Made by a program: the position numbers and the translations under genes
Assembly: GCA_013204985.1 (NCBI GenBank)
Contig: JABMLG010000009.1
Span: 124,001 to 188,000, forward strand
DNA: 64,000 bases
Direction of reading: 5' to 3'
Origin: Microbacteriaceae bacterium VKM Ac-2855
GTDB taxonomy: Bacteria > Actinomycetota > Actinomycetes > Actinomycetales > Microbacteriaceae
Shown here: positions 1-64,000 of the stretch, piece by piece
Position numbering within the stretch: position 1 is the first letter of the stretch
Layout: each line of letters begins with the position of its first letter
The notes under the pieces: model-generated
What the model was told of the DNA's origin: nothing
Databases searched by the model: none
What the model saw: only the letters and a program-made list of their open reading frames with translations

Positions 1-91
1 GGACGAGGATGTACCGCCCGAGGCCGCCGCCGGCCGAGCGTTTGCGCTTCGCGGGCGCCGCGGTCGGCGGAGTCAGGGTCGCTGTCGACAC
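1..91 (-). CDS. ABC transporter permease, N-terminal fragment (cut by window edge)
   Basis: Only the first 30 codons are present. The GTG start at 91..89 has AAAGG six bases upstream. The peptide begins with a Thr/Pro-rich stretch, then a basic patch (AKRKRS), then GLGRYILV, which is how the first membrane helix of DppB/OppB-type permeases usually opens. It lies 75 bases downstream of a family 5 binding-protein gene on the same strand, the usual order for an oligopeptide importer. The permease call is inferred mainly from that context; the body of the protein is outside the window. Confidence 0.6.
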   Translation of the reverse strand, partial: MSTATLTPPTAAPAKRKRSAGGGLGRYILV

Positions 92-122
92 AGGATGCCT
101 TTCAGGTTCTGGTGCAGAGGAA

Positions 123-156
123 GGGCCGGTGCGCATCCTGCGATGCGCACCGGCCC
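123..156 (-). terminator. Perfect hairpin between binding-protein and permease genes
   Basis: The 14-base arms 123-136 and 143-156 (GGGCCGGTGCGCAT and its complement) pair perfectly around a 6-base loop. The hairpin sits between the stop of the binding-protein gene (167) and the permease start (91), with no strong T tract. In importer operons a hairpin here usually gives partial termination or protects the upstream message, so that the binding protein is made in excess. The structure is seen directly; the role is inferred. Confidence 0.65.
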
Positions 157-166
157 CCGATCGAAA

Positions 167-1804
167 CTAGCCCTTCGCGAGGGCGCCGTAGCGGAACTTG
201 AACGAGGCGTCGAGGGTGTCCTCGGTGCCGGTGACCGTCGTCCCGACGATAGCGACCTGCGAGCCCTGCAGATACGGGATGGTCGAGAGCTGAGCCGCGA
301 CCTTGTCCTGGATCTCCTCGATGATCGCGGTGCGGGCGCCCGCATCCGTCGTCGAGACCTGCTGCGCGATGAGGTCCTGCACCTCGGCGTCGTCGAAGTG
401 GTTCGCGAGGAAGTTCTCCTTGATGAAGAACGGCGACAGGTAGTTGTCGGCGTCGGAGTAGTCCGGGAACCAGCCGAGCTGGTACTCGGGATACACGTCC
501 GTCGTGCGGTCCTTCGAGTACTGCACCCACTCGGTGGTCTGCAGGTTCACCGTGAAGAGACCGCTCGACTCGAGCTGGTCCTTGATCAGCGCGTACTCGT
601 CGCCCGAGGACGGACCGTAGTGGTCGTTCGAGTACTGCAGGTTCAGCGTGACCGGGCCGGTGATGCCGGCCGCGTCGAGGGTCGCCTTCGCCTTGTCGGC
701 GTCGGGGCCGCCGTTGCCGTCTCCGTAGAGCGACTTGAGCGATTCGGTCGCACCGGTCAGACCGGCCGGAACGTAGGAGTACAGCGGGGTGTAGGTGCCC
801 TTGTAGACCTGGTCGGCGATCTCGTCGCGGTCGATGAGGTCGGCCGCCGCCTGACGGACGGCGAGCGCCTTGGCCGCGTCGGCCTCGGGGGTCGTCGCGC
901 CGAACGGCTGCGTGTCGAAGTTGAAGACGATGTAGCGGATCTCGCCGCCGGGTCCGTCGACGACCTTCACCTTGTCGTTGCCGCGGAGGTCCTCGATGTC
1001 GGTCGCCGAGAGGCTGCGGAACGCGACATCGATGTTGCCCTCCTGGATGTCCAGCTTGAGGTTGCTCGCATCGGCGTAGTACTTCACGTTGATCGTGTCG
1101 GTCTTGGCCGCCCCCAGAACACCGTCGTAGTCGGCGTAGGCCTTGTACTGGATGAGGTTGTTGAAGTCGTAACTGGCGATCGTGTACTGGCCGGCGAAGG
1201 CATCCGCGTCGATAATGTCCTTGTCATCGGTCAGAGCGTCGGCGGCGAAGACCTCTTCGTCGACGATCGGGCCCGCGGGGCTCGACAGGATCTGCGGGAA
1301 GGTCTGGTCGTTCTCCGACTTCAGCGTGAAAACGACGGTGGTGTCGTCGGGCGCCGCGACACTGTCCATGTTCGCCAGGAGCGAGGACGGCCCGTTCTCA
1401 TCAGCGATCGCGACCTGCCGGTCGAAGCTGAACTTCACGTCCGAGGAGGTGAGGTCGTGGCCGTTGGCCCATTTCAGCCCCTCCTTCAGCTTCACCGTGT
1501 ACTCGGTGGGGCTGGTGAACTCGGCCGACTCGGCGATGTCGGGCTCGACGTCCGGGCTGCCGTACGGAGTGTTCATCAAGAACGGGAAGACCTGGTTCAT
1601 CACGGCGAAGGAGCCGTTGTCGTACGAACCGGCCGGGTCGAGAACCGTGATCTTGTCGGTGGTGCCGATGGTGAGGGCGCCGCCGGCGGAGCCGCCGGAG
1701 CCGCCGGAACCTCCGCCGGAGCAGCCGGCGAGAACGAGCGTCGCGGCGGTCATTCCCGCGGCTGCGATGAGCGCGCGCTTGCCTCGGGTGGATGCGGATG
1801 ACAT
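167..1804 (-). CDS. Peptide/nickel-type ABC transporter substrate-binding lipoprotein (SBP family 5)
   Basis: A 545-residue extracellular solute-binding protein of the oligopeptide family. Residues 1-28 form a lipoprotein signal with lipobox LAGC (Cys28), followed by a Gly/Ser linker. Family hallmarks include KLKEGLKWANGHDLTSSDVKFSFDR near residue 105 (the shortened piece WANGHDLTSSDVKFS is diagnostic) and a C-terminal region with multiple substrate-pocket residues. It would capture peptides or similar solutes and pass them to the permease encoded just downstream. The ATG start is preceded by AGGAAGAGG. Substrate cannot be told from sequence. Confidence 0.9.
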   Translation of the reverse strand: MSSASTRGKRALIAAAGMTAATLVLAGCSGGGSGGSGGSAGGALTIGTTDKITVLDPAGSYDNGSFAVMNQVFPFLMNTPYGSPDVEPDIAESAEFTSPTEYTVKLKEGLKWANGHDLTSSDVKFSFDRQVAIADENGPSSLLANMDSVAAPDDTTVVFTLKSENDQTFPQILSSPAGPIVDEEVFAADALTDDKDIIDADAFAGQYTIASYDFNNLIQYKAYADYDGVLGAAKTDTINVKYYADASNLKLDIQEGNIDVAFRSLSATDIEDLRGNDKVKVVDGPGGEIRYIVFNFDTQPFGATTPEADAAKALAVRQAAADLIDRDEIADQVYKGTYTPLYSYVPAGLTGATESLKSLYGDGNGGPDADKAKATLDAAGITGPVTLNLQYSNDHYGPSSGDEYALIKDQLESSGLFTVNLQTTEWVQYSKDRTTDVYPEYQLGWFPDYSDADNYLSPFFIKENFLANHFDDAEVQDLIAQQVSTTDAGARTAIIEEIQDKVAAQLSTIPYLQGSQVAIVGTTVTGTEDTLDASFKFRYGALAKG

Positions 1805-2103
1805 ATCCGTCTACCTCTTCCTGGTAAGGGATTCGGATGCGGCGCCCGGCCCCGCGACGCAAGGATCCGTCGCGTGCACGGCTCTGAGCGCTCGCATTGC
1901 TGTCCCACAGGTCTAACACAGAGCCGTCGTCGCACAGGGTGAGCGCTCTCCGCGCCGCCGGATCTTCACACGACCGCAACAATGCGCGGGGTGCCGCTTC
2001 GTTCCGGAGCATCGAGCATGGAACCGAGCGGATGCATCGATCCGGCGCACTTCCCGCAGCATCGATGCGGCTCGGCGGCAGCGACCGCGGAACGCGTCGC
2101 CGT
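1805..2103. other. Intergenic region upstream of the binding-protein gene
   Basis: About 300 bases between the binding-protein start and the 3' end of dnaG. Apart from the ribosome binding site AGGAAGAGG just before 1804, I see no gene, no good hairpin after dnaG and no convincing -35/-10 pair. The importer promoter is presumably here. Confidence 0.4.
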
Positions 2104-3960
2104 TCAGTCGGGGCGCAGGGCGCGGCGTTCGGTCTCGAGCTCGGCGATGCGGATGTTCAGCGCGCGCGCCATCACCGGATCGGCGGAGGCGCGCTGCATG
2201 GCACCGAGCAGTTCGGCCTTCTCTCGAACGAGGTCGCGTTCGAGCATCGAGGTCGCCACGCTCTTCGCGTAACCCTCGAGTTTGTCCTCCCGTGTCTCGG
2301 GGATCGGCGCGACGGCGAGCTGTCGCACGATGGACGCGTACGGGCCCGGCACCTCTCGGGTGACGTGCTCCACCCAATCGGCGCGCTCGCAGTGCTCGAC
2401 ACTGGCCATCACGGCGTCGCGAACGACGCGGAGGGTGTCGTTCAGCATGGTCGCCTGAGCGGCGCGGGCGAGGAGTTCGCGGCCCATCTGCTGCGGCAGT
2501 TGCAGCATCGCCATCAACACGTCGCGTTCCATCCGCGTGCCGATGTCGGCCGGCAATTCGGCCATCTGCGCGCCCGGCGGGCCGGCGTTCTCGGCCGGTG
2601 CGGATGCAGACTCGTCGCGCGGCGCTCCGTTGCGGATGCGCGTCGCAGCGCTGCGCACCGCGGCGTTCACCTCGGTCATGTCCAAGCCCAGCATCCGGGC
2701 GAGTTCGCGGCTGTAGCCGGGTCGCAGCGCGGGATCGCGGATCTCCGCGATGATGGGCGAGGCGGCGCGGAGTGCCGCGATCCGGCCCTCCACGGTCTCG
2801 AGGTTGTACTGACCGAGCGTCTGGCGCAGCATGAACTCGAACATCGGCTTCTTCTCGTCGATGAGCCGGCGCACGGCGTCGTCGCCCCGGTTCAGACGCA
2901 GGTCGCAGGGATCCAGACCCTCCGGGGCGACGGCGACGAAGGTCTGAGCCGCGAAGCGCTGCTCCTCGGCGAAGGCGCGAACCGCGGCCTTCTGCCCGGC
3001 CGCATCCGGGTCGAAGGTGAAGACCACCTCGCCCACCCCGCTCTCGTCGCCGAGCACACGGCGCAGCACCTTGATGTGGTCGACGCCGAACGACGTGCCG
3101 CAGGTGGCGACCGCCGTGGTGATACCGGCGAGGTGGCACGCCATCACGTCGGTGTAGCCCTCGACCACCACGACCTGGTGTCCGCGCGAGATGTCGCGCT
3201 TGGCGAGATCGAGACCGTAGAGCACCTGCGCTTTGTGATAGACGGGCGTCTCGGGGGTGTTCAGGTACTTGGGCCCCTTGTCCTCCTCGAGCAGACGACG
3301 CGCACCGAAGCCGACCGTGGCACCCGTCACGTCGCGGATCGGCCAGACCAGCCGGCCTCGGAAGCGGTCGTACACCCCGCCGCGGTCGTTCGACGAGACG
3401 ACACCCGAGAGTTTGAGCTCCTCATCCGTGAAGCCGCGCTTCTTGAGGTGGTTGTACAACTCGTCCCAGCTGTTCGGGGCGAAGCCGACTCCGAAGCGAT
3501 CGGCGGCGGCCTTGTCGAAGCCGCGCTCACCGAGGAACTGTCGACCGATGTCGGCGATCGGAAGGGCCAATTGCGCGCGGAAGAATTCTTCGGCCGCGGC
3601 GTTCGCGGCGATCAATCGGGCACGGTTGCCTCGCTCCTCCTTCGGAGCGTCACCGTCTTCGTAGTGCAGCGAGTAGCCGAGCTTCGCGGCGAGGCGCTCC
3701 ACCGTCTCGCTGAAACTCGTGTGATCCATCTTCATGATGAAGCTGTAGACGTCACCCGACTCCTGGCAGCCGAAGCAGTGGTAGAAACCGGCTTGCGGAC
3801 GCACGTGGAAGCTGGGGCTGCGCTCGTCGTGGAAGGGGCACAGGCCCTTCAGCGAGCCGACGCCGGCCGACTTCAACGTGACGTAATCGCCCACCACATC
3901 CGCGATGTTGGTGCGGGACTTGACCTCTTCGACGTCACTCTGCTTGATCCGGCCCGGCAC
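2104..3960 (-). CDS. dnaG: DNA primase
   Basis: A 618-residue primase that makes RNA primers at the replication fork. The N-terminal CHC2 zinc finger is intact (Cys41, His44, Cys62, Cys65). The TOPRIM catalytic core has Glu267 in EGYTDV and the acidic DPDAAG motif at 318-323. The C-terminal third carries the helicase-binding region, weakly conserved as usual. The start is a GTG placed six bases after TAAACT with no Shine-Dalgarno, so a leaderless transcript is likely. The neighbouring importer is on the same strand but about 300 bases away. Confidence 0.97.
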   Translation of the reverse strand: MPGRIKQSDVEEVKSRTNIADVVGDYVTLKSAGVGSLKGLCPFHDERSPSFHVRPQAGFYHCFGCQESGDVYSFIMKMDHTSFSETVERLAAKLGYSLHYEDGDAPKEERGNRARLIAANAAAEEFFRAQLALPIADIGRQFLGERGFDKAAADRFGVGFAPNSWDELYNHLKKRGFTDEELKLSGVVSSNDRGGVYDRFRGRLVWPIRDVTGATVGFGARRLLEEDKGPKYLNTPETPVYHKAQVLYGLDLAKRDISRGHQVVVVEGYTDVMACHLAGITTAVATCGTSFGVDHIKVLRRVLGDESGVGEVVFTFDPDAAGQKAAVRAFAEEQRFAAQTFVAVAPEGLDPCDLRLNRGDDAVRRLIDEKKPMFEFMLRQTLGQYNLETVEGRIAALRAASPIIAEIRDPALRPGYSRELARMLGLDMTEVNAAVRSAATRIRNGAPRDESASAPAENAGPPGAQMAELPADIGTRMERDVLMAMLQLPQQMGRELLARAAQATMLNDTLRVVRDAVMASVEHCERADWVEHVTREVPGPYASIVRQLAVAPIPETREDKLEGYAKSVATSMLERDLVREKAELLGAMQRASADPVMARALNIRIAELETERRALRPD

Positions 3961-3966
3961 CGTTTC

Positions 3967-3972
3967 AGTTTA
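3967..3972 (-). promoter_or_regulatory. dnaG -10 box, leaderless layout
   Basis: On the minus strand TAAACT is followed by six bases and the GTG start of dnaG. The spacing puts the transcription start at the start codon. No convincing -35 box was found. Confidence 0.45.
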
Positions 3973-4031
3973 CGGGCGGGCTCGGACGCGTGGTGCCGGT
4001 GCGGCGAACCGGGTGACGTCCGCCGGTGTCC

Positions 4032-4081
4032 TTGACCCTGTGGAGGAGCGGACGTACGGTGTAAGAGGTCACTTACGTAAG
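4032..4081 (+). promoter_or_regulatory. Promoter and palindromic operator of the arsR-type operon
   Basis: TTGACC (4032-4037), a 17-base spacer and TACGGT (4055-4060) form a good promoter. Just downstream, CTTACGTAAG (4072-4081) is a perfect palindrome, and GTAAG/CTTAC (4061-4065 and 4072-4076) form a second, overlapping inverted repeat. Position across the expected transcription start suits an autorepressor site for the ArsR-type protein encoded next. The sites are seen; the repressor assignment is inferred. Confidence 0.65.
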
Positions 4082-4092
4082 AAGGTGGTTAC

Positions 4093-4452
4093 GTGCCCGT
4101 CGATCAGCTCAGCGTCGCTTTCAGCGCCCTCGCCGACCCGACGCGGCGCGACATCCTGAGCCGATTGCGCGGCGGACCAGTGACCGTGAGCGAACTCGCC
4201 GCGAATTACACGATCAGCCGACCAGCGGTCTCGCAGCACCTCAAGGTGCTGGAGGCGGCCGGATTGATCGCCCGCTCTCCGCGCGCGCAGTGGCGCGAGT
4301 GCGCGCTCGAAGCCGGCGGCCTCGATGAGGCCACCCGCTGGCTCGAACAGCAGCGGAACGAGTGGTCGAGCCGACTCGACGACCTCGCCGAGCATCTCGC
4401 GTCCCGCGGGCATGCCGGCTCCACGACCGAAACGGAAGAAGGACGACCATGA
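4093..4452 (+). CDS. ArsR-family winged-helix regulator
   Basis: A 119-residue helix-turn-helix repressor. The core LADPTRRDILSRL then SRPAVSQHLKVLEAAGLI is typical of the ArsR group that controls SRPBCC (AHSA1) genes; no metal-binding Cys pair is visible, so it is unlikely to sense arsenic or heavy metals. The GTG start has AAGGTGG upstream. Its stop overlaps the next gene's ATG (ATGA), so the pair is translationally coupled. It probably represses its own operon through the palindrome at 4072-4081. Confidence 0.9.
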   Translation: MPVDQLSVAFSALADPTRRDILSRLRGGPVTVSELAANYTISRPAVSQHLKVLEAAGLIARSPRAQWRECALEAGGLDEATRWLEQQRNEWSSRLDDLAEHLASRGHAGSTTETEEGRP

Positions 4453-4910
4453 TCGACGAAGCTCTGGGATTCACCCTGGTACGACTGCTGGACGCGACAC
4501 CCGAGGCACTGTGGGCGGCATGGACCGAGGAGGACGAACTCGCGCAGTGGTGGCATCCGACGGGTGCGCGCACGCCGCGCGAGTCGGTACATGTCGACCT
4601 TCGAGTCGGCGGCGGCTACACCTACACGATGGTCGACGAGGCGAGCGGCAACGAGGTCGTCACCGGGGGCGTCTACCTCGAGATCACGCCGATCACCAAA
4701 CTCAGGTTCACGTGGGGCGAGCCCGACGCCGATCCGGACGACTCCCCGGTCGTGACCGTCACGATCGAACCGTTGGGCGACCTCACCCGGCTGACCTTCG
4801 ACCTCCGCGGTGTCGAGGGGTCCGCCGGCGATCAGTTCTTCTTCGACGGTTGGGCGAGTGCGCTCGATGTGCTGGTCGAACACCTGGGGCAGAACGAAGT
4901 GCGAGGATGA
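4449..4910 (+). CDS. SRPBCC (AHSA1-type) domain protein
   Basis: A 153-residue single-domain protein of the START-like/AHSA1 fold (LLDATPEALWAAWTEEDELAQWW, then GGVYLEI and LRFTWG). Such proteins bind hydrophobic ligands; the exact ligand is unknown. ArsR-SRPBCC pairs are common in actinobacteria. It overlaps the regulator upstream and the flavoprotein-like gene downstream by four bases at each end, indicating one transcript and coupled translation. Confidence 0.88.
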   Translation: MIDEALGFTLVRLLDATPEALWAAWTEEDELAQWWHPTGARTPRESVHVDLRVGGGYTYTMVDEASGNEVVTGGVYLEITPITKLRFTWGEPDADPDDSPVVTVTIEPLGDLTRLTFDLRGVEGSAGDQFFFDGWASALDVLVEHLGQNEVRG

Positions 4911-5395
4911 CGCCTGACGCGATCCTCTCACTCCTGAACGAGGATCCATTCGCGCTTCGGCTGCTGAACTCGACGATCCCGGCGCGGCTCGCCTACATCG
5001 CGCTCGACGGCACGCCGCGAGCGGTCCCGATCGGCTATCTGTGGAACGGTCGCTCCTTCGTGATGTCGACACCGGACATCGCGCCGAAGGTCGCCGCCCT
5101 GCAATCGAATCCGGCCGTAGCGCTCACGATCGACACCGACACGCATCCGCCGGTCGTGCTGCTCGTCCGGGGCACGGCCGAGCTGACCTTCGTCGACGGC
5201 GTCGTCCCGGAGTTCCTCGAGGGCAGCCGCCGCGTGGTGCCTGCCGAGGACTGGGACGGTTTCGAACGGCAGGTCACCGCGCTCTACGATCGCATGGCGC
5301 GCATCGAGATCACTCCGACCTGGGCGAAGGTGCTCGACTTCGAGACACGAGCGCCCGAGACCGTGATGAAGCTCGCTGCGGCGAAGGGCCTGTAG
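4907..5395 (+). CDS. Pyridoxamine 5'-phosphate oxidase-like (split beta-barrel) protein
   Basis: A 162-residue protein starting at ATG 4907, inside the stop of the previous gene. The pattern ARLAYIALDGTPRAVPIGYLW followed by PKVAALQSNPAVALTIDT is that of the FMN- or F420-binding split-barrel oxidoreductases. Whether it binds FMN or F420, and its substrate, cannot be told. Context suggests that the three-gene unit handles a small hydrophobic or redox-active compound. Confidence 0.8.
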   Translation: MTPDAILSLLNEDPFALRLLNSTIPARLAYIALDGTPRAVPIGYLWNGRSFVMSTPDIAPKVAALQSNPAVALTIDTDTHPPVVLLVRGTAELTFVDGVVPEFLEGSRRVVPAEDWDGFERQVTALYDRMARIEITPTWAKVLDFETRAPETVMKLAAAKGL

Positions 5396-5428
5396 CAGCG
5401 CAACGGTTGCGGAGCAGCGCTGTGCTAC
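5392..5428. terminator. Bidirectional hairpin between convergent genes
   Basis: GTAGCA (5392-5397) pairs with TGCTAC (5423-5428), with GCGC/GCGC extending the stem after a 2-base bulge. It contains the stop codons of both the oxidase-like gene and dgt, so it can end transcripts from both sides. Confidence 0.5.
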
Positions 5429-6684
5429 TTCACCGTGACGAGCCGCTCGTACCAGCTCAGGGCGCTCTGGTCGGTGAGGTTGGCGACCTGGTCGACCACG
5501 ACCCTGCGCTGCTGCGTCTCGGTTTCGGCTCGGCGCCAGTCCTCCGCGAACCCCGGCTCTAGCGCGCCCGCACCCCGGTCGAGCAGGGTGTCGGCCAGGC
5601 GGAGCAACACCTCGCGCTGCTGCGCGTAGATCGGTTGCCGCGTGTTCCGCGACATCACGAACGTCGCCACGATGCCCTTCAGCACCGCGATCTCGGCCTG
5701 CTGCTCGCCCGGAACCACGACGTGGCCGCCGAATCGCACCAGGTCAGGATGCGCGAACGCGTCCCGCGTGGCCTGCGTCGCGGCGCCGGCGAAGCGGCCG
5801 ATCAACTGGCTGGTGAGGTTCTTCAACCTGGCCTGATCCCGGCGTGAGCCATCCCAGGTGTCGATCCACACATCGAGATCGTCGAGTCGATCGAAGGCGG
5901 CGATCAGCTCGTCGTGCGACACCTCTCCGCCCACCCAGGAGTGCATCGACTGGACCAACTCGTCGTGATCCACGCGCGAGCCCAGAGCGGCGACGTCGAT
6001 GTAACCCGATACGACAGCGTCCTCGAAGTCGTGCACCGAATAGGCGATGTCGTCCGAGAGGTCCATCGCCTCGGCCTCGATGCACCGCACGCCGTCGGGC
6101 GCGCCGGAGCGCATCCACGCGAAGGCCGCCGCATCGTCGTCGTAGAAGCCGAACTTGGCACGACCGGAGGGATCCGCCACGGAGCGCGTGTCGGGCCAGG
6201 GATACTTGCAACTCGCATCCAGGCTCGCTCGCGTGAGGTTCAGGCCGTAGGGGCGCTCATCATCGCCGAACACTTTCGCCTCGAGCCGGGTCAGCAGACG
6301 GAAGGTCTGCGCATTGCCCTCGAAGCCGCCGATGTCGGCCGCCCATGCGTTCAACGCCTTCTCGCCGTTGTGACCGAACGGCGGGTGGCCGATGTCGTGC
6401 GCGAGGCACGCGGTGTCGACCACATCCGGGTCCAGATCCAGGCTCGTCGCCAGCTCGCGGCCGATCTGCGCCACCTCGAGCGAGTGGGTCAGTCGATTGC
6501 GAGCGAAGTCGACCCCGGCCGTGGGGCTGAGCACTTGCGTCTTCGCGGCGAGGCGCCGCAAGGACGACGAGTGGAACAGTCGGGCGCGGTCGCGAGCGAA
6601 ATCGGAACGGCGGGAGTAGTGCTCCTCGGGGAGGAAGCGCTCGGTGTCGACGAGCGAGTACCCCCACAGCGTGCGATCATCCAC
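5425..6684 (-). CDS. dgt: Deoxyguanosinetriphosphate triphosphohydrolase-like protein
   Basis: A 419-residue HD-domain enzyme of the dGTPase family, which removes triphosphate from dNTPs and lowers the dNTP pool. The HD signature is clear: RLTHSLEVAQIGREL and LAHDIGHPPFGHNGE. The GTG start at 6684 overlaps the end of dusB by eight bases, so it is probably translated by coupling; there is no good separate ribosome binding site. Longer versions of this frame reach back into dusB and are not credible. Confidence 0.92.
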   Translation of the reverse strand: MDDRTLWGYSLVDTERFLPEEHYSRRSDFARDRARLFHSSSLRRLAAKTQVLSPTAGVDFARNRLTHSLEVAQIGRELATSLDLDPDVVDTACLAHDIGHPPFGHNGEKALNAWAADIGGFEGNAQTFRLLTRLEAKVFGDDERPYGLNLTRASLDASCKYPWPDTRSVADPSGRAKFGFYDDDAAAFAWMRSGAPDGVRCIEAEAMDLSDDIAYSVHDFEDAVVSGYIDVAALGSRVDHDELVQSMHSWVGGEVSHDELIAAFDRLDDLDVWIDTWDGSRRDQARLKNLTSQLIGRFAGAATQATRDAFAHPDLVRFGGHVVVPGEQQAEIAVLKGIVATFVMSRNTRQPIYAQQREVLLRLADTLLDRGAGALEPGFAEDWRRAETETQQRRVVVDQVANLTDQSALSWYERLVTVK

Positions 6685-7831
6685 CGCTGTTGAAGATCTC
6701 GGCGGCGGACACCTCGGCGGCGGTGGCCGAGTCGAGCTCGCGGGATGCGAGCCAGTTCTCCGGCAGGGCGGGCTTCTTCGGGGTACCGGCACGGCCGCGC
6801 TGGCCCTCTGCCGCTTCACCCGGATACGGCATGGACCCGTCGAGCGTGGCGAGCAGGTCGTCGAGGTGCGCCAGCGTGTCGACGGTGGCGAGACTCGCCC
6901 GCAGATCTCCGCCGACGGGGTAGCCCTTGAAATACCACGCGACGTGCTTGCGGATGTCGCGGCAGCCGCGTTCCTCGCTCTCGAAGAACTCGCAGAGCAG
7001 CTCGGCGTGGCGGCGGAACGCCTCGGCGACCTGGCCGAGCGTGGGGCGGAAGCGCGTGCTCTCGCCGCGGAACGCCGCGTCGAGATCACCGAAGAGCCAG
7101 GGGCGACCGAGGCAGCCGCGCCCGACGACGACGCCGTCGCATCCGGTCTCGCTCATCATCCGCAGCGCGTCTTCAGCCGACCAGATGTCGCCGTTGCCGA
7201 GCACCGGGACGCCGGTGACGGTTTCTTTCAAGGTGGCGATCGCAGACCAGTCGGCGTGGCCGCTGTAGAACTCGGAGGCGGTGCGAGCGTGCAGCGCGAT
7301 CGAGGCGACCCCGGCGCCCTCGGCGGCCCGGCCGGCCTCGAGATAGGTGAGGTGATCGGCGTCGATGCCCTTCCGCATCTTGATGGTGAGAGGGATGTCG
7401 CCCGCCGCCGTGACGGCACCCTCGACGATCTGGCGGAACAGCGGCAGCTTCCAGGGCAGCGCAGCTCCCCCGCCCTTGCGGGTCACCTTGGGAACCGGGC
7501 AACCGAAGTTGAGATCGATGTGGTCTGCGCGATCTTCGGCGACGAGCATCGTGACCGCCTCGGAGACCGTCTTCGGGTCGACGCCGTACAGCTGGATCGA
7601 ACGCGGAGTCTCGGACGGGTGATGCCGAATGAGACGCATCGACTCGGGAGTGCGCTCGACCAGCGCACGCGAGGTGATCATCTCGCTGACGTACAGACCG
7701 GCGCCGAACTCGCGGCAGAGTCGGCGGAAAGCGGTGTTGGTGATACCCGCCATCGGCGCGAGCACAACGGGTACGTCGAGCTCGATCGGGCCGATGCGCA
7801 GGGCCGGCGTGGCGAGGACAGTGGAAGACAT
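6677..7831 (-). CDS. dusB: tRNA-dihydrouridine synthase B
   Basis: A 384-residue FMN enzyme that reduces uridines in tRNA. The TIM-barrel opening VVLAPMAGITNTAFRRL, the catalytic-loop motif LNFGCPVPKVTRKGGG (active Cys) and HARTASEFYSGHADW are all present. ATG at 7831 fits family N-termini; an in-frame TTG at 7840 has AGGAT at better spacing and is the alternative. A short inverted repeat CACAG/CTGTG at 7845-7857 lies in the gap to the divergent YbaK-type gene. dgt follows with overlap. Confidence 0.95.
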   Translation of the reverse strand: MSSTVLATPALRIGPIELDVPVVLAPMAGITNTAFRRLCREFGAGLYVSEMITSRALVERTPESMRLIRHHPSETPRSIQLYGVDPKTVSEAVTMLVAEDRADHIDLNFGCPVPKVTRKGGGAALPWKLPLFRQIVEGAVTAAGDIPLTIKMRKGIDADHLTYLEAGRAAEGAGVASIALHARTASEFYSGHADWSAIATLKETVTGVPVLGNGDIWSAEDALRMMSETGCDGVVVGRGCLGRPWLFGDLDAAFRGESTRFRPTLGQVAEAFRRHAELLCEFFESEERGCRDIRKHVAWYFKGYPVGGDLRASLATVDTLAHLDDLLATLDGSMPYPGEAAEGQRGRAGTPKKPALPENWLASRELDSATAAEVSAAEIFNSGG

Positions 7832-7894
7832 CGGAATCAATTGTCACAGATCCTGTGTTAGTGAGGGTGGGGACGACGCTCGAGAGGGAAGAAC

Positions 7895-8395
7895 ATGACG
7901 GACACGGCGGCTGTTGAGGACGGATCAGCGCGATTCGAGGCGGATGCGGCGGCCCGCGGCCTCGAGGTCGAGATCGTCGAGCGTCCAGCGGCGCGCAGCC
8001 TGTTCGAGGCGGCCGAGCTGCTCGGGATCGAACCGTCCGACATCGTCAAGTCGCTCGTCGTCAAGCGCAAGGACGGCACGTTCCTCTTCGCACTCATACC
8101 GGGCGGCCGCCAGATCTCGTGGCCGAAGCTGCGCGCACTGGTCGGGGTGAACAAGCTGCAGCTGCCGGATGAGGGCCAGGCGCTGGCAGCGACGGGGTAC
8201 TCCCGCGGTACGATCGTGCCGATCGGCTCCACAACCGCGTGGCCGGTCTTCGCCGACGAGTCGATCGTCGGCAAGCGGATCGCCCTGGGTGCGGGAGCCC
8301 CCGGGCGCAGCGCCTTCGTCGGCGCGGACGCCCTGCTCGCCTCGTTCGAGGCGACCGTCGCCGACATCAGCGACCCGGAGATCCCCCGCTCCTAG
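7895..8395 (+). CDS. YbaK/EbsC-type aminoacyl-tRNA deacylase
   Basis: A 166-residue protein with the YbaK fold, a trans-editing hydrolase that removes wrongly attached amino acids (often Cys or Pro/Ala) from tRNA. Seen here: GIEPSDIVKSLVVKRKDGTFLFALIPGGRQI, with the conserved Lys that positions the tRNA acceptor, and a C-terminal GAGAPGRSAFV strand. GAGAGGGAAG precedes the ATG. Its last codons overlap by four bases with the convergent small gene at 8392. Confidence 0.85.
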   Translation: MTDTAAVEDGSARFEADAAARGLEVEIVERPAARSLFEAAELLGIEPSDIVKSLVVKRKDGTFLFALIPGGRQISWPKLRALVGVNKLQLPDEGQALAATGYSRGTIVPIGSTTAWPVFADESIVGKRIALGAGAPGRSAFVGADALLASFEATVADISDPEIPRS

Positions 8396-8553
8396 GCGAA
8401 ATGTTTCAGCTCGGGGCGGCCCGGGCTCCAACTTTTCGCGTCAGAGGTGGGGGTGCCGGCCGCCTCGGTGCCCGGGATGACGCAGGCGTCACCCTCGCAG
8501 ACCGGCACGGCGTCCGAGCCGAGCATCGTGAACGGCGTCGGTGCAGCGCTCAT
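8392..8553 (-). CDS. Small 53-residue CX4C protein coupled to a DsbA-type gene
   Basis: Not recognised as a named family. The ATG at 8553 overlaps the stop of the DsbA/FrnE-type gene (ATGA), and the frame runs 53 codons to TAG at 8394-8392. The peptide begins MSAAPTPFTMLGSDAVPV and contains CEGDACVIPG, that is two Cys four residues apart followed by an acidic, Thr/Pro-rich tail ending KHFA. There is no signal peptide or membrane helix. Coupled translation behind a thiol oxidoreductase and a Cys pair suggest a redox partner, substrate or metal-binding helper, but this is inference. It is below the usual length cut-off of gene finders. Confidence 0.6.
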   Translation of the reverse strand: MSAAPTPFTMLGSDAVPVCEGDACVIPGTEAAGTPTSDAKSWSPGRPELKHFA

Positions 8554-9233
8554 GCCGACACCGCGGAGCGCTGGGCGACCACGTGCTGGAGGACCTCGGC
8601 GAAGGCCGATGCCTCCTGCGCGCCGGACACGCCGTACTGGCCGTCGAGAACGAAGAACGGCACGCCGTTGATGCCATAGGCGCCCGCCTGGGCGATGTCG
8701 GACTGCACGGCCGCCAGGTACTCGTCCTCGGCGAGCGAGCGCAGCACCTCATCACGATCGAGCCCCACCTCAGCGGCGAGGGAGGCGAGCACCTCGACGT
8801 CGGCGAGGTTCGCGCCCTCGGTGAAGTACGCGCGCAGCAGTCGCTCCTTCAGTTCGAGCTGGAGGCCCCGCGCCTTGGCGAAGTGCAGCACCTGGTGCGC
8901 TGTGACGGTCTTGACGTGCTGCAGCGAATCGAAGTCGTAGTCGAGGCCGACGGACGCCGCGATCTCGGTGACGCGTGAGAGCATCGCCTCGGCCTGCGCT
9001 TCGGGGATGCCTTTATGCTTCGCGAGGTACGCCGCCTCGCTGCCGACGAAGTCGCTCGGGGTATCGGGCGAGAGCTCGAACGAGTGGTACTCGACGACCA
9101 CCTCCGGCGCATCCGGATTCGCGGCGCGGAACTGGGCCGCCCCGCTCTCGAACTTGCGCTTGCCGATGTAGCACCACGGGCACGCGATGTCGGACCAGAC
9201 GTCGACCTTGATAGCAGTGGATTCAGAAGTCAC
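8550..9233 (-). CDS. DsbA-family (FrnE-like) cytoplasmic oxidoreductase
   Basis: About 227 residues with a thioredoxin-fold DsbA domain: KVDVWSDIACPWCYIGKRKFE near the N-terminus holds the CPWC active site (Cys18, Cys21 from the GTG at 9233). The helical insert and the late NGVPFFVLDGQYGVSGAQ with cis-Pro are typical of FrnE/2-hydroxychromene-isomerase-like members. No signal peptide is visible, so it acts in the cytoplasm. An alternative GTG at 9254 adds seven residues; neither start has a strong ribosome binding site. The next gene (8553) starts inside its stop codon. Confidence 0.9.
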   Translation of the reverse strand: MTSESTAIKVDVWSDIACPWCYIGKRKFESGAAQFRAANPDAPEVVVEYHSFELSPDTPSDFVGSEAAYLAKHKGIPEAQAEAMLSRVTEIAASVGLDYDFDSLQHVKTVTAHQVLHFAKARGLQLELKERLLRAYFTEGANLADVEVLASLAAEVGLDRDEVLRSLAEDEYLAAVQSDIAQAGAYGINGVPFFVLDGQYGVSGAQEASAFAEVLQHVVAQRSAVSA

Positions 9234-9282
9234 GACAAGTGAAACCGAGCGCACCGCGTTCTATTCCGATCCGACGACCGCC

Positions 9283-10350
9283 TCACGCCGATCGCAGCGC
9301 TGCGACGATGGCGTCCACGTCCGCAGCGTCGTTCCAGAGGTGGAAGGCGACCCGCACCCGACCACCGCGACCCGAGACCTTCAGCCCCGCCGCCGCGAGC
9401 GCCGCCAGCGCCGAACCATCCGGATCCGCCCAGGTCACGATCGCCTGGTGCTGGGGCTGGAATCCGAGGCGTTCGCAGAGCAGATCACCCAGTCCGGATG
9501 CGTGCCGCCAGACCTCCCGCTGGTCGAGTGATGCGTGCAGCGCGAGCGAGACGTCGGCCCCGACGAAGGCCTGCCAGGCGGGCGACACGTCGAAGCGGCG
9601 CGCATCGGCAGCAAGTCGCATCTGCGGCCCGTAACAGGAGCCCCAGACGTCATCGCCGGCGTACCAGCCGGCCTGCACCGGGGTCAGTTCGGTCGCGAAG
9701 CTCTCGGAGACCGTCATGAAGGCCACGCCCCGCGGTGAGCAGAGCCATTTGTACGCGTGGGTCACCGTTGCATCGAAGAGACTCGCGTCCACCGGATGCA
9801 CACCCGCCGCCTGCGTGAGGTCGCACACGGTGCGGACGCCGTGCCCCTCCGCTGCCGCGATCACGGCGTCGACGTCGGCGACCTCGCCCGAGCGCGATTG
9901 GATGAACGAGAACACCACGAGATCGTCTGCGTCGGTGAGTGCCGAGGCGAGTTCGGCGAGGGCCACGGAGCGAACGGTGATGCCACGCCCCTGTGCCAGG
10001 AACGGGAACACGATGGACGAGAAATCGCCGTCCACACAGACGACGGAGGCGCCGTCGGGAAGCGAGCACGCGATCACCGAGGCCATCGCGGAGGTCTGCG
10101 AGCCCAGCGCCACGCGGGAGACATCGACGCCCACGATCCGGGCGAACGAGTGTCGGCTGCGCTCGACCGCGGCTCCGTAGGTGACCGCATCGGCCTCACC
10201 GAGGAACCAGCGTTCGGCATCGGCCCGAAGGGCTTCGATGGTTTCGAGGGCCGGCAGGCCGAGCGTGCAGGCGTTGTGATAGCCGCGCGCTCCCGCGAAA
10301 TGGTCGCGGAGCTCGGCGAAGCGGGTGTCGGACGCTGTCACTGGTGCCAT
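9283..10350 (-). CDS. Class V aminotransferase (cysteine desulfurase-like fold)
   Basis: A 355-residue fold-type I PLP enzyme. Lys201 in THAYKWLCSPRG is the Schiff-base lysine and Asp177 in CDLTQAAGV the partner of the PLP ring nitrogen. The family includes cysteine desulfurases, kynureninase-like and EgtE-like lyases; there is no mobile Cys-loop that would point to a true desulfurase. The reaction is unknown. It is divergent from a LysR regulator across an 81-base gap containing an LTTR box, so it is probably that regulator's target. Confidence 0.85.
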   Translation of the reverse strand: MAPVTASDTRFAELRDHFAGARGYHNACTLGLPALETIEALRADAERWFLGEADAVTYGAAVERSRHSFARIVGVDVSRVALGSQTSAMASVIACSLPDGASVVCVDGDFSSIVFPFLAQGRGITVRSVALAELASALTDADDLVVFSFIQSRSGEVADVDAVIAAAEGHGVRTVCDLTQAAGVHPVDASLFDATVTHAYKWLCSPRGVAFMTVSESFATELTPVQAGWYAGDDVWGSCYGPQMRLAADARRFDVSPAWQAFVGADVSLALHASLDQREVWRHASGLGDLLCERLGFQPQHQAIVTWADPDGSALAALAAAGLKVSGRGGRVRVAFHLWNDAADVDAIVAALRSA

Positions 10351-10407
10351 ACATCGAGGATCCCTCCCCCGAGTCGATCACACCAGACCAGGCCTTCGAT
10401 GCGACGC

Positions 10408-10425
10408 ATAACCGCGCGTTATCCT
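10408..10425. promoter_or_regulatory. LysR-type (T-N11-A) box overlapping the regulator's -10
   Basis: ATAAC-N5-GTTAT (10408-10422) is a 15-base palindrome with the T-N11-A core (T10409, A10421). TATCCT at 10420-10425 lies exactly six bases before the LysR ATG, so the regulator's own -10 box overlaps the palindrome. This fits autorepression plus control of the divergent aminotransferase. Confidence 0.6.
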
Positions 10426-10431
10426 TGCCGG

Positions 10432-11382
10432 ATGAATCCCGCCGCGGCTCCGCTCGACCTGCAGACGCTGACGATCATGCGAGCGATCGCCGACTCGGGT
10501 TCCATCACGGCGGCGGCGCGCAGCCTGGGGTACAGCCAACCCGCGATCACGCAGCATCTGCAGCGCGCCGAACGACGGCTCGGTCTCGCCCTGGTGACAC
10601 GTGCCGGTCGCAGCGTTCGACTGACCGAGGCCGGTGCCGTGCTGGCCAGGCACGCCGTCTCGGTGAGCGCCTCCCTGACGGCGGCGGGCGATGAGCTGGC
10701 CCTGCTCTCGGGCGTGCAGACCGGGCGCGTCACCGTCGCCGGCTTCCCCACCGCGTCCGCCACTCTCGTTCCGCGGCTCCTCGCGATGGTGCGCGAGCGT
10801 CACCCCGGCCTGACCGTGCGGTACCTCGAGGCCGAGCCGCCGGAAGCGATCACATTGCTTCGCGATGGCGGCTGCGATCTGGCCTTCACGTTCAGCTACG
10901 CGGGTGACCGACAAGACCCGCACGGTCCGCGGTCCGAATCGGGCTTCTCCATGGTCGACCTGGCGGATGATGAGATGGTCCTCGCGATTCCGCGCACGCA
11001 TCCGCTGGCCGGCGAGTCGGGTCCGCTCGCTCTGAATGGCCTGGCCGCCGAAGAGTGGATCGGGGGCTGTCCGCTCTGCCGCGGGCATCTGCTCGCGGCC
11101 TGCCACGATGCGGGATTCTCGCCGACGATCGGCTACGAGACCGACAACTTCGTCGCGATGACCGCGATGGTCGCCGCCGGTCTGGGAATGGCTCTCGTTC
11201 CGCAGCTTTCCGTGCGGTCCGCGTCTCTGCCGGACGGCGTCGTCGTGCGCACGGTCGCGCCGCGGATCGACCGCCGCATCCACCTGCTGGCCGGTCAGGG
11301 CCGCGAACGGATCCCGGCCGTCGCCGCCGTTCGCGCCGCCGCCCTCGATCTCGTACTCACCGAGTGGAGCCTCACGCCCTGA
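10432..11382 (+). CDS. LysR-family transcriptional regulator
   Basis: A 316-residue protein. Residues 5-65 form the winged helix-turn-helix (LQTLTIMRAIADSGSITAAA, SQPAITQHLQRAERRLG); the rest is the two-lobed effector-binding domain. The ATG at 10432 follows TATCCT by six bases with no Shine-Dalgarno, which suggests a leaderless message. The likely target is the divergent class V aminotransferase, whose substrate or product may be the effector. Confidence 0.92.
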   Translation: MNPAAAPLDLQTLTIMRAIADSGSITAAARSLGYSQPAITQHLQRAERRLGLALVTRAGRSVRLTEAGAVLARHAVSVSASLTAAGDELALLSGVQTGRVTVAGFPTASATLVPRLLAMVRERHPGLTVRYLEAEPPEAITLLRDGGCDLAFTFSYAGDRQDPHGPRSESGFSMVDLADDEMVLAIPRTHPLAGESGPLALNGLAAEEWIGGCPLCRGHLLAACHDAGFSPTIGYETDNFVAMTAMVAAGLGMALVPQLSVRSASLPDGVVVRTVAPRIDRRIHLLAGQGRERIPAVAAVRAAALDLVLTEWSLTP

Positions 11383-11405
11383 CCCGCGCGGGACCCACTC
11401 TCGGG

Positions 11406-11436
11406 TCGAGGGCGCCGCTGAGCGGGGCGCCCTCGA
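11406..11436. terminator. Bidirectional terminator hairpin
   Basis: The 11-base arms TCGAGGGCGCC (11406-11416) and GGCGCCCTCGA (11426-11436) pair around a 9-base loop, between the convergent LysR and oxidoreductase genes. GGGACC and GGTCCC flank it on both sides and could extend the structure. Confidence 0.65.
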
Positions 11437-11459
11437 ACCGAGGCGGGGTCCCTCGCGGG

Positions 11460-12473
11460 TCAGGCGCGGGCGAGAGCGTGGGCGGCCTCGATGACGGCGA
11501 CCACCGCACGGGCGTCGTGCACATCGACCGGCGAGGGCGCTCCCGAGGTCAGCCTCGCGGCGACGCCCGCGTAGAACGCGGCGTAATTCCCGCGCTCCGA
11601 CGGAACCGGCTCATCGCCCAACACACCCCAGTGGCTCGCAGGGACAACGCCGAAATCGGCGTCGAGCGGAGACGCACCGCCGTGACGGATCGCCTCCTCC
11701 TGCGGATCCAGGCCATAGGTGGTGAACGCGGCCTCGGTGCCGAGCACCCGCAAGCGTGGGCCGCTCGCCCGAGCCACCCGGCTCATCGTGAGGTGCGAAC
11801 GCACTCCGCTCTCGTGGAGCAACGAGACGAATGCGTCGTCCTCGCTGGCCCCACCGTGATGCAGGATGCTCGTTTCAGCCGTCGTCACAGCGGCGGGGCC
11901 GAACAGCAGCAGCGTTTGATCGATCAGGTGGCTGCCCAGGTCGAAGAGAATGCCACCGCCCTGCGAGACCGGGATCGACGTCTGCCAGCGTCCCCGCTTC
12001 GGTTCGCTCCAGCGCTCGAACGTCGACTCGAAGCGCAGTACCCGACCGAGCCGGTTCTCGCGCAGAAGTCTGCGCACGGTGAGCAGGTCCGCGTCCCAGC
12101 GCCGGTTCTGGAAAACGAACACCGGCCGCCCGGAGCGCTCAGAGGCGGCGATGATCGCGTCCGCGTCGGCGACAGTCGGAGCGAAGGGCTTGTCGATCAC
12201 CACGGCCGATCCGGCGTCGAGTGCGGCGACCGCCTGCTCGCGGTGCACGTGCGGGGGCGAGGCGAGCACAACGAGATCGAGGCGGGCTGAGACGACATCG
12301 TCGACGCTCGTCACGATGCGCGCATCCGGATGCGCGGCGTGCGCGGCCGCGGCGCGTTCCGCGTCCGACGTCGAGATCATCGCGATCTCGAAGGCAGGAT
12401 CGGCGGCGAGGAACGGGGTGTGAAAGACCTGACCCGACAGCCCGTAACCCACCACTCCGGCCCGGATGCTCAT
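11460..12473 (-). CDS. Gfo/Idh/MocA-family NAD(P)-dependent oxidoreductase
   Basis: A 337-residue sugar or polyol dehydrogenase-like enzyme. The Rossmann opening [15 protein letters not shown] gives the dinucleotide site, [10 protein letters not shown] carries the conserved Lys-Pro motif, and the C-terminal half is the alpha/beta substrate domain with [13 protein letters not shown]. The substrate is unknown. ATG 12473 overlaps the uppS stop, so it is the last gene of the recO-uppS unit by position. Confidence 0.9.
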
Positions 12474-13282
12474 CGGATCGACGCCTTCGGTGCGTCGGTC
12501 GCCCCGCCGAACCTGCGCGTGCGTCCGCCGTAGTACTCGATCGCCTCCCAGAGATCGGTGCGCGAGAAGTCGGGCCAGAGCTGATCGAGGAAGACCATTT
12601 CGGCGTAGGCGCTCTGCCACAGCAGGAAATTGCTGGTGCGCTGCTCGCCGGAGGAGCGGACGAAGAGATCGACGTCGGGCATATCCGGGATGTACATGGC
12701 GCGGGCGATCGCCTTCTCCGTGATGCCGCTGGGCTTGAGGCGACCGGCCGCCACCTCTGCGGCGAGGCTCTGCACCGCATCCGCGATCTCGGTACGGCCA
12801 CCGTAATTGACGCACATGGTGAGCGTGAGCACATCGTTGTCAGCGGTGAGCTGCTCGGCGTACTGAAGCTCGTTGATCACCGAGGCCCAGAGTCGGGGCT
12901 TCCGGCCCGCCCAGCGCACCCGCACGCCCCACTCGTTCAACTGGTCGCGTCGCCGGTGCAACACGTCGCGATTGAAACCCATCAGGAAGCGGACCTCCTC
13001 GGGCGAACGCTTCCAGTTCTCGGTCGAGAACGCGTACACGCTGATGTTCTTGACGCCGATCTGGATCGCACCGGCGACCACGTCCAGCAGCGCCGCCTCA
13101 CCCATCTTGTGGCCCTCGATGCGTGTGAGTCCGCGACCGTTCGCCCAACGACCGTTGCCGTCCATCACGATCGCGACGTGGTTCGGCACCGCCTTCTTGG
13201 GCAGCTCCGGCGGGTAGACCCCCGTCCAATCGATCGGCTTGAACGCGACCGCGTCTTTGTGGGTGAAGGGCTTCGGGGTCAT
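12470..13282 (-). CDS. uppS: Isoprenyl transferase (undecaprenyl diphosphate synthase type)
   Basis: A 270-residue cis-prenyltransferase that makes the polyprenyl diphosphate carrier for cell wall synthesis. The catalytic Asp lies in [31 protein letters not shown] and the C-terminal [18 protein letters not shown] are family signatures. The ATG at 13282 overlaps the recO stop (ATGA), and its own stop overlaps the oxidoreductase start. Chain length of the product cannot be told. Confidence 0.95.
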
Positions 13283-14001
13283 CGGTTGACGTGCTCCAAG
13301 GATCTGAGTCCGCGTTCGAGGTGGAACTGGGTGTAAGCCGCCACCACGCCGGAGGCGCGGGACCGGGTGCCGTGCTCGGCTCCCTCCGCTGCGGCCCAGT
13401 CGCCGGTGAGCAGGGCGCCGAGGTGCTCGACGACCTCCAGGGTGACGCGTGGCGCTCCGGGCGGCGTGCAATCGGGGCACACCACGCCGCCCATCCGCAC
13501 CTCGATCGCGCTGTGCGGGCCCGGGGCGCCGCAGCGGGCGCAGTCCTCGAAGCTCGGTGCCCACCCCGCGATCGAGAGTGACCGCAGCAGGTAGGAGTCG
13601 AGCGTGAGGGTGGGAGTGTGCTCGGAGCGGCTGAGCGAGCGCAACGCGCCGACGAGGAGCAGATATTGCTGCAGAGAGGCGTCCGCATCGGTGAGTCGGT
13701 CGGCCGTCTCGACCATGGCGTTCGCCGCCGTGTAGGAGTCGTAGTCGGCCGCGATCAGAGCTCCGTACGCCCCGATCGACTCGGCCTGGTTCACGATGTC
13801 GAGGTTGCGGCCTTCGTAGAGCTGGAGGTCGGCGACCATAAAGGGCTCGAGGCGCGAACCGAACTTCGAGCCCGTTTTGCGCACGCCCTTCGCGACGGCG
13901 CGGATCTTGCCGTGCTGGCGCGACAGCATCGTCACGATCCGGTCGGCTTCGCCCAGCTTGTGGGTGCGCAGCACAACGGCTTCGTCACGATAAGTGGGCA
14001 T
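13279..14001 (-). CDS. recO: DNA repair protein RecO
   Basis: A 240-residue protein of the RecFOR pathway that loads RecA at single-strand gaps. The N-terminal OB fold [21 protein letters not shown] is diagnostic, and the zinc module CARCGAP...CPDC is intact. ATG 14001 matches the usual N-terminus; ATG 14010 three codons earlier is possible, with GAGAGG close upstream. First gene of the recO-uppS-oxidoreductase set. Confidence 0.95.
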
Positions 14002-14085
14002 GCAGGTCATTATCCTCTCGACCCCCGACAGTGAGCAGGATGCCGCGCGGTCGGTACGCCCCGAGGCCGCAGACGATCTGTCACG

Positions 14086-14766
14086 ATGGTGGCCGTGCCC
14101 GCCGCCGTCTTCAGCATCCCCGCCTGGGCCGATCTGCTCGCCATCGCGATCGGTTGCCTCCAGGGCGCGATGTTCGCCGGCGAGTTCCGCGACCGCCGGA
14201 TCGATCTGCTCGGCGTTGCGATCATCGGCACCGCGGTCGGGCTCGGCGGAGGCGTGCTGCGCGACCTGCTGCTCCAAGCTCCGCTCGTGGCCCTACACAC
14301 CAACTCATACCTGCTGGTCGCGGTGCTCGCCTCCTTGTTCGGCATGCTCCTGCAGCATCTCTTCAACCGACTCGACGGTGTCATCACAGCGCTGGACGCA
14401 CTGACGATCGGCCTGTTCGGCGCGATCGGAACGACAAAGGCGCTCTCGCTCGGTGTGCCCGAGGTGCCCGCGATCTTCGTCGGCACCATCTCGGCGGTGG
14501 GCGGCTCGGTGGTGCGCGACATCCTGCTGAACCGCCCGATCGCGCTGATGCACGTCGGATCGCTCTACGCGATCGCCGCTCTGGCCGGCACCGTCGTGCT
14601 CGTCGTCTTCGTGCACTTCGGCATCCTGATCGACTTCGCCGCACCGATCGGGGTCGCGGTGACAACGGTGATCAGACTGCTCGCCGTGCGTTACGGCTGG
14701 AGCCTCCCGGAACAACGTGCGCTCAGCCGAGTGCCGCGACTGCGCTGGCGCAAGCGCGAGAACTGA
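14086..14766 (+). CDS. TRIC-type (UPF0126) cation channel-like membrane protein
   Basis: A 226-residue protein with about seven hydrophobic helices. The two inverted repeats characteristic of bacterial TRIC channels are seen: [21 protein letters not shown] and [19 protein letters not shown], each with the GGxxRD motif. Family members are trimeric potassium-conducting channels in structural work; in-cell role is unclear. It is divergent from recO and its 3' end faces the stem-loop array. Confidence 0.85.
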
Positions 14767-14790
14767 GCAGAGTGCCGGGCTCGTGCTCGC

Positions 14791-15720
14791 GCACTCCGAG
14801 GCCGGATGGGGAGGCCCGGGTTGTCGCGAAGCGTCCATCCGACGGCCGTCGCGGACGATTCACGCCCACCCGGACCCGTATCCACGCCTCCGACGCCGGA
14901 CGGGGAAGCCCGGGTTGTCGCAAAGCGTCCACCCGGCGGCCGTCGCGGACGATACACGCCCACCCCGACCCGTATCCACGCCTCCGACGCCGGACGGGGA
15001 AGCCCGCGTTGTCGCAAAGCGTCCATCCGGCGGCCGTCGCGGACGATTCACGCCCACCCCGACTTGTTCACACCTCCGACGAGCGGACGGGGAGGCCCGG
15101 GTTGTCGCGAAACGTCCACCCGACGGCCGTCGCGGACGATCCACGCCCACCCCGACCCGTATCCACGCACCCGACGACCGGATGGGGAGGCCCGGGTTGT
15201 CGCCAAGCGTCCACACGGCGGCCGTCGCGGACGATTCACGCCCACCCCGACCCGTATCCACGCACCCGACGACCGACGAGGCGACCCGCGTTGTCGCGAA
15301 GCGTCCACCCGGCGGCCCTCGCGGACGATTCACGCCCACCCCGACCCGTATCCACGCATCCGAGGCCGGACGAGGCGACCCGGGTTGTCGCGAAACGTCC
15401 ACCCGACGGCCGTCGCGGACGATACACGCCCAGCCCGACCCGTATCCACGCACCCGACGACCGACGAGGCGACCCGCGTTGTCGCGAAACGTCCACCCGA
15501 CGGCCGTCGCGGACGATCCACGCCCACCCCGACCCGTATCCACGCACCCGACGACCGGATGGGGAGGCCCGGGTTGTCGCCAAGCGGCCATCCGGCGGCC
15601 GTCGCGGACGATTCACGCCCACCCCGACCGTATCCACGCACCCGACGACCGGACGGGGAGGCCCGGGTTGTCGCGAAGCGTCCACCCGGCGGCCGTCGCG
15701 GACGATACACGCCCACCCCG
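14791..15720. repeat. Array of ten tandem 93-95 bp stem-loop units
   Basis: The marker TTGTCGC recurs at 14821, 14915, 15009, 15102, 15197, 15291, 15385, 15479, 15574 and 15668. A partial unit (14791-14820) opens the array and the last unit is cut at 15720; together they make one unit. Each unit holds an imperfect inverted repeat: the left arm GTTGTCGCGAAGCGTCC pairs with the right arm GGACGATTCACGCCCAC at 13 of 17 positions, around a loop that in several units contains the palindrome CGACGGCCGTCG. The remainder is a linker whose end varies between four versions. The period is not a multiple of three, so the long open frames here are artefacts. Units 4 and 8 are identical over 95 bases. It lies between the convergent TRIC-type gene and leuA. 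Confidence 0.95.
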
Positions 15721-15848
15721 TCGGTCGGTGCGGCGGCGTCCAGCCGTCGACAACGGGCTTCGCGCCGATGCGAGCGACGCGCGGCTCGACGATGTCGCCG
15801 AAGAACGCATCGCACCGCGTGAGGCCGCGGTCGAATTGCGCCGGGTCC
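15721..15848. other. Unassigned segment between the array and the leuA hairpin
   Basis: About 130 bases with no stop codon in one minus-strand frame, reading as a protein-like segment (CDAFFGDIVEPRVARIGA and following PVVDGWTPPH). It has no start or stop of its own and runs into the array. It may be a gene remnant into which the repeats expanded, or chance. I do not recognise it. Confidence 0.25.
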
Positions 15849-15849
15849 G

Positions 15850-15894
15850 GGGTTGTCACTCGTCCCGCGACGCGGCGAGACCGAGCGACAACCC
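15850..15894 (-). terminator. leuA terminator hairpin, related to the repeat family
   Basis: The stem starts eight bases after the leuA stop. GGGTTGTC pairs with GACAACCC at the base, then CTCG and GAGT/CGGTC regions continue with one wobble and one bulge up to GCGG/CGCG near the loop. The arm reads GGGTTGTCACTCGTCCCGCG on the plus strand and closely matches the hairpin at 56117. Confidence 0.7.
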
Positions 15895-15902
15895 GTCGAC
15901 GG

Positions 15903-17783
<1,881 letters not shown>

Positions 17784-17823
17784 TCAGCCCACGACGAACT
17801 CCGCGACGAGGGAGGCCTGGAAA

Positions 17824-17868
17824 CTAGGACTCGTCGCGGCGGCTAAGAAGGAGCAGACCGAAACGCAC
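17824..17868 (-). CDS. leuL: leuA leader peptide
   Basis: A 14-codon frame starting GTG at 17868: MRFGLLLLSRRDES, with four consecutive leucine codons CTG CTC CTT CTT. It lies about 155 bases upstream of leuA on the same strand. TACCCT at 17875-17880 is six bases before the GTG, so the message would start at the leader codon itself. Ribosome stalling at the Leu run when charged Leu-tRNA is scarce would change folding downstream and raise leuA expression. The frame and codon run are seen; the mechanism rests on the known leuA attenuation of actinobacteria. Confidence 0.85.
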   Translation of the reverse strand: MRFGLLLLSRRDES

Positions 17869-17874
17869 GAAATC

Positions 17875-17880
17875 AGGGTA
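17875..17880 (-). promoter_or_regulatory. leuA leader promoter -10 box
   Basis: TACCCT on the minus strand, six bases before the leuL GTG. No good -35 box was identified. Confidence 0.5.
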
Positions 17881-17972
17881 ACACCGCGAAGGGCGGTCGT
17901 GACACCCGCCGCCGCCGATCGGGTGCCGCCGCCACCGATCTCTCCCGCCGACGCGCGGACGCGATCGAGATG

Positions 17973-18284
17973 TCAGGCCGCGAGGCGCACATCCGCTCGC
18001 GACAGGCCCGCCGCGAGCGTGCTCGCGCCGCGGGCTTCGGCTGCGAGGTCGAGCGTGGACGGAAGCAGCATCTCGGCGATGTCGCGGACGAGTCGCCAGA
18101 GCTCGATGCCCAGAGCGCCGCAGATCGCCTCGAGGATCTCCGACGAGGCCTCCTTGCGGCCCCGCTCGATCTCGGAGAGGTACGGCAGCGACACCCGACA
18201 GGCGCGTGAGAGGTCTCGGAGAGTCAGGCCCTGGGCGAGCCGGTGTTCGCGCACCACCGCACCGATCGCGTGTCGCAGCAGCAT
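17973..18284 (-). CDS. clgR: XRE-family regulator of the ClgR type
   Basis: A 103-residue protein. The helix-turn-helix LRDLSRACRVSLPYLSEIERGRKEASSEIL is the signature of ClgR, the actinobacterial activator of clp protease and other proteostasis genes. GAGAGG precedes the ATG. The protein ends RLAA; ClgR of other actinobacteria is itself removed by Clp proteases through a C-terminal Ala-Ala type signal, so the ending suggests the same feedback here. No partner clp gene is in the window. Confidence 0.85.
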   Translation of the reverse strand: MLLRHAIGAVVREHRLAQGLTLRDLSRACRVSLPYLSEIERGRKEASSEILEAICGALGIELWRLVRDIAEMLLPSTLDLAAEARGASTLAAGLSRADVRLAA

Positions 18285-18350
18285 CGTTCTCGCCTCTCGT
18301 CATTCCGTCGAGCCGAGCCTAGGAGCCGGACTCGACACGGAGGAACGCCG

Positions 18351-18367
18351 TTCTGCTCAGGGCAGAA
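18351..18367 (-). terminator. Short hairpin after the response regulator gene
   Basis: TTCTGC (18351-18356) and GCAGAA (18362-18367) pair around five bases, starting just beyond the regulator's stop at 18373. A weak candidate terminator. Confidence 0.4.
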
Positions 18368-18372
18368 TCGGG

Positions 18373-19035
18373 CTACTCGACCAACCCGTTCTCGTAGGCG
18401 AAGACGACCAGCTGCACCCGGTCGCGCAGGCCGAGCTTGCCGAGCACCCGGCTGATGTGCGTCTTCACCGTCGCCTCGCTGAGATACTCCGCTGCGGCGA
18501 TCTCCGTGTTGCTCAGCCCCCGCGCCGCGTGCGCGAAGATCTGCCGCTCTCGCTCGGTGAGCGTCGCGAACGATTCCGGAGTCTCCCGGCCTCCGCCCGC
18601 CCCGCCGAAGTGTTCGAAGAGTTCGCGCGTCGCGGATGCGGCGACGACCGCCGTGCCCGCGTGCACCGTGCGGATGGCGGCGAGCAGGAACTCGGGATCC
18701 GTGTCCTTGAGCAGGAACCCGCTCGCACCCGCCCGGATCGCACGCGCCGCGGACTCGTCGAGGTCGAACGTCGTCAGCACCAGGATGCGCGGAGCGGGTT
18801 CGGAGCGAGCGGCCGCCTCGGCCAGGATCCGCCGCGTCGAGTCGATGCCGTCGACGCCCGGCATCCGGATGTCCATCAGCACCACATCGGGTCGCTCCGC
18901 CGCCACCAGCGTCGCGCCCGCTCCCCCATCGGCTGCTTCGCCGACCACCTCGAGATCCGGCTGCGAAGAGATCAGCATGCGGATGCCGGCGCGGAAGAGC
19001 GCCTGGTCGTCGACCAGGACGATGCGGATGCTCAT
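18373..19035 (-). CDS. NarL/LuxR-family response regulator
   Basis: A 220-residue response regulator. The receiver domain has the acidic pair at Asp9-Asp10 and the phospho-acceptor Asp55 in VVLMDIRMPG; the C-terminal LuxR helix-turn-helix is LTERERQIFAHAARGLSNTEI followed by SEATVKTHISRVLGKLGL (about 155-205). ATG 19035 overlaps the kinase stop (ATGA), so the pair is made together. Target genes unknown. Confidence 0.95.
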   Translation of the reverse strand: MSIRIVLVDDQALFRAGIRMLISSQPDLEVVGEAADGGAGATLVAAERPDVVLMDIRMPGVDGIDSTRRILAEAAARSEPAPRILVLTTFDLDESAARAIRAGASGFLLKDTDPEFLLAAIRTVHAGTAVVAASATRELFEHFGGAGGGRETPESFATLTERERQIFAHAARGLSNTEIAAAEYLSEATVKTHISRVLGKLGLRDRVQLVVFAYENGLVE

Positions 19036-20714
19036 ACGGTGGAGTCTCCTTCGGTGCGGGTTCGGGGGAGTCGGGCTTCGACGACGAAGTCCTCGCCGTC
19101 GGGCTCCGCTCGCAGGCTACCCCCGGCGAGCAGCGCGCGTTCGCGCATCCCGACGAGACCATGGCCGCCAGGACGCAGCCCGGTGTCCGTCCGGCGGTTA
19201 CGGACGAGCAGCACCAACTCGTCGGCCTCAGCCCGGAGGGAGAGGGTCAGCGGCGCATCCCGCACCCCGTGCCGCAGAGCGTTCGTCGTCGCCTCCTGCG
19301 CTATGCGGAACAGCGCCAGACCCGCGCCGCGCGGCACGGCCGCGAGATCGACGCCGAGGTCGCGGACGACGCCGGGGCCGCTGGCGGCGACCGCGTCGAG
19401 CAGCCCCGGCAGATCGGCGGCGCCGGGTTGGGGGCCCGTCGCCTCGCTGTGGCGCAACTGGGCGAGCAGCTGCCGCACATCGCCCAGCGCATCCCGAGCC
19501 ACCGACGAGATGGTGTTGAGCGCCTCATCGGTCTGCTCCGGATGCGCGCTGCCGAGATACCGTGCGCCGTCGGCCTGCGCGATCACGACGGCCAGCGAAT
19601 GCGCGACGACGTCGTGCATGTCGCGCGCGATGGCATTGCGCTCCTCCACCGCGTCCAGCTCTCTCTGCGCGGCTGCACGGGCATCCTCCGCACGTTGTTG
19701 ACCCGCGCGACCTTGTTCGGCGATCCGGAAGACGCGGGCGAGAGCACCGGCCGTCCACGAGAGCCCGAGCACGGCCAGGGCGATGCCGAACATCAGCGCC
19801 AACGCTCGCAATCCGTCGAAGCCGGCGGAGAAGAAGGTGTCGCTCTGCGTCGCCGCGTTGTACAGACTGGCGACGAGCGCCCCCACGACCGCCGACACCG
19901 CACCGACGATCTGCCATCGGCGAGAACCGTAGGCGCCGACGGCGAAGAGCACGGCGAGGATCGCGACGTCCTGGAAGCCGGCCGGCTGGCCGAGGCCCAT
20001 CTGCGCGATGGCGCCGATCCAAGCGATGATGATCGCCCCGGCTGGATTTCGGCGGCGAACCGTGACCGCGACGGCGAAGATCACGATCGGGATGATCTCC
20101 GAGGTATCGCCGGAGAAGTTGGAGAAACCGATGACCGCGAGGTACAGAACCCCGTAGGCGGAATCCGAACCGGCGTTCATCGCGTCGAGTTCCCGACTGC
20201 CGGGCAGCCGCAGGGCGGCCGACGGGTCCTGACGCGCGCTGCGCCGACCGACCCACCAGAGCACGGCGAACGCAGTGACGAGCACCGCTGCTCCCCCGAG
20301 GCCCGCGACCGCCCGCAGCACAGAGGCGTCCTCGACCGGGGGGAAGAGCTCCATCGAGATCACGGGCAGCAGGACTCCGGCGACGATGAGGCCCGCCAGA
20401 GTGATCCGGCCGGTGAGCCGCCCACCGTAGCGGGCGGACGCCCAGGCGATGATCGCCCCGACGACGGCGATATCGATCTGCAGACCCGCCAGGGGGACCG
20501 TGATCGCTCCGCCGGAGCTGACTCCGAGCGCGGCGACGGGCCCCGCGATCGCCGGCAGGATCCGGACGAGGGCCACGGCCACGGCCAGCACCAGTCCACC
20601 GGGCAGCAGTTCGGGCCGCCCCTGCAGGAGGGCGACCACGACTTCGACAGCAGCGAACGCGGCGGCGATGATCGGGAAGGTCGCTACGCGATCGAGGAGG
20701 GAAGTGACGCGCAT
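19032..20714 (-). CDS. Two-component sensor histidine kinase with long membrane region
   Basis: A 560-residue kinase. The phospho-acceptor His367 sits in NAIARDMHDVVAHSL (HisKA_3 type); the ATPase N box is at EATTNALRHG (Asn478) and the G box at GGHGLVGM. The N-terminal 330 residues are almost all membrane: helices in 10-160, a loop rich in charged residues (160-185), then a second set from 190-330. Most NarL-type kinases have only one such set of four to five helices. No periplasmic sensor domain is visible. The ATG follows TAGCGT by six bases, suggesting a leaderless transcript. Confidence 0.93.
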   Translation of the reverse strand: MRVTSLLDRVATFPIIAAAFAAVEVVVALLQGRPELLPGGLVLAVAVALVRILPAIAGPVAALGVSSGGAITVPLAGLQIDIAVVGAIIAWASARYGGRLTGRITLAGLIVAGVLLPVISMELFPPVEDASVLRAVAGLGGAAVLVTAFAVLWWVGRRSARQDPSAALRLPGSRELDAMNAGSDSAYGVLYLAVIGFSNFSGDTSEIIPIVIFAVAVTVRRRNPAGAIIIAWIGAIAQMGLGQPAGFQDVAILAVLFAVGAYGSRRWQIVGAVSAVVGALVASLYNAATQSDTFFSAGFDGLRALALMFGIALAVLGLSWTAGALARVFRIAEQGRAGQQRAEDARAAAQRELDAVEERNAIARDMHDVVAHSLAVVIAQADGARYLGSAHPEQTDEALNTISSVARDALGDVRQLLAQLRHSEATGPQPGAADLPGLLDAVAASGPGVVRDLGVDLAAVPRGAGLALFRIAQEATTNALRHGVRDAPLTLSLRAEADELVLLVRNRRTDTGLRPGGHGLVGMRERALLAGGSLRAEPDGEDFVVEARLPRTRTEGDSTV

Positions 20715-20720
20715 CCTCTA

Positions 20721-20835
20721 ACGCTAGGCCGCCGAGCCCGAGCTGAGCGGTCGCCGGTACCGATCTCATCCGCTCGGCGCCGCGGTCATCCGCTGGATGT
20801 AGCCGGTACGTCGTGCCGATATGAGCGGCTAGCGT
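20721..20835. promoter_or_regulatory. Divergent promoter region with two TAGCGT -10 boxes
   Basis: On the minus strand TAGCGT (20721-20726) lies six bases before the kinase ATG; on the plus strand TAGCGT (20830-20835) lies seven bases before the SnoaL-like gene's ATG, with GGAGG inside that spacer. The identical hexamers suggest the same sigma factor. Confidence 0.5.
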
Positions 20836-20842
20836 CGGAGGC

Positions 20843-21199
20843 ATGTCAACGGAATCCATCACCGCCGAGTTCTTCGACCGGTACACCGCCGCCCTGCTCT
20901 CGCGCGACGCGCACGCCGTCGCGAGCCTCTACGCTGTGCCCGCGTTGATCCTCTTCCCGCAACAGTCGATCCCGGTGAGCGACGCGGGCCAGGCCGCCGC
21001 ATTCTTCGGAGAGGCTTTCACGCAGTACGAGGGGGTCACCTCGACGCGGGCCGAGGTCGCCGTCGCCGCCGAGAGCACCCACAGCATTTGGGCCGACGTG
21101 ACGTGGCATCACAGCAATGACACCACCGAGCACCACATGTACCAGTTGGTCTACGGCGCCGGCGGCTGGCGCATCGCCGTTCTCACCCCTCTGGCCTGA
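20843..21199 (+). CDS. SnoaL-like (NTF2-fold) protein
   Basis: A 118-residue single-domain protein of the DUF4440/SnoaL-like type: FFDRYTAALLSRDAHAVASLYA opening, ending in YQLVYGAGGWRIAVLTPLA. The cone-shaped NTF2 fold binds small molecules or acts as an enzyme in some members; the role here is unknown. It is divergent from the sensor kinase and convergent with era. Confidence 0.75.
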   Translation: MSTESITAEFFDRYTAALLSRDAHAVASLYAVPALILFPQQSIPVSDAGQAAAFFGEAFTQYEGVTSTRAEVAVAAESTHSIWADVTWHHSNDTTEHHMYQLVYGAGGWRIAVLTPLA

Positions 21200-21217
21200 G
21201 GCGACCCGATCCCCTGA

Positions 21218-22135
21218 TCAGAAACCGAGGCGTCCAAGCAGCTTCGGATCGCGCTGCCAATCCTTGGCGACCTTGACGCGGATCGACAGGAACACCTTCC
21301 GGCCCAGCAGCTTCTCGATCTGGGCGCGAGAGGTCTGGCCGACCTCCCGAAGTCGCTGGCCACCGTGGCCGATGATGATGCCCTTCTGGCTGTCGCGCTC
21401 CACGAAGACGTTCGCGTAGATGTCGATCAGCGAGCCGTCTTCGCGCTCGACCATGTCATCGATCGTGACCGCGAGCGAGTGCGGAAGCTCATCGGAGACA
21501 CCCTCGAGCGCCGCCTCACGGATGAACTCCGCGATGCGCGACTCGTTGTCCTCATCGGTCACCGCTTCGATCGGGTACAGAGCGGGCGATACGGGCATCA
21601 GCGCCAGGATCTCCGCCGCCAAGACATCGAGCTGCTCATCGGTCACGGCCGAGATCGGCACGATGGTGTTCCACTCGCGCAGCTCCTGCACTGCCAGGAG
21701 CTGCTTGGCCACGGCCTTCTTCGACGACAGATCGACCTTCGAGACGATCGCGACCTTCTTGGCCCGCGGGAACGCATCCAGCGATTCGTTGATGAAGCGA
21801 TCGCCGGGGCCGATCGGTTCGTCGGCCGGGAAGAGCATCCCGATCACATCGACGTCACCCAGCGTCGACGTGACCAGCGAGTTGAGGCGCTCGCCCAGCA
21901 GGGTACGTGGGCGATGGATGCCGGGGGTGTCCACCACGATGAGCTGACCGTCGCTTCGGTGCACGATGCCACGGATGGCGCGTCGTGTCGTCTGCGGTTT
22001 CGACGAGGTGATCGCGATCTTCTCGCCGACGAGGGCGTTCGTCAACGTGGACTTGCCCACGTTGGGCCGCCCGACGAACGAGACGAACCCGGCCCGGAAA
22101 GGGGCGGCGTCGCCCGTGGTGGACGTATCGGTCAT
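21218..22135 (-). CDS. era: GTPase Era
   Basis: A 305-residue ribosome-assembly GTPase that binds 16S rRNA near its 3' end. G1 is GRPNVGKST (22-30), G3 DTPGIH, G4 SKVD; the C-terminal KH domain has IGHGGQRLREVG. It ends the phoH-ybeY-CNNM-era set; its ATG overlaps the CNNM stop by four bases. YbeY and Era are known partners in small-subunit maturation, so the operon is coherent. Confidence 0.97.
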   Translation of the reverse strand: MTDTSTTGDAAPFRAGFVSFVGRPNVGKSTLTNALVGEKIAITSSKPQTTRRAIRGIVHRSDGQLIVVDTPGIHRPRTLLGERLNSLVTSTLGDVDVIGMLFPADEPIGPGDRFINESLDAFPRAKKVAIVSKVDLSSKKAVAKQLLAVQELREWNTIVPISAVTDEQLDVLAAEILALMPVSPALYPIEAVTDEDNESRIAEFIREAALEGVSDELPHSLAVTIDDMVEREDGSLIDIYANVFVERDSQKGIIIGHGGQRLREVGQTSRAQIEKLLGRKVFLSIRVKVAKDWQRDPKLLGRLGF

Positions 22136-23577
22136 CGTGGATCCTCGCTGTCGGAGCTGTCGGTACGGGTGTCGTCGAGGGCGGCGTCGGCAGAATCATC
22201 CGCCTTCTTCACCTTGCCGCTCTTCTTCTTCTTGGTGGGCTTCTCGCGGATCTCGGCCGCGTCGCTCTCCGCCGGCGGTTCGGTCTCCTCGATCACGGGG
22301 ATCGGTCCGGTGCCGTTCGTATCGAGCGGATAGTCGGGATCGCGTCGCACGAGCACGGTCGAGATGGTCCCTCGGCGCGGATCCGCGTGCTCGGCCTCGA
22401 GGATCACTCCTCCGACCGCCGCGGTCGCGCCGCGTTCGGGCAGACGTCCGTACGCCTTGGTGAGCAGACCTCCCACCGAGTCGACGTCGTCGTCGTCGAG
22501 CTCGAGGTCGAAGAGCTCGCCGAGTTCATCGGTCGCCAGACGCGCACTGACGCGATAGTGGCCCGGCTCGATCTCCTCGACGAGGCTCGCCTCGCGGTCG
22601 TACTCGTCGGAGATGTCGCCGACGAGTTCCTCGATCAGATCCTCCAGCGTGACCAAACCGGCGATGCCGCCGTACTCGTCCACCACCATCGCGAGATGGT
22701 TCGACTCGAGCTGCATCTGCCGCAGAGTGGCGTCCGCCTTCTTCGACTCGGGCACGAAGATGGCCGGCCGGGCCAGGTCGGCGACCGTGACGGAGGCGTC
22801 GGGCCGCTCGTAGGTGTAGCGCGCGACGTCGCGGAGATAGAGCACCCCGAGGACGTCGTCGGCGCTGTTGGCCACCACGGGGATGCGGGAGATCCCGCGA
22901 CTGAGCAGCAATCCCATGCCGGCTCCGACGGTCGCTGAGGACTCGATGGTGACCATGTCGGTGCGCGGCACCATCACCTCGCGCACGACCGTCTCGTTGA
23001 ATTCGAAGATCGAGTGGATGAGTTCGCGGTCGTCCTGCTCGAGCACCGACTGTTCGGTGGCCTCGTCGACCATGCTCAGCAGCTGCTCCTCCGAGGAGAA
23101 GCCGCCGGTGCGCGGGCTACCGGGAGTGACGCGGCTACCGAGCGCGACGAGGCCGGACGCGACCGGACCGAGCGCAACCCGAAGCAGGTGCGCGACGAAC
23201 GCGCTCGACTGCAGCACCGGGCGCGCGTGCGCGCGGCCCACACTGCGCGGGCTGGAGCCGACCAGGACGAACGACACGGCGGCCATGATGAGGATGGCGA
23301 CCAGGAGGCTGAGCCAGAGCTGATCGATCCAGGCGATCAGCACGGCGGTGACGAAGACGGCCGCCGTGGTCTCCGACACGATCCGCGCGAAGTTCACGAC
23401 GGTGACGTGCGGTCCGCCGTCCTCCGCGATCGCTCGAAGCGAGCGCGGGGTACGGCTGTGCTGCGCCATCTCGGCGATGTCGGCTCGGGAGAGCACGCTC
23501 AAAGCCGCGTCGGTAGCGGCGAACCAGCCACCGATGGCGACCAGCAGCAGGGCCGCGAAGAGCAGCTGGGCGATCAC
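22132..23577 (-). CDS. CNNM/CBS-domain membrane protein (hemolysin C/CorC-like)
   Basis: A 481-residue protein with an N-terminal CNNM transmembrane domain (1-170), two CBS domains ([14 protein letters not shown] and [18 protein letters not shown]), and a CorC_HlyC C-terminal domain. Homologues export or sense magnesium. After residue 430 comes a long charged tail with the run [13 protein letters not shown], probably disordered. The GTG start at 23577 overlaps the ybeY stop (GTGA). Longer versions of the frame overlap ybeY and are not credible. Confidence 0.92.
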
Positions 23578-24035
23578 CGTCGGCGTTCGTTGATGTGGAA
23601 GCCGACGAGGATGTCGCGCTGGATGCCGAACATCTCGCGCTCCTCCTCCGGCTCCGCATGGTCGAAGCCGAGCAGGTGCAGGAGTCCGTGAGCGGTGAGG
23701 AGTTGGAGCTCGTCGAGCGTCGAGTGGCCGGCCTGTTCGGCCTGGCCCATGGCGACCTGCGGACACAGCACGATGTCGCCCAGGAGACCGGCCGGGGTCT
23801 GTTCGTCCTCCGTGCCGGGGCGGAGTTCATCCATCGGGAAGCTGAGCACATCGGTCGGACCCGGCTCGTCCATCCACTGCACGTGGAGCTGCTCCATCGC
23901 GCCTTCGTCGACCAGCACGATCGCCAGCTCGGCGTCGGGGTGCACGTGCAGCGTGTCCAGCGCGTACGTGGCCAGGCGCAGGATGGCGGCCTCGTCGACC
24001 GGGACGGCCGACTCGTTGTTGATCTCGATGCTCAC
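23574..24035 (-). CDS. ybeY: Endoribonuclease YbeY (16S rRNA maturation)
   Basis: A 153-residue zinc-dependent RNase required for 16S rRNA 3' processing and ribosome quality control. The metal site [11 protein letters not shown] (His-X3-His-X5-His) is intact and followed by the acidic EPEEEREMF. It lies 51 bases after phoH and overlaps the CNNM gene, the classical phoH-ybeY-CNNM-era order. Confidence 0.96.
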
Positions 24036-24086
24036 AGGTGGTGGGGATCCTTCTCGGGTCGCGGAGTCTGTCGGGGTGCGGCCGCG

Positions 24087-25181
24087 CTAGGAGCGCGGAC
24101 CCTTGGGCTGGTGGTCGCGCGGGCCCTGCCCGCGCCTTTCGGCACGGTTCGCGAACTCCCGAGCCTGCTCCCGCTCGAAGTGCGCCGCCTGCTTCTGCTG
24201 GTCGTACTCCGTGTACGCGTCGACGATGCGACCGACGAGCGAGTGCCGCACGACGTCGTCGCTCGTGAGTCGCGTGAAGTGGATGTCATCGATCCCGTCG
24301 AGGACCCGGGTCACCAGGCGCAGACCACTGGAGCCGGTGGGGAGGTCGATCTGCGTGATGTCGCCGGTGACGACCATCTTCGAGCCGAAACCGAGGCGGG
24401 TGAGGAACATCTTCATCTGCTCGGGGGTCGTGTTCTGCGCCTCGTCGAGAACGATGAACGAGTTGTTCAGCGTACGACCGCGCATGTATGCCAGTGGTGC
24501 GACCTCGATGGTGCCGGCTGCGAGCAGCTTCGGCACGATCTCGGGGTCCATCATCTCGTTCAGGGCGTCGTACAACGGTCGCAGGTACGGGTCGATCTTG
24601 TCGGTGAGAGTGCCCGGCAGGTAGCCGAGCCGCTCCCCCGCCTCGACGGCCGGCCGGGTGAGGATGATGCGGTCGACCTCCTTGCGCTGCAAGGACTGCA
24701 CCGCCTTGGCCATCGCGAGATACGTCTTGCCGGTGCCGGCGGGGCCGATGCCGAAGACGATCGTCGACTCGTCGATCGCATCGACGTAGTCCTTCTGACC
24801 GAGGGTCTTGGGCCGCACGCTCTTGCCGCGCGCGGTCAGGATCGCCTGGCCGAACGCCTCAGCCGGGGTCATCGAGCCGCCCGCGTTCAGGATCCGCGCC
24901 GACTCCTGCACCTCGGAGGGCTCCAAGTCGTGTCCGTTCTTCGTCATGAGCACCAGTTCCTCCACCAGCCGTCGGGCCGGACGCAGTTGTCCGGCCTCGC
25001 CCGTCAGGGTCACTTCGTTGCCGCGTACGTGCACCTGCACGAGCGGGAATTGTCGTTCGACCGTCTTGATCAAGCGGTCTTGGGGTCCGAGGAGCCGAAC
25101 CATCGCGACGCCGTCGACCGTGATCACGGCGGTCTCGATATCGGGGAGCAGCGGGCCGGGCCCGCTCGCGTCAGAGGGCAA
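24087..25181 (-). CDS. phoH: PhoH-like ATPase
   Basis: A 364-residue RNA-helicase-like P-loop ATPase. Walker A GPAGTGKT and the extended Walker B FIVLDEAQNTTPEQMK are complete; the basic tail is typical. The likely start is TTG at 25181, which has GGAAGG five bases upstream and overlaps the HIT gene's stop by 11 bases; upstream codons run inside the HIT gene. A GTG or ATG further in would lose conserved N-terminal residues. Confidence 0.92.
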   Translation of the reverse strand: MPSDASGPGPLLPDIETAVITVDGVAMVRLLGPQDRLIKTVERQFPLVQVHVRGNEVTLTGEAGQLRPARRLVEELVLMTKNGHDLEPSEVQESARILNAGGSMTPAEAFGQAILTARGKSVRPKTLGQKDYVDAIDESTIVFGIGPAGTGKTYLAMAKAVQSLQRKEVDRIILTRPAVEAGERLGYLPGTLTDKIDPYLRPLYDALNEMMDPEIVPKLLAAGTIEVAPLAYMRGRTLNNSFIVLDEAQNTTPEQMKMFLTRLGFGSKMVVTGDITQIDLPTGSSGLRLVTRVLDGIDDIHFTRLTSDDVVRHSLVGRIVDAYTEYDQQKQAAHFEREQAREFANRAERRGQGPRDHQPKGPRS

Positions 25182-25518
25182 GATCGCCTTCCGAGTGGCC
25201 GCCACCGAGGACGTGAGCGTGCACGTGGAAGACGGTCTGGCCCGCATCCGCTCCGGTGTTGAAGACGAGCCGGAACTGACCGTCGACGCGGTCGTCCGCG
25301 ATGGACTGTGCCGTCGCGACGATCTCGGCGAGCAGGGATGGATCGCCGGCAGCGAGCTCGGCGACGTTCGTGTACTCCTGCGTCTTGGGGAAGACGAGGA
25401 TGTGCACGGGGGCCTTGGGAGCGATGTCCTGGATCGCCAGCACGCGGTCGTTCTCGAACACCACGTCGGCGGGGATCTCGCGGTTGGCGATGCGCGTGAA
25501 GATCGTGGCTTCGGTCAT
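25171..25518 (-). CDS. HIT-family nucleotide-binding hydrolase
   Basis: A 115-residue histidine-triad protein. The catalytic triad is in TVFHVHAHVLGG (His-X-His-X-His) and the N-terminal IFTRIANREIPADVVFENDRV is typical of HINT-type AMP-lysine hydrolases. The ATG at 25518 is six bases after TACCCT with no Shine-Dalgarno, so the transcript is probably leaderless and would head the HIT-phoH-ybeY-CNNM-era series. Confidence 0.94.
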   Translation of the reverse strand: MTEATIFTRIANREIPADVVFENDRVLAIQDIAPKAPVHILVFPKTQEYTNVAELAAGDPSLLAEIVATAQSIADDRVDGQFRLVFNTGADAGQTVFHVHAHVLGGGHSEGDLAL

Positions 25519-25524
25519 GTCTTC

Positions 25525-25530
25525 AGGGTA
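25525..25530 (-). promoter_or_regulatory. HIT gene -10 box, leaderless layout
   Basis: TACCCT on the minus strand, six bases before the ATG at 25518. Confidence 0.45.
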
Positions 25531-25585
25531 CCGTCCGGTACCGACACCGGGGCGGAGTTTCGCCCTCGGCACTCGTGCACGGGTC

Positions 25586-26320
25586 TCACCAGCGGCCGAG
25601 CGCCGCCGAGAGCACGGCGATCGCGGCGGGGCCCGCCGTCGAGGTGCGCAAGACGTTCGTGCCCATCCGCACGAGTTCGGCACCCGCGGCGGTCAACAGC
25701 TCGAGCTCGTCGGCGGCGACGCCGCCCTCCGGACCCACGACCAGCAGCAGGTCGCGATCGTCGAAGCTCAGCGAGGTGAGAGCAGCGGATGCGCTGGGCT
25801 CGAGCACGAGGATCCGCTCACCGCGCGCGGCCAGCTGCTTCGTCGACACGATCGGCACCACCCCGGGCACCCACCCGCGCAGGGACTGCTTGCTGGCCTC
25901 ACGGACGATCGATGCCCAGCGCTCGCGGCCCTTGGCCTCCTTCGGGCCTGTCCAGCGCGAGACCGAGCGGGCGGCTTGCCAGGGCACGATCTCGTCGACG
26001 CCGAGCTCGGTCGCCGCCTGGACCGCGAGTTCGTCGCGGTCGCCCTTGGCTAGTGCCTGGGCGAGGACGAGGCGCGGCGCCGCGGCCGCGACCGTCTCGA
26101 CGGAGTCGACTCTCAGCTCGAGCCGGGCCGGCGCCGCATCCGTGACGGTGGCGGTGGCGGTTGCGATGAGGCCACGACCGTCGCCCACGCGGATGCTCTC
26201 GCCTGCGCGGATGCGGCTCACGGTGGCCGCGTGTCGCGCCTCCGCACCGGTCAGCACGAGGGTGCCGCCGGCGACGAACGCCGCGGTGTCGAGCGTCTCG
26301 TCGATGTAGTGGTGCGCCAT
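25586..26320 (-). CDS. rsmE: 16S rRNA m3U1498 methyltransferase
   Basis: A 244-residue SPOUT methyltransferase. The N-terminal PUA-like part (TLVLTGAEARHAATVSRIRAG) and the C-terminal knot motifs LLLVVGPEGGVAADELELL and MGTNVLRTSTAGPAAIAVL are clear. It modifies the decoding centre of the small subunit using S-adenosylmethionine. It sits between the HIT gene and dnaJ on the same strand, separated from dnaJ by a hairpin. Confidence 0.95.
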   Translation of the reverse strand: MAHHYIDETLDTAAFVAGGTLVLTGAEARHAATVSRIRAGESIRVGDGRGLIATATATVTDAAPARLELRVDSVETVAAAAPRLVLAQALAKGDRDELAVQAATELGVDEIVPWQAARSVSRWTGPKEAKGRERWASIVREASKQSLRGWVPGVVPIVSTKQLAARGERILVLEPSASAALTSLSFDDRDLLLVVGPEGGVAADELELLTAAGAELVRMGTNVLRTSTAGPAAIAVLSAALGRW

Positions 26321-26346
26321 CCGGCGCCTCCCTTCGAACTGTCGAC

Positions 26347-26408
26347 GCCCGGGTCATCACGAACCGTCCCTCAACCGGCGGAAACGGACGGGATGCGACC
26401 ACCCGGGC
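26347..26408 (-). terminator. Nested hairpin after dnaJ, related to the 94-bp units
   Basis: The outer arms GCCCGGGT (26347-26354) and ACCCGGGC (26401-26408) and the inner arms CCGTCC (26364-26369) and GGACGG (26386-26391) make a forked stem after the dnaJ stop. From 26348 to 26369 it matches 18 of 22 bases of the array unit's left arm with its CCCGGG lead-in. Confidence 0.6.
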
Positions 26409-26421
26409 TCAGTGCCTCGGC

Positions 26422-27531
26422 CTAGCCGAGGAAGCGGTCGCGCAGCTTCGAGAAGAGGCCCTGCTGGAAGTGGGTCAGCGCCGGCTTGGCGGGCTTGTAG
26501 TGCTGCGAGAACTCGGTGATCAGTTCGCGCTCGCGATGACCGAGCTTGGTCGGTGTGACCACCTGGATGCCGACCCGGAGGTCGCCGCGACCGGTGCCGC
26601 GCAGGCGGGTGACGCCGCGCGACTTGATCGTGACGATCTCGGCGCTCTGGGTGCCCGGCTTGATCTCGATCTCGATGTCGCCGTCGAGCGCCTTGAGCGT
26701 CGTGGTCGAGCCGAGGATCGCATCCGTCATCTGCACCTCGAGGGTGCAGAGCAGGTCGTCACCGTTGCGGCTGAAGATGTCGTGGTGCTTGACCTTGATC
26801 TCGAGGTAGAGGTCACCGCTCGGCCCGCCCGCCGGGCCGACCTCGCCACTGCCCGGCATCTGCAGACGCAGACCGGTGTCGACACCGGCCGGGATGTCGA
26901 CCGGGATGGTACGGCGCGCGCGGACGCGACCCTGACCCTGGCAGGTGGAGCACGGCGTGGCGATCACAGTGCCGTAGCCGCGGCAGGTGCCGCAGGGGCT
27001 GGAGGTCATCACATTGCCCAGCAGCGAGCGGACCGTGCGCTGGATCTGGCCGGAGCCGTGGCAGATGTCGCAGGTGACGGGCGAGGTGCCCGGCTGGCAG
27101 CACGAACCCTGGCAGGTCTCGCAGAGAACGGCCGTGTCGACCTCGAGCTCGCGATGCGCCCCGAAGATCACCTCGTCCAACGAGACCTCTACGCGCAGCA
27201 GCGCGTCCTGGCCGCGCTCGCGACGCGAGCGTGGACCGCGCGAGTTGCCACCGCCGCCCTGCCCGAAGAACGTCTCGAAGATGTCGCCGAAGCCACCGAA
27301 ACCCTGCGCGCCACCGAGGCCGCCGTCCTGCGGACCGCGGTCGTACTGTTGCCGCTGCTGCGGGTCGCTGAGCACGTCGTACGCGTGCGTGACGAGCTTG
27401 AATCGCTCGGAGGCGTCCGCACTCGGATTGACGTCGGGGTGCAGCTCGCGCGCGAGGCGACGGTACGCCTTCTTGATCGCGTCGGGGGTGGCGTCGCGCT
27501 CGACGCCCAGCACTTCGTAGTGATCGGCCAC
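26422..27531 (-). CDS. dnaJ: Molecular chaperone DnaJ
   Basis: A 369-residue type I J-protein that delivers clients to DnaK. The J domain (1-70) has the HPD motif in [10 protein letters not shown], followed by a Gly-rich stretch, four Cys repeats (about 135-200) and the C-terminal client-binding domains. The first zinc repeat reads CETCQGSC, with Cys where the family has Gly; the other three are normal. It follows hrcA on the same strand, the arrangement of the HrcA-linked DnaJ copy in actinobacteria. Confidence 0.95.
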
Positions 27532-27602
27532 GGGTGGCTTCGTCCTCTGTTCGTGGTTCGAATGATGTGGAATGCGACCGGATGGGTCGCGCGGACTCTC
27601 GG

Positions 27603-28625
27603 CTATTCCTCGCCGAGCAATCGCGAGAGGTATCGGGCGACAGCGCGCACGGCCGCGATGTTGCCCGAGTAGTCCATGCGGATCGGCCCGAGCACGCCGA
27701 GCCGGGCGATCTGACCCCCCGCCGCCGTGTAGCCGCTGGTGAGAACCGAGGTCTCCTGCAGACCGAACGCCGCGTTCTCGCGACCGATCCGAACCGAGAC
27801 CCCGCGCGGATCCGGCACCATCTCGCCGAAGAGGCGCAGCAGCTCCACCTGCTCCTCGATCGCCTCGAGGACCGGGTAGAGGTTGCCGGAGAAGTCCTCC
27901 TCGGTGCGCACGAGGTTCGCGGCCCCGGCCATCACGAGCTTGTCCTGGCGGTTCGCGCCGACTTGTTCGATCAGGGTCGCGACGATGGTGGTCACGGCCG
28001 CGCGCCGTTCTGGGCTGAACTGCTCGATCGTGGCGGCGAACGACTCCGCGGCCGCCGCGAGGCCGAGGCCGATCCCCGCCGTGTTCAGCTTGGCTCGGAT
28101 CTCGCCGAGGAAGACCTCGTCGACATCCTCCGCGAGCTCGAGCACGCGCTGGTCGACGCGCCCGGTATCGGTGATCAGCACCGACAACAGGCGGCGCGAG
28201 CTCAGCGCGACGAGTTCGACGTGACGCACGTGCGCCGCGCCGAAGGACGGGTACTGCACCAGTGCGACGTTGTGGGTGAGCTGCGACAGCAGTCGCACGG
28301 TCTTGGCCAGTACGTCGTCGAGATCGGGCGTCTGGCCGAGGAAGGTCTCTATGGCATGCCGTTGGGCTGCGGTGAGGGGCCGCAGGTCGGCGAGCTGATC
28401 GACGAAGAGTCGATAACCCTTGTCGGTCGGGACGCGGCCGGAAGAAGTGTGCGGAGCCGCGATCAGCTCCTCTTCCTCCAGCTGGGCCATGTCGTTCCGG
28501 ATGGTCGCGGCCGAGACGCCGAAGGAGTGCCGTTCGACGATCGACTTGGAGCCGACGGGTTCACGGCTCGCGACGTAATCCTGGACGATCACGCGCAGTA
28601 CCTGGAGTCCACGTTCGGTCACCAT
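27603..28625 (-). CDS. hrcA: Heat-inducible transcription repressor HrcA
   Basis: A 340-residue repressor that binds CIRCE and is stabilised by GroEL. The winged helix ([36 protein letters not shown] region) and the GAF-like middle domain are typical. The ATG at 28625 has GGGAGG eight bases upstream. A CIRCE element overlaps its promoter, so hrcA and dnaJ are autoregulated and heat-induced. Confidence 0.96.
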
Positions 28626-28677
28626 CGAAGGCACCTCCCGCTCGGAACTCGTCTCAGCCTGTTCATCCGCTCGCGGT

Positions 28678-28709
28678 TTGGCACTCCGCCGAGCTGAGTG
28701 CCAATCATA
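28678..28709 (-). promoter_or_regulatory. CIRCE operator and -10 box of hrcA-dnaJ
   Basis: TTGGCACTC (28678-28686), nine bases, GAGTGCCAA (28696-28704): a perfect CIRCE inverted repeat. TATGAT (28704-28709, minus strand) abuts it as the -10 box, so bound HrcA would cover the transcription start. Confidence 0.93.
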
Positions 28710-28769
28710 ACCCGCCCTCGATGCCATCCCTCCGTGCTGGCGCGGTCTCGGAGTCAGTGGTAACCCTCA

Positions 28770-28798
28770 TTGCCGCGCGAACCCGCCGGGCGTACCGT
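28770..28798 (+). promoter_or_regulatory. Promoter of the first DUF4870 gene
   Basis: TTGCCG (28770-28775), a 17-base spacer and TACCGT (28793-28798), about 95 bases before the ATG at 28895. Confidence 0.5.
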
Positions 28799-28894
28799 GT
28801 GCTCGTGGTCGCGGTGCGACGGAGTCACGCCTCCCGCGGCTGACCCGCGCGAGCCTCCGCCCGCGCGTCGGTGTTCCATCTGAAGGGAACGTCC

Positions 28895-29272
28895 ATGTCT
28901 CAGCCTCACACCGGCGCCAACCCGCCCGCCGCCGCACCTCTCACCGAGGCGGAGGATCGCCAGTGGGCGTCCTTTGCGCACCTGGGCGGCATCATCAGCG
29001 TGCTGCCCTCGCTCATCATCTGGCTCGTCTTCCGAGATCGCGGGCGCTTCACCGGCACCGAGGCCAAGGAGGCGCTGAACTTCCAGCTCACCCTCCTCGG
29101 TGTGCACGTGATCGCCTGGATCCTCGACGCGACCCTGGTGGGCGCGATCATCGGCATCCCCCTCGACCTCGCCGCGTGGGCCGTCGGCATCGTCTACTCG
29201 ATCCTCGCCTTCCTCAAAGCGAAGGACGGTATTGCGTACCGGTACCCCTTCGCGGTGCGTCTGATCACATAG
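28895..29272 (+). CDS. DUF4870 membrane protein, first copy
   Basis: A 125-residue protein with three hydrophobic segments. WASFAHLGGIISVLPSLIIWLVF and TEAKEALNFQLTLLG are DUF4870 marks (a Tic20-like fold of unknown role). AAGGGAA precedes the ATG. The second copy downstream has the same length and layout, so the two look like a tandem duplication. The stop codon lies within a triplicated 18-base repeat. Confidence 0.85.
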   Translation: MSQPHTGANPPAAAPLTEAEDRQWASFAHLGGIISVLPSLIIWLVFRDRGRFTGTEAKEALNFQLTLLGVHVIAWILDATLVGAIIGIPLDLAAWAVGIVYSILAFLKAKDGIAYRYPFAVRLIT

Positions 29273-29318
29273 CGTCCATTCGTCACACAGCGTCCGCTCG
29301 TCACATAGCGTCCGCTCG
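29265..29318 (+). repeat. Three 18-bp tandem repeats spanning a stop codon
   Basis: TCACATAGCGTCCATTCG, TCACACAGCGTCCGCTCG and TCACATAGCGTCCGCTCG start at 29265, 29283 and 29301. The first copy contains the TAG stop of the DUF4870 gene; the second copy has CAG instead and the third TAG again, all in the same frame. Confidence 0.85.
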
Positions 29319-29434
29319 GTTTTCCACGCCCTTCCCGGAAACAGCACGTGACCGGGCGTGACACGCTGTGCCACGATGGGGCGGGGGCAAGCCGGCTCCC
29401 GGTGAACGCCCGACTCGTTCGAAACGGAGAGACC

Positions 29435-29812
29435 ATGTCCGCAACGCCTCCCCCGCCCCCGCAGCAGCAGTACGCCCCTCAGCCGCCGCTGAATCCGGCC
29501 GACGAGAAGACGTGGGCGATCGTGACCCACGTCGCCGGGATCTTCCTCGGCTTCATCCCGTCCCTGATCGTCTACCTCGTGTTCAAGGGGCGCGGTCCGT
29601 TCTTGGAGGCGCACTCCAAGACGGCACTGAACTTCCAGATCACCATGGTGATCGCCTACGTCGTCGGCCTCGTGCTCACGGCGGTGGTCATCGGCATCTT
29701 CGTGTTGATCGCCGTGTGGGTCGTGGAGATCATCTTCAGCATCATCGCCGCGGTCAAGGCGAGCCAGGGGCAGTACTACTCGTACCCTCTGACGATCGCC
29801 TTCATCAAGTAG
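29435..29812 (+). CDS. DUF4870 membrane protein, second copy
   Basis: A 125-residue paralogue of the upstream gene, with a Pro/Gln-rich N-terminus (PPPPPQQQYAPQPP) followed by WAIVTHVAGIFLGFIPSLIVYLVF and SKTALNFQITMVI. Three to four membrane helices. GGAGAG precedes the ATG. Function unknown; DUF4870 proteins often occur as several paralogues in actinobacteria. Confidence 0.85.
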   Translation: MSATPPPPPQQQYAPQPPLNPADEKTWAIVTHVAGIFLGFIPSLIVYLVFKGRGPFLEAHSKTALNFQITMVIAYVVGLVLTAVVIGIFVLIAVWVVEIIFSIIAAVKASQGQYYSYPLTIAFIK

Positions 29813-29818
29813 CCCGAA

Positions 29819-29865
29819 CCCGAGAAGGTGCAGGAGTCGGCCGCCGACTCCGGCAACTTCTCGGG
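29819..29865. terminator. Bidirectional terminator between DUF4870 and hemW
   Basis: The arms CCCGAGAAG and CTTCTCGGG (29819-29827 with 29857-29865) enclose a second palindrome, GGAGTCGGC with GCCGACTCC. It starts six bases after the DUF4870 stop and faces the 3' end of hemW. Confidence 0.7.
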
Positions 29866-29911
29866 TCGAGGCGTGGGGCGATGGGCGGTCTCGGCGGCCG
29901 GCCGGCTGCCC

Positions 29912-31135
29912 CTACGGGGTGAGGCGCCGAACGACCGCGTCGGCCAGCAGGCGGCCCCGAAGGGTTAGCAAGATGCGGCCGGCCAGGGCCGCGCGCCCGT
30001 CGATGAGGCCATCCGCGATCAGACCGGCGACAGCGGGGCGCGCGGATGCGTCGACGACGTCGATCGGCAGACCGTCGCTCAAGCGCGTGCGCAGCAGCAC
30101 GTCCTCGAGGCTGCGCGAGTCGGCATCGAGGGTCTCGCGACCGGCGGCCGGCGACGCTCCCGCGTGGATCCGATCGGCGTACGCGGCCGGATGCTTGACG
30201 TTCCACCAACGCACTCCGCCGACGTGGCTGTGCGCGCCGGGGCCCACGCCCCACCAATCGTGACCCAGCCAGTACGAGAGGTTGTGCCGCGAACGATGGT
30301 CGGCGCCGCGTGCCCAGTTGCTCACCTCGTACCATTCGTAGCCGGCGCTCGCGAGCCGCGCATCCGCCAACTCGTACATGTCGGCGGTGAGGTCGTCGTC
30401 GGGCTGCGCCACCGCACCCGAGCGGATCTGCCGTGCCAGTTTGGTGCCGGCCTCGACGATGAGCGCGTACGCCGAGAGGTGGTCGGGCTCGCAAGCGAGT
30501 GCGGCATCCAACGAACGGGACCAGTCATCGAGCGACTCGCCCGGCGTGCCGTAGATCAGATCGAGACTGACCTGCAGCCCGGCCTCCCGAGCCCACTGGA
30601 CGACGAGCGGGATGCGGTCGGGATCATGGGTGCGCTCGAGGGTCGCCAGCACGTGCGGAACCGCCGACTGCATCCCGAAGCTGACCCGGTTGAAGCCCGC
30701 GTCGGCGAGGGTGCGCAGGTACGCGGCGTCGACGGAATCGGGGTTCGCCTCGGTGGTGATCTCGGCACCGGGCCGGATGCCGTGGTGCTCGCGGATCGCG
30801 CTGAGCATGCGTCCGAGGTCGCCGGCCGGCAGCAGCGTGGGGGTACCGCCGCCGAAGAACACGGTCGCCGCTTCACGCCGGGGCAGGCCCGCCACATCGA
30901 GCACGGAGGCGCCGAAGGCGATCTCTCGCGACGCCTCTTCGGCGTAATCGCTCTGCTTCGCTCCGCGGAGTTCGGGCGCGGTGTACGTATTGAAGTCGCA
31001 GTAACCGCAACGCACGCGGCAGAACGGCACGTGCACGTACACCCCGAGATCGCGGTGCTGCGCGCCGTCGCGCACGGATGCGGGCAGCAGTCCGTCCAAC
31101 GGCGCCGGGTCGGCGATCGGCAGCGGCCCCGCCAT
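29912..31135 (-). CDS. hemW: Radical SAM protein HemW (heme chaperone, coproporphyrinogen oxidase-like)
   Basis: A 407-residue radical SAM protein. The cluster motif CRVRCGYCDF (Cys-X3-Cys-X2-Cys) follows LGVYVHVPF; the shorter loop and the HemW-type C-terminal domain argue for HemW and not an oxygen-independent HemN. HemW binds heme and hands it to respiratory proteins. ATG 31135 lies ten bases after the DUF1990 gene; longer frames run inside that gene. Cytochrome bd genes elsewhere in the window are possible heme recipients. Confidence 0.9.
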   Translation of the reverse strand: MAGPLPIADPAPLDGLLPASVRDGAQHRDLGVYVHVPFCRVRCGYCDFNTYTAPELRGAKQSDYAEEASREIAFGASVLDVAGLPRREAATVFFGGGTPTLLPAGDLGRMLSAIREHHGIRPGAEITTEANPDSVDAAYLRTLADAGFNRVSFGMQSAVPHVLATLERTHDPDRIPLVVQWAREAGLQVSLDLIYGTPGESLDDWSRSLDAALACEPDHLSAYALIVEAGTKLARQIRSGAVAQPDDDLTADMYELADARLASAGYEWYEVSNWARGADHRSRHNLSYWLGHDWWGVGPGAHSHVGGVRWWNVKHPAAYADRIHAGASPAAGRETLDADSRSLEDVLLRTRLSDGLPIDVVDASARPAVAGLIADGLIDGRAALAGRILLTLRGRLLADAVVRRLTP

Positions 31136-31145
31136 CAGCGGCCCG

Positions 31146-31798
31146 TCACGAGGAGATGACGTGCGGCAGCAGTGCCCGCAGGTACTTCTTGGTGATGCTC
31201 TTCTGCACCCGACGCAGCACCGGCGCACCGAGGCGGTAGAGCCGCGAGCTGGGCTTCGAGAAGACACGGATCACGATCCAGACGGAATCGTCGGCCCGCT
31301 TCTCGACGACGAAGGATTCTTCGCCGCTCTCGGGATGCCCGGCGAGCGTTCCGTAGGCGAACCCGACCTCGTCGGGCTCGTCGATCACGTACACGACCCG
31401 AACGGGCGCATCGAACGTGCGGCCGAACTTCTTCACCTTGAGCACCGCGGTCATGCCGGCGGTGATGTACGGCGTGCCGTCGGCGGCGAATCGGTCTTCC
31501 GTGGGACGGCTGGTCAGATCGATCGGAGTGCCCTCCGAGTCGAAGTTGACCCCGGTGTACTGCACGCCGGTGCCGGCCTGGATATCGGTGACCTCGATGT
31601 CACTGCCGCGCTGGACGCCCCAGGTCATCAAGCCTTCGGCGACGATGTCGAATCGCTCCTGACCGGACCCCAGGCGTGCCTCGAAACGTGCCGCGCGGAA
31701 GCCCTCCGGCGGATAGCTGAGCAGGTCGGGCGCGAGCGTGCCGCCGACGGCCCCGTAGGTGACCTGCGGCTGACCCTCGAAGCTCGAGCGGCGCACGC

Positions 31799-31802
<4 letters not shown>
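31146..31802 (-). CDS. DUF1990 family protein
   Basis: A 218-residue protein of the DUF1990 family, recognised from VTYGAVGGT near the start and [20 protein letters not shown] in the C-terminal half. The family has no settled function. GTG at 31802 overlaps the lepA stop (GTGA), so it is translationally coupled to lepA. Confidence 0.85.
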
Positions 31803-33649
<1,847 letters not shown>

Positions 33650-33747
33650 TGTGCTACCAGTGTCCCATGCCTCCGGCCGAAGCGTCCGCGCGGGTGTTCC
33701 GCACATGCACCCCCGGTGGTGAGCGCGCGGCCGGAACCCCGGCGGTG

Positions 33748-34272
33748 TCAGAGGTCGAGGCCGTAGGCGCGGCTCGGTTCGATGCCGGGCGGATTCTCGC
33801 GGCCGGGCAGTCGGGTGAAGCCGAGCGTGTCGTAGAGGTGATGTGCGGCGTACATGTCGGATCCACTGTTCATCACCACGCGCGCGACGCCCCTGGAGCG
33901 TCCGAGCGCGATCACGAACTCGGTGAGCAGACGGCCCAGCCCTCGGCCGCGCGCCGCCGGGGCGACAGCGAGCAGGCGCCAGTCCAATTCGTCCGGCAGG
34001 CCGAGCGGGGTGAAGTTGCCGCCGTCCTTCGCCGTTGTCACGGTCGCGAGCAGCTCACCCGAACGCGCATCCGCCGCCACCCACACCTCCGCGACGGCCT
34101 CGTGCGCGGCGATGTCGAGCATCTGCGCGGCGTAGTCGTCGCCGATTTCGTAGTCGTGCCGATACGCGTCCAGCCGCAGTGCTCCGACCGCGGCGTACTC
34201 GCTCGGATGGACGCGACGGATCACCACGGTCGGGTCGGACGAGACGGGGAGGATCGGGGTCGTGCTGCTCAC
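33748..34272 (-). CDS. GNAT-family N-acetyltransferase
   Basis: A 174-residue acetyltransferase. The acetyl-CoA loop is in [21 protein letters not shown] (R-G-R-G-L-G), followed by [19 protein letters not shown]. The GTG at 34272 is six bases after TACGCT with no Shine-Dalgarno, so leaderless. Substrate unknown. Confidence 0.88.
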
Positions 34273-34278
34273 CGCAGC

Positions 34279-34284
34279 AGCGTA
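34279..34284 (-). promoter_or_regulatory. -10 box of the GNAT gene, leaderless layout
   Basis: TACGCT on the minus strand, six bases before the GTG at 34272. Confidence 0.45.
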
Positions 34285-34322
34285 CGGCCGCGAGCCTCGC
34301 TCAGGCGTCGTGTGACGAAGCG

Positions 34323-35477
34323 CTACGGCGCCGGCAGCAACCCGAGACCGTGATCGAGATCGGCCGGATCCGATGCGAGGCAGACCCGGATCCATCCTTC
34401 GCCCGTGCGACCGAAGGCGCTGCCGGGTGCGACGGCGACCTTCGAATCGAGCAGGAAGTCCTCGGCCCACCGGGCGACGTCGCCGCGTGTCGCGTGCGAC
34501 ATGTCGATCCAGAGGTAGAAAGCACCCTCCGGCTCGCGATAGCGGATGCCGCGGCGATCCAGCAGCGCCGTGGCGCGCAGCAGGTTGCTAAGGTAGTGCT
34601 CTGAGGCAGCGGCCACGGCGTCCTGCGGTCCGGTCAACGCCGCGAGCGCGGCGCGCTGATCCGGCGTCGCGACGCAACCGATCGACGCCTCCTGCACGGT
34701 CACCATCGTCGCGGTGAACCCGGGCGGGGTGACGAGGTACCCGAGGCGGACCCCGGTCATCGCGTACGTCTTCGACAGCGAGAACACACTGAGCACACGA
34801 TCGTCGTCGTGGCCGAGCTCCTGGGCGATGCGCGCCAGGCTCACGTGCGGCCGGCCGTAGGTGAAGTACTCGTACACCTCGTCGCTGATCACCCACAGAT
34901 CGTGCTCGCGGGCGAACGCCAGGAGCCGCTCGAGCACCTCGCGCGGGAAGACCACGCCCAGCGGATTCGACGGCGAGTTCACGATCAGCACCCGAGTGCG
35001 TTCGGTGACGATGCGCTCCAGCTCGTCGAGATCCGGCAGGAAGCCGTTTTCGGGACGCAGGCTGTAGGGCACCGGCACGGCCTCGATCATCCGCGCGTTC
35101 ATGGTGAAGGTCGTGTAACCGGGGTCGGGCACCAGCACCTCGTCACCGTGACCGAGCGTGAGCGTCATCGCCTGGTACAGCGCCTGCGTGCCGCCGACGC
35201 TGACCCAGACCTGCTCGACGTCGACATCGATGCCGTTGTCGCGGGCGAGCTTCGTGACGATCGCCTCGCGCAGCGGCATGAGGCCGCCGTTGGGCCCGTA
35301 GTTCGTGTCGTCGGCGGCCCACGCCTCCCGCGCGGCCTCGATGATGTGCGGGGCGACGGGAACGTCGGGCTCGCCGACAGCGAGATGGGTGACGCCCTCG
35401 AGGCGGAGGGCGATCTCGAAGAGACGGCGGATCCCGGACATCGGAACCGCGGGAATATGATCGGCGAGGCGTGGCAT
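34323..35477 (-). CDS. Class I/II pyridoxal phosphate aminotransferase
   Basis: A 384-residue aspartate-aminotransferase-like enzyme. VNSPSNPLG (168-174), SDEVYEYF (Asp199, Tyr202) and FSLSKTYAMTGVRLGY (Schiff-base Lys236) are the PLP-site motifs. GEPDVP near residue 36 is typical of the Ig subfamily. The amino-acid substrate is not clear. ATG 35477 follows TACCCT (35485-35490) by seven bases, with GGGAGGG inside the spacer, so the message has no or almost no leader. Confidence 0.92.
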   Translation of the reverse strand: MPRLADHIPAVPMSGIRRLFEIALRLEGVTHLAVGEPDVPVAPHIIEAAREAWAADDTNYGPNGGLMPLREAIVTKLARDNGIDVDVEQVWVSVGGTQALYQAMTLTLGHGDEVLVPDPGYTTFTMNARMIEAVPVPYSLRPENGFLPDLDELERIVTERTRVLIVNSPSNPLGVVFPREVLERLLAFAREHDLWVISDEVYEYFTYGRPHVSLARIAQELGHDDDRVLSVFSLSKTYAMTGVRLGYLVTPPGFTATMVTVQEASIGCVATPDQRAALAALTGPQDAVAAASEHYLSNLLRATALLDRRGIRYREPEGAFYLWIDMSHATRGDVARWAEDFLLDSKVAVAPGSAFGRTGEGWIRVCLASDPADLDHGLGLLPAP

Positions 35478-35553
35478 CCCTCCCAGGGTAGAACGCCGCG
35501 GCGGAGATCGCCGCCGCAGCAGCAGCAGGTCACCGAAGCGCCCCGTTTCGCGG

Positions 35554-35637
35554 TTGTTCGGATGGCTCGCGTACGCTAAAGTTTCTTGTTGGCTTGCGCT
35601 CCACACCCGCGCGTCCCGAGCATCCGTGCTCGAGACG
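35554..35637 (+). promoter_or_regulatory. rpsT promoter and leader hairpin
   Basis: TTGTTC (35554-35559), a 17-base spacer and TAAAGT (35577-35582) form the promoter, giving a leader of about 190 bases before rpsT. A stem CGTC-CGAGCA / TGCTCG-GACG with one mismatch and loop TCCG lies at 35612-35637. A long structured leader would allow feedback by S20, but no known motif was recognised. Confidence 0.45.
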
Positions 35638-35780
35638 GGATCCGGACCCGGAGCGATCAGAAGCCGGCGACCTCCAGTCGCACTGGCAGAGCAGGGCATT
35701 TCTCCTGATCCAGCCAGAAGGGGCACTCCCGACGAGTAGCCGGCTGCACACACGCACATCCGAAGAAGAAGGTATTCCAC

Positions 35781-36041
35781 GTGGCAAACATCAAGTCGCA
35801 GATCAAGCGCAACCTCACCAACAAGAAGGCGACCGACCGCAACAAAGCCGTCAAGAGCGAGCTGAAGACCGCCGTGCGCGGCGTGCACAAGGCCATCGCC
35901 TCGGGCGACGCCGCCGCTGCCGGCACCGCTCTCGCCCTCGCGGCGAAGAAGCTCGACAAGGCCGCCAGCAAGGGCGTCATCCACAAGAACCAGGCGGCGA
36001 ACCGCAAGTCGGCCATCGCCAAGCAGGTCGCCGCGCTGTAA
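35781..36041 (+). CDS. rpsT: 30S ribosomal protein S20
   Basis: An 86-residue, very basic helical protein, the standard length. [29 protein letters not shown] is the family opening (INxxKxxxRN type). The start is GTG with GAAGAAGG upstream. It binds the 5' domain of 16S rRNA. A single gene between its own promoter and a strong terminator. Confidence 0.97.
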
Positions 36042-36063
36042 CTCTGCGCTGCACAGCTTCACA

Positions 36064-36107
36064 GCGGGCCCGAGCCTCGGTATTGCCGAGGCTCGGGCCC
36101 GCTTTTT
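36064..36107 (+). terminator. Rho-independent terminator of rpsT
   Basis: The 17-base arms 36064-36080 (GCGGGCCCGAGCCTCGG) and 36086-36102 pair perfectly around TATTG, followed by TTTTT. The clearest terminator in the window. Confidence 0.95.
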
Positions 36108-36123
36108 CGCGCCCACGCCTTCT

Positions 36124-36196
36124 TGCGAGGGACCCCTCCTGTGCGCATCGGACCCCCGCTGGGCGGGTCCCACGCGCACAGGAGGGGTCCCTCGCA
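36124..36196. repeat. Large nested inverted repeat between rpsT and holA
   Basis: The arms 36124-36146 and 36174-36196 are perfect 23-base complements (TGCGAGGGACCCC... at the left edge). Inside, GGACCC and GGGTCC form a second hairpin (about 36150-36169). Convergent 3' ends flank it. It can act as a terminator for holA on the minus strand, but its size and perfection exceed what a terminator needs. Confidence 0.85.
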
Positions 36197-36211
36197 GAAT
36201 GGGTGCGGGGC

Positions 36212-36247
36212 CAGGGGTTGGCCGGGGTCAGGGGTTGGCCGGGGTCA
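36212..36247 (-). repeat. 17-bp tandem repeat spanning the holA stop
   Basis: CAGGGGTTGGCCGGGGT occurs at 36212-36228 and 36229-36245 and begins again at 36246. On the minus strand the holA TGA opens the repeat, so two further in-line TGA-containing copies follow the gene. Confidence 0.8.
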
Positions 36248-37282
36248 GGGGCGGCGGCCGCGGGCGGAGATGACGGTGACCATGCGTTCGAGGGCGTAGA
36301 CCGGGTCGCGGCCACCGCCCTTGACGTTCTCGTCGGCCTCCGCGACGGTCTCGATCGCCACGCCGAGACCCTCGCCGGTCCAGCCCTGCAGGTCGCGGCG
36401 CGCGCGGTCCACCTGCCACGGGGCGATGCCGTAGCGCTGCGCGACCTGGTTCGAACCCTCCCGGGAACCGGCGACTTTCGCCATGGTGCGCAGCTTGCTC
36501 GCGAAGGCGGCGACGATGGGCACCGGATCCGCGCCGGACGCGAGCGCGTGGCGCAGCGCGATCAGCGCCTCGCCATGACGGCCGGCGATCGCCGCATCCG
36601 CGACCGTGAACGCGGTGGTCTCGACGCGGCCGCTGTAGTACTTGGCGACCGTCGCCTCCGTGATGTCGCCGGCCACATCCGCCATCAGCTGCTGACACGC
36701 GGCGGCCAGCTCATCGAGATCGTCGAGGAATGCCGCGACCAGCGCACGCACCGCTCCCGTCGAGACCTTCCGCCCGGCGCTGCGGAACTCGGCTGCCGCG
36801 AAGTCGACCTTGTCGCTCTCGCGTTTGAGCTCGGCGCAGACGATCTCGACGCCGTCACCGAGCCCGCCACGGATCGCGTCGAGCAGTTTCTTGCCGCGCA
36901 CTCCCCCTCCGTGGCGGAGGACGAGCGTCGTGCTCTCGGCGGGTCGCTCGAGGTAGCCGAGCGCCTCCAGCAGGAAGGCGTCGGTGCACTTCTCGACGTT
37001 CGTCACGCGGATCAACCGCGGCTCGTCGAAGAGCGACGGGCTGGCGAGGGTGAGCAGCTCCCCCGGCGCGTACGCGTCGGCGGAGATGTCGTGCACCTCG
37101 AGGCTCGGATCCTCGGCGCGCAGGAAGTCGCGGAGGAATCGCATCGACCGTTCCGCCAGGAACTTCTCGGGCCCGGTGATCAGCACGATGGACGCCGGCC
37201 GCGCCTGATCCCAACGCAATTGCGGGATCGCGACCTTCGCCGACGTCTTCGTCGCGCCCCGCGCGGGTGCTCTGCCGGCCAT
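36245..37282 (-). CDS. holA: DNA polymerase III delta subunit
   Basis: A 345-residue clamp-loader wrench subunit that opens the beta clamp. VLITGPEKFLAERSMRFLR and the central helices LDDLDELAAACQQLMADVAGDIT match actinobacterial HolA. GGAGG precedes the ATG at 37282. The comEC frame continues over its first 430 bases in another frame. Confidence 0.93.
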   Translation of the reverse strand: MAGRAPARGATKTSAKVAIPQLRWDQARPASIVLITGPEKFLAERSMRFLRDFLRAEDPSLEVHDISADAYAPGELLTLASPSLFDEPRLIRVTNVEKCTDAFLLEALGYLERPAESTTLVLRHGGGVRGKKLLDAIRGGLGDGVEIVCAELKRESDKVDFAAAEFRSAGRKVSTGAVRALVAAFLDDLDELAAACQQLMADVAGDITEATVAKYYSGRVETTAFTVADAAIAGRHGEALIALRHALASGADPVPIVAAFASKLRTMAKVAGSREGSNQVAQRYGIAPWQVDRARRDLQGWTGEGLGVAIETVAEADENVKGGGRDPVYALERMVTVISARGRRP

Positions 37283-39647
37283 CCGATCCTCCGTTCGCCG
37301 CCGTCAAGCCTATGGCGTCGGAGCCGGCGTGCTCGCTCCAGACGATGAGTCCCTCCGCTCTCGAAGACACCGCGATAGCGCCCTGCAGATCGGTGCGGTC
37401 GGCACTGATCCCGAGCCCTTCCAGCATCTCGATGGTGCGTGCCCCGGGATGCCCGTAGTCGTTGTCGGCGCCGACGGAGACCAGGCCCACCGCCGCTCCG
37501 AGTTCGGCGTAGAGCCTCGGATCCTGATCGGTGGAACCGTGGTGCGCGACTTTCACGACGTCCACGGTGCCGAGGCCCGGCAGGCGGGCGAGCCTGCCCT
37601 GCTCCTCCGCGCCCAGGTCGCCGAGGAACATCGCTGAGAGGGCGCCGCCGATCGCATCGGGAGCGGCGTCGATCCGAAGCACCAGGCTCGCCGGGTTGCC
37701 CACGAGGCTCGAGGTGCGCTCGGGCCAGTCGATCCGCCAGCGCACCGCACCCAGCACACCGGCGTCGCCGCGGGCCGCTCGGCGCACCTCGGCACCACCG
37801 GTTCGCAGGTCCTGCACGAGGCCTTCGTCGGCCAAGCCGTCCGTCGGGCCGACGAGTGCGGTGTCGACGCGGCCGATCACCGCGTCGAGACCACCGATGT
37901 GATCGAGGTCGTAGTGCGTTAGCACGAGGAACCGGATCCGGTCGACACGAGCGCGGTCGAGACAGGTGCGGAGCAGAGCGGGATCGGGCCCGACGTCGAC
38001 AAGCCCGACGCCCGCAGCCGAACGCCACAGCACCGCGTCGCCCTGACCGATGTCGCACGCGAGCACCCGCCAATCACTCGGCAGCGCTGCCGCGCGCAGG
38101 AGCGGTGTCGCTACCGTTGACGCGCCGCCGATCACGATCGCGAGAACGACCACACCCGCGGAGACTCGGCGAAGCGGTGACCAGCGCGCCGGCGTGGTGA
38201 ACAGCAGCACGACGGCGAATGTCAGCACCGCGAGCACAGCCGCGCCGAGGACGCCCGGCAGCCATGGCAGACGCGGTGAGGGCCAGCTCGCGGCGGCGCG
38301 CGCCACGCTCGCGATCCACCATGCCGGCACCGCTGCGACCGCGATGACGATGTCAGCCGCCCACGGCCACAGCGGCACGAGCAGGCAGCCGATCAGCCCG
38401 AGGCCCGTGGCCAGCGGCGCCGCCGGTTCGGCGAGCAGATTCGCGAGCACCCCGTAGACCGGGATCGAGGGATCCACCAGCACGATCACCGGCTGACAGG
38501 CCAGCTGGGCGGCGAGCGGCACCGCCACGATGACGGCGAGCGGGAACGGCAGGAACGCGCTCAGGCGGCGTGCGATCGGTTCGGCCAGCAGCAGCAGGCC
38601 GGCTGTGGCGAGCACCGAGAGCACGAAGCCGAGCCGCGTCGCGATCGCCGGATCGAGCACGATCAACACCACGACCGCCAGCCACAGTGCAGCGGCGGGA
38701 GCGCCATCGCGCCCCAGCAGCCGGGCGAGCAGCACCACCGCTGCCATCACCGCAGCGCGCACCACACTCGGTTCCGGCGTGACCAGCACGACGAAGCCGC
38801 CGAGCACCAGCAGCGCCGTCGCCGTCCGCAGGACCGGACCGGCACCGAAAGCCGCCGCGATGAGGAGGGCCGCCGCCACGACAACCGCGCAATTCGCACC
38901 GGAGACCGCGGTGAGGTGGGTCAGAGAAGCGGTCCGCATCGCCTCTTCGAGGCCCGGGTCGAGCCGGGAGGTGTCGCCGATGGCGAGTCCGGGCAGCAGA
39001 CCGGCTGGATCGCCGTGCAGTGCGGCGCTGTGTTCGAGGAAGCCGTGTCGGAGACCGCCCGCGACAGCGTCGAACCCGTCCGCACCCGACTGGATCCGGG
39101 GATCGTCCATGGCGTCGGCGAGCACCGCTTCCGCTACCGAATCCTCCGACGCGCGGAGCCGCGCATCGAACGCCACCACCGCGCCGACGTCGACGGCCGT
39201 CGCGTCACCGCTCACGAACACGCGAGCGGGGGCGGCCACCGCTGTGCCGTCGACGCTGCGGAGGGTGGCGTCGAACCAGAAGGACCCACCTTGCCACGAA
39301 GGGCCGCCGGCACGGACCGCACGCCAACCGGAGTCGACCGTGGCTGTCGCGGCGACGACGGCACCCGAGTCGACCGCCGTCGCCACGGCGGGCGGATGCA
39401 TCACCTCCGCTCGAGCGACGAGGGCGAACGCACCCAGCGCACCCGCCGCCACGGCCACGGCCACCAGAGCGATCACGGCCTGCCGGCTGACGAGAGCGAT
39501 CAGCAACAGCGCGAGCGTGATGGCCGCGAGCACCGCGACGACCGGCAAGCCCCACGTCGCCACCACCTCCGTCGGCGAGGACCCGAGGACGAACGCGCCG
39601 AGCCACGCGCACAGGGCGGCGGGCGCCAGCAGAAGGTCGCGCCTCAC
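36855..39647 (-). CDS. comEC: ComEC/Rec2-type DNA-uptake channel, C-terminus running into holA
   Basis: The frame is 930 codons. It has a short N-terminal helix pair, an OB-like extracellular part (100-190), the Competence membrane domain (about 225-510, ten or so helices) and a metallo-beta-lactamase domain (about 530-775) with LTHYDLDHIGG, KVAHHGSTDQD and DNDYGHPG. Recognisable homology ends near residue 785 (about 37290). From there no in-frame stop occurs until 36855, so the last roughly 140 residues are encoded inside holA in a different frame. Either the true gene has lost its normal stop, or a small indel is present near 37300. GTG 39647 overlaps the comEA stop. Confidence 0.85.
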   Translation of the reverse strand: MRRDLLLAPAALCAWLGAFVLGSSPTEVVATWGLPVVAVLAAITLALLLIALVSRQAVIALVAVAVAAGALGAFALVARAEVMHPPAVATAVDSGAVVAATATVDSGWRAVRAGGPSWQGGSFWFDATLRSVDGTAVAAPARVFVSGDATAVDVGAVVAFDARLRASEDSVAEAVLADAMDDPRIQSGADGFDAVAGGLRHGFLEHSAALHGDPAGLLPGLAIGDTSRLDPGLEEAMRTASLTHLTAVSGANCAVVVAAALLIAAAFGAGPVLRTATALLVLGGFVVLVTPEPSVVRAAVMAAVVLLARLLGRDGAPAAALWLAVVVLIVLDPAIATRLGFVLSVLATAGLLLLAEPIARRLSAFLPFPLAVIVAVPLAAQLACQPVIVLVDPSIPVYGVLANLLAEPAAPLATGLGLIGCLLVPLWPWAADIVIAVAAVPAWWIASVARAAASWPSPRLPWLPGVLGAAVLAVLTFAVVLLFTTPARWSPLRRVSAGVVVLAIVIGGASTVATPLLRAAALPSDWRVLACDIGQGDAVLWRSAAGVGLVDVGPDPALLRTCLDRARVDRIRFLVLTHYDLDHIGGLDAVIGRVDTALVGPTDGLADEGLVQDLRTGGAEVRRAARGDAGVLGAVRWRIDWPERTSSLVGNPASLVLRIDAAPDAIGGALSAMFLGDLGAEEQGRLARLPGLGTVDVVKVAHHGSTDQDPRLYAELGAAVGLVSVGADNDYGHPGARTIEMLEGLGISADRTDLQGAIAVSSRAEGLIVWSEHAGSDAIGLTAANGGSDGRQSTRAGRDEDVGEGRDPAIALGSGAAGVHRADHRAREVPGGTVDAIPPRLPARRGSEPRGARHLRRRVRAGGAAHPRQPVALRRAAVDPRDERREVHRRLPAGGARLPRATRREHDARPPPRRGSARQETARRDPWRAR

Positions 39648-40330
39648 ACCGTGACCTGATCGCGGAAGCCGTCGAGGGTCTTCTCCCCGATCCCGGTGAT
39701 CTCGAGCAGTTGATCGACGGAGCCGAACGGACCGTTCTGCTCGCGGTAGTCAAGGATCCGCTGAGCCGTGGCCGGGCCGATGCGCGGCAATTCCTCCAGG
39801 TCGGCTGCCGTCGCCGAATTCAGGTTCACGAGACCCCCGATCGCGGCGCCACCCGAGGTCACGCCGCCGCCCTCGGCTCGAGCGACCGGCGCCTCCCCGA
39901 TCTTCGGCACGATGATCTGCTCGCCGTCCGCGACCACGCGCGCGAGATTCACGCCGGCGCGATCCGCATCTCCCGCGAACCCGCCCGCGGCCGCGATCGC
40001 GTCCACCACCCGCTCGCCGTCGTGGAGTACGAAGAGCCCCGGGTCGGCGACCGCCCCGAGCACGTGCACGTAGAGAACCGGAGTGGTCGCGGTGCCGGTC
40101 GCCGAGATGCTGGGAGCCACCATCGGAGTCGACACCGCGACCGGGCGGGAGCTGCCCGCGGCATCCAGCCCCGAGATCACCACGGCGGCCGCGGCCGCGA
40201 GCAGCACGAGCACCACAGCAGCGCCGATCCCGACGCGCGTCGTGGTGCCCGCTCCCTCCCTGCGGCGGGAGCGTCGCACCAGCTCCGGCAAGCCCGACTC
40301 GCCGTCACTCGTGTCCGTCTCCATCCGCAT
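39644..40330 (-). CDS. comEA: ComEA-type DNA-binding protein
   Basis: A 228-residue membrane-anchored protein: one helix near 32-52, an SLBB domain (VLYVHVLGAVADPGLF) and a C-terminal helix-hairpin-helix pair (VNLNSATAADLEELPRIGPATA and LEITGIGEKTLDGFRDQV). It captures double-stranded DNA outside the cell and passes it to ComEC. No other competence genes (pili) are in the window. Confidence 0.94.
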   Translation of the reverse strand: MRMETDTSDGESGLPELVRRSRRREGAGTTTRVGIGAAVVLVLLAAAAAVVISGLDAAGSSRPVAVSTPMVAPSISATGTATTPVLYVHVLGAVADPGLFVLHDGERVVDAIAAAGGFAGDADRAGVNLARVVADGEQIIVPKIGEAPVARAEGGGVTSGGAAIGGLVNLNSATAADLEELPRIGPATAQRILDYREQNGPFGSVDQLLEITGIGEKTLDGFRDQVTV

Positions 40331-40357
40331 GCTTCAACGGTAGGAAGCACGCGCGAC

Positions 40358-40405
40358 GCGAATCGGCCCACCGCCCCCGCAAACGAAAGATCGCGCCCGA
40401 TTCGC
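40358..40405 (-). terminator. Possible hairpin downstream of leuS
   Basis: GCGAATCGG (40358-40366) and CCGATTCGC (40397-40405) pair across a 30-base loop, between the leuS stop and the comEA start. The long loop makes it a weak candidate. Confidence 0.35.
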
Positions 40406-40446
40406 CCCTGTGGAGGAGCGGAGCGGACGCGATCCTGAGCGAGACG

Positions 40447-43041
40447 CTACTTCGTGACGAAGTTCACCAGACGCGGGGCCCGAACGATGACGTTCACGAT
40501 CTCGCGACCCTCGAGCGCCCGAGCGACGCCGGCCGAGGCCTTCGCCTTCGCCTGCAGCTCGTCACTCGACAGCTTCGGCGACACCTCGATACGGTCACGC
40601 ACCTTGCCGTCGACCTGCAGGATCGCGGTGACCTGCTCCTCGACCAGCAGCGTCGGATCGGCTTTGCGCCAGAGCACGTGCGAAACCGGGCCTCGGTAGC
40701 CGAGTCGCTGCCACATGTCCTCCGCCGTGTACGGCGCGAACAGGTTGAGCGACATCGCGATGACCTCGGTCGCCTCGCGCACCGCCGCGTCACTCGCGCC
40801 GGCGCCCGAGTCGATCGCCTTGCGGGTGGCGTTGACGAGTTCCATGATCCGCGCGACGACGACGTTGAACTTGAACGCTTCGATCAGCGACGGCGCCTCG
40901 GCGAGGAAGCGGTGGGTCTGCCGACGCAGCGCGGCGTCGCCCGTCTTCCACTCAACCTCGGGAGAGGAGGTGACGTCCTTCGCCAGACGCCAGGCGCGCG
41001 CCAAGAACTTCGCGCTCCCGGCCGGCGAGACGTCGGCCCAGTCGATGTCGTCCTCGGGCGGGCCGGCGAAGGCCATCGTGAGGCGAACCGCGTCGACGCC
41101 GTGCTCGTCGAGCTGGTCCGACAGGCGCACCAGGTTGCCCTTCGACTTCGACATCGCCGAGCCGTCCATCTGCACCATGCCCTGGTTCAGCAACGCCGTG
41201 AACGGCTCCGTGAACGAGATGTGGCCGAGATCGAAAAGCACCTTGGTGATGAACCGCGCGTACAGGAGGTGCAGGATCGCGTGCGTGACGCCACCGACGT
41301 ACTGGTCGACCGGCGCCCATTTCTCGGCCAACTTCGGGTCGAACGCCTGCGTGTCGTCGTGCGGCGAGAGGAAGCGCAGGAAGTACCACGACGAGTCGAC
41401 GAAGGTGTCCATCGTGTCGGGATCGCGGCGCGCCGGCGAACCGTCGCGCGGATCCGGCACGTTGACCCAGTCCTCCGCCGCGCCGAGGGGCGAGGAGCCC
41501 TTCGGCTGCAGGTCGAGCCCCTCGGTGGAGGGCAGCACCACGGGCAGTTGGTCCTCGGGAACCGGCACCAACTCTCCGTCTGCGCCGTGCACGATCGGGA
41601 TGGGCGTGCCCCAGTAGCGCTGGCGTGAGATCAACCAGTCGCGGAGGCGGTAGTTCTTCGCGGCGCGGCCACGGCCCTGCTCCTCGAGGATCTTGATGAT
41701 GCGCTCGATCGCGGTGCGCTTCGACAGGCCGTCCAGCGGGCCGGAGTTGATGAGCCGGCCGTCGCCCGTGAGCGCCTCGCCGGTCTTCACCGGGTCGAGC
41801 GACAGCGACTCCTCGAGCTCAGCGAGCTCCTCCGGGTTGGTCGGGATGACCGGGATCGCACCGGTCACGGGCGCGTTCGTGTCGAGCACGACGCGCACCG
41901 GCAGATCGAAGGCGCGGGCGAAGTCGAGGTCGCGCTGGTCGTGGGCGGGGACGGCCATCACGGCACCGTGGCCGTAGTCGCTGAGCACGTAATCGGCGGC
42001 CCAGATCGGCAGCTTCTCGCCGTTGACCGGGTTGATCGCGACGCGGTTGAGGGGCACGCCGGTCTTCGGGCGATCCGCGGTGAGCCGCTCGATCTCGCTC
42101 GACTTCTGGGTCTTCTCGAGGTAGGCCTGGAAGCTCGCCTTGGTGGCCGCATCCGCACCCTCGACGAGCTCGGCGGCGAGGTCGGAGTCGGGGGCGACGA
42201 CCATGAAGGTGGCCCCGTAGAGGGTGTCGGGGCGCGTGGTGAAGACGGTGACGCGCTCATCGCGGCCCTCGATCTCGAACTCGACGTCGGCGCCGATGGA
42301 ACGACCGATCCAGTTGCGCTGCATCGACAGCACCTTCGAGGGCCACGAGCCCTCGAGCTGGTTCAGGTCATCGAGCAGGCGGTCGGCGTAGTCGGTGATC
42401 TTGAAGTACCACTGCGTGCGCTTCTGCTTGACTACGACGGCGCCGGAGCGCTCGGAGGTGCCGTCGGGCAGCACCTGCTCGTTGGCGAGCACGGTCTGGT
42501 CCACCGGGTCCCAGTTGACCCAGCTGTCCTTGCGGTAGGCGAGACCCTTCTTGTACATCTCGAGGAACAGCCACTGGTTCCACTTGTAGTACTCGGGGTC
42601 GGAGGTGTGGATGACGCGGTCCCAGTCGAAGGACGCCGCGTAGCGCTTCATCGAGCGCTTCTGCTGCTCGATGTTGTCGTAGGTCCAGGTGACCGGGTTC
42701 AGGCCGCGCTTGATCGCCGCGTTCTCCGCGGGCAGGCCGAACGAGTCCCAGCCGATCGGGTGCAGCACGTTGAAGCCCTGCTGGCGCCAGTATCGAGCGA
42801 TCACGTCGCCGAGCGCGTACGCCTCGGCGTGACCCATGTGCAGATCGCCCGAGGGGTACGGGAACATGTCGAGCACGTACTTGCGCGGGCGTTTGTCGTC
42901 GGGGTCACTGGAGGAGAACGGCTGCGTCTCCTCCCAGACCGGGAGCCATTTGTCCTGGATGGCGCGGAAGTCGTAGCGATCCTCGTCGAGGGTCGCAGTG
43001 GGCTCGCTGGGCACGGTCGATACGGACTGGTCGTCTGCCAC
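40447..43041 (-). CDS. leuS: Leucyl-tRNA synthetase
   Basis: An 864-residue class I synthetase of the bacterial LeuRS type. The HIGH motif appears as [20 protein letters not shown] and KMSKS as [16 protein letters not shown]; the CP1 editing domain (about 240-430) and the LSRP-like C-terminus are present. GTG 43041 has AAGTGAG upstream; GTG 43053 four codons earlier is possible. No T-box is visible upstream. Confidence 0.96.
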
Positions 43042-43145
43042 GGATGATCTCACTTCTCAGGATGCGGGTGGACGCGCGCGAGGGCGCCATTCGTCCGACG
43101 CACAAGCCTACTAAGCCCGGGCGCCACCTGCCTGTCGTTCGCTCT

Positions 43146-43207
43146 GCGCTGTCCTTTTCACCGCGCGCGGGTGGCATGCCGCCCGCGCGCGGTGAAAAGG
43201 ACAGCGC
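43146..43207 (-). terminator. 26-bp perfect palindromic hairpin after pabB
   Basis: The arms 43146-43171 and 43182-43207 are perfect complements (outer bases GCGCTGTCCTTTTCACC), with GGCATGCC in the loop. It begins seven bases after the pabB stop (43214) on the minus strand and precedes leuS, so it isolates the two units. Confidence 0.8.
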
Positions 43208-43213
43208 GATACG

Positions 43214-44494
43214 TCAGGACACGCCCAGTACCTGCAGCGGCGCCCGCGCCTTGACACGGGTCTCCTCGACCTCCTCGGCCGGGTCCGAGAGGATGGTGAT
43301 GCCGCCACCCGTGCCGATGCGCGCACCGGCGGCGTCGAGAACGATCGTGCGGATGGTCATCGCCAGATCGGCGGAGCCGTCGAAGCCGATCCGCCCGAAG
43401 GCGCCGGCATAGGCGCCGCGGGGCCCGCCCTCCAGATCCGCCAAGATCTGCATCGCCCGGCGCTTCGGCGCGCCGGTCATGGATCCGGCAGGGAACGTGG
43501 CCGCGACCACATCGGCGACTCCGACGCCCTCGCGCAGCCGCGCCGAGACCGTGCTGACCAACTGATGCACCTGGGGGTAGCTCTCCACCTCGAGCAGTCG
43601 TTCGGCCGCGACCGTTCCGAGCTGCGCCACGCGGCTCAGGTCGTTGCGCATCAGATCCACGATCATCAGGTTCTCGGCGCGCTCCTTGACACTTCCGAGC
43701 AGCTCGGCGCGCAGCGCCGCATCCGCTTCCGCATCCGCCCCCCGAGGGCGCGTGCCCTTGATCGGATGCGTCGCCACCCGGCCGCCGCGCATCTCGAGGA
43801 AGACCTCCGGCGATGCGCTGAGCAGCGAGCGCTCCCCCGCCCGGATGAGCGCGCCGTGGTGGCTCGGACTGATCCGGCGCAGCGCCCGGTAACGCTCGAG
43901 CGGGTCGAAGCGGCCGGCCACCGTCACCTCGTTCGTGAGACACAGCTGGTAAGCGTCACCGGCTCGGATGCGGGCCTGGCAGCGTCTGACCAGCTTCGCG
44001 TAGTCGGCCTCATCGTGCCGCCAGCGAGCCACGGATGCCGGCGCCGGGGAGACATGGTCGCTCGGCTCCGTCGGCAGCGCCGCGATCACCGCCGCCGTGT
44101 CGTCCAGCCACCGTTCGGCTCCGTCGTCAGCGAGCGCGATGAGGCGGATGCATCGGGTCGCGTGGTCGAACTCGACGACCCGCTCGCCGCGCAGCAGGAC
44201 GACACCGTGTGCCGCGCTGCGTGATCCGGAGACGCCCAGCGCCGCTGCGCCCGCTTCGTACTCGATCCAGCCGTACCAGCCGAGGGCGTCATCGACGGCG
44301 CTCTCCGCGAACGGCAGCGTTGCGAGGTCACCCGCGACGACCCGCGTCGCCGCGCCCATCAGGGTCCGACCGCGCACCGCATCCGGCCCCGGATCGAGCC
44401 AGTACGCCCACTGCTGCGCGCCGAAGAGTGTCGTGAATACGCGCTCGGGGTCGGCCCACCCGGGCAGCACCCTGGCCTGTACCGACGCGATCAC
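43214..44494 (-). CDS. pabB: Aminodeoxychorismate synthase component I (anthranilate synthase-like)
   Basis: A 426-residue chorismate-binding enzyme: HPIKGTRPRG, NLMIVDLMRNDLSRVAQ, FPAGSMTGAPKRRAM and GAFGRIGFDGSADLAMTIRT are the catalytic blocks. The neighbouring class IV aminotransferase points to PabB (folate) and not TrpE. The GTG at 44494 lies six bases after TACGCT, so the transcript is likely leaderless. No glutamine amidotransferase partner is adjacent. Confidence 0.88.
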   Translation of the reverse strand: MIASVQARVLPGWADPERVFTTLFGAQQWAYWLDPGPDAVRGRTLMGAATRVVAGDLATLPFAESAVDDALGWYGWIEYEAGAAALGVSGSRSAAHGVVLLRGERVVEFDHATRCIRLIALADDGAERWLDDTAAVIAALPTEPSDHVSPAPASVARWRHDEADYAKLVRRCQARIRAGDAYQLCLTNEVTVAGRFDPLERYRALRRISPSHHGALIRAGERSLLSASPEVFLEMRGGRVATHPIKGTRPRGADAEADAALRAELLGSVKERAENLMIVDLMRNDLSRVAQLGTVAAERLLEVESYPQVHQLVSTVSARLREGVGVADVVAATFPAGSMTGAPKRRAMQILADLEGGPRGAYAGAFGRIGFDGSADLAMTIRTIVLDAAGARIGTGGGITILSDPAEEVEETRVKARAPLQVLGVS

Positions 44495-44499
44495 TCGGC

Positions 44500-44506
44500 T
44501 AGCGTA
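44500..44506. promoter_or_regulatory. Overlapping divergent -10 boxes between pabB and the pabC-like gene
   Basis: TAGCGTA reads TAGCGT on the plus strand (eight bases before the GTG at 44514) and TACGCT on the minus strand (six bases before the GTG at 44494). The two -10 boxes share five base pairs, so polymerase cannot open both at once. The start codons are only 19 bases apart. Confidence 0.6.
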
Positions 44507-44513
44507 GGGCGTC

Positions 44514-45281
44514 GTGACCTCCTCCCCCGTTTCGCGTTGGATCGACGGCGTGCTCACCCTGGTGGAGCCCGTCGAGCAGCCGCTGCTGGTGGCCGATTCA
44601 TGGCTGCTGGAGGATGGCCGCGCGCTGGCGCTCGACGCGCACCGCGACCGATTCCTGCAGAGCGTCCGACGCCGCACCGACATCGATGAGACGGAGGCGT
44701 TCGCGTTCTGGACGGCCGCCATCGCAGCGCTGCCGCGCGATGGCCGACACTTCCCGCGTCTCGAGGCGACGGACTCGGGGCTGCAACTGCGACTTCGCCC
44801 GGCGCCGCCTCTCGCGCGCAGTGTTCGGCTGTGGACGAGCCCCGTGGATCCACGGCGTGTCCCGGAGACGAAGGGTCCCGACATCCCGGCGCTCGCGATC
44901 CTGCGCGAGCGTGCCGTCGCCGCCGGTGCCGACGAACCGGTGCTGCTGGACGCGGAACGGCACGTGGTCGACGGCGCGACCTCGGCCATCGTGTGGTGGC
45001 TCGGCGACACTCTGGTGACGCCGCCGCTCACCGGCCACGAGCGTGTCGCGAGCGTGACGGCCCGCACCCTGTCGGTGCTCGCCGGGGCCATGGGGGTCTC
45101 CGTGACGGAGTACCCGGCGACGCCGGAGGAGCTCGACGGCACCGAGGTCTGGTCCGTCAACGCGCTGCACGGCATCCGTCTCGCGACGATCTGGCTCGGC
45201 GGGCCGGCGCTCGCCGCCCAGCCCGGACGCCTCGACACGTGGCGGCGGCGACTCGACGTGTTGCGCCGCCCGATCGGCTGA
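44514..45281 (+). CDS. pabC: Class IV aminotransferase, probable aminodeoxychorismate lyase
   Basis: A 255-residue fold-type IV PLP protein. Lys120 in VPETKGPDIPA is placed like the PLP lysine, and LLDAERHVVDGATSAIVWW is the cofactor-phosphate region. It would cut 4-amino-4-deoxychorismate to p-aminobenzoate and pyruvate, directly after the pabB step. The sequence is divergent from textbook PabC, so branched-chain or D-amino acid transaminase activity cannot be excluded; pairing with pabB favours PabC. Confidence 0.7.
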   Translation: MTSSPVSRWIDGVLTLVEPVEQPLLVADSWLLEDGRALALDAHRDRFLQSVRRRTDIDETEAFAFWTAAIAALPRDGRHFPRLEATDSGLQLRLRPAPPLARSVRLWTSPVDPRRVPETKGPDIPALAILRERAVAAGADEPVLLDAERHVVDGATSAIVWWLGDTLVTPPLTGHERVASVTARTLSVLAGAMGVSVTEYPATPEELDGTEVWSVNALHGIRLATIWLGGPALAAQPGRLDTWRRRLDVLRRPIG

Positions 45282-45291
45282 CCGCCGCGGC

Positions 45292-46947
45292 TCAGACCGG
45301 CAGGACCCGCCCGGCTTCGACCACGAAATGCCGGTCGAACGCCAGCTGTGGATCCACGCGATGCGCGATCAGGATCACCGTACGTCCCGCTGACGCGGCG
45401 AGGACGTCAGCGAGCAGAGCATCCGCCAGCGGCGCGTCGACCGAAGCGGTCGGCTCGTCGAGCACCAGCACCGGGAAGTCGGCGAGCAGAGCTCGGGCGA
45501 GAGCGATCCGCTGCGCCTGCCCGCCCGAGACGAGCACACCGCGCTCGCCGACGGGGGCGTCCAGGCCACCTCGCGACGCCAGCCAGTCGCCCAGCCCGAC
45601 GCGATGCAATACGGTTCGCAGCCGCTCGTCGTCGGCCGTGTCGTCGGCGAAGAGAAGGTTCTGCCGGATGCTCTCGTCGAACAAGTACGGTGTCTGTTCG
45701 ACCAGGCCGATTCTCGCGCGCACGGCATCCTGCGGCAGCGAGCGCACCTCGGCGCCGCCGATGCGGTAGCTGCCGCGATAGTCGAGGAAGCGCACGAGGG
45801 CGTGCGCGAGGCTGGTCTTGCCCGAGCCGCTGCTGCCGGTGATCAGCACGCGATCACCCGCAGCGATCCGAAGGCTCACACCCGTCAGCGCCGGCCGCGC
45901 AGCCTCGGGCCAGGAGACCTCCACGTCGTCGAGCTCGATGTCCACTGCGACGGGCGCAACGGTCGCAGCCTTCACCTCCGCATCATCGGCAAGGGCCGGC
46001 GAAGCGGCGTTGCGATCGAGGTCGGCGACCCGCTCGGCGCTGGCGAGCACCGTGCGCCTGTTCGACAGCGCGAGAGGCACCATCGCGAACACCTCGAAGA
46101 CGGCGAGAGGTGTGAGCACGATGACGCCGAGAGCCGGGCCACCGAGGCTCTCGAAGCTCACGGCCCCGGCGGCGAGCGCCGCGGTCACGGCGGCACCACT
46201 CGCCAGGGCTATCACGCCCCCCGAGAGCCCGACTGCCAATGCGCGTCGGCCGGCCACGCGCCCCAGACGAGCTTCGACGTCGTCGATCGCTTGCAGAGCG
46301 CCCTCGAGCGCATCGAAGGCGATCAGCACATCGAGACGAGTGACCAGCGCGTTGATCCGTTCGGCGAGTTCACCGCGGAGGGGCGCGAGCTCGTCGTCGG
46401 CTCGGCGGGCCACCGCGGCGACCAGCAGCGAACCGAGAACGAATGCCAGAACCAACGCGGCCAGCAGGGCGAGTCCCGCTGCCGGCGAGAGCAGTACGAC
46501 GCCGACGACGCTCAGGGCGGCGACGCTCACCGACACGATCAACGGCTGCACCACCCGCAACGGCCTGTCCTGCAGCGCATCGACGTCGTTCACGACTCGA
46601 GCGACCAGATCGCCGCGACGGATGCGGCCGAGCCCGTCGGGTGCGACGGGTACCAGCCGTTCGTAGACGCCGGCCCGCAGCGTGGCGAGCTGACGGAACG
46701 CGGCGTCGTGGCTGCTCAGCCGCTCCACGTAGCGGAACGCGGCGCGGGCGAGGGCGAAGGCTCGCACGCCGACGACCGCCATCGAGAGGAACAGGATCGG
46801 CGGTTGCTCCGCCGCGCGCACGATGAGCCACCCGGAGACCGCGATGAGCGCGACAGCGCTGGCGGCGGAGAGGACGCCGAAGATCAGCCCGGGGGCGAAG
46901 CGGCGCGGCCCGGGCATGGCGGCACGCAGCACCTCGGCGCGGTTCAC
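45292..46947 (-). CDS. cydC: ABC exporter subunit CydC
   Basis: A 551-residue half-transporter: six helices (1-310), then the ATPase with Walker A SGSGKTSL, signature VSGGQAQRIALAR and Walker B VLVLDEPTAS. With CydD it exports cysteine/glutathione-type thiols or heme-related reductant needed for cytochrome bd assembly. GTG 46947 overlaps the cydD stop; last gene of cydABDC. Confidence 0.92.
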   Translation of the reverse strand: MNRAEVLRAAMPGPRRFAPGLIFGVLSAASAVALIAVSGWLIVRAAEQPPILFLSMAVVGVRAFALARAAFRYVERLSSHDAAFRQLATLRAGVYERLVPVAPDGLGRIRRGDLVARVVNDVDALQDRPLRVVQPLIVSVSVAALSVVGVVLLSPAAGLALLAALVLAFVLGSLLVAAVARRADDELAPLRGELAERINALVTRLDVLIAFDALEGALQAIDDVEARLGRVAGRRALAVGLSGGVIALASGAAVTAALAAGAVSFESLGGPALGVIVLTPLAVFEVFAMVPLALSNRRTVLASAERVADLDRNAASPALADDAEVKAATVAPVAVDIELDDVEVSWPEAARPALTGVSLRIAAGDRVLITGSSGSGKTSLAHALVRFLDYRGSYRIGGAEVRSLPQDAVRARIGLVEQTPYLFDESIRQNLLFADDTADDERLRTVLHRVGLGDWLASRGGLDAPVGERGVLVSGGQAQRIALARALLADFPVLVLDEPTASVDAPLADALLADVLAASAGRTVILIAHRVDPQLAFDRHFVVEAGRVLPV

Positions 46948-48569
46948 GCCGGCACCGCCGCGGCAGGAGCCAGCGCGAGCACGCGGTCGGCCGCATCCAC
47001 GACGGCTGCCCGGTGAGTGACGACGATCACGGTTCGCCCCTCCTCGGCCAGGGTGCGCAGCCCGGCCAGCACAGCGACTTCGGTCTCAGCATCGAGGGCC
47101 GCCGTCGGCTCGTCCAGAGCGATCACGCCGCAACCGCGTTCGAGGGCCCGATGGATCGCTCGCGCGAGAGCGACACGCGCGGCCTGACCGCCCGAGAGCC
47201 CGACTCCACCGGCACCGACCGGCGTAGCGGGGTCGATCGTCACGGCGGCGAGGCTCAGGGCCCGCGCGACGCGGGCCGCATCCGGTGTCGACGCACCGAG
47301 GGCGACGTTCGACCCCACGGTGCCGGCGCTGAGGGACGGCTGCTGTCCCGACCACGCCACCCAGTCGCGGGGTGCGCGCTCGGCGAGCACCACGCCGTTG
47401 AGGGCGATCGCGCCACGGAATGGCACGAACCCGAGCAGAGCAGCGAGCAGACTGGACTTGCCCGCGCCACTGGGCCCTACGACCGCGGTCACCGTTCCTG
47501 GCGCGAAACAGGCGTCCACCGGTGCGAGCGCCGGCACTCCGTTGTAATCGACCGCGAGCCCGGCGAGTTCGAGCGACACCACGTCGGTGCCGACCGAGTC
47601 TGCCGGGCGCCTCTCCCCCGCCGCCTCCAGCACGGCGAACACCTCATCGGCCGCGGCGACCCCATCGGCCGCCGCGTGGAACTGAGCGCCGACCTGCCGC
47701 ACGGGCAGGAACACGTCGGGAGCGAGGATGAGCACGAAGAGGCCGATGAACAGGTCCAGCGAACCGTCGACCAGTCGGAGGCCGATCGAGACGGCGACCA
47801 GCGCCACCGAGAGCGACGCGGCCAGCTCGAGCACGAAGCCGCTCAGGAACGTGACGCGCAGCACTTTCATCGTGTGCACGCGGTACTCCTCGGTGACCGC
47901 GCGGATGCGGTCGCCCTGCCTCTCGGCGCGGCCGAAGATCTTGAGCGTCGCGAGACCGCCGACTGTGTCGACGAAACCCGAGGCGAGCGCCGAGAGCCGC
48001 TTCCACTGCTGCTTCTGCACCGCCTGCGTCGCCCAGCCGATCAGCACCATGAAAACCGGGATGAGCGGCAGCGTGACGATCACGAAGATCGCGCTGAGCG
48101 GATCCGCCAGCAGCACGACGAGCACCAGCACCGGGGTGGCGACAGCCGTGGCGATCAGCTGCGGCAAGTACCGCGCGAAGTACGAGTCGAGCGCGTCGAG
48201 CCCTGTGCCGAGCAGCGTGATCAGCGCACCGGAGGAGCGCCCACTCAGCCAGGCCGGGCCGAGTCGGCCGATCGCAGCGGCGGCCTGCGCACGCAACTGC
48301 GCCTTGACCCGAACGCCTCCGCGTACCGCGTTGACCTCTGCGGCCCAGGTCAAGACCGCGCGAACGATGACGATCGCCAGCAGCAGGCCGAGGCTCGGCG
48401 CGATCGTCGCCGGGTCCTCCCCCGCGATGCACCGCACCACGATATCCGCGACCGACCAGGCGAAGCCGACCGTGGCCGCCGTCTGCCCGACAGTGATCAC
48501 CGCGCCGAGCGCGAGGAAGGAGCGCGATGCCCGGGCGTAGCGGAGCAGCCGTGGATCGAGGGGCTTCAC
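46944..48569 (-). CDS. cydD: ABC exporter subunit CydD
   Basis: A 541-residue half-transporter, N-terminal membrane domain (1-310) and C-terminal ATPase with PSGAGKSSLLAALLG, LSGGQAARVALAR and GVIALDEPTAALD. Partner of CydC. GTG start at 48569, 33 bases after cydB, with no strong ribosome binding site. Confidence 0.93.
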   Translation of the reverse strand: MKPLDPRLLRYARASRSFLALGAVITVGQTAATVGFAWSVADIVVRCIAGEDPATIAPSLGLLLAIVIVRAVLTWAAEVNAVRGGVRVKAQLRAQAAAAIGRLGPAWLSGRSSGALITLLGTGLDALDSYFARYLPQLIATAVATPVLVLVVLLADPLSAIFVIVTLPLIPVFMVLIGWATQAVQKQQWKRLSALASGFVDTVGGLATLKIFGRAERQGDRIRAVTEEYRVHTMKVLRVTFLSGFVLELAASLSVALVAVSIGLRLVDGSLDLFIGLFVLILAPDVFLPVRQVGAQFHAAADGVAAADEVFAVLEAAGERRPADSVGTDVVSLELAGLAVDYNGVPALAPVDACFAPGTVTAVVGPSGAGKSSLLAALLGFVPFRGAIALNGVVLAERAPRDWVAWSGQQPSLSAGTVGSNVALGASTPDAARVARALSLAAVTIDPATPVGAGGVGLSGGQAARVALARAIHRALERGCGVIALDEPTAALDAETEVAVLAGLRTLAEEGRTVIVVTHRAAVVDAADRVLALAPAAAVPA

Positions 48570-48602
48570 GGAACCATCATCACAGACCGGCCCCTCGACG
48601 GA

Positions 48603-49607
48603 TCAGTGTGCATCGGCGGCGATGTGCGCCCGGGTGATCCGCTTGCGGAAGATCCAGTAGGTCCACGCCTGGTAGCCGACGATGAGGGGCAGGAAGACCA
48701 GAGCCGTCCAGCTCATCACGGTCAGCGTGTACGGCGTGCTCGACGCGTTGGCGATCGTGAGGCTGTTCGCCGGATCGTTCGAGGCCGGCATCACCTCCGG
48801 GAACAGCGCGGTGAAGAGCGCGAACACCGCCAGCGCGATGGTTCCGGCCATCAGCGCGAAGGATGTGCCTTCCTTTCCCCGCGCGTTCTGCAGGACCCCG
48901 GCGATCAACGCGACGGCGGCGAGTGCCGAGAGCAGCCAGGAGACGAGCCCGCCGTTGGCGAGGTTGGTCCAGACAAGGAAGATCGCGGCGACCACGATCG
49001 TGGCCACGCCCGCCCGCGTGGCAAGGCGTCGCGCCCGCGTTCGCATCTCGCCATCCGTCTTCAACGAGACGAAGACCACGCCGTGAGTGAAGAAGAGCAG
49101 CAGGGTGGTGAAGCCACCGAGCAGGGCGTAGGGGTTCAACAGGTCGAAGACGGTGCCGGTGTAGTTGTGACCCGCATCGAGCGGCACGCCCTGCACGATG
49201 TTGGCGAAGGCGACCCCCCACAGGAAGGCCGGGACGGCCGAGCCGATCACGATCATCGTGTCGAAGCGACGCTTCCACGCGAGCTCGGGCCGTTGGTGTC
49301 GGTACTCGAACGACACGCCGCGCAGGATGAGCGCGAGCAGGATCAGCAGCAGCGGCAGGTAGAAGCCGCTGAAGAGCGTGGCGTACCACTCCGGGAAAGC
49401 GGCGAACAAGCACGCGCCGGCGACGATGATCCACGTCTCATTCAGGTCCCATACCGGCCCGATGGTGTTGATCAGCACGCGCCGATCGGTGTCGTCCTTG
49501 CCGAGGAAGGGCAGCGACATCCCGACGCCGAAGTCGAAACCGTCGAGCACGAAGTAGCCGACGAAGAGCGCGGCGACGATCCAGAACCAGAGGGTGGCGA
49601 GATCCAT
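48603..49607 (-). CDS. cydB: Cytochrome bd quinol oxidase subunit II
   Basis: A 334-residue membrane protein with eight to nine helices: FVGYFVLDGFDFGVGMSLPFLGKDDTDRRVLINTIGPVWDLNETW is the N-terminal family block (GFDFGVG and GPVWDLNETW are the key parts). It pairs with CydA to form the high-affinity terminal oxidase. AAGGAAG precedes the ATG, 11 bases after cydA. Confidence 0.96.
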   Translation of the reverse strand: MDLATLWFWIVAALFVGYFVLDGFDFGVGMSLPFLGKDDTDRRVLINTIGPVWDLNETWIIVAGACLFAAFPEWYATLFSGFYLPLLLILLALILRGVSFEYRHQRPELAWKRRFDTMIVIGSAVPAFLWGVAFANIVQGVPLDAGHNYTGTVFDLLNPYALLGGFTTLLLFFTHGVVFVSLKTDGEMRTRARRLATRAGVATIVVAAIFLVWTNLANGGLVSWLLSALAAVALIAGVLQNARGKEGTSFALMAGTIALAVFALFTALFPEVMPASNDPANSLTIANASSTPYTLTVMSWTALVFLPLIVGYQAWTYWIFRKRITRAHIAADAH

Positions 49608-49618
49608 GTCCGTCTTCC

Positions 49619-51025
49619 TTAGTAGATGGTTCCGACGAGCTGGGGCTTGCCGCTCTCGTCGAGCTCGGGGGCGTCGTCCGGGCCTGCCTGAGCCGCCTTC
49701 TTCAGCAGCTTGAACTCGACCACGGCGAGCGATCCGTAGATCGCGGTGAAGGCGACGAGCGAGATCAGCACGTCCAGGCCCGTGACCCCGGGCGAGACCG
49801 CATCCTCGGTCTTCAGCAGGCTGAACACGATCCAGGGCTGCCGACCCATCTCGGTGAAGACCCAGCCCACGATCATCGCGAACAGCGGGAGGGGCGCCGC
49901 CCAGGTGGCGACTCGCCACATCCAGCGCTTGGGCTCCTTGCCCTTCCGGGTGAACCAGAGGCCGGCGACGGCCACCAAGATGCCGGCCATGCCCAGCGCG
50001 ATCATCCAGCGGAACGACCAGTAGGTGACCCAGATGATCGGGGTGTAGTCACCGGGGCCGTACAGCGTGGTGTACTGCGCCTGCAGGTCGTTGATGCCTT
50101 CGACGGTGCCATCGAACGTGTGGGTCGACAGGAACGAGAGCAGATACGGGATACGGATCGAGAACAGCTCGCTGACACCGTCGGGGGTGCCGAGGGTGAA
50201 GATCGAGAACGACGCGTCGGCACCCGTCGACGTCTTATAGAGCGCCTCGGCCGCCGCCATCTTCATCGGCTGCGTGTCGACCATCGCCAGACCGAGCGAG
50301 TCGCCGGTGAGCACGGTGAATCCGCCCGCGATGATCATCATCCACGCCCCGAACTTCAGCGCCGGACGCATGGTCTCGAGGTGCTGGTTCCTCGCCAGGT
50401 GATACGCGGCGATGCTGACGATCAGCGCGGCCGACACCATGAAGCACGCGAAGATCGTGTGCGGGAACGCGGCGAGAGCGACCTTGTTGGTGAGCAGCGC
50501 CCAGATGTCGGTGAGCTCCGCGCGGCCCTTGGCCTCGTTGATCTCGAAGCCGACCGGGTTCTGCATGAACGAGTTCGCCGCGATGATGAAGTACGCCGAG
50601 AGGATCGTGCCCAGCGACACCATCCAGATGCAGAACAGGTGCAGCTTCTGCGGCAGTTTGTCCCAGCCGAAGATCCACAGGCCGATGAAGGTCGCCTCGA
50701 GGAAGAACGCGAGCAGCCCCTCGAAGGCGAGCGGGGCGCCGAAGACGTCGCCCACGAAGCGCGAGTAGTCGGACCAGTTCATGCCGAACTGGAACTCCTG
50801 CACGATTCCGGTGACGACACCCATGGCGAAGTTGATCAGGAAGATCTTGCCGAAGAACTTCGTCAACTGCAGGTAGTGGATCTTGCTGGTCCGCATCCAG
50901 GCCGTCTGGAAGATCGCGATCGTCAGGGCCATTCCGATCGTGAGGGGCACGAAGAGGAAGTGGTAGATGGTCGTCAATCCGAACTGCCAGCGCGACAGCA
51001 GCAGGGGGTCCAGGAGATCGTTCAC
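49619..51025 (-). CDS. cydA: Cytochrome bd quinol oxidase subunit I
   Basis: A 468-residue membrane protein carrying hemes b558, b595 and d. The His ligand near the N-terminus is His22 (TTIYHFLFVPL); FPHTIFACF holds the second His, and EMGRQPW the Met-proximal block. The quinol-binding Q loop is of the short type. GTG 51025 follows TAAGCT by seven bases. It heads cydABDC, giving microaerobic respiration. Confidence 0.96.
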   Translation of the reverse strand: MNDLLDPLLLSRWQFGLTTIYHFLFVPLTIGMALTIAIFQTAWMRTSKIHYLQLTKFFGKIFLINFAMGVVTGIVQEFQFGMNWSDYSRFVGDVFGAPLAFEGLLAFFLEATFIGLWIFGWDKLPQKLHLFCIWMVSLGTILSAYFIIAANSFMQNPVGFEINEAKGRAELTDIWALLTNKVALAAFPHTIFACFMVSAALIVSIAAYHLARNQHLETMRPALKFGAWMMIIAGGFTVLTGDSLGLAMVDTQPMKMAAAEALYKTSTGADASFSIFTLGTPDGVSELFSIRIPYLLSFLSTHTFDGTVEGINDLQAQYTTLYGPGDYTPIIWVTYWSFRWMIALGMAGILVAVAGLWFTRKGKEPKRWMWRVATWAAPLPLFAMIVGWVFTEMGRQPWIVFSLLKTEDAVSPGVTGLDVLISLVAFTAIYGSLAVVEFKLLKKAAQAGPDDAPELDESGKPQLVGTIY

Positions 51026-51315
51026 GGCTCTGAGCTTAGTGAGCACGCCCTCCGGCGAGGGGCCCGGATCCCCGTGTTTGAGCGGATGTGCGGGGTTCAG
51101 AAGGGGGCTGACGGCGTCGGCGGACCAGCACGCGAAGACGGCCTCGCTTCGCGTCGAGACAGTTCGTCTCGACGTCGAGGAATCGCTCCGCGCCACGACG
51201 AGGCCAGGTGGCGTTTCCCCGTACGGGGCACGATCCGCGCCCACACGGTGCACCCTCGCGAAGGAGCGACCGCGATTCTGGGCATCCTCCCAGGCGCGTC
51301 CAGCCCGGCAACGCC
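51026..51315. other. Intergenic region upstream of cydA
   Basis: About 290 bases with no credible gene. TAAGCT (51033-51038, minus strand) is the likely cydA -10 box. A hairpin CGTCGAGAC / GTCTCGACG (51152-51160 with 51166-51174) lies in the middle. No Rex-type or other known redox operator was recognised. Confidence 0.4.
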
Positions 51316-51353
51316 GTTCGGCCCGTCGGAACCGAGATTCCGACGGGCCGAAC
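51316..51353 (-). terminator. Terminator of the GH3 gene
   Basis: The arms GTTCGGCCCGTCGGAA (51316-51331) and TTCCGACGGGCCGAAC (51338-51353) pair perfectly around six bases, 14 bases after the glycosidase stop. Confidence 0.85.
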
Positions 51354-51366
51354 GTGATCCAGGGGA

Positions 51367-53844
51367 TCAGATCTGCGCGTGCGTTGCGACCAGCTCCACC
51401 TCGCCCGAGAGGAGGAGGGCGTCGCTGGCCGTACCGACCTGCACGGTGAAGGTGCCGGGCTCGTACTGCCAGCCTGCGTCCCAGTTCGCGAACGCGCGAG
51501 CCGGAACCGTCAGGGTGACGGAGCGGCTCTCGCCCGCCTCCAGGGCGAGGGGCGCGAAACCGGCCAGCCACAGAGCCGGGCGGTCGATCGCCGACTCGGC
51601 ACGCGACAGGTAGACCTGGACGACCTGCTTGCCGGCACGCTCACCGGTGTTCGCGACGTTGACCTCAACCGCGACCTCGCCACTGCTGTCGAAGGTTTCG
51701 GTGAGGGTCAGCCCGGAGAACTCCCACGTCGTGTAGCCGAGGCCGTGACCGAAGGCGTACGCGGGTGTCGTGCCGGCCTTGAGCCAGGCCTTGTAGCCGA
51801 TGTGGATGCCCTCGTCGTAGCGTACGACGCCGTCGACGGGAGTGACGTCGAGCACGGGCACGTCGGACTCCTCGGCCGCCCAGGTCGTGGGCAGGCGACC
51901 GCCCGGCTCCACCTGGCCGGTGATGATGTCGGCCAGGGCGTTGCCGAACTCCTGGCCGCCGAAGTAGCCGAGCAGGATCGCGGAGACGTCGTCGCGCCAT
52001 GGCAGCAGCACGGGTGATCCCGCGTTCACGATCACGACGGTGCGAGGATTCGCGGCGACGACCGCGGCGACCAGCTCATCCTGACGACCCGGCAGTGAAA
52101 GGTCGCCCCGGTCGAAACCTTCGGACTCCACCTTCGAGTTGGTTCCGACCACGAGCACGACCGCGTCGGCCGCCTTCGCGTTCTCGACGGCCTCCTCGAT
52201 CAGCGCGTCGCCGCGGGCCGCATCCGGTTCGATACCGATCGTGATCAGCACGGCGCCGGCCAGGGCGCTGCCGTCGGATTCGATGCTGCGCACGACGCGG
52301 ACCTCACGCGTCTCGCCCGCGACGAACTCGACCGGGGCGCTCGCGGACGGTGGTGCGAGCAGACCGGCACCGAGTTCTTCGCCGTCATCGACGATGGTCT
52401 CGTCGACGATCAGCACGCCGTCCAGGTAGACCTCGACGTGGCCGAGGGTGCTGGCGCCGAGCAACGCGGTGCCCGTCTCCTCCGGCGTGAAGCGGAAGGT
52501 GACCTCGAGCCGCTCCGACTCCTGCGTGGGGGCGTTGCCGAGCCAGACCAGCTGGGTCGCTTTACGGTGCTCGTCCAGCACCACCGCGCCGTCGGCGGAG
52601 ATGAACTGCGCACGCACACCGGGCTCGCCGGTGACGGGGTGGGCGATCTGCGACAGCGGCAGCTCCGAGACGCCTTCCTGCACCACCGCTCCGAGCGCGT
52701 AGCTGAAGTCGGTCGACGGCAGTGCGGCCACGAGCCCCTCGAGCGGCGAGACGACCTTCTCGGGAACGACGGTCGCGCTGCCTCCTCCCTGACTGCGGGC
52801 CTGCTTGGCGTTCTGACCGATCACCGCGACGCGCGCCGGCGCCGGAGCCCAGGGCAGCTCGCCCTCGTTCTTCAACAGAACGGAGCCGGCTGCGGATGCC
52901 TCGCGAGCGAAGGCCACGCCGTCCTCGACGTGCGTCGGCTCGGCCGAAACGCCCTCGATGCCGTCGATGGCTCCGATGCGCGCGGCGAGGCGCAGGATGC
53001 GCTCGATCTTGCGATCGATGGCGGACTCGGCGACGGCACCCTCGCGAACGGCGTCGACCAGCGCCTCGCCCCAGGGGCCGGCCGGGCCGGGGAAGACCAG
53101 GTCCTGCGAGGCGGAAGCGCTCGCGAGCGAGCGGACGGCCGTCCAATCGCTGATGACGACGCCGTCGAAGCCCCACTCGGAGTTCAACGGCGTCTCGAGG
53201 AGGTCGTTCTCGGTGGCGGTGACGCCGTTGATGGAGTTGTAGGCGCTCATCACGAGCCAGGCGCCGGCCTCGACGACCGACTTCTCGAACGCGAGCAGGT
53301 ACAGCTCACGCAGCGCGCGCTCGCCGACCTCGACGTTGACGGTGAAGCGTTGCGTCTCGAAGTCGTTGGCGATGTAGTGCTTCGGCGTCGCTCCGACACC
53401 GTTCTCCTGCACACCCTCGACGTAGGCAGCGGCCAGTTCAGCTGTGAGGACCGGGTCCTCGCTGAACGCCTCGAAGTGCCGGCCACCCAGGGGTGAGCGG
53501 TGCAGGTTGATGGTCGGGCCGAGCACGACGTCGACACCCTTACGGCGCGCCTCGACGGCGGAGGCGTTTCCATAGCGGCGCGCGACGGCGGGGTCCCAGC
53601 TGGAGGAGAGCGCCGTGCCCGACGGCAGGTTCAGCGACGGATCGCGCTCGTCCCAGAACTCACCGCGCACGCCCGACGGACCATCGGAGACGAGGATGCG
53701 GCGCAGACCGATCTTCTCGATCGGCCAACTGGTCCAGAAGTCGCGGGAGGTGAGCAGCTGCACCTTCTCTTCGAGGGTGAGCGAGGCGGCCAGAGCGCTG
53801 AGGCGTTCTTCGGCGGCCGGAGTGTCGGCGTGGATGGCGGTCAC
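51367..53844 (-). CDS. Glycoside hydrolase family 3 beta-glucosidase with PA14 domain
   Basis: An 825-residue intracellular-type GH3 enzyme (no signal peptide). The catalytic barrel holds the KH pair (Lys155-His156) and the nucleophile Asp233 in GVVISDWTAVRS; a PA14 domain (about 385-530) is inserted in the C-terminal sandwich domain, and a fibronectin-III-like domain ends the protein. PA14 placement is as in bacterial beta-glucosidases acting on plant glycosides. GTG start with GAAAGGAT. The divergent TetR gene is the probable regulator. Confidence 0.93.
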   Translation of the reverse strand: MTAIHADTPAAEERLSALAASLTLEEKVQLLTSRDFWTSWPIEKIGLRRILVSDGPSGVRGEFWDERDPSLNLPSGTALSSSWDPAVARRYGNASAVEARRKGVDVVLGPTINLHRSPLGGRHFEAFSEDPVLTAELAAAYVEGVQENGVGATPKHYIANDFETQRFTVNVEVGERALRELYLLAFEKSVVEAGAWLVMSAYNSINGVTATENDLLETPLNSEWGFDGVVISDWTAVRSLASASASQDLVFPGPAGPWGEALVDAVREGAVAESAIDRKIERILRLAARIGAIDGIEGVSAEPTHVEDGVAFAREASAAGSVLLKNEGELPWAPAPARVAVIGQNAKQARSQGGGSATVVPEKVVSPLEGLVAALPSTDFSYALGAVVQEGVSELPLSQIAHPVTGEPGVRAQFISADGAVVLDEHRKATQLVWLGNAPTQESERLEVTFRFTPEETGTALLGASTLGHVEVYLDGVLIVDETIVDDGEELGAGLLAPPSASAPVEFVAGETREVRVVRSIESDGSALAGAVLITIGIEPDAARGDALIEEAVENAKAADAVVLVVGTNSKVESEGFDRGDLSLPGRQDELVAAVVAANPRTVVIVNAGSPVLLPWRDDVSAILLGYFGGQEFGNALADIITGQVEPGGRLPTTWAAEESDVPVLDVTPVDGVVRYDEGIHIGYKAWLKAGTTPAYAFGHGLGYTTWEFSGLTLTETFDSSGEVAVEVNVANTGERAGKQVVQVYLSRAESAIDRPALWLAGFAPLALEAGESRSVTLTVPARAFANWDAGWQYEPGTFTVQVGTASDALLLSGEVELVATHAQI

Positions 53845-54001
53845 GATGGATCCTTTCGGGCGGTGCGCTCAAAGAGGTGCGTCGCCGCCGCGGGTTCCGC
53901 GGGATCGGCGACATCGCCTCCGGTTTCGTGCTCGGGGCTCGACCCCGATCCGCCTCGATCAGCGGCCGTCACGACGATAACACCACAAACCAACCGAAGC
54001 T

Positions 54002-54018
54002 AGGTTTCTTTGGAACCT
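54002..54018. promoter_or_regulatory. Candidate operator between GH3 and tetR
   Basis: AGGTTTCTTTGGAACCT is a 17-base inverted repeat with one mismatch in the 7-base arms, in the 271-base gap between the divergent genes. A half-site-like GGTTCTTGC follows at about 54024. A site for the adjacent TetR-type protein is plausible. Confidence 0.45.
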
Positions 54019-54103
54019 GCATGGTTCTTGCAACGGATGCTCCGGGACGAGATTCGGGGATGCCTCGGGGATCTCCCGGATCAGCCGCCCAGGCGCGACC
54101 CCA

Positions 54104-54109
54104 TACGAT
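54104..54109 (+). promoter_or_regulatory. -10 box of the TetR gene, leaderless layout
   Basis: TACGAT, six bases before the ATG at 54116. Confidence 0.45.
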
Positions 54110-54115
54110 CAGTTC

Positions 54116-54688
54116 ATGCCGAGCAAGGGTTCATACGCCAAGGGAGTCGCGAAACGCGAGGAGATCCTGCAGACCGCACTGGAGGTCTTCTCCCGGCAGG
54201 GATACCGCAAGGCGTCGCTGCGTGAGATCGCGGAGGCCGTCGGACTGACCCAAGCCGGCCTGCTGCACTACTTCGACTCGAAGGAGGAGCTCTTCGCCGA
54301 GATCCTCCGCAAACGCGACGAGACGGACCTGGTCGCGTTCGAGGACCGGGACCCGGTGGAAGCTCTCGTCGAAGTGATCGACCACAACAGCCGCGTACCG
54401 GGCCTGGTACATCTGTACGCGACGTTGTCGGCGGAAGGTACCGAACACGGCCACCCCGCGCACGAGTTCTTCGAAGAGCGTTACGCAGAGACGATCTCGA
54501 TGTTGGAACGCGGCGTTCGTGACGGTCAAGCCGCCGGCACGCTCGCCGCAGACCTGAATCCGGTCGAGGTGGCCCGTATGCTCACGGCACTGGCCGATGG
54601 GATGCAGATCCAGTGGCTCCTCGATGATGACGTCGACATGGGTGCGATCGTCGAATCCTTCTGGTCGCTGCTGCAGCGCGTGCGCTGA
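54116..54688 (+). CDS. TetR-family regulator next to the GH3 gene
   Basis: A 190-residue repressor: KREEILQTALEVFSRQGYRKASLREIAEAVGLTQAGLLHYFDSKEELF is the TetR helix-turn-helix (core SLREIAEAVGLTQAGLLHYF). The C-terminal ligand domain has no clear class. The divergent GH3 gene is the likely target, with a glycoside as possible inducer. DedA follows after ten bases. Confidence 0.92.
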   Translation: MPSKGSYAKGVAKREEILQTALEVFSRQGYRKASLREIAEAVGLTQAGLLHYFDSKEELFAEILRKRDETDLVAFEDRDPVEALVEVIDHNSRVPGLVHLYATLSAEGTEHGHPAHEFFEERYAETISMLERGVRDGQAAGTLAADLNPVEVARMLTALADGMQIQWLLDDDVDMGAIVESFWSLLQRVR

Positions 54689-54698
54689 TCGCCTGATC

Positions 54699-55352
54699 AT
54701 GAATGACGTGCTCGCCACGATCCTGGCCTTCGTCGTGTCGGTCCCGCCGGTCTGGCGGACCCTGCTCGCCGGGGTCGGCATCTTCGCCGAGACCACGATC
54801 CTCGCCGGCCTCATCGTGCCCGGCGACACGATCGTGATCGTGACCGCCACAGGGGTGACCTCCCCGCTGCAGTACGCCGCCCTGGTCATGGCGGTGATCG
54901 TGGGGGCTCTGTGCGGCGAGAGCCTCGGATTCATGCTGGGCCGATGGTTCGGACCACGGATCCGCGCGTCGCGGCTCGGCCGGCGCGTCGGCGAGAAGAA
55001 CTGGCTGCGGGCCGAACGGTACCTCGAACGTCGGGGCGGCCTCGCCGTCTTCCTCTCGCGGTTCCTGCCCGTTCTGCACTCGCTCATTCCGCTCACGGTC
55101 GGAATGAGTCCGATGCGGTACCGCACGTTCTTGGCGTGGACGGCTCCGGCCTGCGTCATCTGGGCTTTCGCCTACGTCTCGGTGGGCACCCTCGCGGCCG
55201 GCAGCTACCGCGAGCTGTCCGATCAGCTGCACTACGCGGGCTACATCTTCGTCGGCATCATCGCCGTCTTCGCCCTGGGTGTGCTTCTGGTGAAGTGGTT
55301 GCTGCACCGCGCGGAGGCGCGACACATGGATGACGAGAACGCGAAGCCCTGA
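54699..55352 (+). CDS. DedA-family membrane protein
   Basis: A 217-residue protein with four to five helices. GLIVPGDTIVIVTATGV and FLSRFLPVLHSLIPLTVGMSPM are the two DedA blocks with their conserved Arg/Pro. The family flips lipid carriers such as undecaprenyl phosphate or supports membrane homeostasis. It follows the TetR gene closely and could share its transcript. Confidence 0.88.
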   Translation: MNDVLATILAFVVSVPPVWRTLLAGVGIFAETTILAGLIVPGDTIVIVTATGVTSPLQYAALVMAVIVGALCGESLGFMLGRWFGPRIRASRLGRRVGEKNWLRAERYLERRGGLAVFLSRFLPVLHSLIPLTVGMSPMRYRTFLAWTAPACVIWAFAYVSVGTLAAGSYRELSDQLHYAGYIFVGIIAVFALGVLLVKWLLHRAEARHMDDENAKP

Positions 55353-55371
55353 GGCCCCCTACGCCGTCGAC

Positions 55372-56046
55372 TCAGAACGCCGAGGCGGGCAGATCCTTCT
55401 CGTCCGCCACGATCCCCGCCACGATCCTCGCGACGACGTGGTCCGGGTCGAGCGCCGCGCCGAAGGAGGGTGCGGTTCCGGCGATCGGATGCTTCGACAG
55501 CGCCGTCCCGGTGTGCCCGGGGCGGGCATCGAGGAACCGGATGCCGGCACGGCGGTACTCGCGCGCGGCAGCGGCCGAAAAAGCCGCTGTCGCCGCCTTC
55601 GATGCGGAGTACGCCGCCAGCCCCGCCGTCGGCGCCTCCGCGACGACACCGCTGATCGTCACGACGAACGGGCTCCGCGCGGCTTCGGCCGAGGCCAGGA
55701 GCGCCGGAATGCCCGCCCGGATCAGGCGGATCGGCGCCATCGTGTTCGTCTCGAAGAGCTCGGCGAGAGTCGCGTCGTCGAGCGTGTCCGCGGCCCCGAA
55801 TGCGACCACCCCGGCGGCGATCACGATCCCGTCGAGCCGGCCGTGCTCTGCGAGCGCCGCGGCCACGAGAGATCCGGGGCCCTCGGGAGTCCGCAGATCG
55901 GCGAGGTAGGCTCCCGCGCCGTAGAGGCCTGATCGGCCAGCTCGCACCACGCTCGCGCCCTCCTTCTCGAGCTGCGCGGCCATTCGCGAACCGAGGCCGC
56001 CCGAGGCACCGGCGACGAGAACAACGGACCCTGCGAGTGAGCTCAT
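55372..56046 (-). CDS. Short-chain dehydrogenase/reductase
   Basis: A 224-residue classical SDR. The NAD(P) loop is VLVAGASGGLGSR (TGxxxGxG type), NTMAPIRL the structural Asn, and the catalytic Tyr-X3-Lys is in AAYSASKAA with Ser in VTISGVV. Substrate unknown. It converges with the DedA gene. Confidence 0.9.
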   Translation of the reverse strand: MSSLAGSVVLVAGASGGLGSRMAAQLEKEGASVVRAGRSGLYGAGAYLADLRTPEGPGSLVAAALAEHGRLDGIVIAAGVVAFGAADTLDDATLAELFETNTMAPIRLIRAGIPALLASAEAARSPFVVTISGVVAEAPTAGLAAYSASKAATAAFSAAAAREYRRAGIRFLDARPGHTGTALSKHPIAGTAPSFGAALDPDHVVARIVAGIVADEKDLPASAF

Positions 56047-56116
56047 CCCCGGAGCGTAGCCCGGGCGGGACCCACGGCCGAGGGCTTGCGTCCGTGCCCG
56101 GGTGGCCGATCAGAAA

Positions 56117-56165
56117 GGGGGTTGTCACTCCGTCCCGCGATTCGCGGGACCGAATGACAACCCCC
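56117..56165. terminator. Hairpin of the GGGTTGTCACTC family after the osmoprotectant operon
   Basis: The arms 56117-56139 and 56143-56165 pair at 21 of 23 positions around ATT. The arm contains GGGTTGTCACTC and GTCCCGCG, which also occur in the hairpin after leuA (15850-15894). It starts ten bases after the binding-protein stop on the minus strand. Confidence 0.85.
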
Positions 56166-56174
56166 TGAGGTCGC

Positions 56175-57104
56175 TTAGACCAGGCCCTTCTCGGCGAGCC
56201 AGGCCTTGGCGATCTCGGACGAGCTCTTCTGGTCGACGGTGCTCTCGACGTTCAACGCCACGAGATCCGAGGACGACAGCGCCGCATCGACCTTGTCGAG
56301 CACGGCCTCCGCCTTGGCGTCGACCTTGTCGGAGACGAGCGGAAGGACGTTCTGCGGCAGGATCAGGCTCTTCGGGTCCTGCAGCACCACGAGGTCCTCG
56401 GTCTCGATCGAGGGGTCGGCGGTGTAGAGGTCGGCGAGGTTCACGGTGCCGTCGGTCAGCGCCTTGAGCGTCAGCGGTCCGCCGCTGTCCTGCACGGTGG
56501 TCAGCGACACCGTGGCGCCGTAGGCCTCCTTGAGTCCGGTCGGACCGTACGGACGCGAATCGAACTCGGCGTTCGCCGCGACCGTCAGCGGATCCGTCAC
56601 CTTCGAGAGGTCGGCGAGCGACTCGAGGCCCCACTTCTCGGCGAACGCCTTGGTGGTCGTGTACGAGTCCTGGTCGCTGGCCTCGGCGGCGGTGAGGACG
56701 CGCAGGTTGTCGGGGAGCGCCTCGCCCAGTGCTGTTGCGATCTCGTCGGGCGTGGTGGCCGTCGCGTTCTTGTCGTAGTACTGCAGCAGGTTGCCGCTGT
56801 ACTCGGGCATCACGTCGATCGAGCCGGACTCGATCTCGGGGATGTACACGTCGCGCTGCCCGATCTGGTACTGACGGTCGACCGTGAAGCCGTCGGCTTC
56901 GAGCGCCTGGGCGTAGAGCTCGGCGATGATCTCGTTGGAGTAGTACGCCTGCGAGCCGATAACGATGGTGTCGGCGTCGGCCGTCGCTCCGGAACTGGAT
57001 GCGTCGAGCGGGTTGCTCGACGAACACCCTGCCAGGGCGAGCGAGACCCCGATCGCGACTGCCCCTGCGAGAGCGAGCCGGCCTTTCTTCGATGCTGTGA
57101 ACAT
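56175..57104 (-). CDS. OpuC/ProX-type osmoprotectant-binding lipoprotein
   Basis: A 309-residue binding protein with a lipobox LAGC (Cys27). TIVIGSQAYYSNEIIAELYAQALE and VMPEYSGNLLQYY are typical of the glycine betaine/carnitine/choline (OpuAC) group; aromatic residues for a quaternary-amine cage are available (Tyr-rich). Last gene of the four-gene importer. Signals osmotic adaptation. Confidence 0.9.
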   Translation of the reverse strand: MFTASKKGRLALAGAVAIGVSLALAGCSSSNPLDASSSGATADADTIVIGSQAYYSNEIIAELYAQALEADGFTVDRQYQIGQRDVYIPEIESGSIDVMPEYSGNLLQYYDKNATATTPDEIATALGEALPDNLRVLTAAEASDQDSYTTTKAFAEKWGLESLADLSKVTDPLTVAANAEFDSRPYGPTGLKEAYGATVSLTTVQDSGGPLTLKALTDGTVNLADLYTADPSIETEDLVVLQDPKSLILPQNVLPLVSDKVDAKAEAVLDKVDAALSSSDLVALNVESTVDQKSSSEIAKAWLAEKGLV

Positions 57105-57149
57105 GATCGTCCTTACTCGGTGAAGAGGGAGGCCCCTGGTGCGGGGACC

Positions 57150-57881
57150 TTATTCGGTGGCCGTAGCCACCACCGCACGCGACCGGGTCGGTCGAGAACG
57201 GGAGCTTCGAGTGGTGGTCGCCAGGCGGACGCCGGCGGGAACCAGGATGCGCTGCAGCAGCGCCAGGACGCCATCGAGGATCAGCGCGAGCGCGATCACG
57301 AGCAGAGAACCGACGAGCATGACCTGGTAGTTCTGCGTATTCAGGCCGGCGAAGATGTAGACACCGAGCCCGCCCATGCCCGTAATGGTGGCGAGCGTCG
57401 CGGTGGCGACGACCTGCAGAACCGTCGATCGCAATCCGCTGATCAGCAGCGGCAGCCCGAGTGGGATCTCGACCTTCGTCAGGATCTGCCACTCGGTCAT
57501 GCCGACCGCTCGAGCGGCGTCGATCGTCTTGCGATCGATCGCCTCGAATCCGCTGTAGGCGCCGGCCAGGGCGGGCGGGATCGCGAGGATCGTCAGCGCG
57601 ACCACCGGGGCGAAGAGGCCGATGCCGACAGCCAGAGCGATGATCGTCAGGACGGCCAGAGTGGGTAGAGCGCGAACGGCGCCGGAGAGCGCCACCGCGA
57701 CCCCCTTGCCTTTACCCGTATGGCCGATCAGGAAGCCGAGCGGCACCGCGATGACGATCGCGATCACCACCACGATCAACGTCACGTAGAGATGCTCGCC
57801 CAGTCGAGTGAGGATGCCGTTCGGCCCGCTCGCGTTCGCCGGGTCGAAGATGTAGCGCAGGGCGTCGACGATGAAGTTCAC
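57150..57881 (-). CDS. Osmoprotectant ABC transporter permease (second)
   Basis: A 243-residue permease with about five to six helices. GAVRALPTLAVLTIIALAVGIG and AARAVGMTEWQILTKVEIPLGLPLLISGLRSTVLQVVATATLA contain the EAA loop (AAxxxGMTxxQxLxxVEIPL). GTG 57881 overlaps the stop of the other permease gene. The C-terminal tail is basic. Confidence 0.9.
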   Translation of the reverse strand: MNFIVDALRYIFDPANASGPNGILTRLGEHLYVTLIVVVIAIVIAVPLGFLIGHTGKGKGVAVALSGAVRALPTLAVLTIIALAVGIGLFAPVVALTILAIPPALAGAYSGFEAIDRKTIDAARAVGMTEWQILTKVEIPLGLPLLISGLRSTVLQVVATATLATITGMGGLGVYIFAGLNTQNYQVMLVGSLLVIALALILDGVLALLQRILVPAGVRLATTTRSSRSRPTRSRAVVATATE

Positions 57882-58573
57882 GCGGCCACCTCGCTCGAGC
57901 GGTTCGCGATGCGGCGCGCAACGCGTCGGGACGGAGCCGAGAGGGCACGCTGCCACGGCATCAGGATGCGACCGAGCAGGACGATCAGCGCGTCGAAGAC
58001 GAGCGCGATGATGATGGTGCCGACGGTGCCGGCGATGATCTCCGCCGGAATGTTTCGTTGGAAACCGTCGAGGAAGAGCAGACCGAGATTCACGGATCCG
58101 AGCGCACCCGACACCGTGACCAGGCTCACCGTGCTCACCGAGACGACGCGCATCCCGGCCAGGAGCACCGGCCCGCTCAGGGGCAGTTCGACAGCCCAGA
58201 ACCGCCGCCAACGGCCGTAACCCATGGCGGTGGCCGACTGGATGATGTCGGGATCGATCGAGGCGAGACCGTCGGCCGCCGATCGAGCCATCACGGCGAC
58301 GCCGTAGATCGTCAGCACGAAGACGACGTTCTCGTCGGCGCGCAGGTTGACACCGATGATCAGCGCCGTGATCGGGAAAAGGGCGAGGGACGGAATCGCG
58401 TACAGGATGCCCAGCACTCCGACGAACACGCCGCGCCCGCCTCGCAGCCGGTTCGCCAGCCAGCCCAGCGGTATGGAGAGGATGAACGTGAAGACGATGG
58501 CGGGCAGGGAGAGTCCGATGTGCGCCAGCGTGCGGTCGCCGATCAGCGGGAGGTTCGACAGCACCCAGTTCAC
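57878..58573 (-). CDS. Osmoprotectant ABC transporter permease (first)
   Basis: A 231-residue permease; LYAIPSLALFPITALIIGV and ATAMGYGRWRRFWAVELPLSGPVLLAGMR carry the EAA motif. Works as a heterodimer with the next gene's product. ATG overlaps the ATPase stop (ATGA). Confidence 0.9.
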   Translation of the reverse strand: MNWVLSNLPLIGDRTLAHIGLSLPAIVFTFILSIPLGWLANRLRGGRGVFVGVLGILYAIPSLALFPITALIIGVNLRADENVVFVLTIYGVAVMARSAADGLASIDPDIIQSATAMGYGRWRRFWAVELPLSGPVLLAGMRVVSVSTVSLVTVSGALGSVNLGLLFLDGFQRNIPAEIIAGTVGTIIIALVFDALIVLLGRILMPWQRALSAPSRRVARRIANRSSEVAA

Positions 58574-59409
58574 GGTGCGCCGTCCTGAACGACGGGTTCG
58601 TCGCTCAGCACCCCTGCCGCTCGACCGTCGCCATCGACCACGATGCGTCCGGTCGCCGTCTCTTCGATGTGGAGTGCGCGCTTACCGCGACCCAGCCCCA
58701 CGAATTCGGCGACGAAGTCACTCGCGGGCTCCGCCATGATCTCGGCAGGGCTCCCCTTCTGGGCGATTCGGCCGCCCTTCTCGAGGATGACGACCTGGTC
58801 GCCGAGCAGGAACGCCTCGTCGATGTCGTGAGTCACGAACACGACCGTCTTGTCGAGCTCGCGCTGCAGACGGATCGTCTCGCGCTGCAGGTCGGCGCGG
58901 ACGAGGGGGTCGACGGCGCCGAACGGTTCGTCCATCAGCAGGATGTTGGGATCGACCGCGAGACCGCGGGCCACGCCGACGCGTTGCTGCTGACCCCCGG
59001 AGAGTTGGCTCGGGTAGCGCTTCGCGAGGCCGCGATCGAGCCCGACGGTGTCCATCAGCTCAAGCGCACGCTCGTGCGCGTCCTTCTTCTTCACCCCGGT
59101 CAGCAGAGGCACCGTCGCGATGTTGTCGATGACGAACTTGTGCGGGAGGAGCCCCGAGTTCTGCATCACATAGCCGATGCGTCGACGCAGGGCCACGGGC
59201 GGGAGGGAGGCGATGTCCTCGCCGTCGATCTCGATCGTGCCGCCGCTGGGCTCGATCATCCTGTTGATCATGCGGAGGATGGTGGTCTTGCCACAACCGG
59301 AAGACCCCACGAAGACCGTCGTCTGGCGAGACGGCAGCACAAGGCTGAAGTCTTCCACCGCACGGGTGCCGTCGGGGTACCGCTTGCTCACGGCGCGGAA
59401 TTCGATCAC
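58570..59409 (-). CDS. Osmoprotectant ABC transporter ATPase
   Basis: A 279-residue ATPase of the OpuCA/ProV group: Walker A GSSGCGKTTILRMINRM, Q loop VMQNSGLLPH, signature LSGGQQQRVGVARGL, Walker B ILLMDEPFGAVDP. A short C-terminal extension replaces a full CBS pair. GTG 59409 has GAAGAAGG seven bases upstream; the longer frame from 59448 has none. First gene of the importer. Confidence 0.92.
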   Translation of the reverse strand: MIEFRAVSKRYPDGTRAVEDFSLVLPSRQTTVFVGSSGCGKTTILRMINRMIEPSGGTIEIDGEDIASLPPVALRRRIGYVMQNSGLLPHKFVIDNIATVPLLTGVKKKDAHERALELMDTVGLDRGLAKRYPSQLSGGQQQRVGVARGLAVDPNILLMDEPFGAVDPLVRADLQRETIRLQRELDKTVVFVTHDIDEAFLLGDQVVILEKGGRIAQKGSPAEIMAEPASDFVAEFVGLGRGKRALHIEETATGRIVVDGDGRAAGVLSDEPVVQDGAP

Positions 59410-59643
59410 AGTCTCGCCTTCTTCGTGCTCTGGATCGGCCTCGTGCACGGGCCGGTACCGACCCGTCCGTTAGCCAAACACCATTCGGATGCCGTTGCCA
59501 AGTCGGATTGCTCCGTGTTGCGGTGGCGGCGGCCACACGATATGGGGCCGATCGACTTCGGATCGCCTGAACCATCGAAGCACGCACCTCCGACAGGGAA
59601 AGCCGTGTGTCGGAGAGTGACGAGCGGCGCCGGAGATGCGCAA

Positions 59644-59672
59644 GGGCCGCCCGCACATCGTGCGGACGGCCC
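59644..59672 (-). terminator. Terminator of the TetR gene
   Basis: GGGCCGCCCGCAC (59644-59656) and GTGCGGACGGCCC (59660-59672) pair at 12 of 13 positions with a wobble pair in RNA, around a 3-base loop, 22 bases after the TetR stop. Confidence 0.75.
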
Positions 59673-59693
59673 ATCAGCTCAGAGAGTCGCGGA

Positions 59694-60350
59694 CTAGGCC
59701 TCGATCGGCCCGTAGTGGGTCGAGAGATACGTGCGCAGCACGGCACGGCACTCCTCGATGAAGCGCTGGTCGCCGTTCGGATCGATCAGGAAGGCGCGCG
59801 TGAGCAGTGCATCCGCGATCTCGACGGTGATCTCGAGACGGAAAGACAGCTGGGCCCCGCCCGGCAGACCGTATTCGGCGGCGAGGATCTCGGCGAAACG
59901 ACGCGCGAAGAAGCCCGACTCGAACGCCTCGCCCGCCACCTCCGGCGCGTGGATCGTGTCGACGAAGCGAATCGAACGGAAGCCCGGCTCGTTGCGGTGC
60001 ATGTCGCAGAACGAGTCGATCGCGCAATCGACGGCTCCCCACCAGTTGGCGGGGCTCGTGTCGCGGATCTCGGAGATGACCTTCTTGCGGAATCGCTCCA
60101 GCGCGCGCTCGCGCAGTGCCTGCAGGACGGCGATGCGGTCGGGGAAGTAGCGGTACACGGTGCCGATGGCAGCTCCCGCTCGCTCCGCGACCATGGCGGT
60201 AGTGAGTCGGTCGAAGCCGACCTCGTCCACGACCGCAGCAGCGGCATCGAGGAGGGAGGCGAGTCGCGCGGCGCTCCGAACCTGTACGGGCTCGTTACGG
60301 ACCTGCGTCGTCTCGCCGAACGGTCGTTCAATCAGATTGCCAAGTGGCAC
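59694..60350 (-). CDS. TetR-family regulator upstream of the osmoprotectant operon
   Basis: A 218-residue repressor. The helix-turn-helix is AAAAVVDEVGFDRLTTAMVAERAGAAIGTVYRYF (core AMVAERAGAAIGTVYRYF). AAAGGAG precedes the GTG start; TACGAT (60380-60385) is a likely -10 box. TGCCA-AG-TGGCA spans its start codon and TTGCCAAGT recurs upstream of the importer ATPase (59495-59503), so it may control both, though this is thin evidence. Confidence 0.9.
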   Translation of the reverse strand: MPLGNLIERPFGETTQVRNEPVQVRSAARLASLLDAAAAVVDEVGFDRLTTAMVAERAGAAIGTVYRYFPDRIAVLQALRERALERFRKKVISEIRDTSPANWWGAVDCAIDSFCDMHRNEPGFRSIRFVDTIHAPEVAGEAFESGFFARRFAEILAAEYGLPGGAQLSFRLEITVEIADALLTRAFLIDPNGDQRFIEECRAVLRTYLSTHYGPIEA

Positions 60351-60489
60351 GGCGACTCCTTTAGTTAGCTCTCCCTACAATCGTACCGAGGGCGTGGCGC
60401 CGCCCCGGCACCCGCACCGAAATAAGCTCGCCTTTGCGTCCCCCAAAGGACGGCACAAAACGCACAAATATCGGAAAGGCGGCGCTCGG

Positions 60490-61215
60490 ATGTGTGGACG
60501 ATTCGTGCTTTCGCAGACCTCGGCCGATCTGGCCGCTCTGTTCGACGTCGATGAGGTCGGGGCGTCACTGCCGCCCATCTCCTACAACATCGCCCCTACG
60601 GATCCGGTACCGATCGTGGTCGAGTCCATGAAGGGCGTCGAAGACGGCCTTCCGCCGCGTCGGCGCCTCGAGGCTGCACGCTGGGGGCTGGTGCCGTCGT
60701 GGTCGAAGGATCCCTCGGGCGCGGCCCGCATGATCAATGCGCGCATCGAATCCGTCGCCGAGAAGCCCGCATTCCGTGCGTCCTATGAGAAGCGGCGCGC
60801 CGCCATCCCTGCGACCGGCTACTACGAGTGGCACACCGATGAGGCGGGCACGAAAGTGCCGCACTTCATCAGCGCCGGCGAGGGCTCGCTGATCCTCTTC
60901 GCCGGGTTGTACGAGTGGTGGCGCGCACCGGCCCCCGGTTCACCCTGGCTGCTCACGGCGAGCATCCTCACCCAGCCGTCCTCCGGTCCGCTCGGCGCGA
61001 TTCACGACCGGATGCCCGTCTTCCTCGATCCCGAACTCCTCGGCGACTGGCTCGACCCCCTTGTGGAGGGTGACGCCGAACTGCTCGGAACGGTCGCCGG
61101 GGCGGCCGCGATGCTCGCGGACGATCTCGACGCGTACCCGGTCGGCCCCGAAGTCGGCAACGTTCGCAACAACGGTCCCGAACTCGTTCGGCGAGCCGAC
61201 ACTCTGACAGACTGA
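60490..61215 (+). CDS. SRAP domain protein (YedK/HMCES-type abasic site shield)
   Basis: A 241-residue SOS-response-associated peptidase-like protein. Cys2 (MCGRF) forms the covalent link to abasic sites in single-stranded DNA; MINARIES, GYYEW and IHDRMPV supply the other active-site residues. GGAAAGG precedes the ATG. First gene of a three-gene unit with a phosphatase-like and an AlkZ-like gene. Confidence 0.95.
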   Translation: MCGRFVLSQTSADLAALFDVDEVGASLPPISYNIAPTDPVPIVVESMKGVEDGLPPRRRLEAARWGLVPSWSKDPSGAARMINARIESVAEKPAFRASYEKRRAAIPATGYYEWHTDEAGTKVPHFISAGEGSLILFAGLYEWWRAPAPGSPWLLTASILTQPSSGPLGAIHDRMPVFLDPELLGDWLDPLVEGDAELLGTVAGAAAMLADDLDAYPVGPEVGNVRNNGPELVRRADTLTD

Positions 61216-61219
61216 ACGG

Positions 61220-62272
61220 ATGCCGCCGAAGCCAGAGAACCCGGTCGCCGCGCAGGCCGCAGAAGTCCTGCATCGCGCCGCGCGGATCGAGGATCGTATC
61301 CACGAGTTCCGTGTGCGCCGGGCGGTCCGTCGCGGCTACGTTTCGCGGGTGATCCCCTATACCGGGTACGGCACGACCACGCAGCTGCGGGTGCTGGCCC
61401 GCGTTCTCTACACCCGACCCACCCCGGAAGGCGAAGAGCCGCCGCGACCCGTTGAAGGCGTGCGCGGCTGGCGCAGCTTCACGAGCGTTTTCGTGAGCGA
61501 TGTCGCCGTCACGATCGAGGCCGACGGCCAACGCCACGAGGTCGTCGCGGACCGCGGCGGGGTCGTCGACGCAGACATCCCGGTGTCCCTCACCCCCGGG
61601 TGGCACACGATCTCGATCTCCACGGCGGAGTCGGAGTCGGTCGAGGCACCGGTCTTCATCGTCGCGCCGGATTCACGCATCGGCATCGTCTCAGACATCG
61701 ACGACACCGTGATGGTGACGGCGCTCCCCCGCCCGTTCGTCGCCGCGTGGAACACGTTCGTCCTCGACGAACACGCTCGGATGCCGACCCCGGGGATGGC
61801 CGTCTTCCTCGATCGCTTCTCGTCGCAGCACCCCGGCTCGCCGGTCATCTATCTCTCCACGGGCGCCTGGAACGTCGCGCCGGCGCTGACCCGTTTCCTT
61901 TCCCGCAACCTCTATCCCTCAGGCGCGCTGCTCCTGACCGACTGGGGGCCGACCCACGATCGGTTCTTCCGAAGCGGCCGGGAGCACAAGGAGCAGAACC
62001 TCCGCCGTCTCGTGGCGGAGTTCCCGGACGTGCGCTGGCTGCTGGTCGGCGACGACGGTCAGCACGACGAGGAGATCTACAGCACCTTCGCAGCGGAGTA
62101 TCCGCAGCACGTCGCAGCGATCGCCATCCGGCAGCTCTCTCCGAGCGAGGCGGTGCTGGCCGGAGGTCGCTCCAAGGGCGAGGATCGCGCCGAGACGAGC
62201 GGAACACCCTGGGTGACCGCTCCCGACGGGGCCGGCCTCTCCGAGCAGCTGGGTGAACTCGGGATCCTTTGA
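61220..62272 (+). CDS. DUF2183 (App1-like) phosphatase domain protein
   Basis: A 350-residue protein. The HAD-type motif DIDDTVMVT follows GIVSDIDD in the middle, and LLVGDDGQHDEEIY is the second acidic block; this is the DUF2183 domain of App1-type phosphatidate phosphatases. An N-terminal beta-rich part (40-150) precedes it. It starts four bases after the SRAP gene and overlaps the next start (TTTGATG). Confidence 0.88.
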   Translation: MPPKPENPVAAQAAEVLHRAARIEDRIHEFRVRRAVRRGYVSRVIPYTGYGTTTQLRVLARVLYTRPTPEGEEPPRPVEGVRGWRSFTSVFVSDVAVTIEADGQRHEVVADRGGVVDADIPVSLTPGWHTISISTAESESVEAPVFIVAPDSRIGIVSDIDDTVMVTALPRPFVAAWNTFVLDEHARMPTPGMAVFLDRFSSQHPGSPVIYLSTGAWNVAPALTRFLSRNLYPSGALLLTDWGPTHDRFFRSGREHKEQNLRRLVAEFPDVRWLLVGDDGQHDEEIYSTFAAEYPQHVAAIAIRQLSPSEAVLAGGRSKGEDRAETSGTPWVTAPDGAGLSEQLGELGIL

Positions 62273-63369
62273 TGCCGCTCACCTCGTCGCGGATAGCGCG
62301 GCTCCGGCTGCGATCACAGGGGCTCGTCGGCGTGCTCGATCGGACACCGGCCGAGGTGGCGCACCGCATGCTCGCACTGCAGGGCCAGGATCCCGCTTCG
62401 ATGCTCTGGTCGATCGGCCTCCGAGCGGCGGATGCGAGCGGTGTCGGCGGCGAGGGCGTGGTGCGGGCGGCCTTCGATCGCGGCGAACTGGTGCGGTCGT
62501 GGACGATGCGCGGAACGTTGCACGCGACGACCCCCGCCGACCTCGTCCTCCTGCTCTCGGTCACCGCCGAGCGCCAGCGCCGCGCCGTTCTCACGCGTCA
62601 GCGCTCGTTGGGCGTTTCAGCGGCGGACATCGCGGCCTCGGAGGTTGTCGCGCGCGCGGTGCTCGCCGACGGTGCACAGGCCACGCGCGCCGAGTTGTAC
62701 GCGGCCTGGCAGACCGCCGGCCAGGCGACATCCGACCAGCGCGGATATCACTTGATCTACGCGCTGGCACTCGAGCAGGTGCTCTGCCTCGGCCCGTTCC
62801 GCGGCACCGAGCAGTGCTTCGTCCTGGCCGACGACTGGCTGCCGGATTCTCCATCGCCCGATGCCGAGGACGCGGCGATGGAGATCGCGCGGCGCTACTT
62901 CTCGAGTCACGGTCCGGCGACGGAACGCGACCTGGCGAATTGGCTCAAGATCCCGCTGACCACCGCGCGGGCAGCGATGGCCGCTCTCGGCGACGAACTC
63001 CAGGCGACGGATGGTCCGACCGGCGTGCTCTGGGCGACGCCCGAGCGGTGGGAGTCGACGGTGAACGGGAGCGGCCGCATCCTGCTGCTGCCCGGATTCG
63101 ACGAGATGCTCCTCGGATACGCCGATCGCAGCGCCTCGCTTCCCTCCGAATTCGCCGACCGGATCGTTCCGGGCGGCAACGGCATCTTCTTGGCGACGAT
63201 CCTCCGCGACGGTCGTGTGGTCGGCACGTGGCGACGCCGCACGGCATCCGGAGTGACGGCGGTGACGCCGGATCCGTTCCTCCCGCTGTCGCCGTCCGAC
63301 GACGCGGGCGTGGTACGCGAGGCGAAGCGCTACGCCCGCTTCCTCGGCACGGCCGTCCCTGTCGGCTGA
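62272..63369 (+). CDS. AlkZ-like winged-helix DNA glycosylase family protein
   Basis: A 365-residue HTH_42/AlkZ-family protein with tandem winged helices. LALQGQDPASMLWSIGLR holds the Gln-X-Gln catalytic-type motif; SWTMRGTLHATTP and LPGFDEMLLGYADR are family blocks. AlkZ members unhook DNA crosslinks or excise alkylated bases and leave abasic sites. ATG 62272 overlaps the stop of the DUF2183 gene, so the two are coupled. Confidence 0.85.
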   Translation: MPLTSSRIARLRLRSQGLVGVLDRTPAEVAHRMLALQGQDPASMLWSIGLRAADASGVGGEGVVRAAFDRGELVRSWTMRGTLHATTPADLVLLLSVTAERQRRAVLTRQRSLGVSAADIAASEVVARAVLADGAQATRAELYAAWQTAGQATSDQRGYHLIYALALEQVLCLGPFRGTEQCFVLADDWLPDSPSPDAEDAAMEIARRYFSSHGPATERDLANWLKIPLTTARAAMAALGDELQATDGPTGVLWATPERWESTVNGSGRILLLPGFDEMLLGYADRSASLPSEFADRIVPGGNGIFLATILRDGRVVGTWRRRTASGVTAVTPDPFLPLSPSDDAGVVREAKRYARFLGTAVPVG

Positions 63370-63427
63370 TCCCGTCCGACGACGGTGCCGGTGCGGTCGG
63401 CGCAGATCGAGACGCCGAAGACGACGC

Positions 63428-63457
63428 AGCCCGGCACGGATGATCCGGTGCCGGGCT
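63428..63457. terminator. Bidirectional terminator between AlkZ-like and YceI genes
   Basis: AGCCCGGCAC (63428-63437) pairs with GTGCCGGGCT (63448-63457); GGA/TCC in the loop can extend the stem. It lies between convergent 3' ends. Confidence 0.7.
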
Positions 63458-63518
63458 GGGCGCGACGAGCAGGGCCTCGTCGGGGAACCGCGCGTTCGGG
63501 TCGCGCGGAGGTGTCGGA

Positions 63519-64000
63519 CTACGCCGAGTGAACGGCCTGGAGCTCGATGGTGATGGAGACCTTCTCGCCGATGAGCACGCCACCGGTCTCGAGAGCGGCG
63601 TTGTAGGTCAGACCGAAGTCGGTGCGGTCGATCGTGGTGGTCGCGACGAGGCCGGCCTTGTAGTTGCCGTAGGGGTCGGTGCCGAAGCCGCCGAACTCGA
63701 GGTCGAAGGTGACCGGCTTGGTGACGCCCTTGATGGTGAGATCTCCATCGACGAGGAAGTCGTCCTTGTTCGGGCGAACCGCGGTGCTCGTGAAGTGGAT
63801 CTGCGGGAAGGTCTCGGCCTCGAAGAAGTCACCGGTACGCAGGTGTCCGTCACGGTTGGGCTCGTTGGTGTTGATCGATGCGACCTCGGCGGTGGCCTCG
63901 ACGGTCGAGTCGAGGGGGTTCTCGCCCGTGGTGAAGGTGGCGGTGAAGTTCTCGAACTTGCCCTTGACCTTGCTGATCATGAGGTGGCGGACGCTGAAGG
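63519..64000 (-). CDS. YceI-family lipid-binding protein, N-terminus cut by window edge
   Basis: 160 in-window codons of a YceI lipocalin-like protein. The frame is open through the edge and reads FSVRHLMISKVKGKFENF, the known family block that lies about 20 residues after the start, so the ATG at 63980 is internal. GDLTIKGVTKPVTFDLEF and DRTDFGLTYN are further marks. YceI proteins bind isoprenoids or similar long-chain lipids. Confidence 0.9.
   Translation of the reverse strand, partial: FSVRHLMISKVKGKFENFTATFTTGENPLDSTVEATAEVASINTNEPNRDGHLRTGDFFEAETFPQIHFTSTAVRPNKDDFLVDGDLTIKGVTKPVTFDLEFGGFGTDPYGNYKAGLVATTTIDRTDFGLTYNAALETGGVLIGEKVSITIELQAVHSA

Follow-up and report, generated by a model that had tools for sequence, protein, structure and literature searches.

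A family of REP/BIME-like palindromic repeats in one actinobacterial order, with tandem arrays between genes in one clade

The MIRU of mycobacteria are tandem intergenic units, similar in length to the ones described here and likewise found in actinobacteria. Closest in behaviour are the REP/BIME elements, which are GC-rich, imperfect intergenic palindromes with a bias for convergent or 3′ sites; they are targets of insertion sequences (IS), provide sites for gyrase and IHF and form large clusters in which they are reiterated in tandem with flanking DNA, many of them as heterodimers (PMC3733652, PMC1525189). Descriptions of REP elements come predominantly from gamma- and alphaproteobacteria (PMC3733652). 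RepRanger counted palindromes in three Actinomycetota, an Arthrobacter among them (PMC12306157), i.e., in the phylum of the genome studied here; the comparison is with a table row of counts.

The palindrome family that we describe here works most like REP/BIME, yet fails membership by length, end tag and transposase. It is likewise palindromic, intergenic and present in many copies (143 units in 36 clusters), and shares the bias for convergent or 3′ sites (11 of 29 clusters versus 35 of 205 background gene pairs, p 0.013). It differs in a unit length of about 60 bp (59–62 bp in our alignments) instead of 20–40 bp. The ends of the unit pair with each other, without the GTAG/CGTC end tag of the definition as worded in PMC3733652, and CGTC occurs inside the arm. 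The Y1 transposase (RAYT) that goes with the GTAG type was not found in the window's own genome (PF01797), the arrays are mostly head-to-tail in one orientation, and the family was found here in one actinobacterial order only. We regard these sequence-conserved palindromes as newly described cousins of the E. coli REP/BIME elements.

In the window, i.e., the whole 64,000-nt stretch of DNA that was analysed, Tandem Repeats Finder returned an array with a period of 94 bp, 9.9 copies and 89% matches, whose score of 1390 is the highest among the ten rows for the window (Table 1). The ten units announced in the earlier note are thus confirmed, with the motif TTGTCGC in 10 of 10 and unit-to-unit distances of 93–95 bp. 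The palindrome is longer than the 17-base arms proposed there: the unit spans CCCGGGTT to CCACCCCG, an imperfect palindrome of 59–60 bp with arms of about 22 bp. A pattern for the arm (at most two mismatches) matches 13 times across the window, whereas shuffles average 2.6 matches; ten of the 13 fall inside the array and three at 29264–29314. Units 5 and 9, and units 6 and 8, are 95% identical, versus 81–92% for the remaining pairs, which makes block duplication or shuffling within the array plausible.

The array lies between genes that face each other, as had been stated: a gene for a PF03458 protein (Pfam name Gly_transporter), which we take to be TRIC-like, and leuA. The array is also non-coding, as previously proposed: a codon-usage gene caller placed no gene inside it or inside any other array, and we dropped the coding reading on that ground. 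Across positions 14001–16500, Rfam gave 0 matches to a known RNA family up to E 1.

Table 1. Positions of the repeat units and neighbouring genes in the window; bit scores of the units refer to covariance model R1 (see text).
Feature	Position	Strand	Remarks
Whole tandem array, ten units	14790..15720	.	spacing 93-95
Unit 1	14815..14873	+	R1 68.2 bits; left arm TTGT, right arm read backwards TGGG
Unit 2	14909..14967	+	64.1 bits
Unit 3	15003..15061	+	63.6 bits
Unit 4	15096..15154	+	62.7 bits
Unit 5	15191..15249	+	64.1 bits
Unit 6	15285..15343	+	62.6 bits
Unit 7	15379..15437	+	53.7 bits
Unit 8	15473..15531	+	59.0 bits
Unit 9	15568..15626	+	62.9 bits
Unit 10	15662..15720	+	66.3 bits
Diverged single palindrome adjoining leuA	15847..15897	.	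weak: R1 18 bits (E 0.04), R2 26.6 bits; fold z -3.9
Single family unit between two co-directional genes	26348..26406	.	49.5 bits
Upstream gene PF03458	14086..14766	+	3′ end 48 bp short of unit 1
leuA, convergent neighbour	15903..17669	-	codon-usage gene calls

We built covariance model R1 from an alignment (A1) of 47 units at 14 loci of the window's own genome (G000) and a sister species (G012), read on the strand with TTG in the left arm, with at most four distinct units per locus and two IS-cut units dropped. R1 has at least 150 matches in G000, both strands counted; at E 0.01, among 15 genomes of the genus, which we infer to be Rathayibacter, it matches G000 and G012 (104) only. When places fetched from these two genomes were scanned with no distinction between the arms, 42 sources yielded 179 units, of which 36 units in 9 fetched clusters belong to G012. 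The palindrome is imperfect and measures 59–61 bp, a length that the models favour. Clusters are nearly all intergenic, the exceptions being L135, where one unit falls within a doubtful gene call, and L141, an array overlapping a call by 56 bp. R1 found no match in twenty background stretches of G000 (400 kb), where about three clusters would be expected from an even spread; the clusters may be unevenly spread, or the cluster list may be near complete.

The element also occurs elsewhere in the taxonomic family: R1 at E 1e-4 matches at least 13 of 398 family genomes, G000 and G012 included, and the matches inspected in the eleven others, most of them single, form near-perfect palindromes whose arms resemble CGAGTTGTCGCNNATCGACC. 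Sixteen of these together with one from G012 make up alignment A2 (17 palindromes) and its model R2; 19 elements of congeners, several of which carry palindromes with arms like CGATCCGTCRCGAACGG, make up alignment A3. R2 matches 14 of the 15 genomes of the genus at E 0.01 (own included), and, at E 1e-4, at least 46 of 396 genomes of the order (own included) and at least six of 396 in a sample of the phylum, namely our own and five others, all within the order; among the matches listed for that phylum sample, none falls outside the order. Genome sets larger than 40 were searched with stricter filters and 13 candidates scored per genome, so that these counts are lower bounds. Thus, in relatives, the element mostly occurs as a single near-perfect palindrome between genes, while the clade of G000 and G012 carries tandem arrays at many sites. 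A strict pattern of the own type had no match among the named genomes, a set that may leave out records close to the window, and the literature matches listed include no report of these repeats, which is weak evidence of absence.

Absence from all relatives, which the earlier note would have counted against the array if joined by evidence of an assembly artefact, is refuted by the sister genome, which carries arrays of its own; an artefact is unlikely given that the units differ from one another and that the family is present at many sites. By leuA identity, G012 stands next to G000 (94%, versus 82–86% for the others). In the gap that separates the PF03458 gene from leuA, G012 has one perfect palindrome, where G000 has the ten-unit array and a diverged palindrome (Table 1) that is the apparent counterpart of the single one in G012; the array is an addition at this locus. 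At four other orthologous pairs, G012 and G000 have 1 versus 3, 1 versus 2, 2 versus at least 4 with a further cut unit, and 4 versus at least 8 with a further cut unit; in these last two pairs, each G000 array continues across two contig ends, and the count of 8 includes a unit identified by eye. Units are thus more numerous in G000, and fold worse there, at each of the five orthologous sites, so that, within the sister pair, single or few good hairpins can be set against larger arrays with poorer hairpins at the same sites. For the larger G012 arrays L155, L156 and L010, the G000 loci fetched offer no counterpart, so that array growth has not, in general, gone one way.

When first units of different loci are compared (300 pairs), the raw likeness is 78% for arms, 52% for loops and 51% for the 24 bp that follow the unit, which suggests that each array probably copied its own local linker. 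Shuffling of linkers between units, another suggestion of the earlier note, is plausible within the array (units 5/9 and 6/8); between loci, likeness in the stretch that follows the unit is no more than the 51% just given.

Downstream of leuA, other congeners carry other kinds of palindromic repeat; by eye, we observed GAGGGAACCCC types in seven genomes (G001, G004, G005, G006, G008, G013 and G014) and GGTCTCGATACGCC types in four (G007, G009, G010 and G011), the loci overall being L173–L182 and L184. In the latter four, the PF03458 gene does not face leuA or is out of view. G002 and G003 show short stems only at this position (by eye).

Pairing and arm sequence partly come apart in the family. 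In A2, 90.3% of the cells are paired and 66 carry a double change versus 21.5 in shuffles; in A3, 94.3% are paired and 65 carry a double change versus 17.4; 0 of 500 shuffles reach either value, and the paired percentages lean upward because the rows were found with pairing-rewarding models. In A1, i.e., the array units, 76.4% of the cells are paired and 500 of 500 shuffles show at least as much covariation; column pair 8/55 is unpaired in 42 of 47 rows and 10/53 in 33 of 47. In the arm-neutral scan, 149 of 179 units combine a T arm with a G arm (17 T/T, 3 G/G and 10 other). This T/G rule is neither strict nor specific to arrays, as ten single-unit loci of the clade are mixed (four with like arms, four T/G and two other) and arrays L122 and L127 are mostly T/T.

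Folded as RNA on both strands, the 21 loci with at least four units have a mean z of −1.96, the ten single-unit loci of the clade −4.57, A2 −7.7 and A3 −7.5, with mean energies of −33, −41, −44 and −47 kcal/mol, respectively. For their composition, the window units form a weak hairpin, with an average z of about −0.6 to −0.7 against dinucleotide shuffles; the absolute energy reaches about −29 kcal/mol on whichever strand folds better. Folded as DNA, unit 1 gives z −1.2 on the plus strand and −3.5 on the minus strand. Over 45 clusters, folding is worse with more copies (Spearman 0.45, p 0.002). Four G012 loci, in contrast, keep fair hairpins (z −3.1 to −4.0), which we count, together with the still low absolute energies of array units, against the binding-site reading given below.

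At loci with at least four units, arms are more alike than linkers in 21 of 21 cases and than loops in 18 of 21 (within-locus means: arms 0.90 and 0.89, loop 0.78, linker 0.74), a comparison biased toward arm likeness since units were recognised by arm-like sequence. Homogenisation inside arrays could be an alternative cause of this likeness. The excess of arm over linker likeness would be better predicted by a sequence-specific double-stranded site than by a hairpin. A protein-binding array, one of the roles proposed in the earlier note, fits best because the arms are better conserved in sequence than in their pairing. The old question of RNA hairpin versus DNA-binding site has become testable here, as pairing and sequence partly come apart.

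The placement of clusters was compared with gene pairs at least 75 bp apart in the window and 20 further stretches, a background that includes two window gaps holding units: 35 convergent, 114 co-directional and 56 divergent pairs out of 205. Clusters in G000 are convergent in 11 cases, co-directional in 15 and divergent in 3, with 7 at contig ends left out of the tally; in G012, the numbers are 2, 5 and 2. The convergent excess in G000 given above (p 0.013) is similar against all gene pairs (70 of 406, p 0.011), while the divergent deficit has p 0.066; that divergent sites are used at all (3 of 29 and 2 of 9 clusters) counts against binding sites. Of the 20 co-directional clusters in the two genomes, 15 lie closer to the neighbouring stop codon (p 0.02, hand count). 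Arrays show no significant strand preference relative to transcription (11 of 16, hand count).

Spacings between units concentrate at 82–85, 93–95 and 102–105 bp (favoured values of about 84, 94 and 104 bp); rarer ones are 73 bp, seen three times, and single values of 113, 114, 117 and 126, and off-peak values lie at 76, 79–81, 89, 91, 92, 100, 101, 120, 133 and 142–145. In a phase test at about 10.3 bp with 57 values collapsed within loci, R is 0.52 and 0 of 2000 jittered sets reach it; with values of 82–86, the dominant peak, left out, 32 values give R 0.39, reached by 33 of 2000 sets. Helical phasing is, thus, suggestive but not proven. Another genus (G305; L215, L216 and L217) has palindrome arrays with other arms and periods of 95, 105 and 120 bp, along with spacings of 86 and 96. 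With z between −2.3 and −6.5 for nine G305 units, that genus has not lost its hairpins, which also counts against the binding-site reading.

We tentatively favour, at less than even confidence, the reading that these are REP/BIME-like elements whose arrays serve as phased, putative protein-binding sites. The arrays would have grown by local tandem duplication, and each arm would be a half-site of a putative sequence-specific DNA-binding protein, for which a nucleoid-associated protein or a gyrase-like enzyme is a candidate. In tandem copies, the sites would face much the same side of the helix in the gaps between genes, above all in convergent gaps, where transcription would pile up supercoils and the protein might act on supercoiling. 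The recurrent arm mismatches may let arrays persist without long perfect hairpins, which replication and hairpin nucleases would remove. A fuller version, which we consider improbable, would make the element the order's own conserved palindromic site for a putative chromosome-organising protein, with helically phased convergent-gap arrays in some lineages, in which mismatches would weaken the hairpins while half-sites are kept.

Two other readings are serious rivals. The elements could be bidirectional terminators or hairpins of mRNA 3′ ends, with the array as a multi-copy stop between colliding transcripts, which we rate as somewhat unlikely. Each palindrome would stop polymerase or protect RNA from both sides. 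The single ones of relatives, with z −7.5 to −7.7, co-vary down to the inner stem (65–66 double-change cells versus 17–22 in shuffles); at least one gene ends into 26 of the 29 resolved G000 clusters, the stop-codon side is the nearer one in most co-directional cases, absolute energies stay low in array units (mean −33 kcal/mol), and 12 of 14 other genomes of the genus have a long palindrome, belonging to one of three types, downstream of leuA (by eye). The array units themselves speak against it, with a mean z of −1.96 (about −0.7 in the window), recurrent mismatches and, by eye, no U-tract after the window units; an ordinary GC hairpin already stands between the gene end and one G305 array (by eye), and we know of no need for conserved outer sequence in a terminator. 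The multi-copy terminator of the earlier note suits the single palindromes of relatives and is less probable for the window array, which folds poorly against shuffles.

The second serious rival is a neutral or selfish satellite, in which hairpin-prone palindromes slip in replication, grow in tandem without function and decay; we think it unlikely, even though copy number differs at five of five orthologous sites of the sisters, loci share no more than 51% likeness in the stretch that follows the unit, and hairpins worsen with copy number, both over the 45 clusters and at the five orthologous sites. Against such a satellite speak the greater likeness of arms than of linkers at all 21 loci (with the recognition bias), the T versus G arm difference in 149 of 179 units, the uneven distribution of spacings and the over-use of convergent sites. 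Finally, a mobile REP-like element moved in trans by a transposase would explain many dispersed copies and the IS30-type element in unit centres, but is very improbable: Y1_Tnp (PF01797) was not found in the own genome, whereas the same search was positive in 5 of 14 control genomes, several sites are common to both sisters, and a search for the left IS end in the 14 remaining genomes of the genus was negative. We dropped RAYT mobilisation for the lack of Y1_Tnp and a plasmid or phage origin because one 94-bp unit had no blastn match in plasmid or phage records.

At eight contig ends of the assembly, arrays contain an insertion element. IS30-type ends are found at or near unit centres at 8 of 8 contig-end junctions seen, on contigs C1, C4, C7, C9, C12 and C26 (L122, L125, L129, L130, L131, L134, L154 and L169). 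With one IS end as the query, G000 has four copies, all at contig ends, and none inside a contig; four further IS ends are of the other end type, seen at further contig ends, the places examined for that type. The first IS end had no match in the remaining 14 genomes of the genus, among them the sister with its arrays. It is 87% identical over 53 bp to stretches of plasmids from Arthrobacter, a genus which we assume to belong to the same order as the window's genome, and these stretches are annotated as hypothetical protein and IS30-family transposase. The unit as a MITE of this resident element was rejected, as the IS ends (GGCAGWGTCA) differ from the unit ends (by eye). REPs are targets of IS elements of five families (PMC1525189), and IS30 hot spots are nearly palindromic (PMC9333248). 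With these hot spots, our units share a near-palindromic target entered at its centre; unlike there, the units of a whole repeat family serve as targets here.

Two minor repeats of the window may be added. The three arm-pattern matches outside the array are direct 18-bp repeats near GTCACATAGCGTCCRCTC that look like half an arm without its partner; the first overlaps the stop codon of a DUF4870 gene, and no second site was found in 15 genomes at 3 mismatches. At 36206–36251, Tandem Repeats Finder reports a 17-bp tandem repeat, CGGGGTCAGGGGTTGGC, in 2.7 copies with 96% matches.
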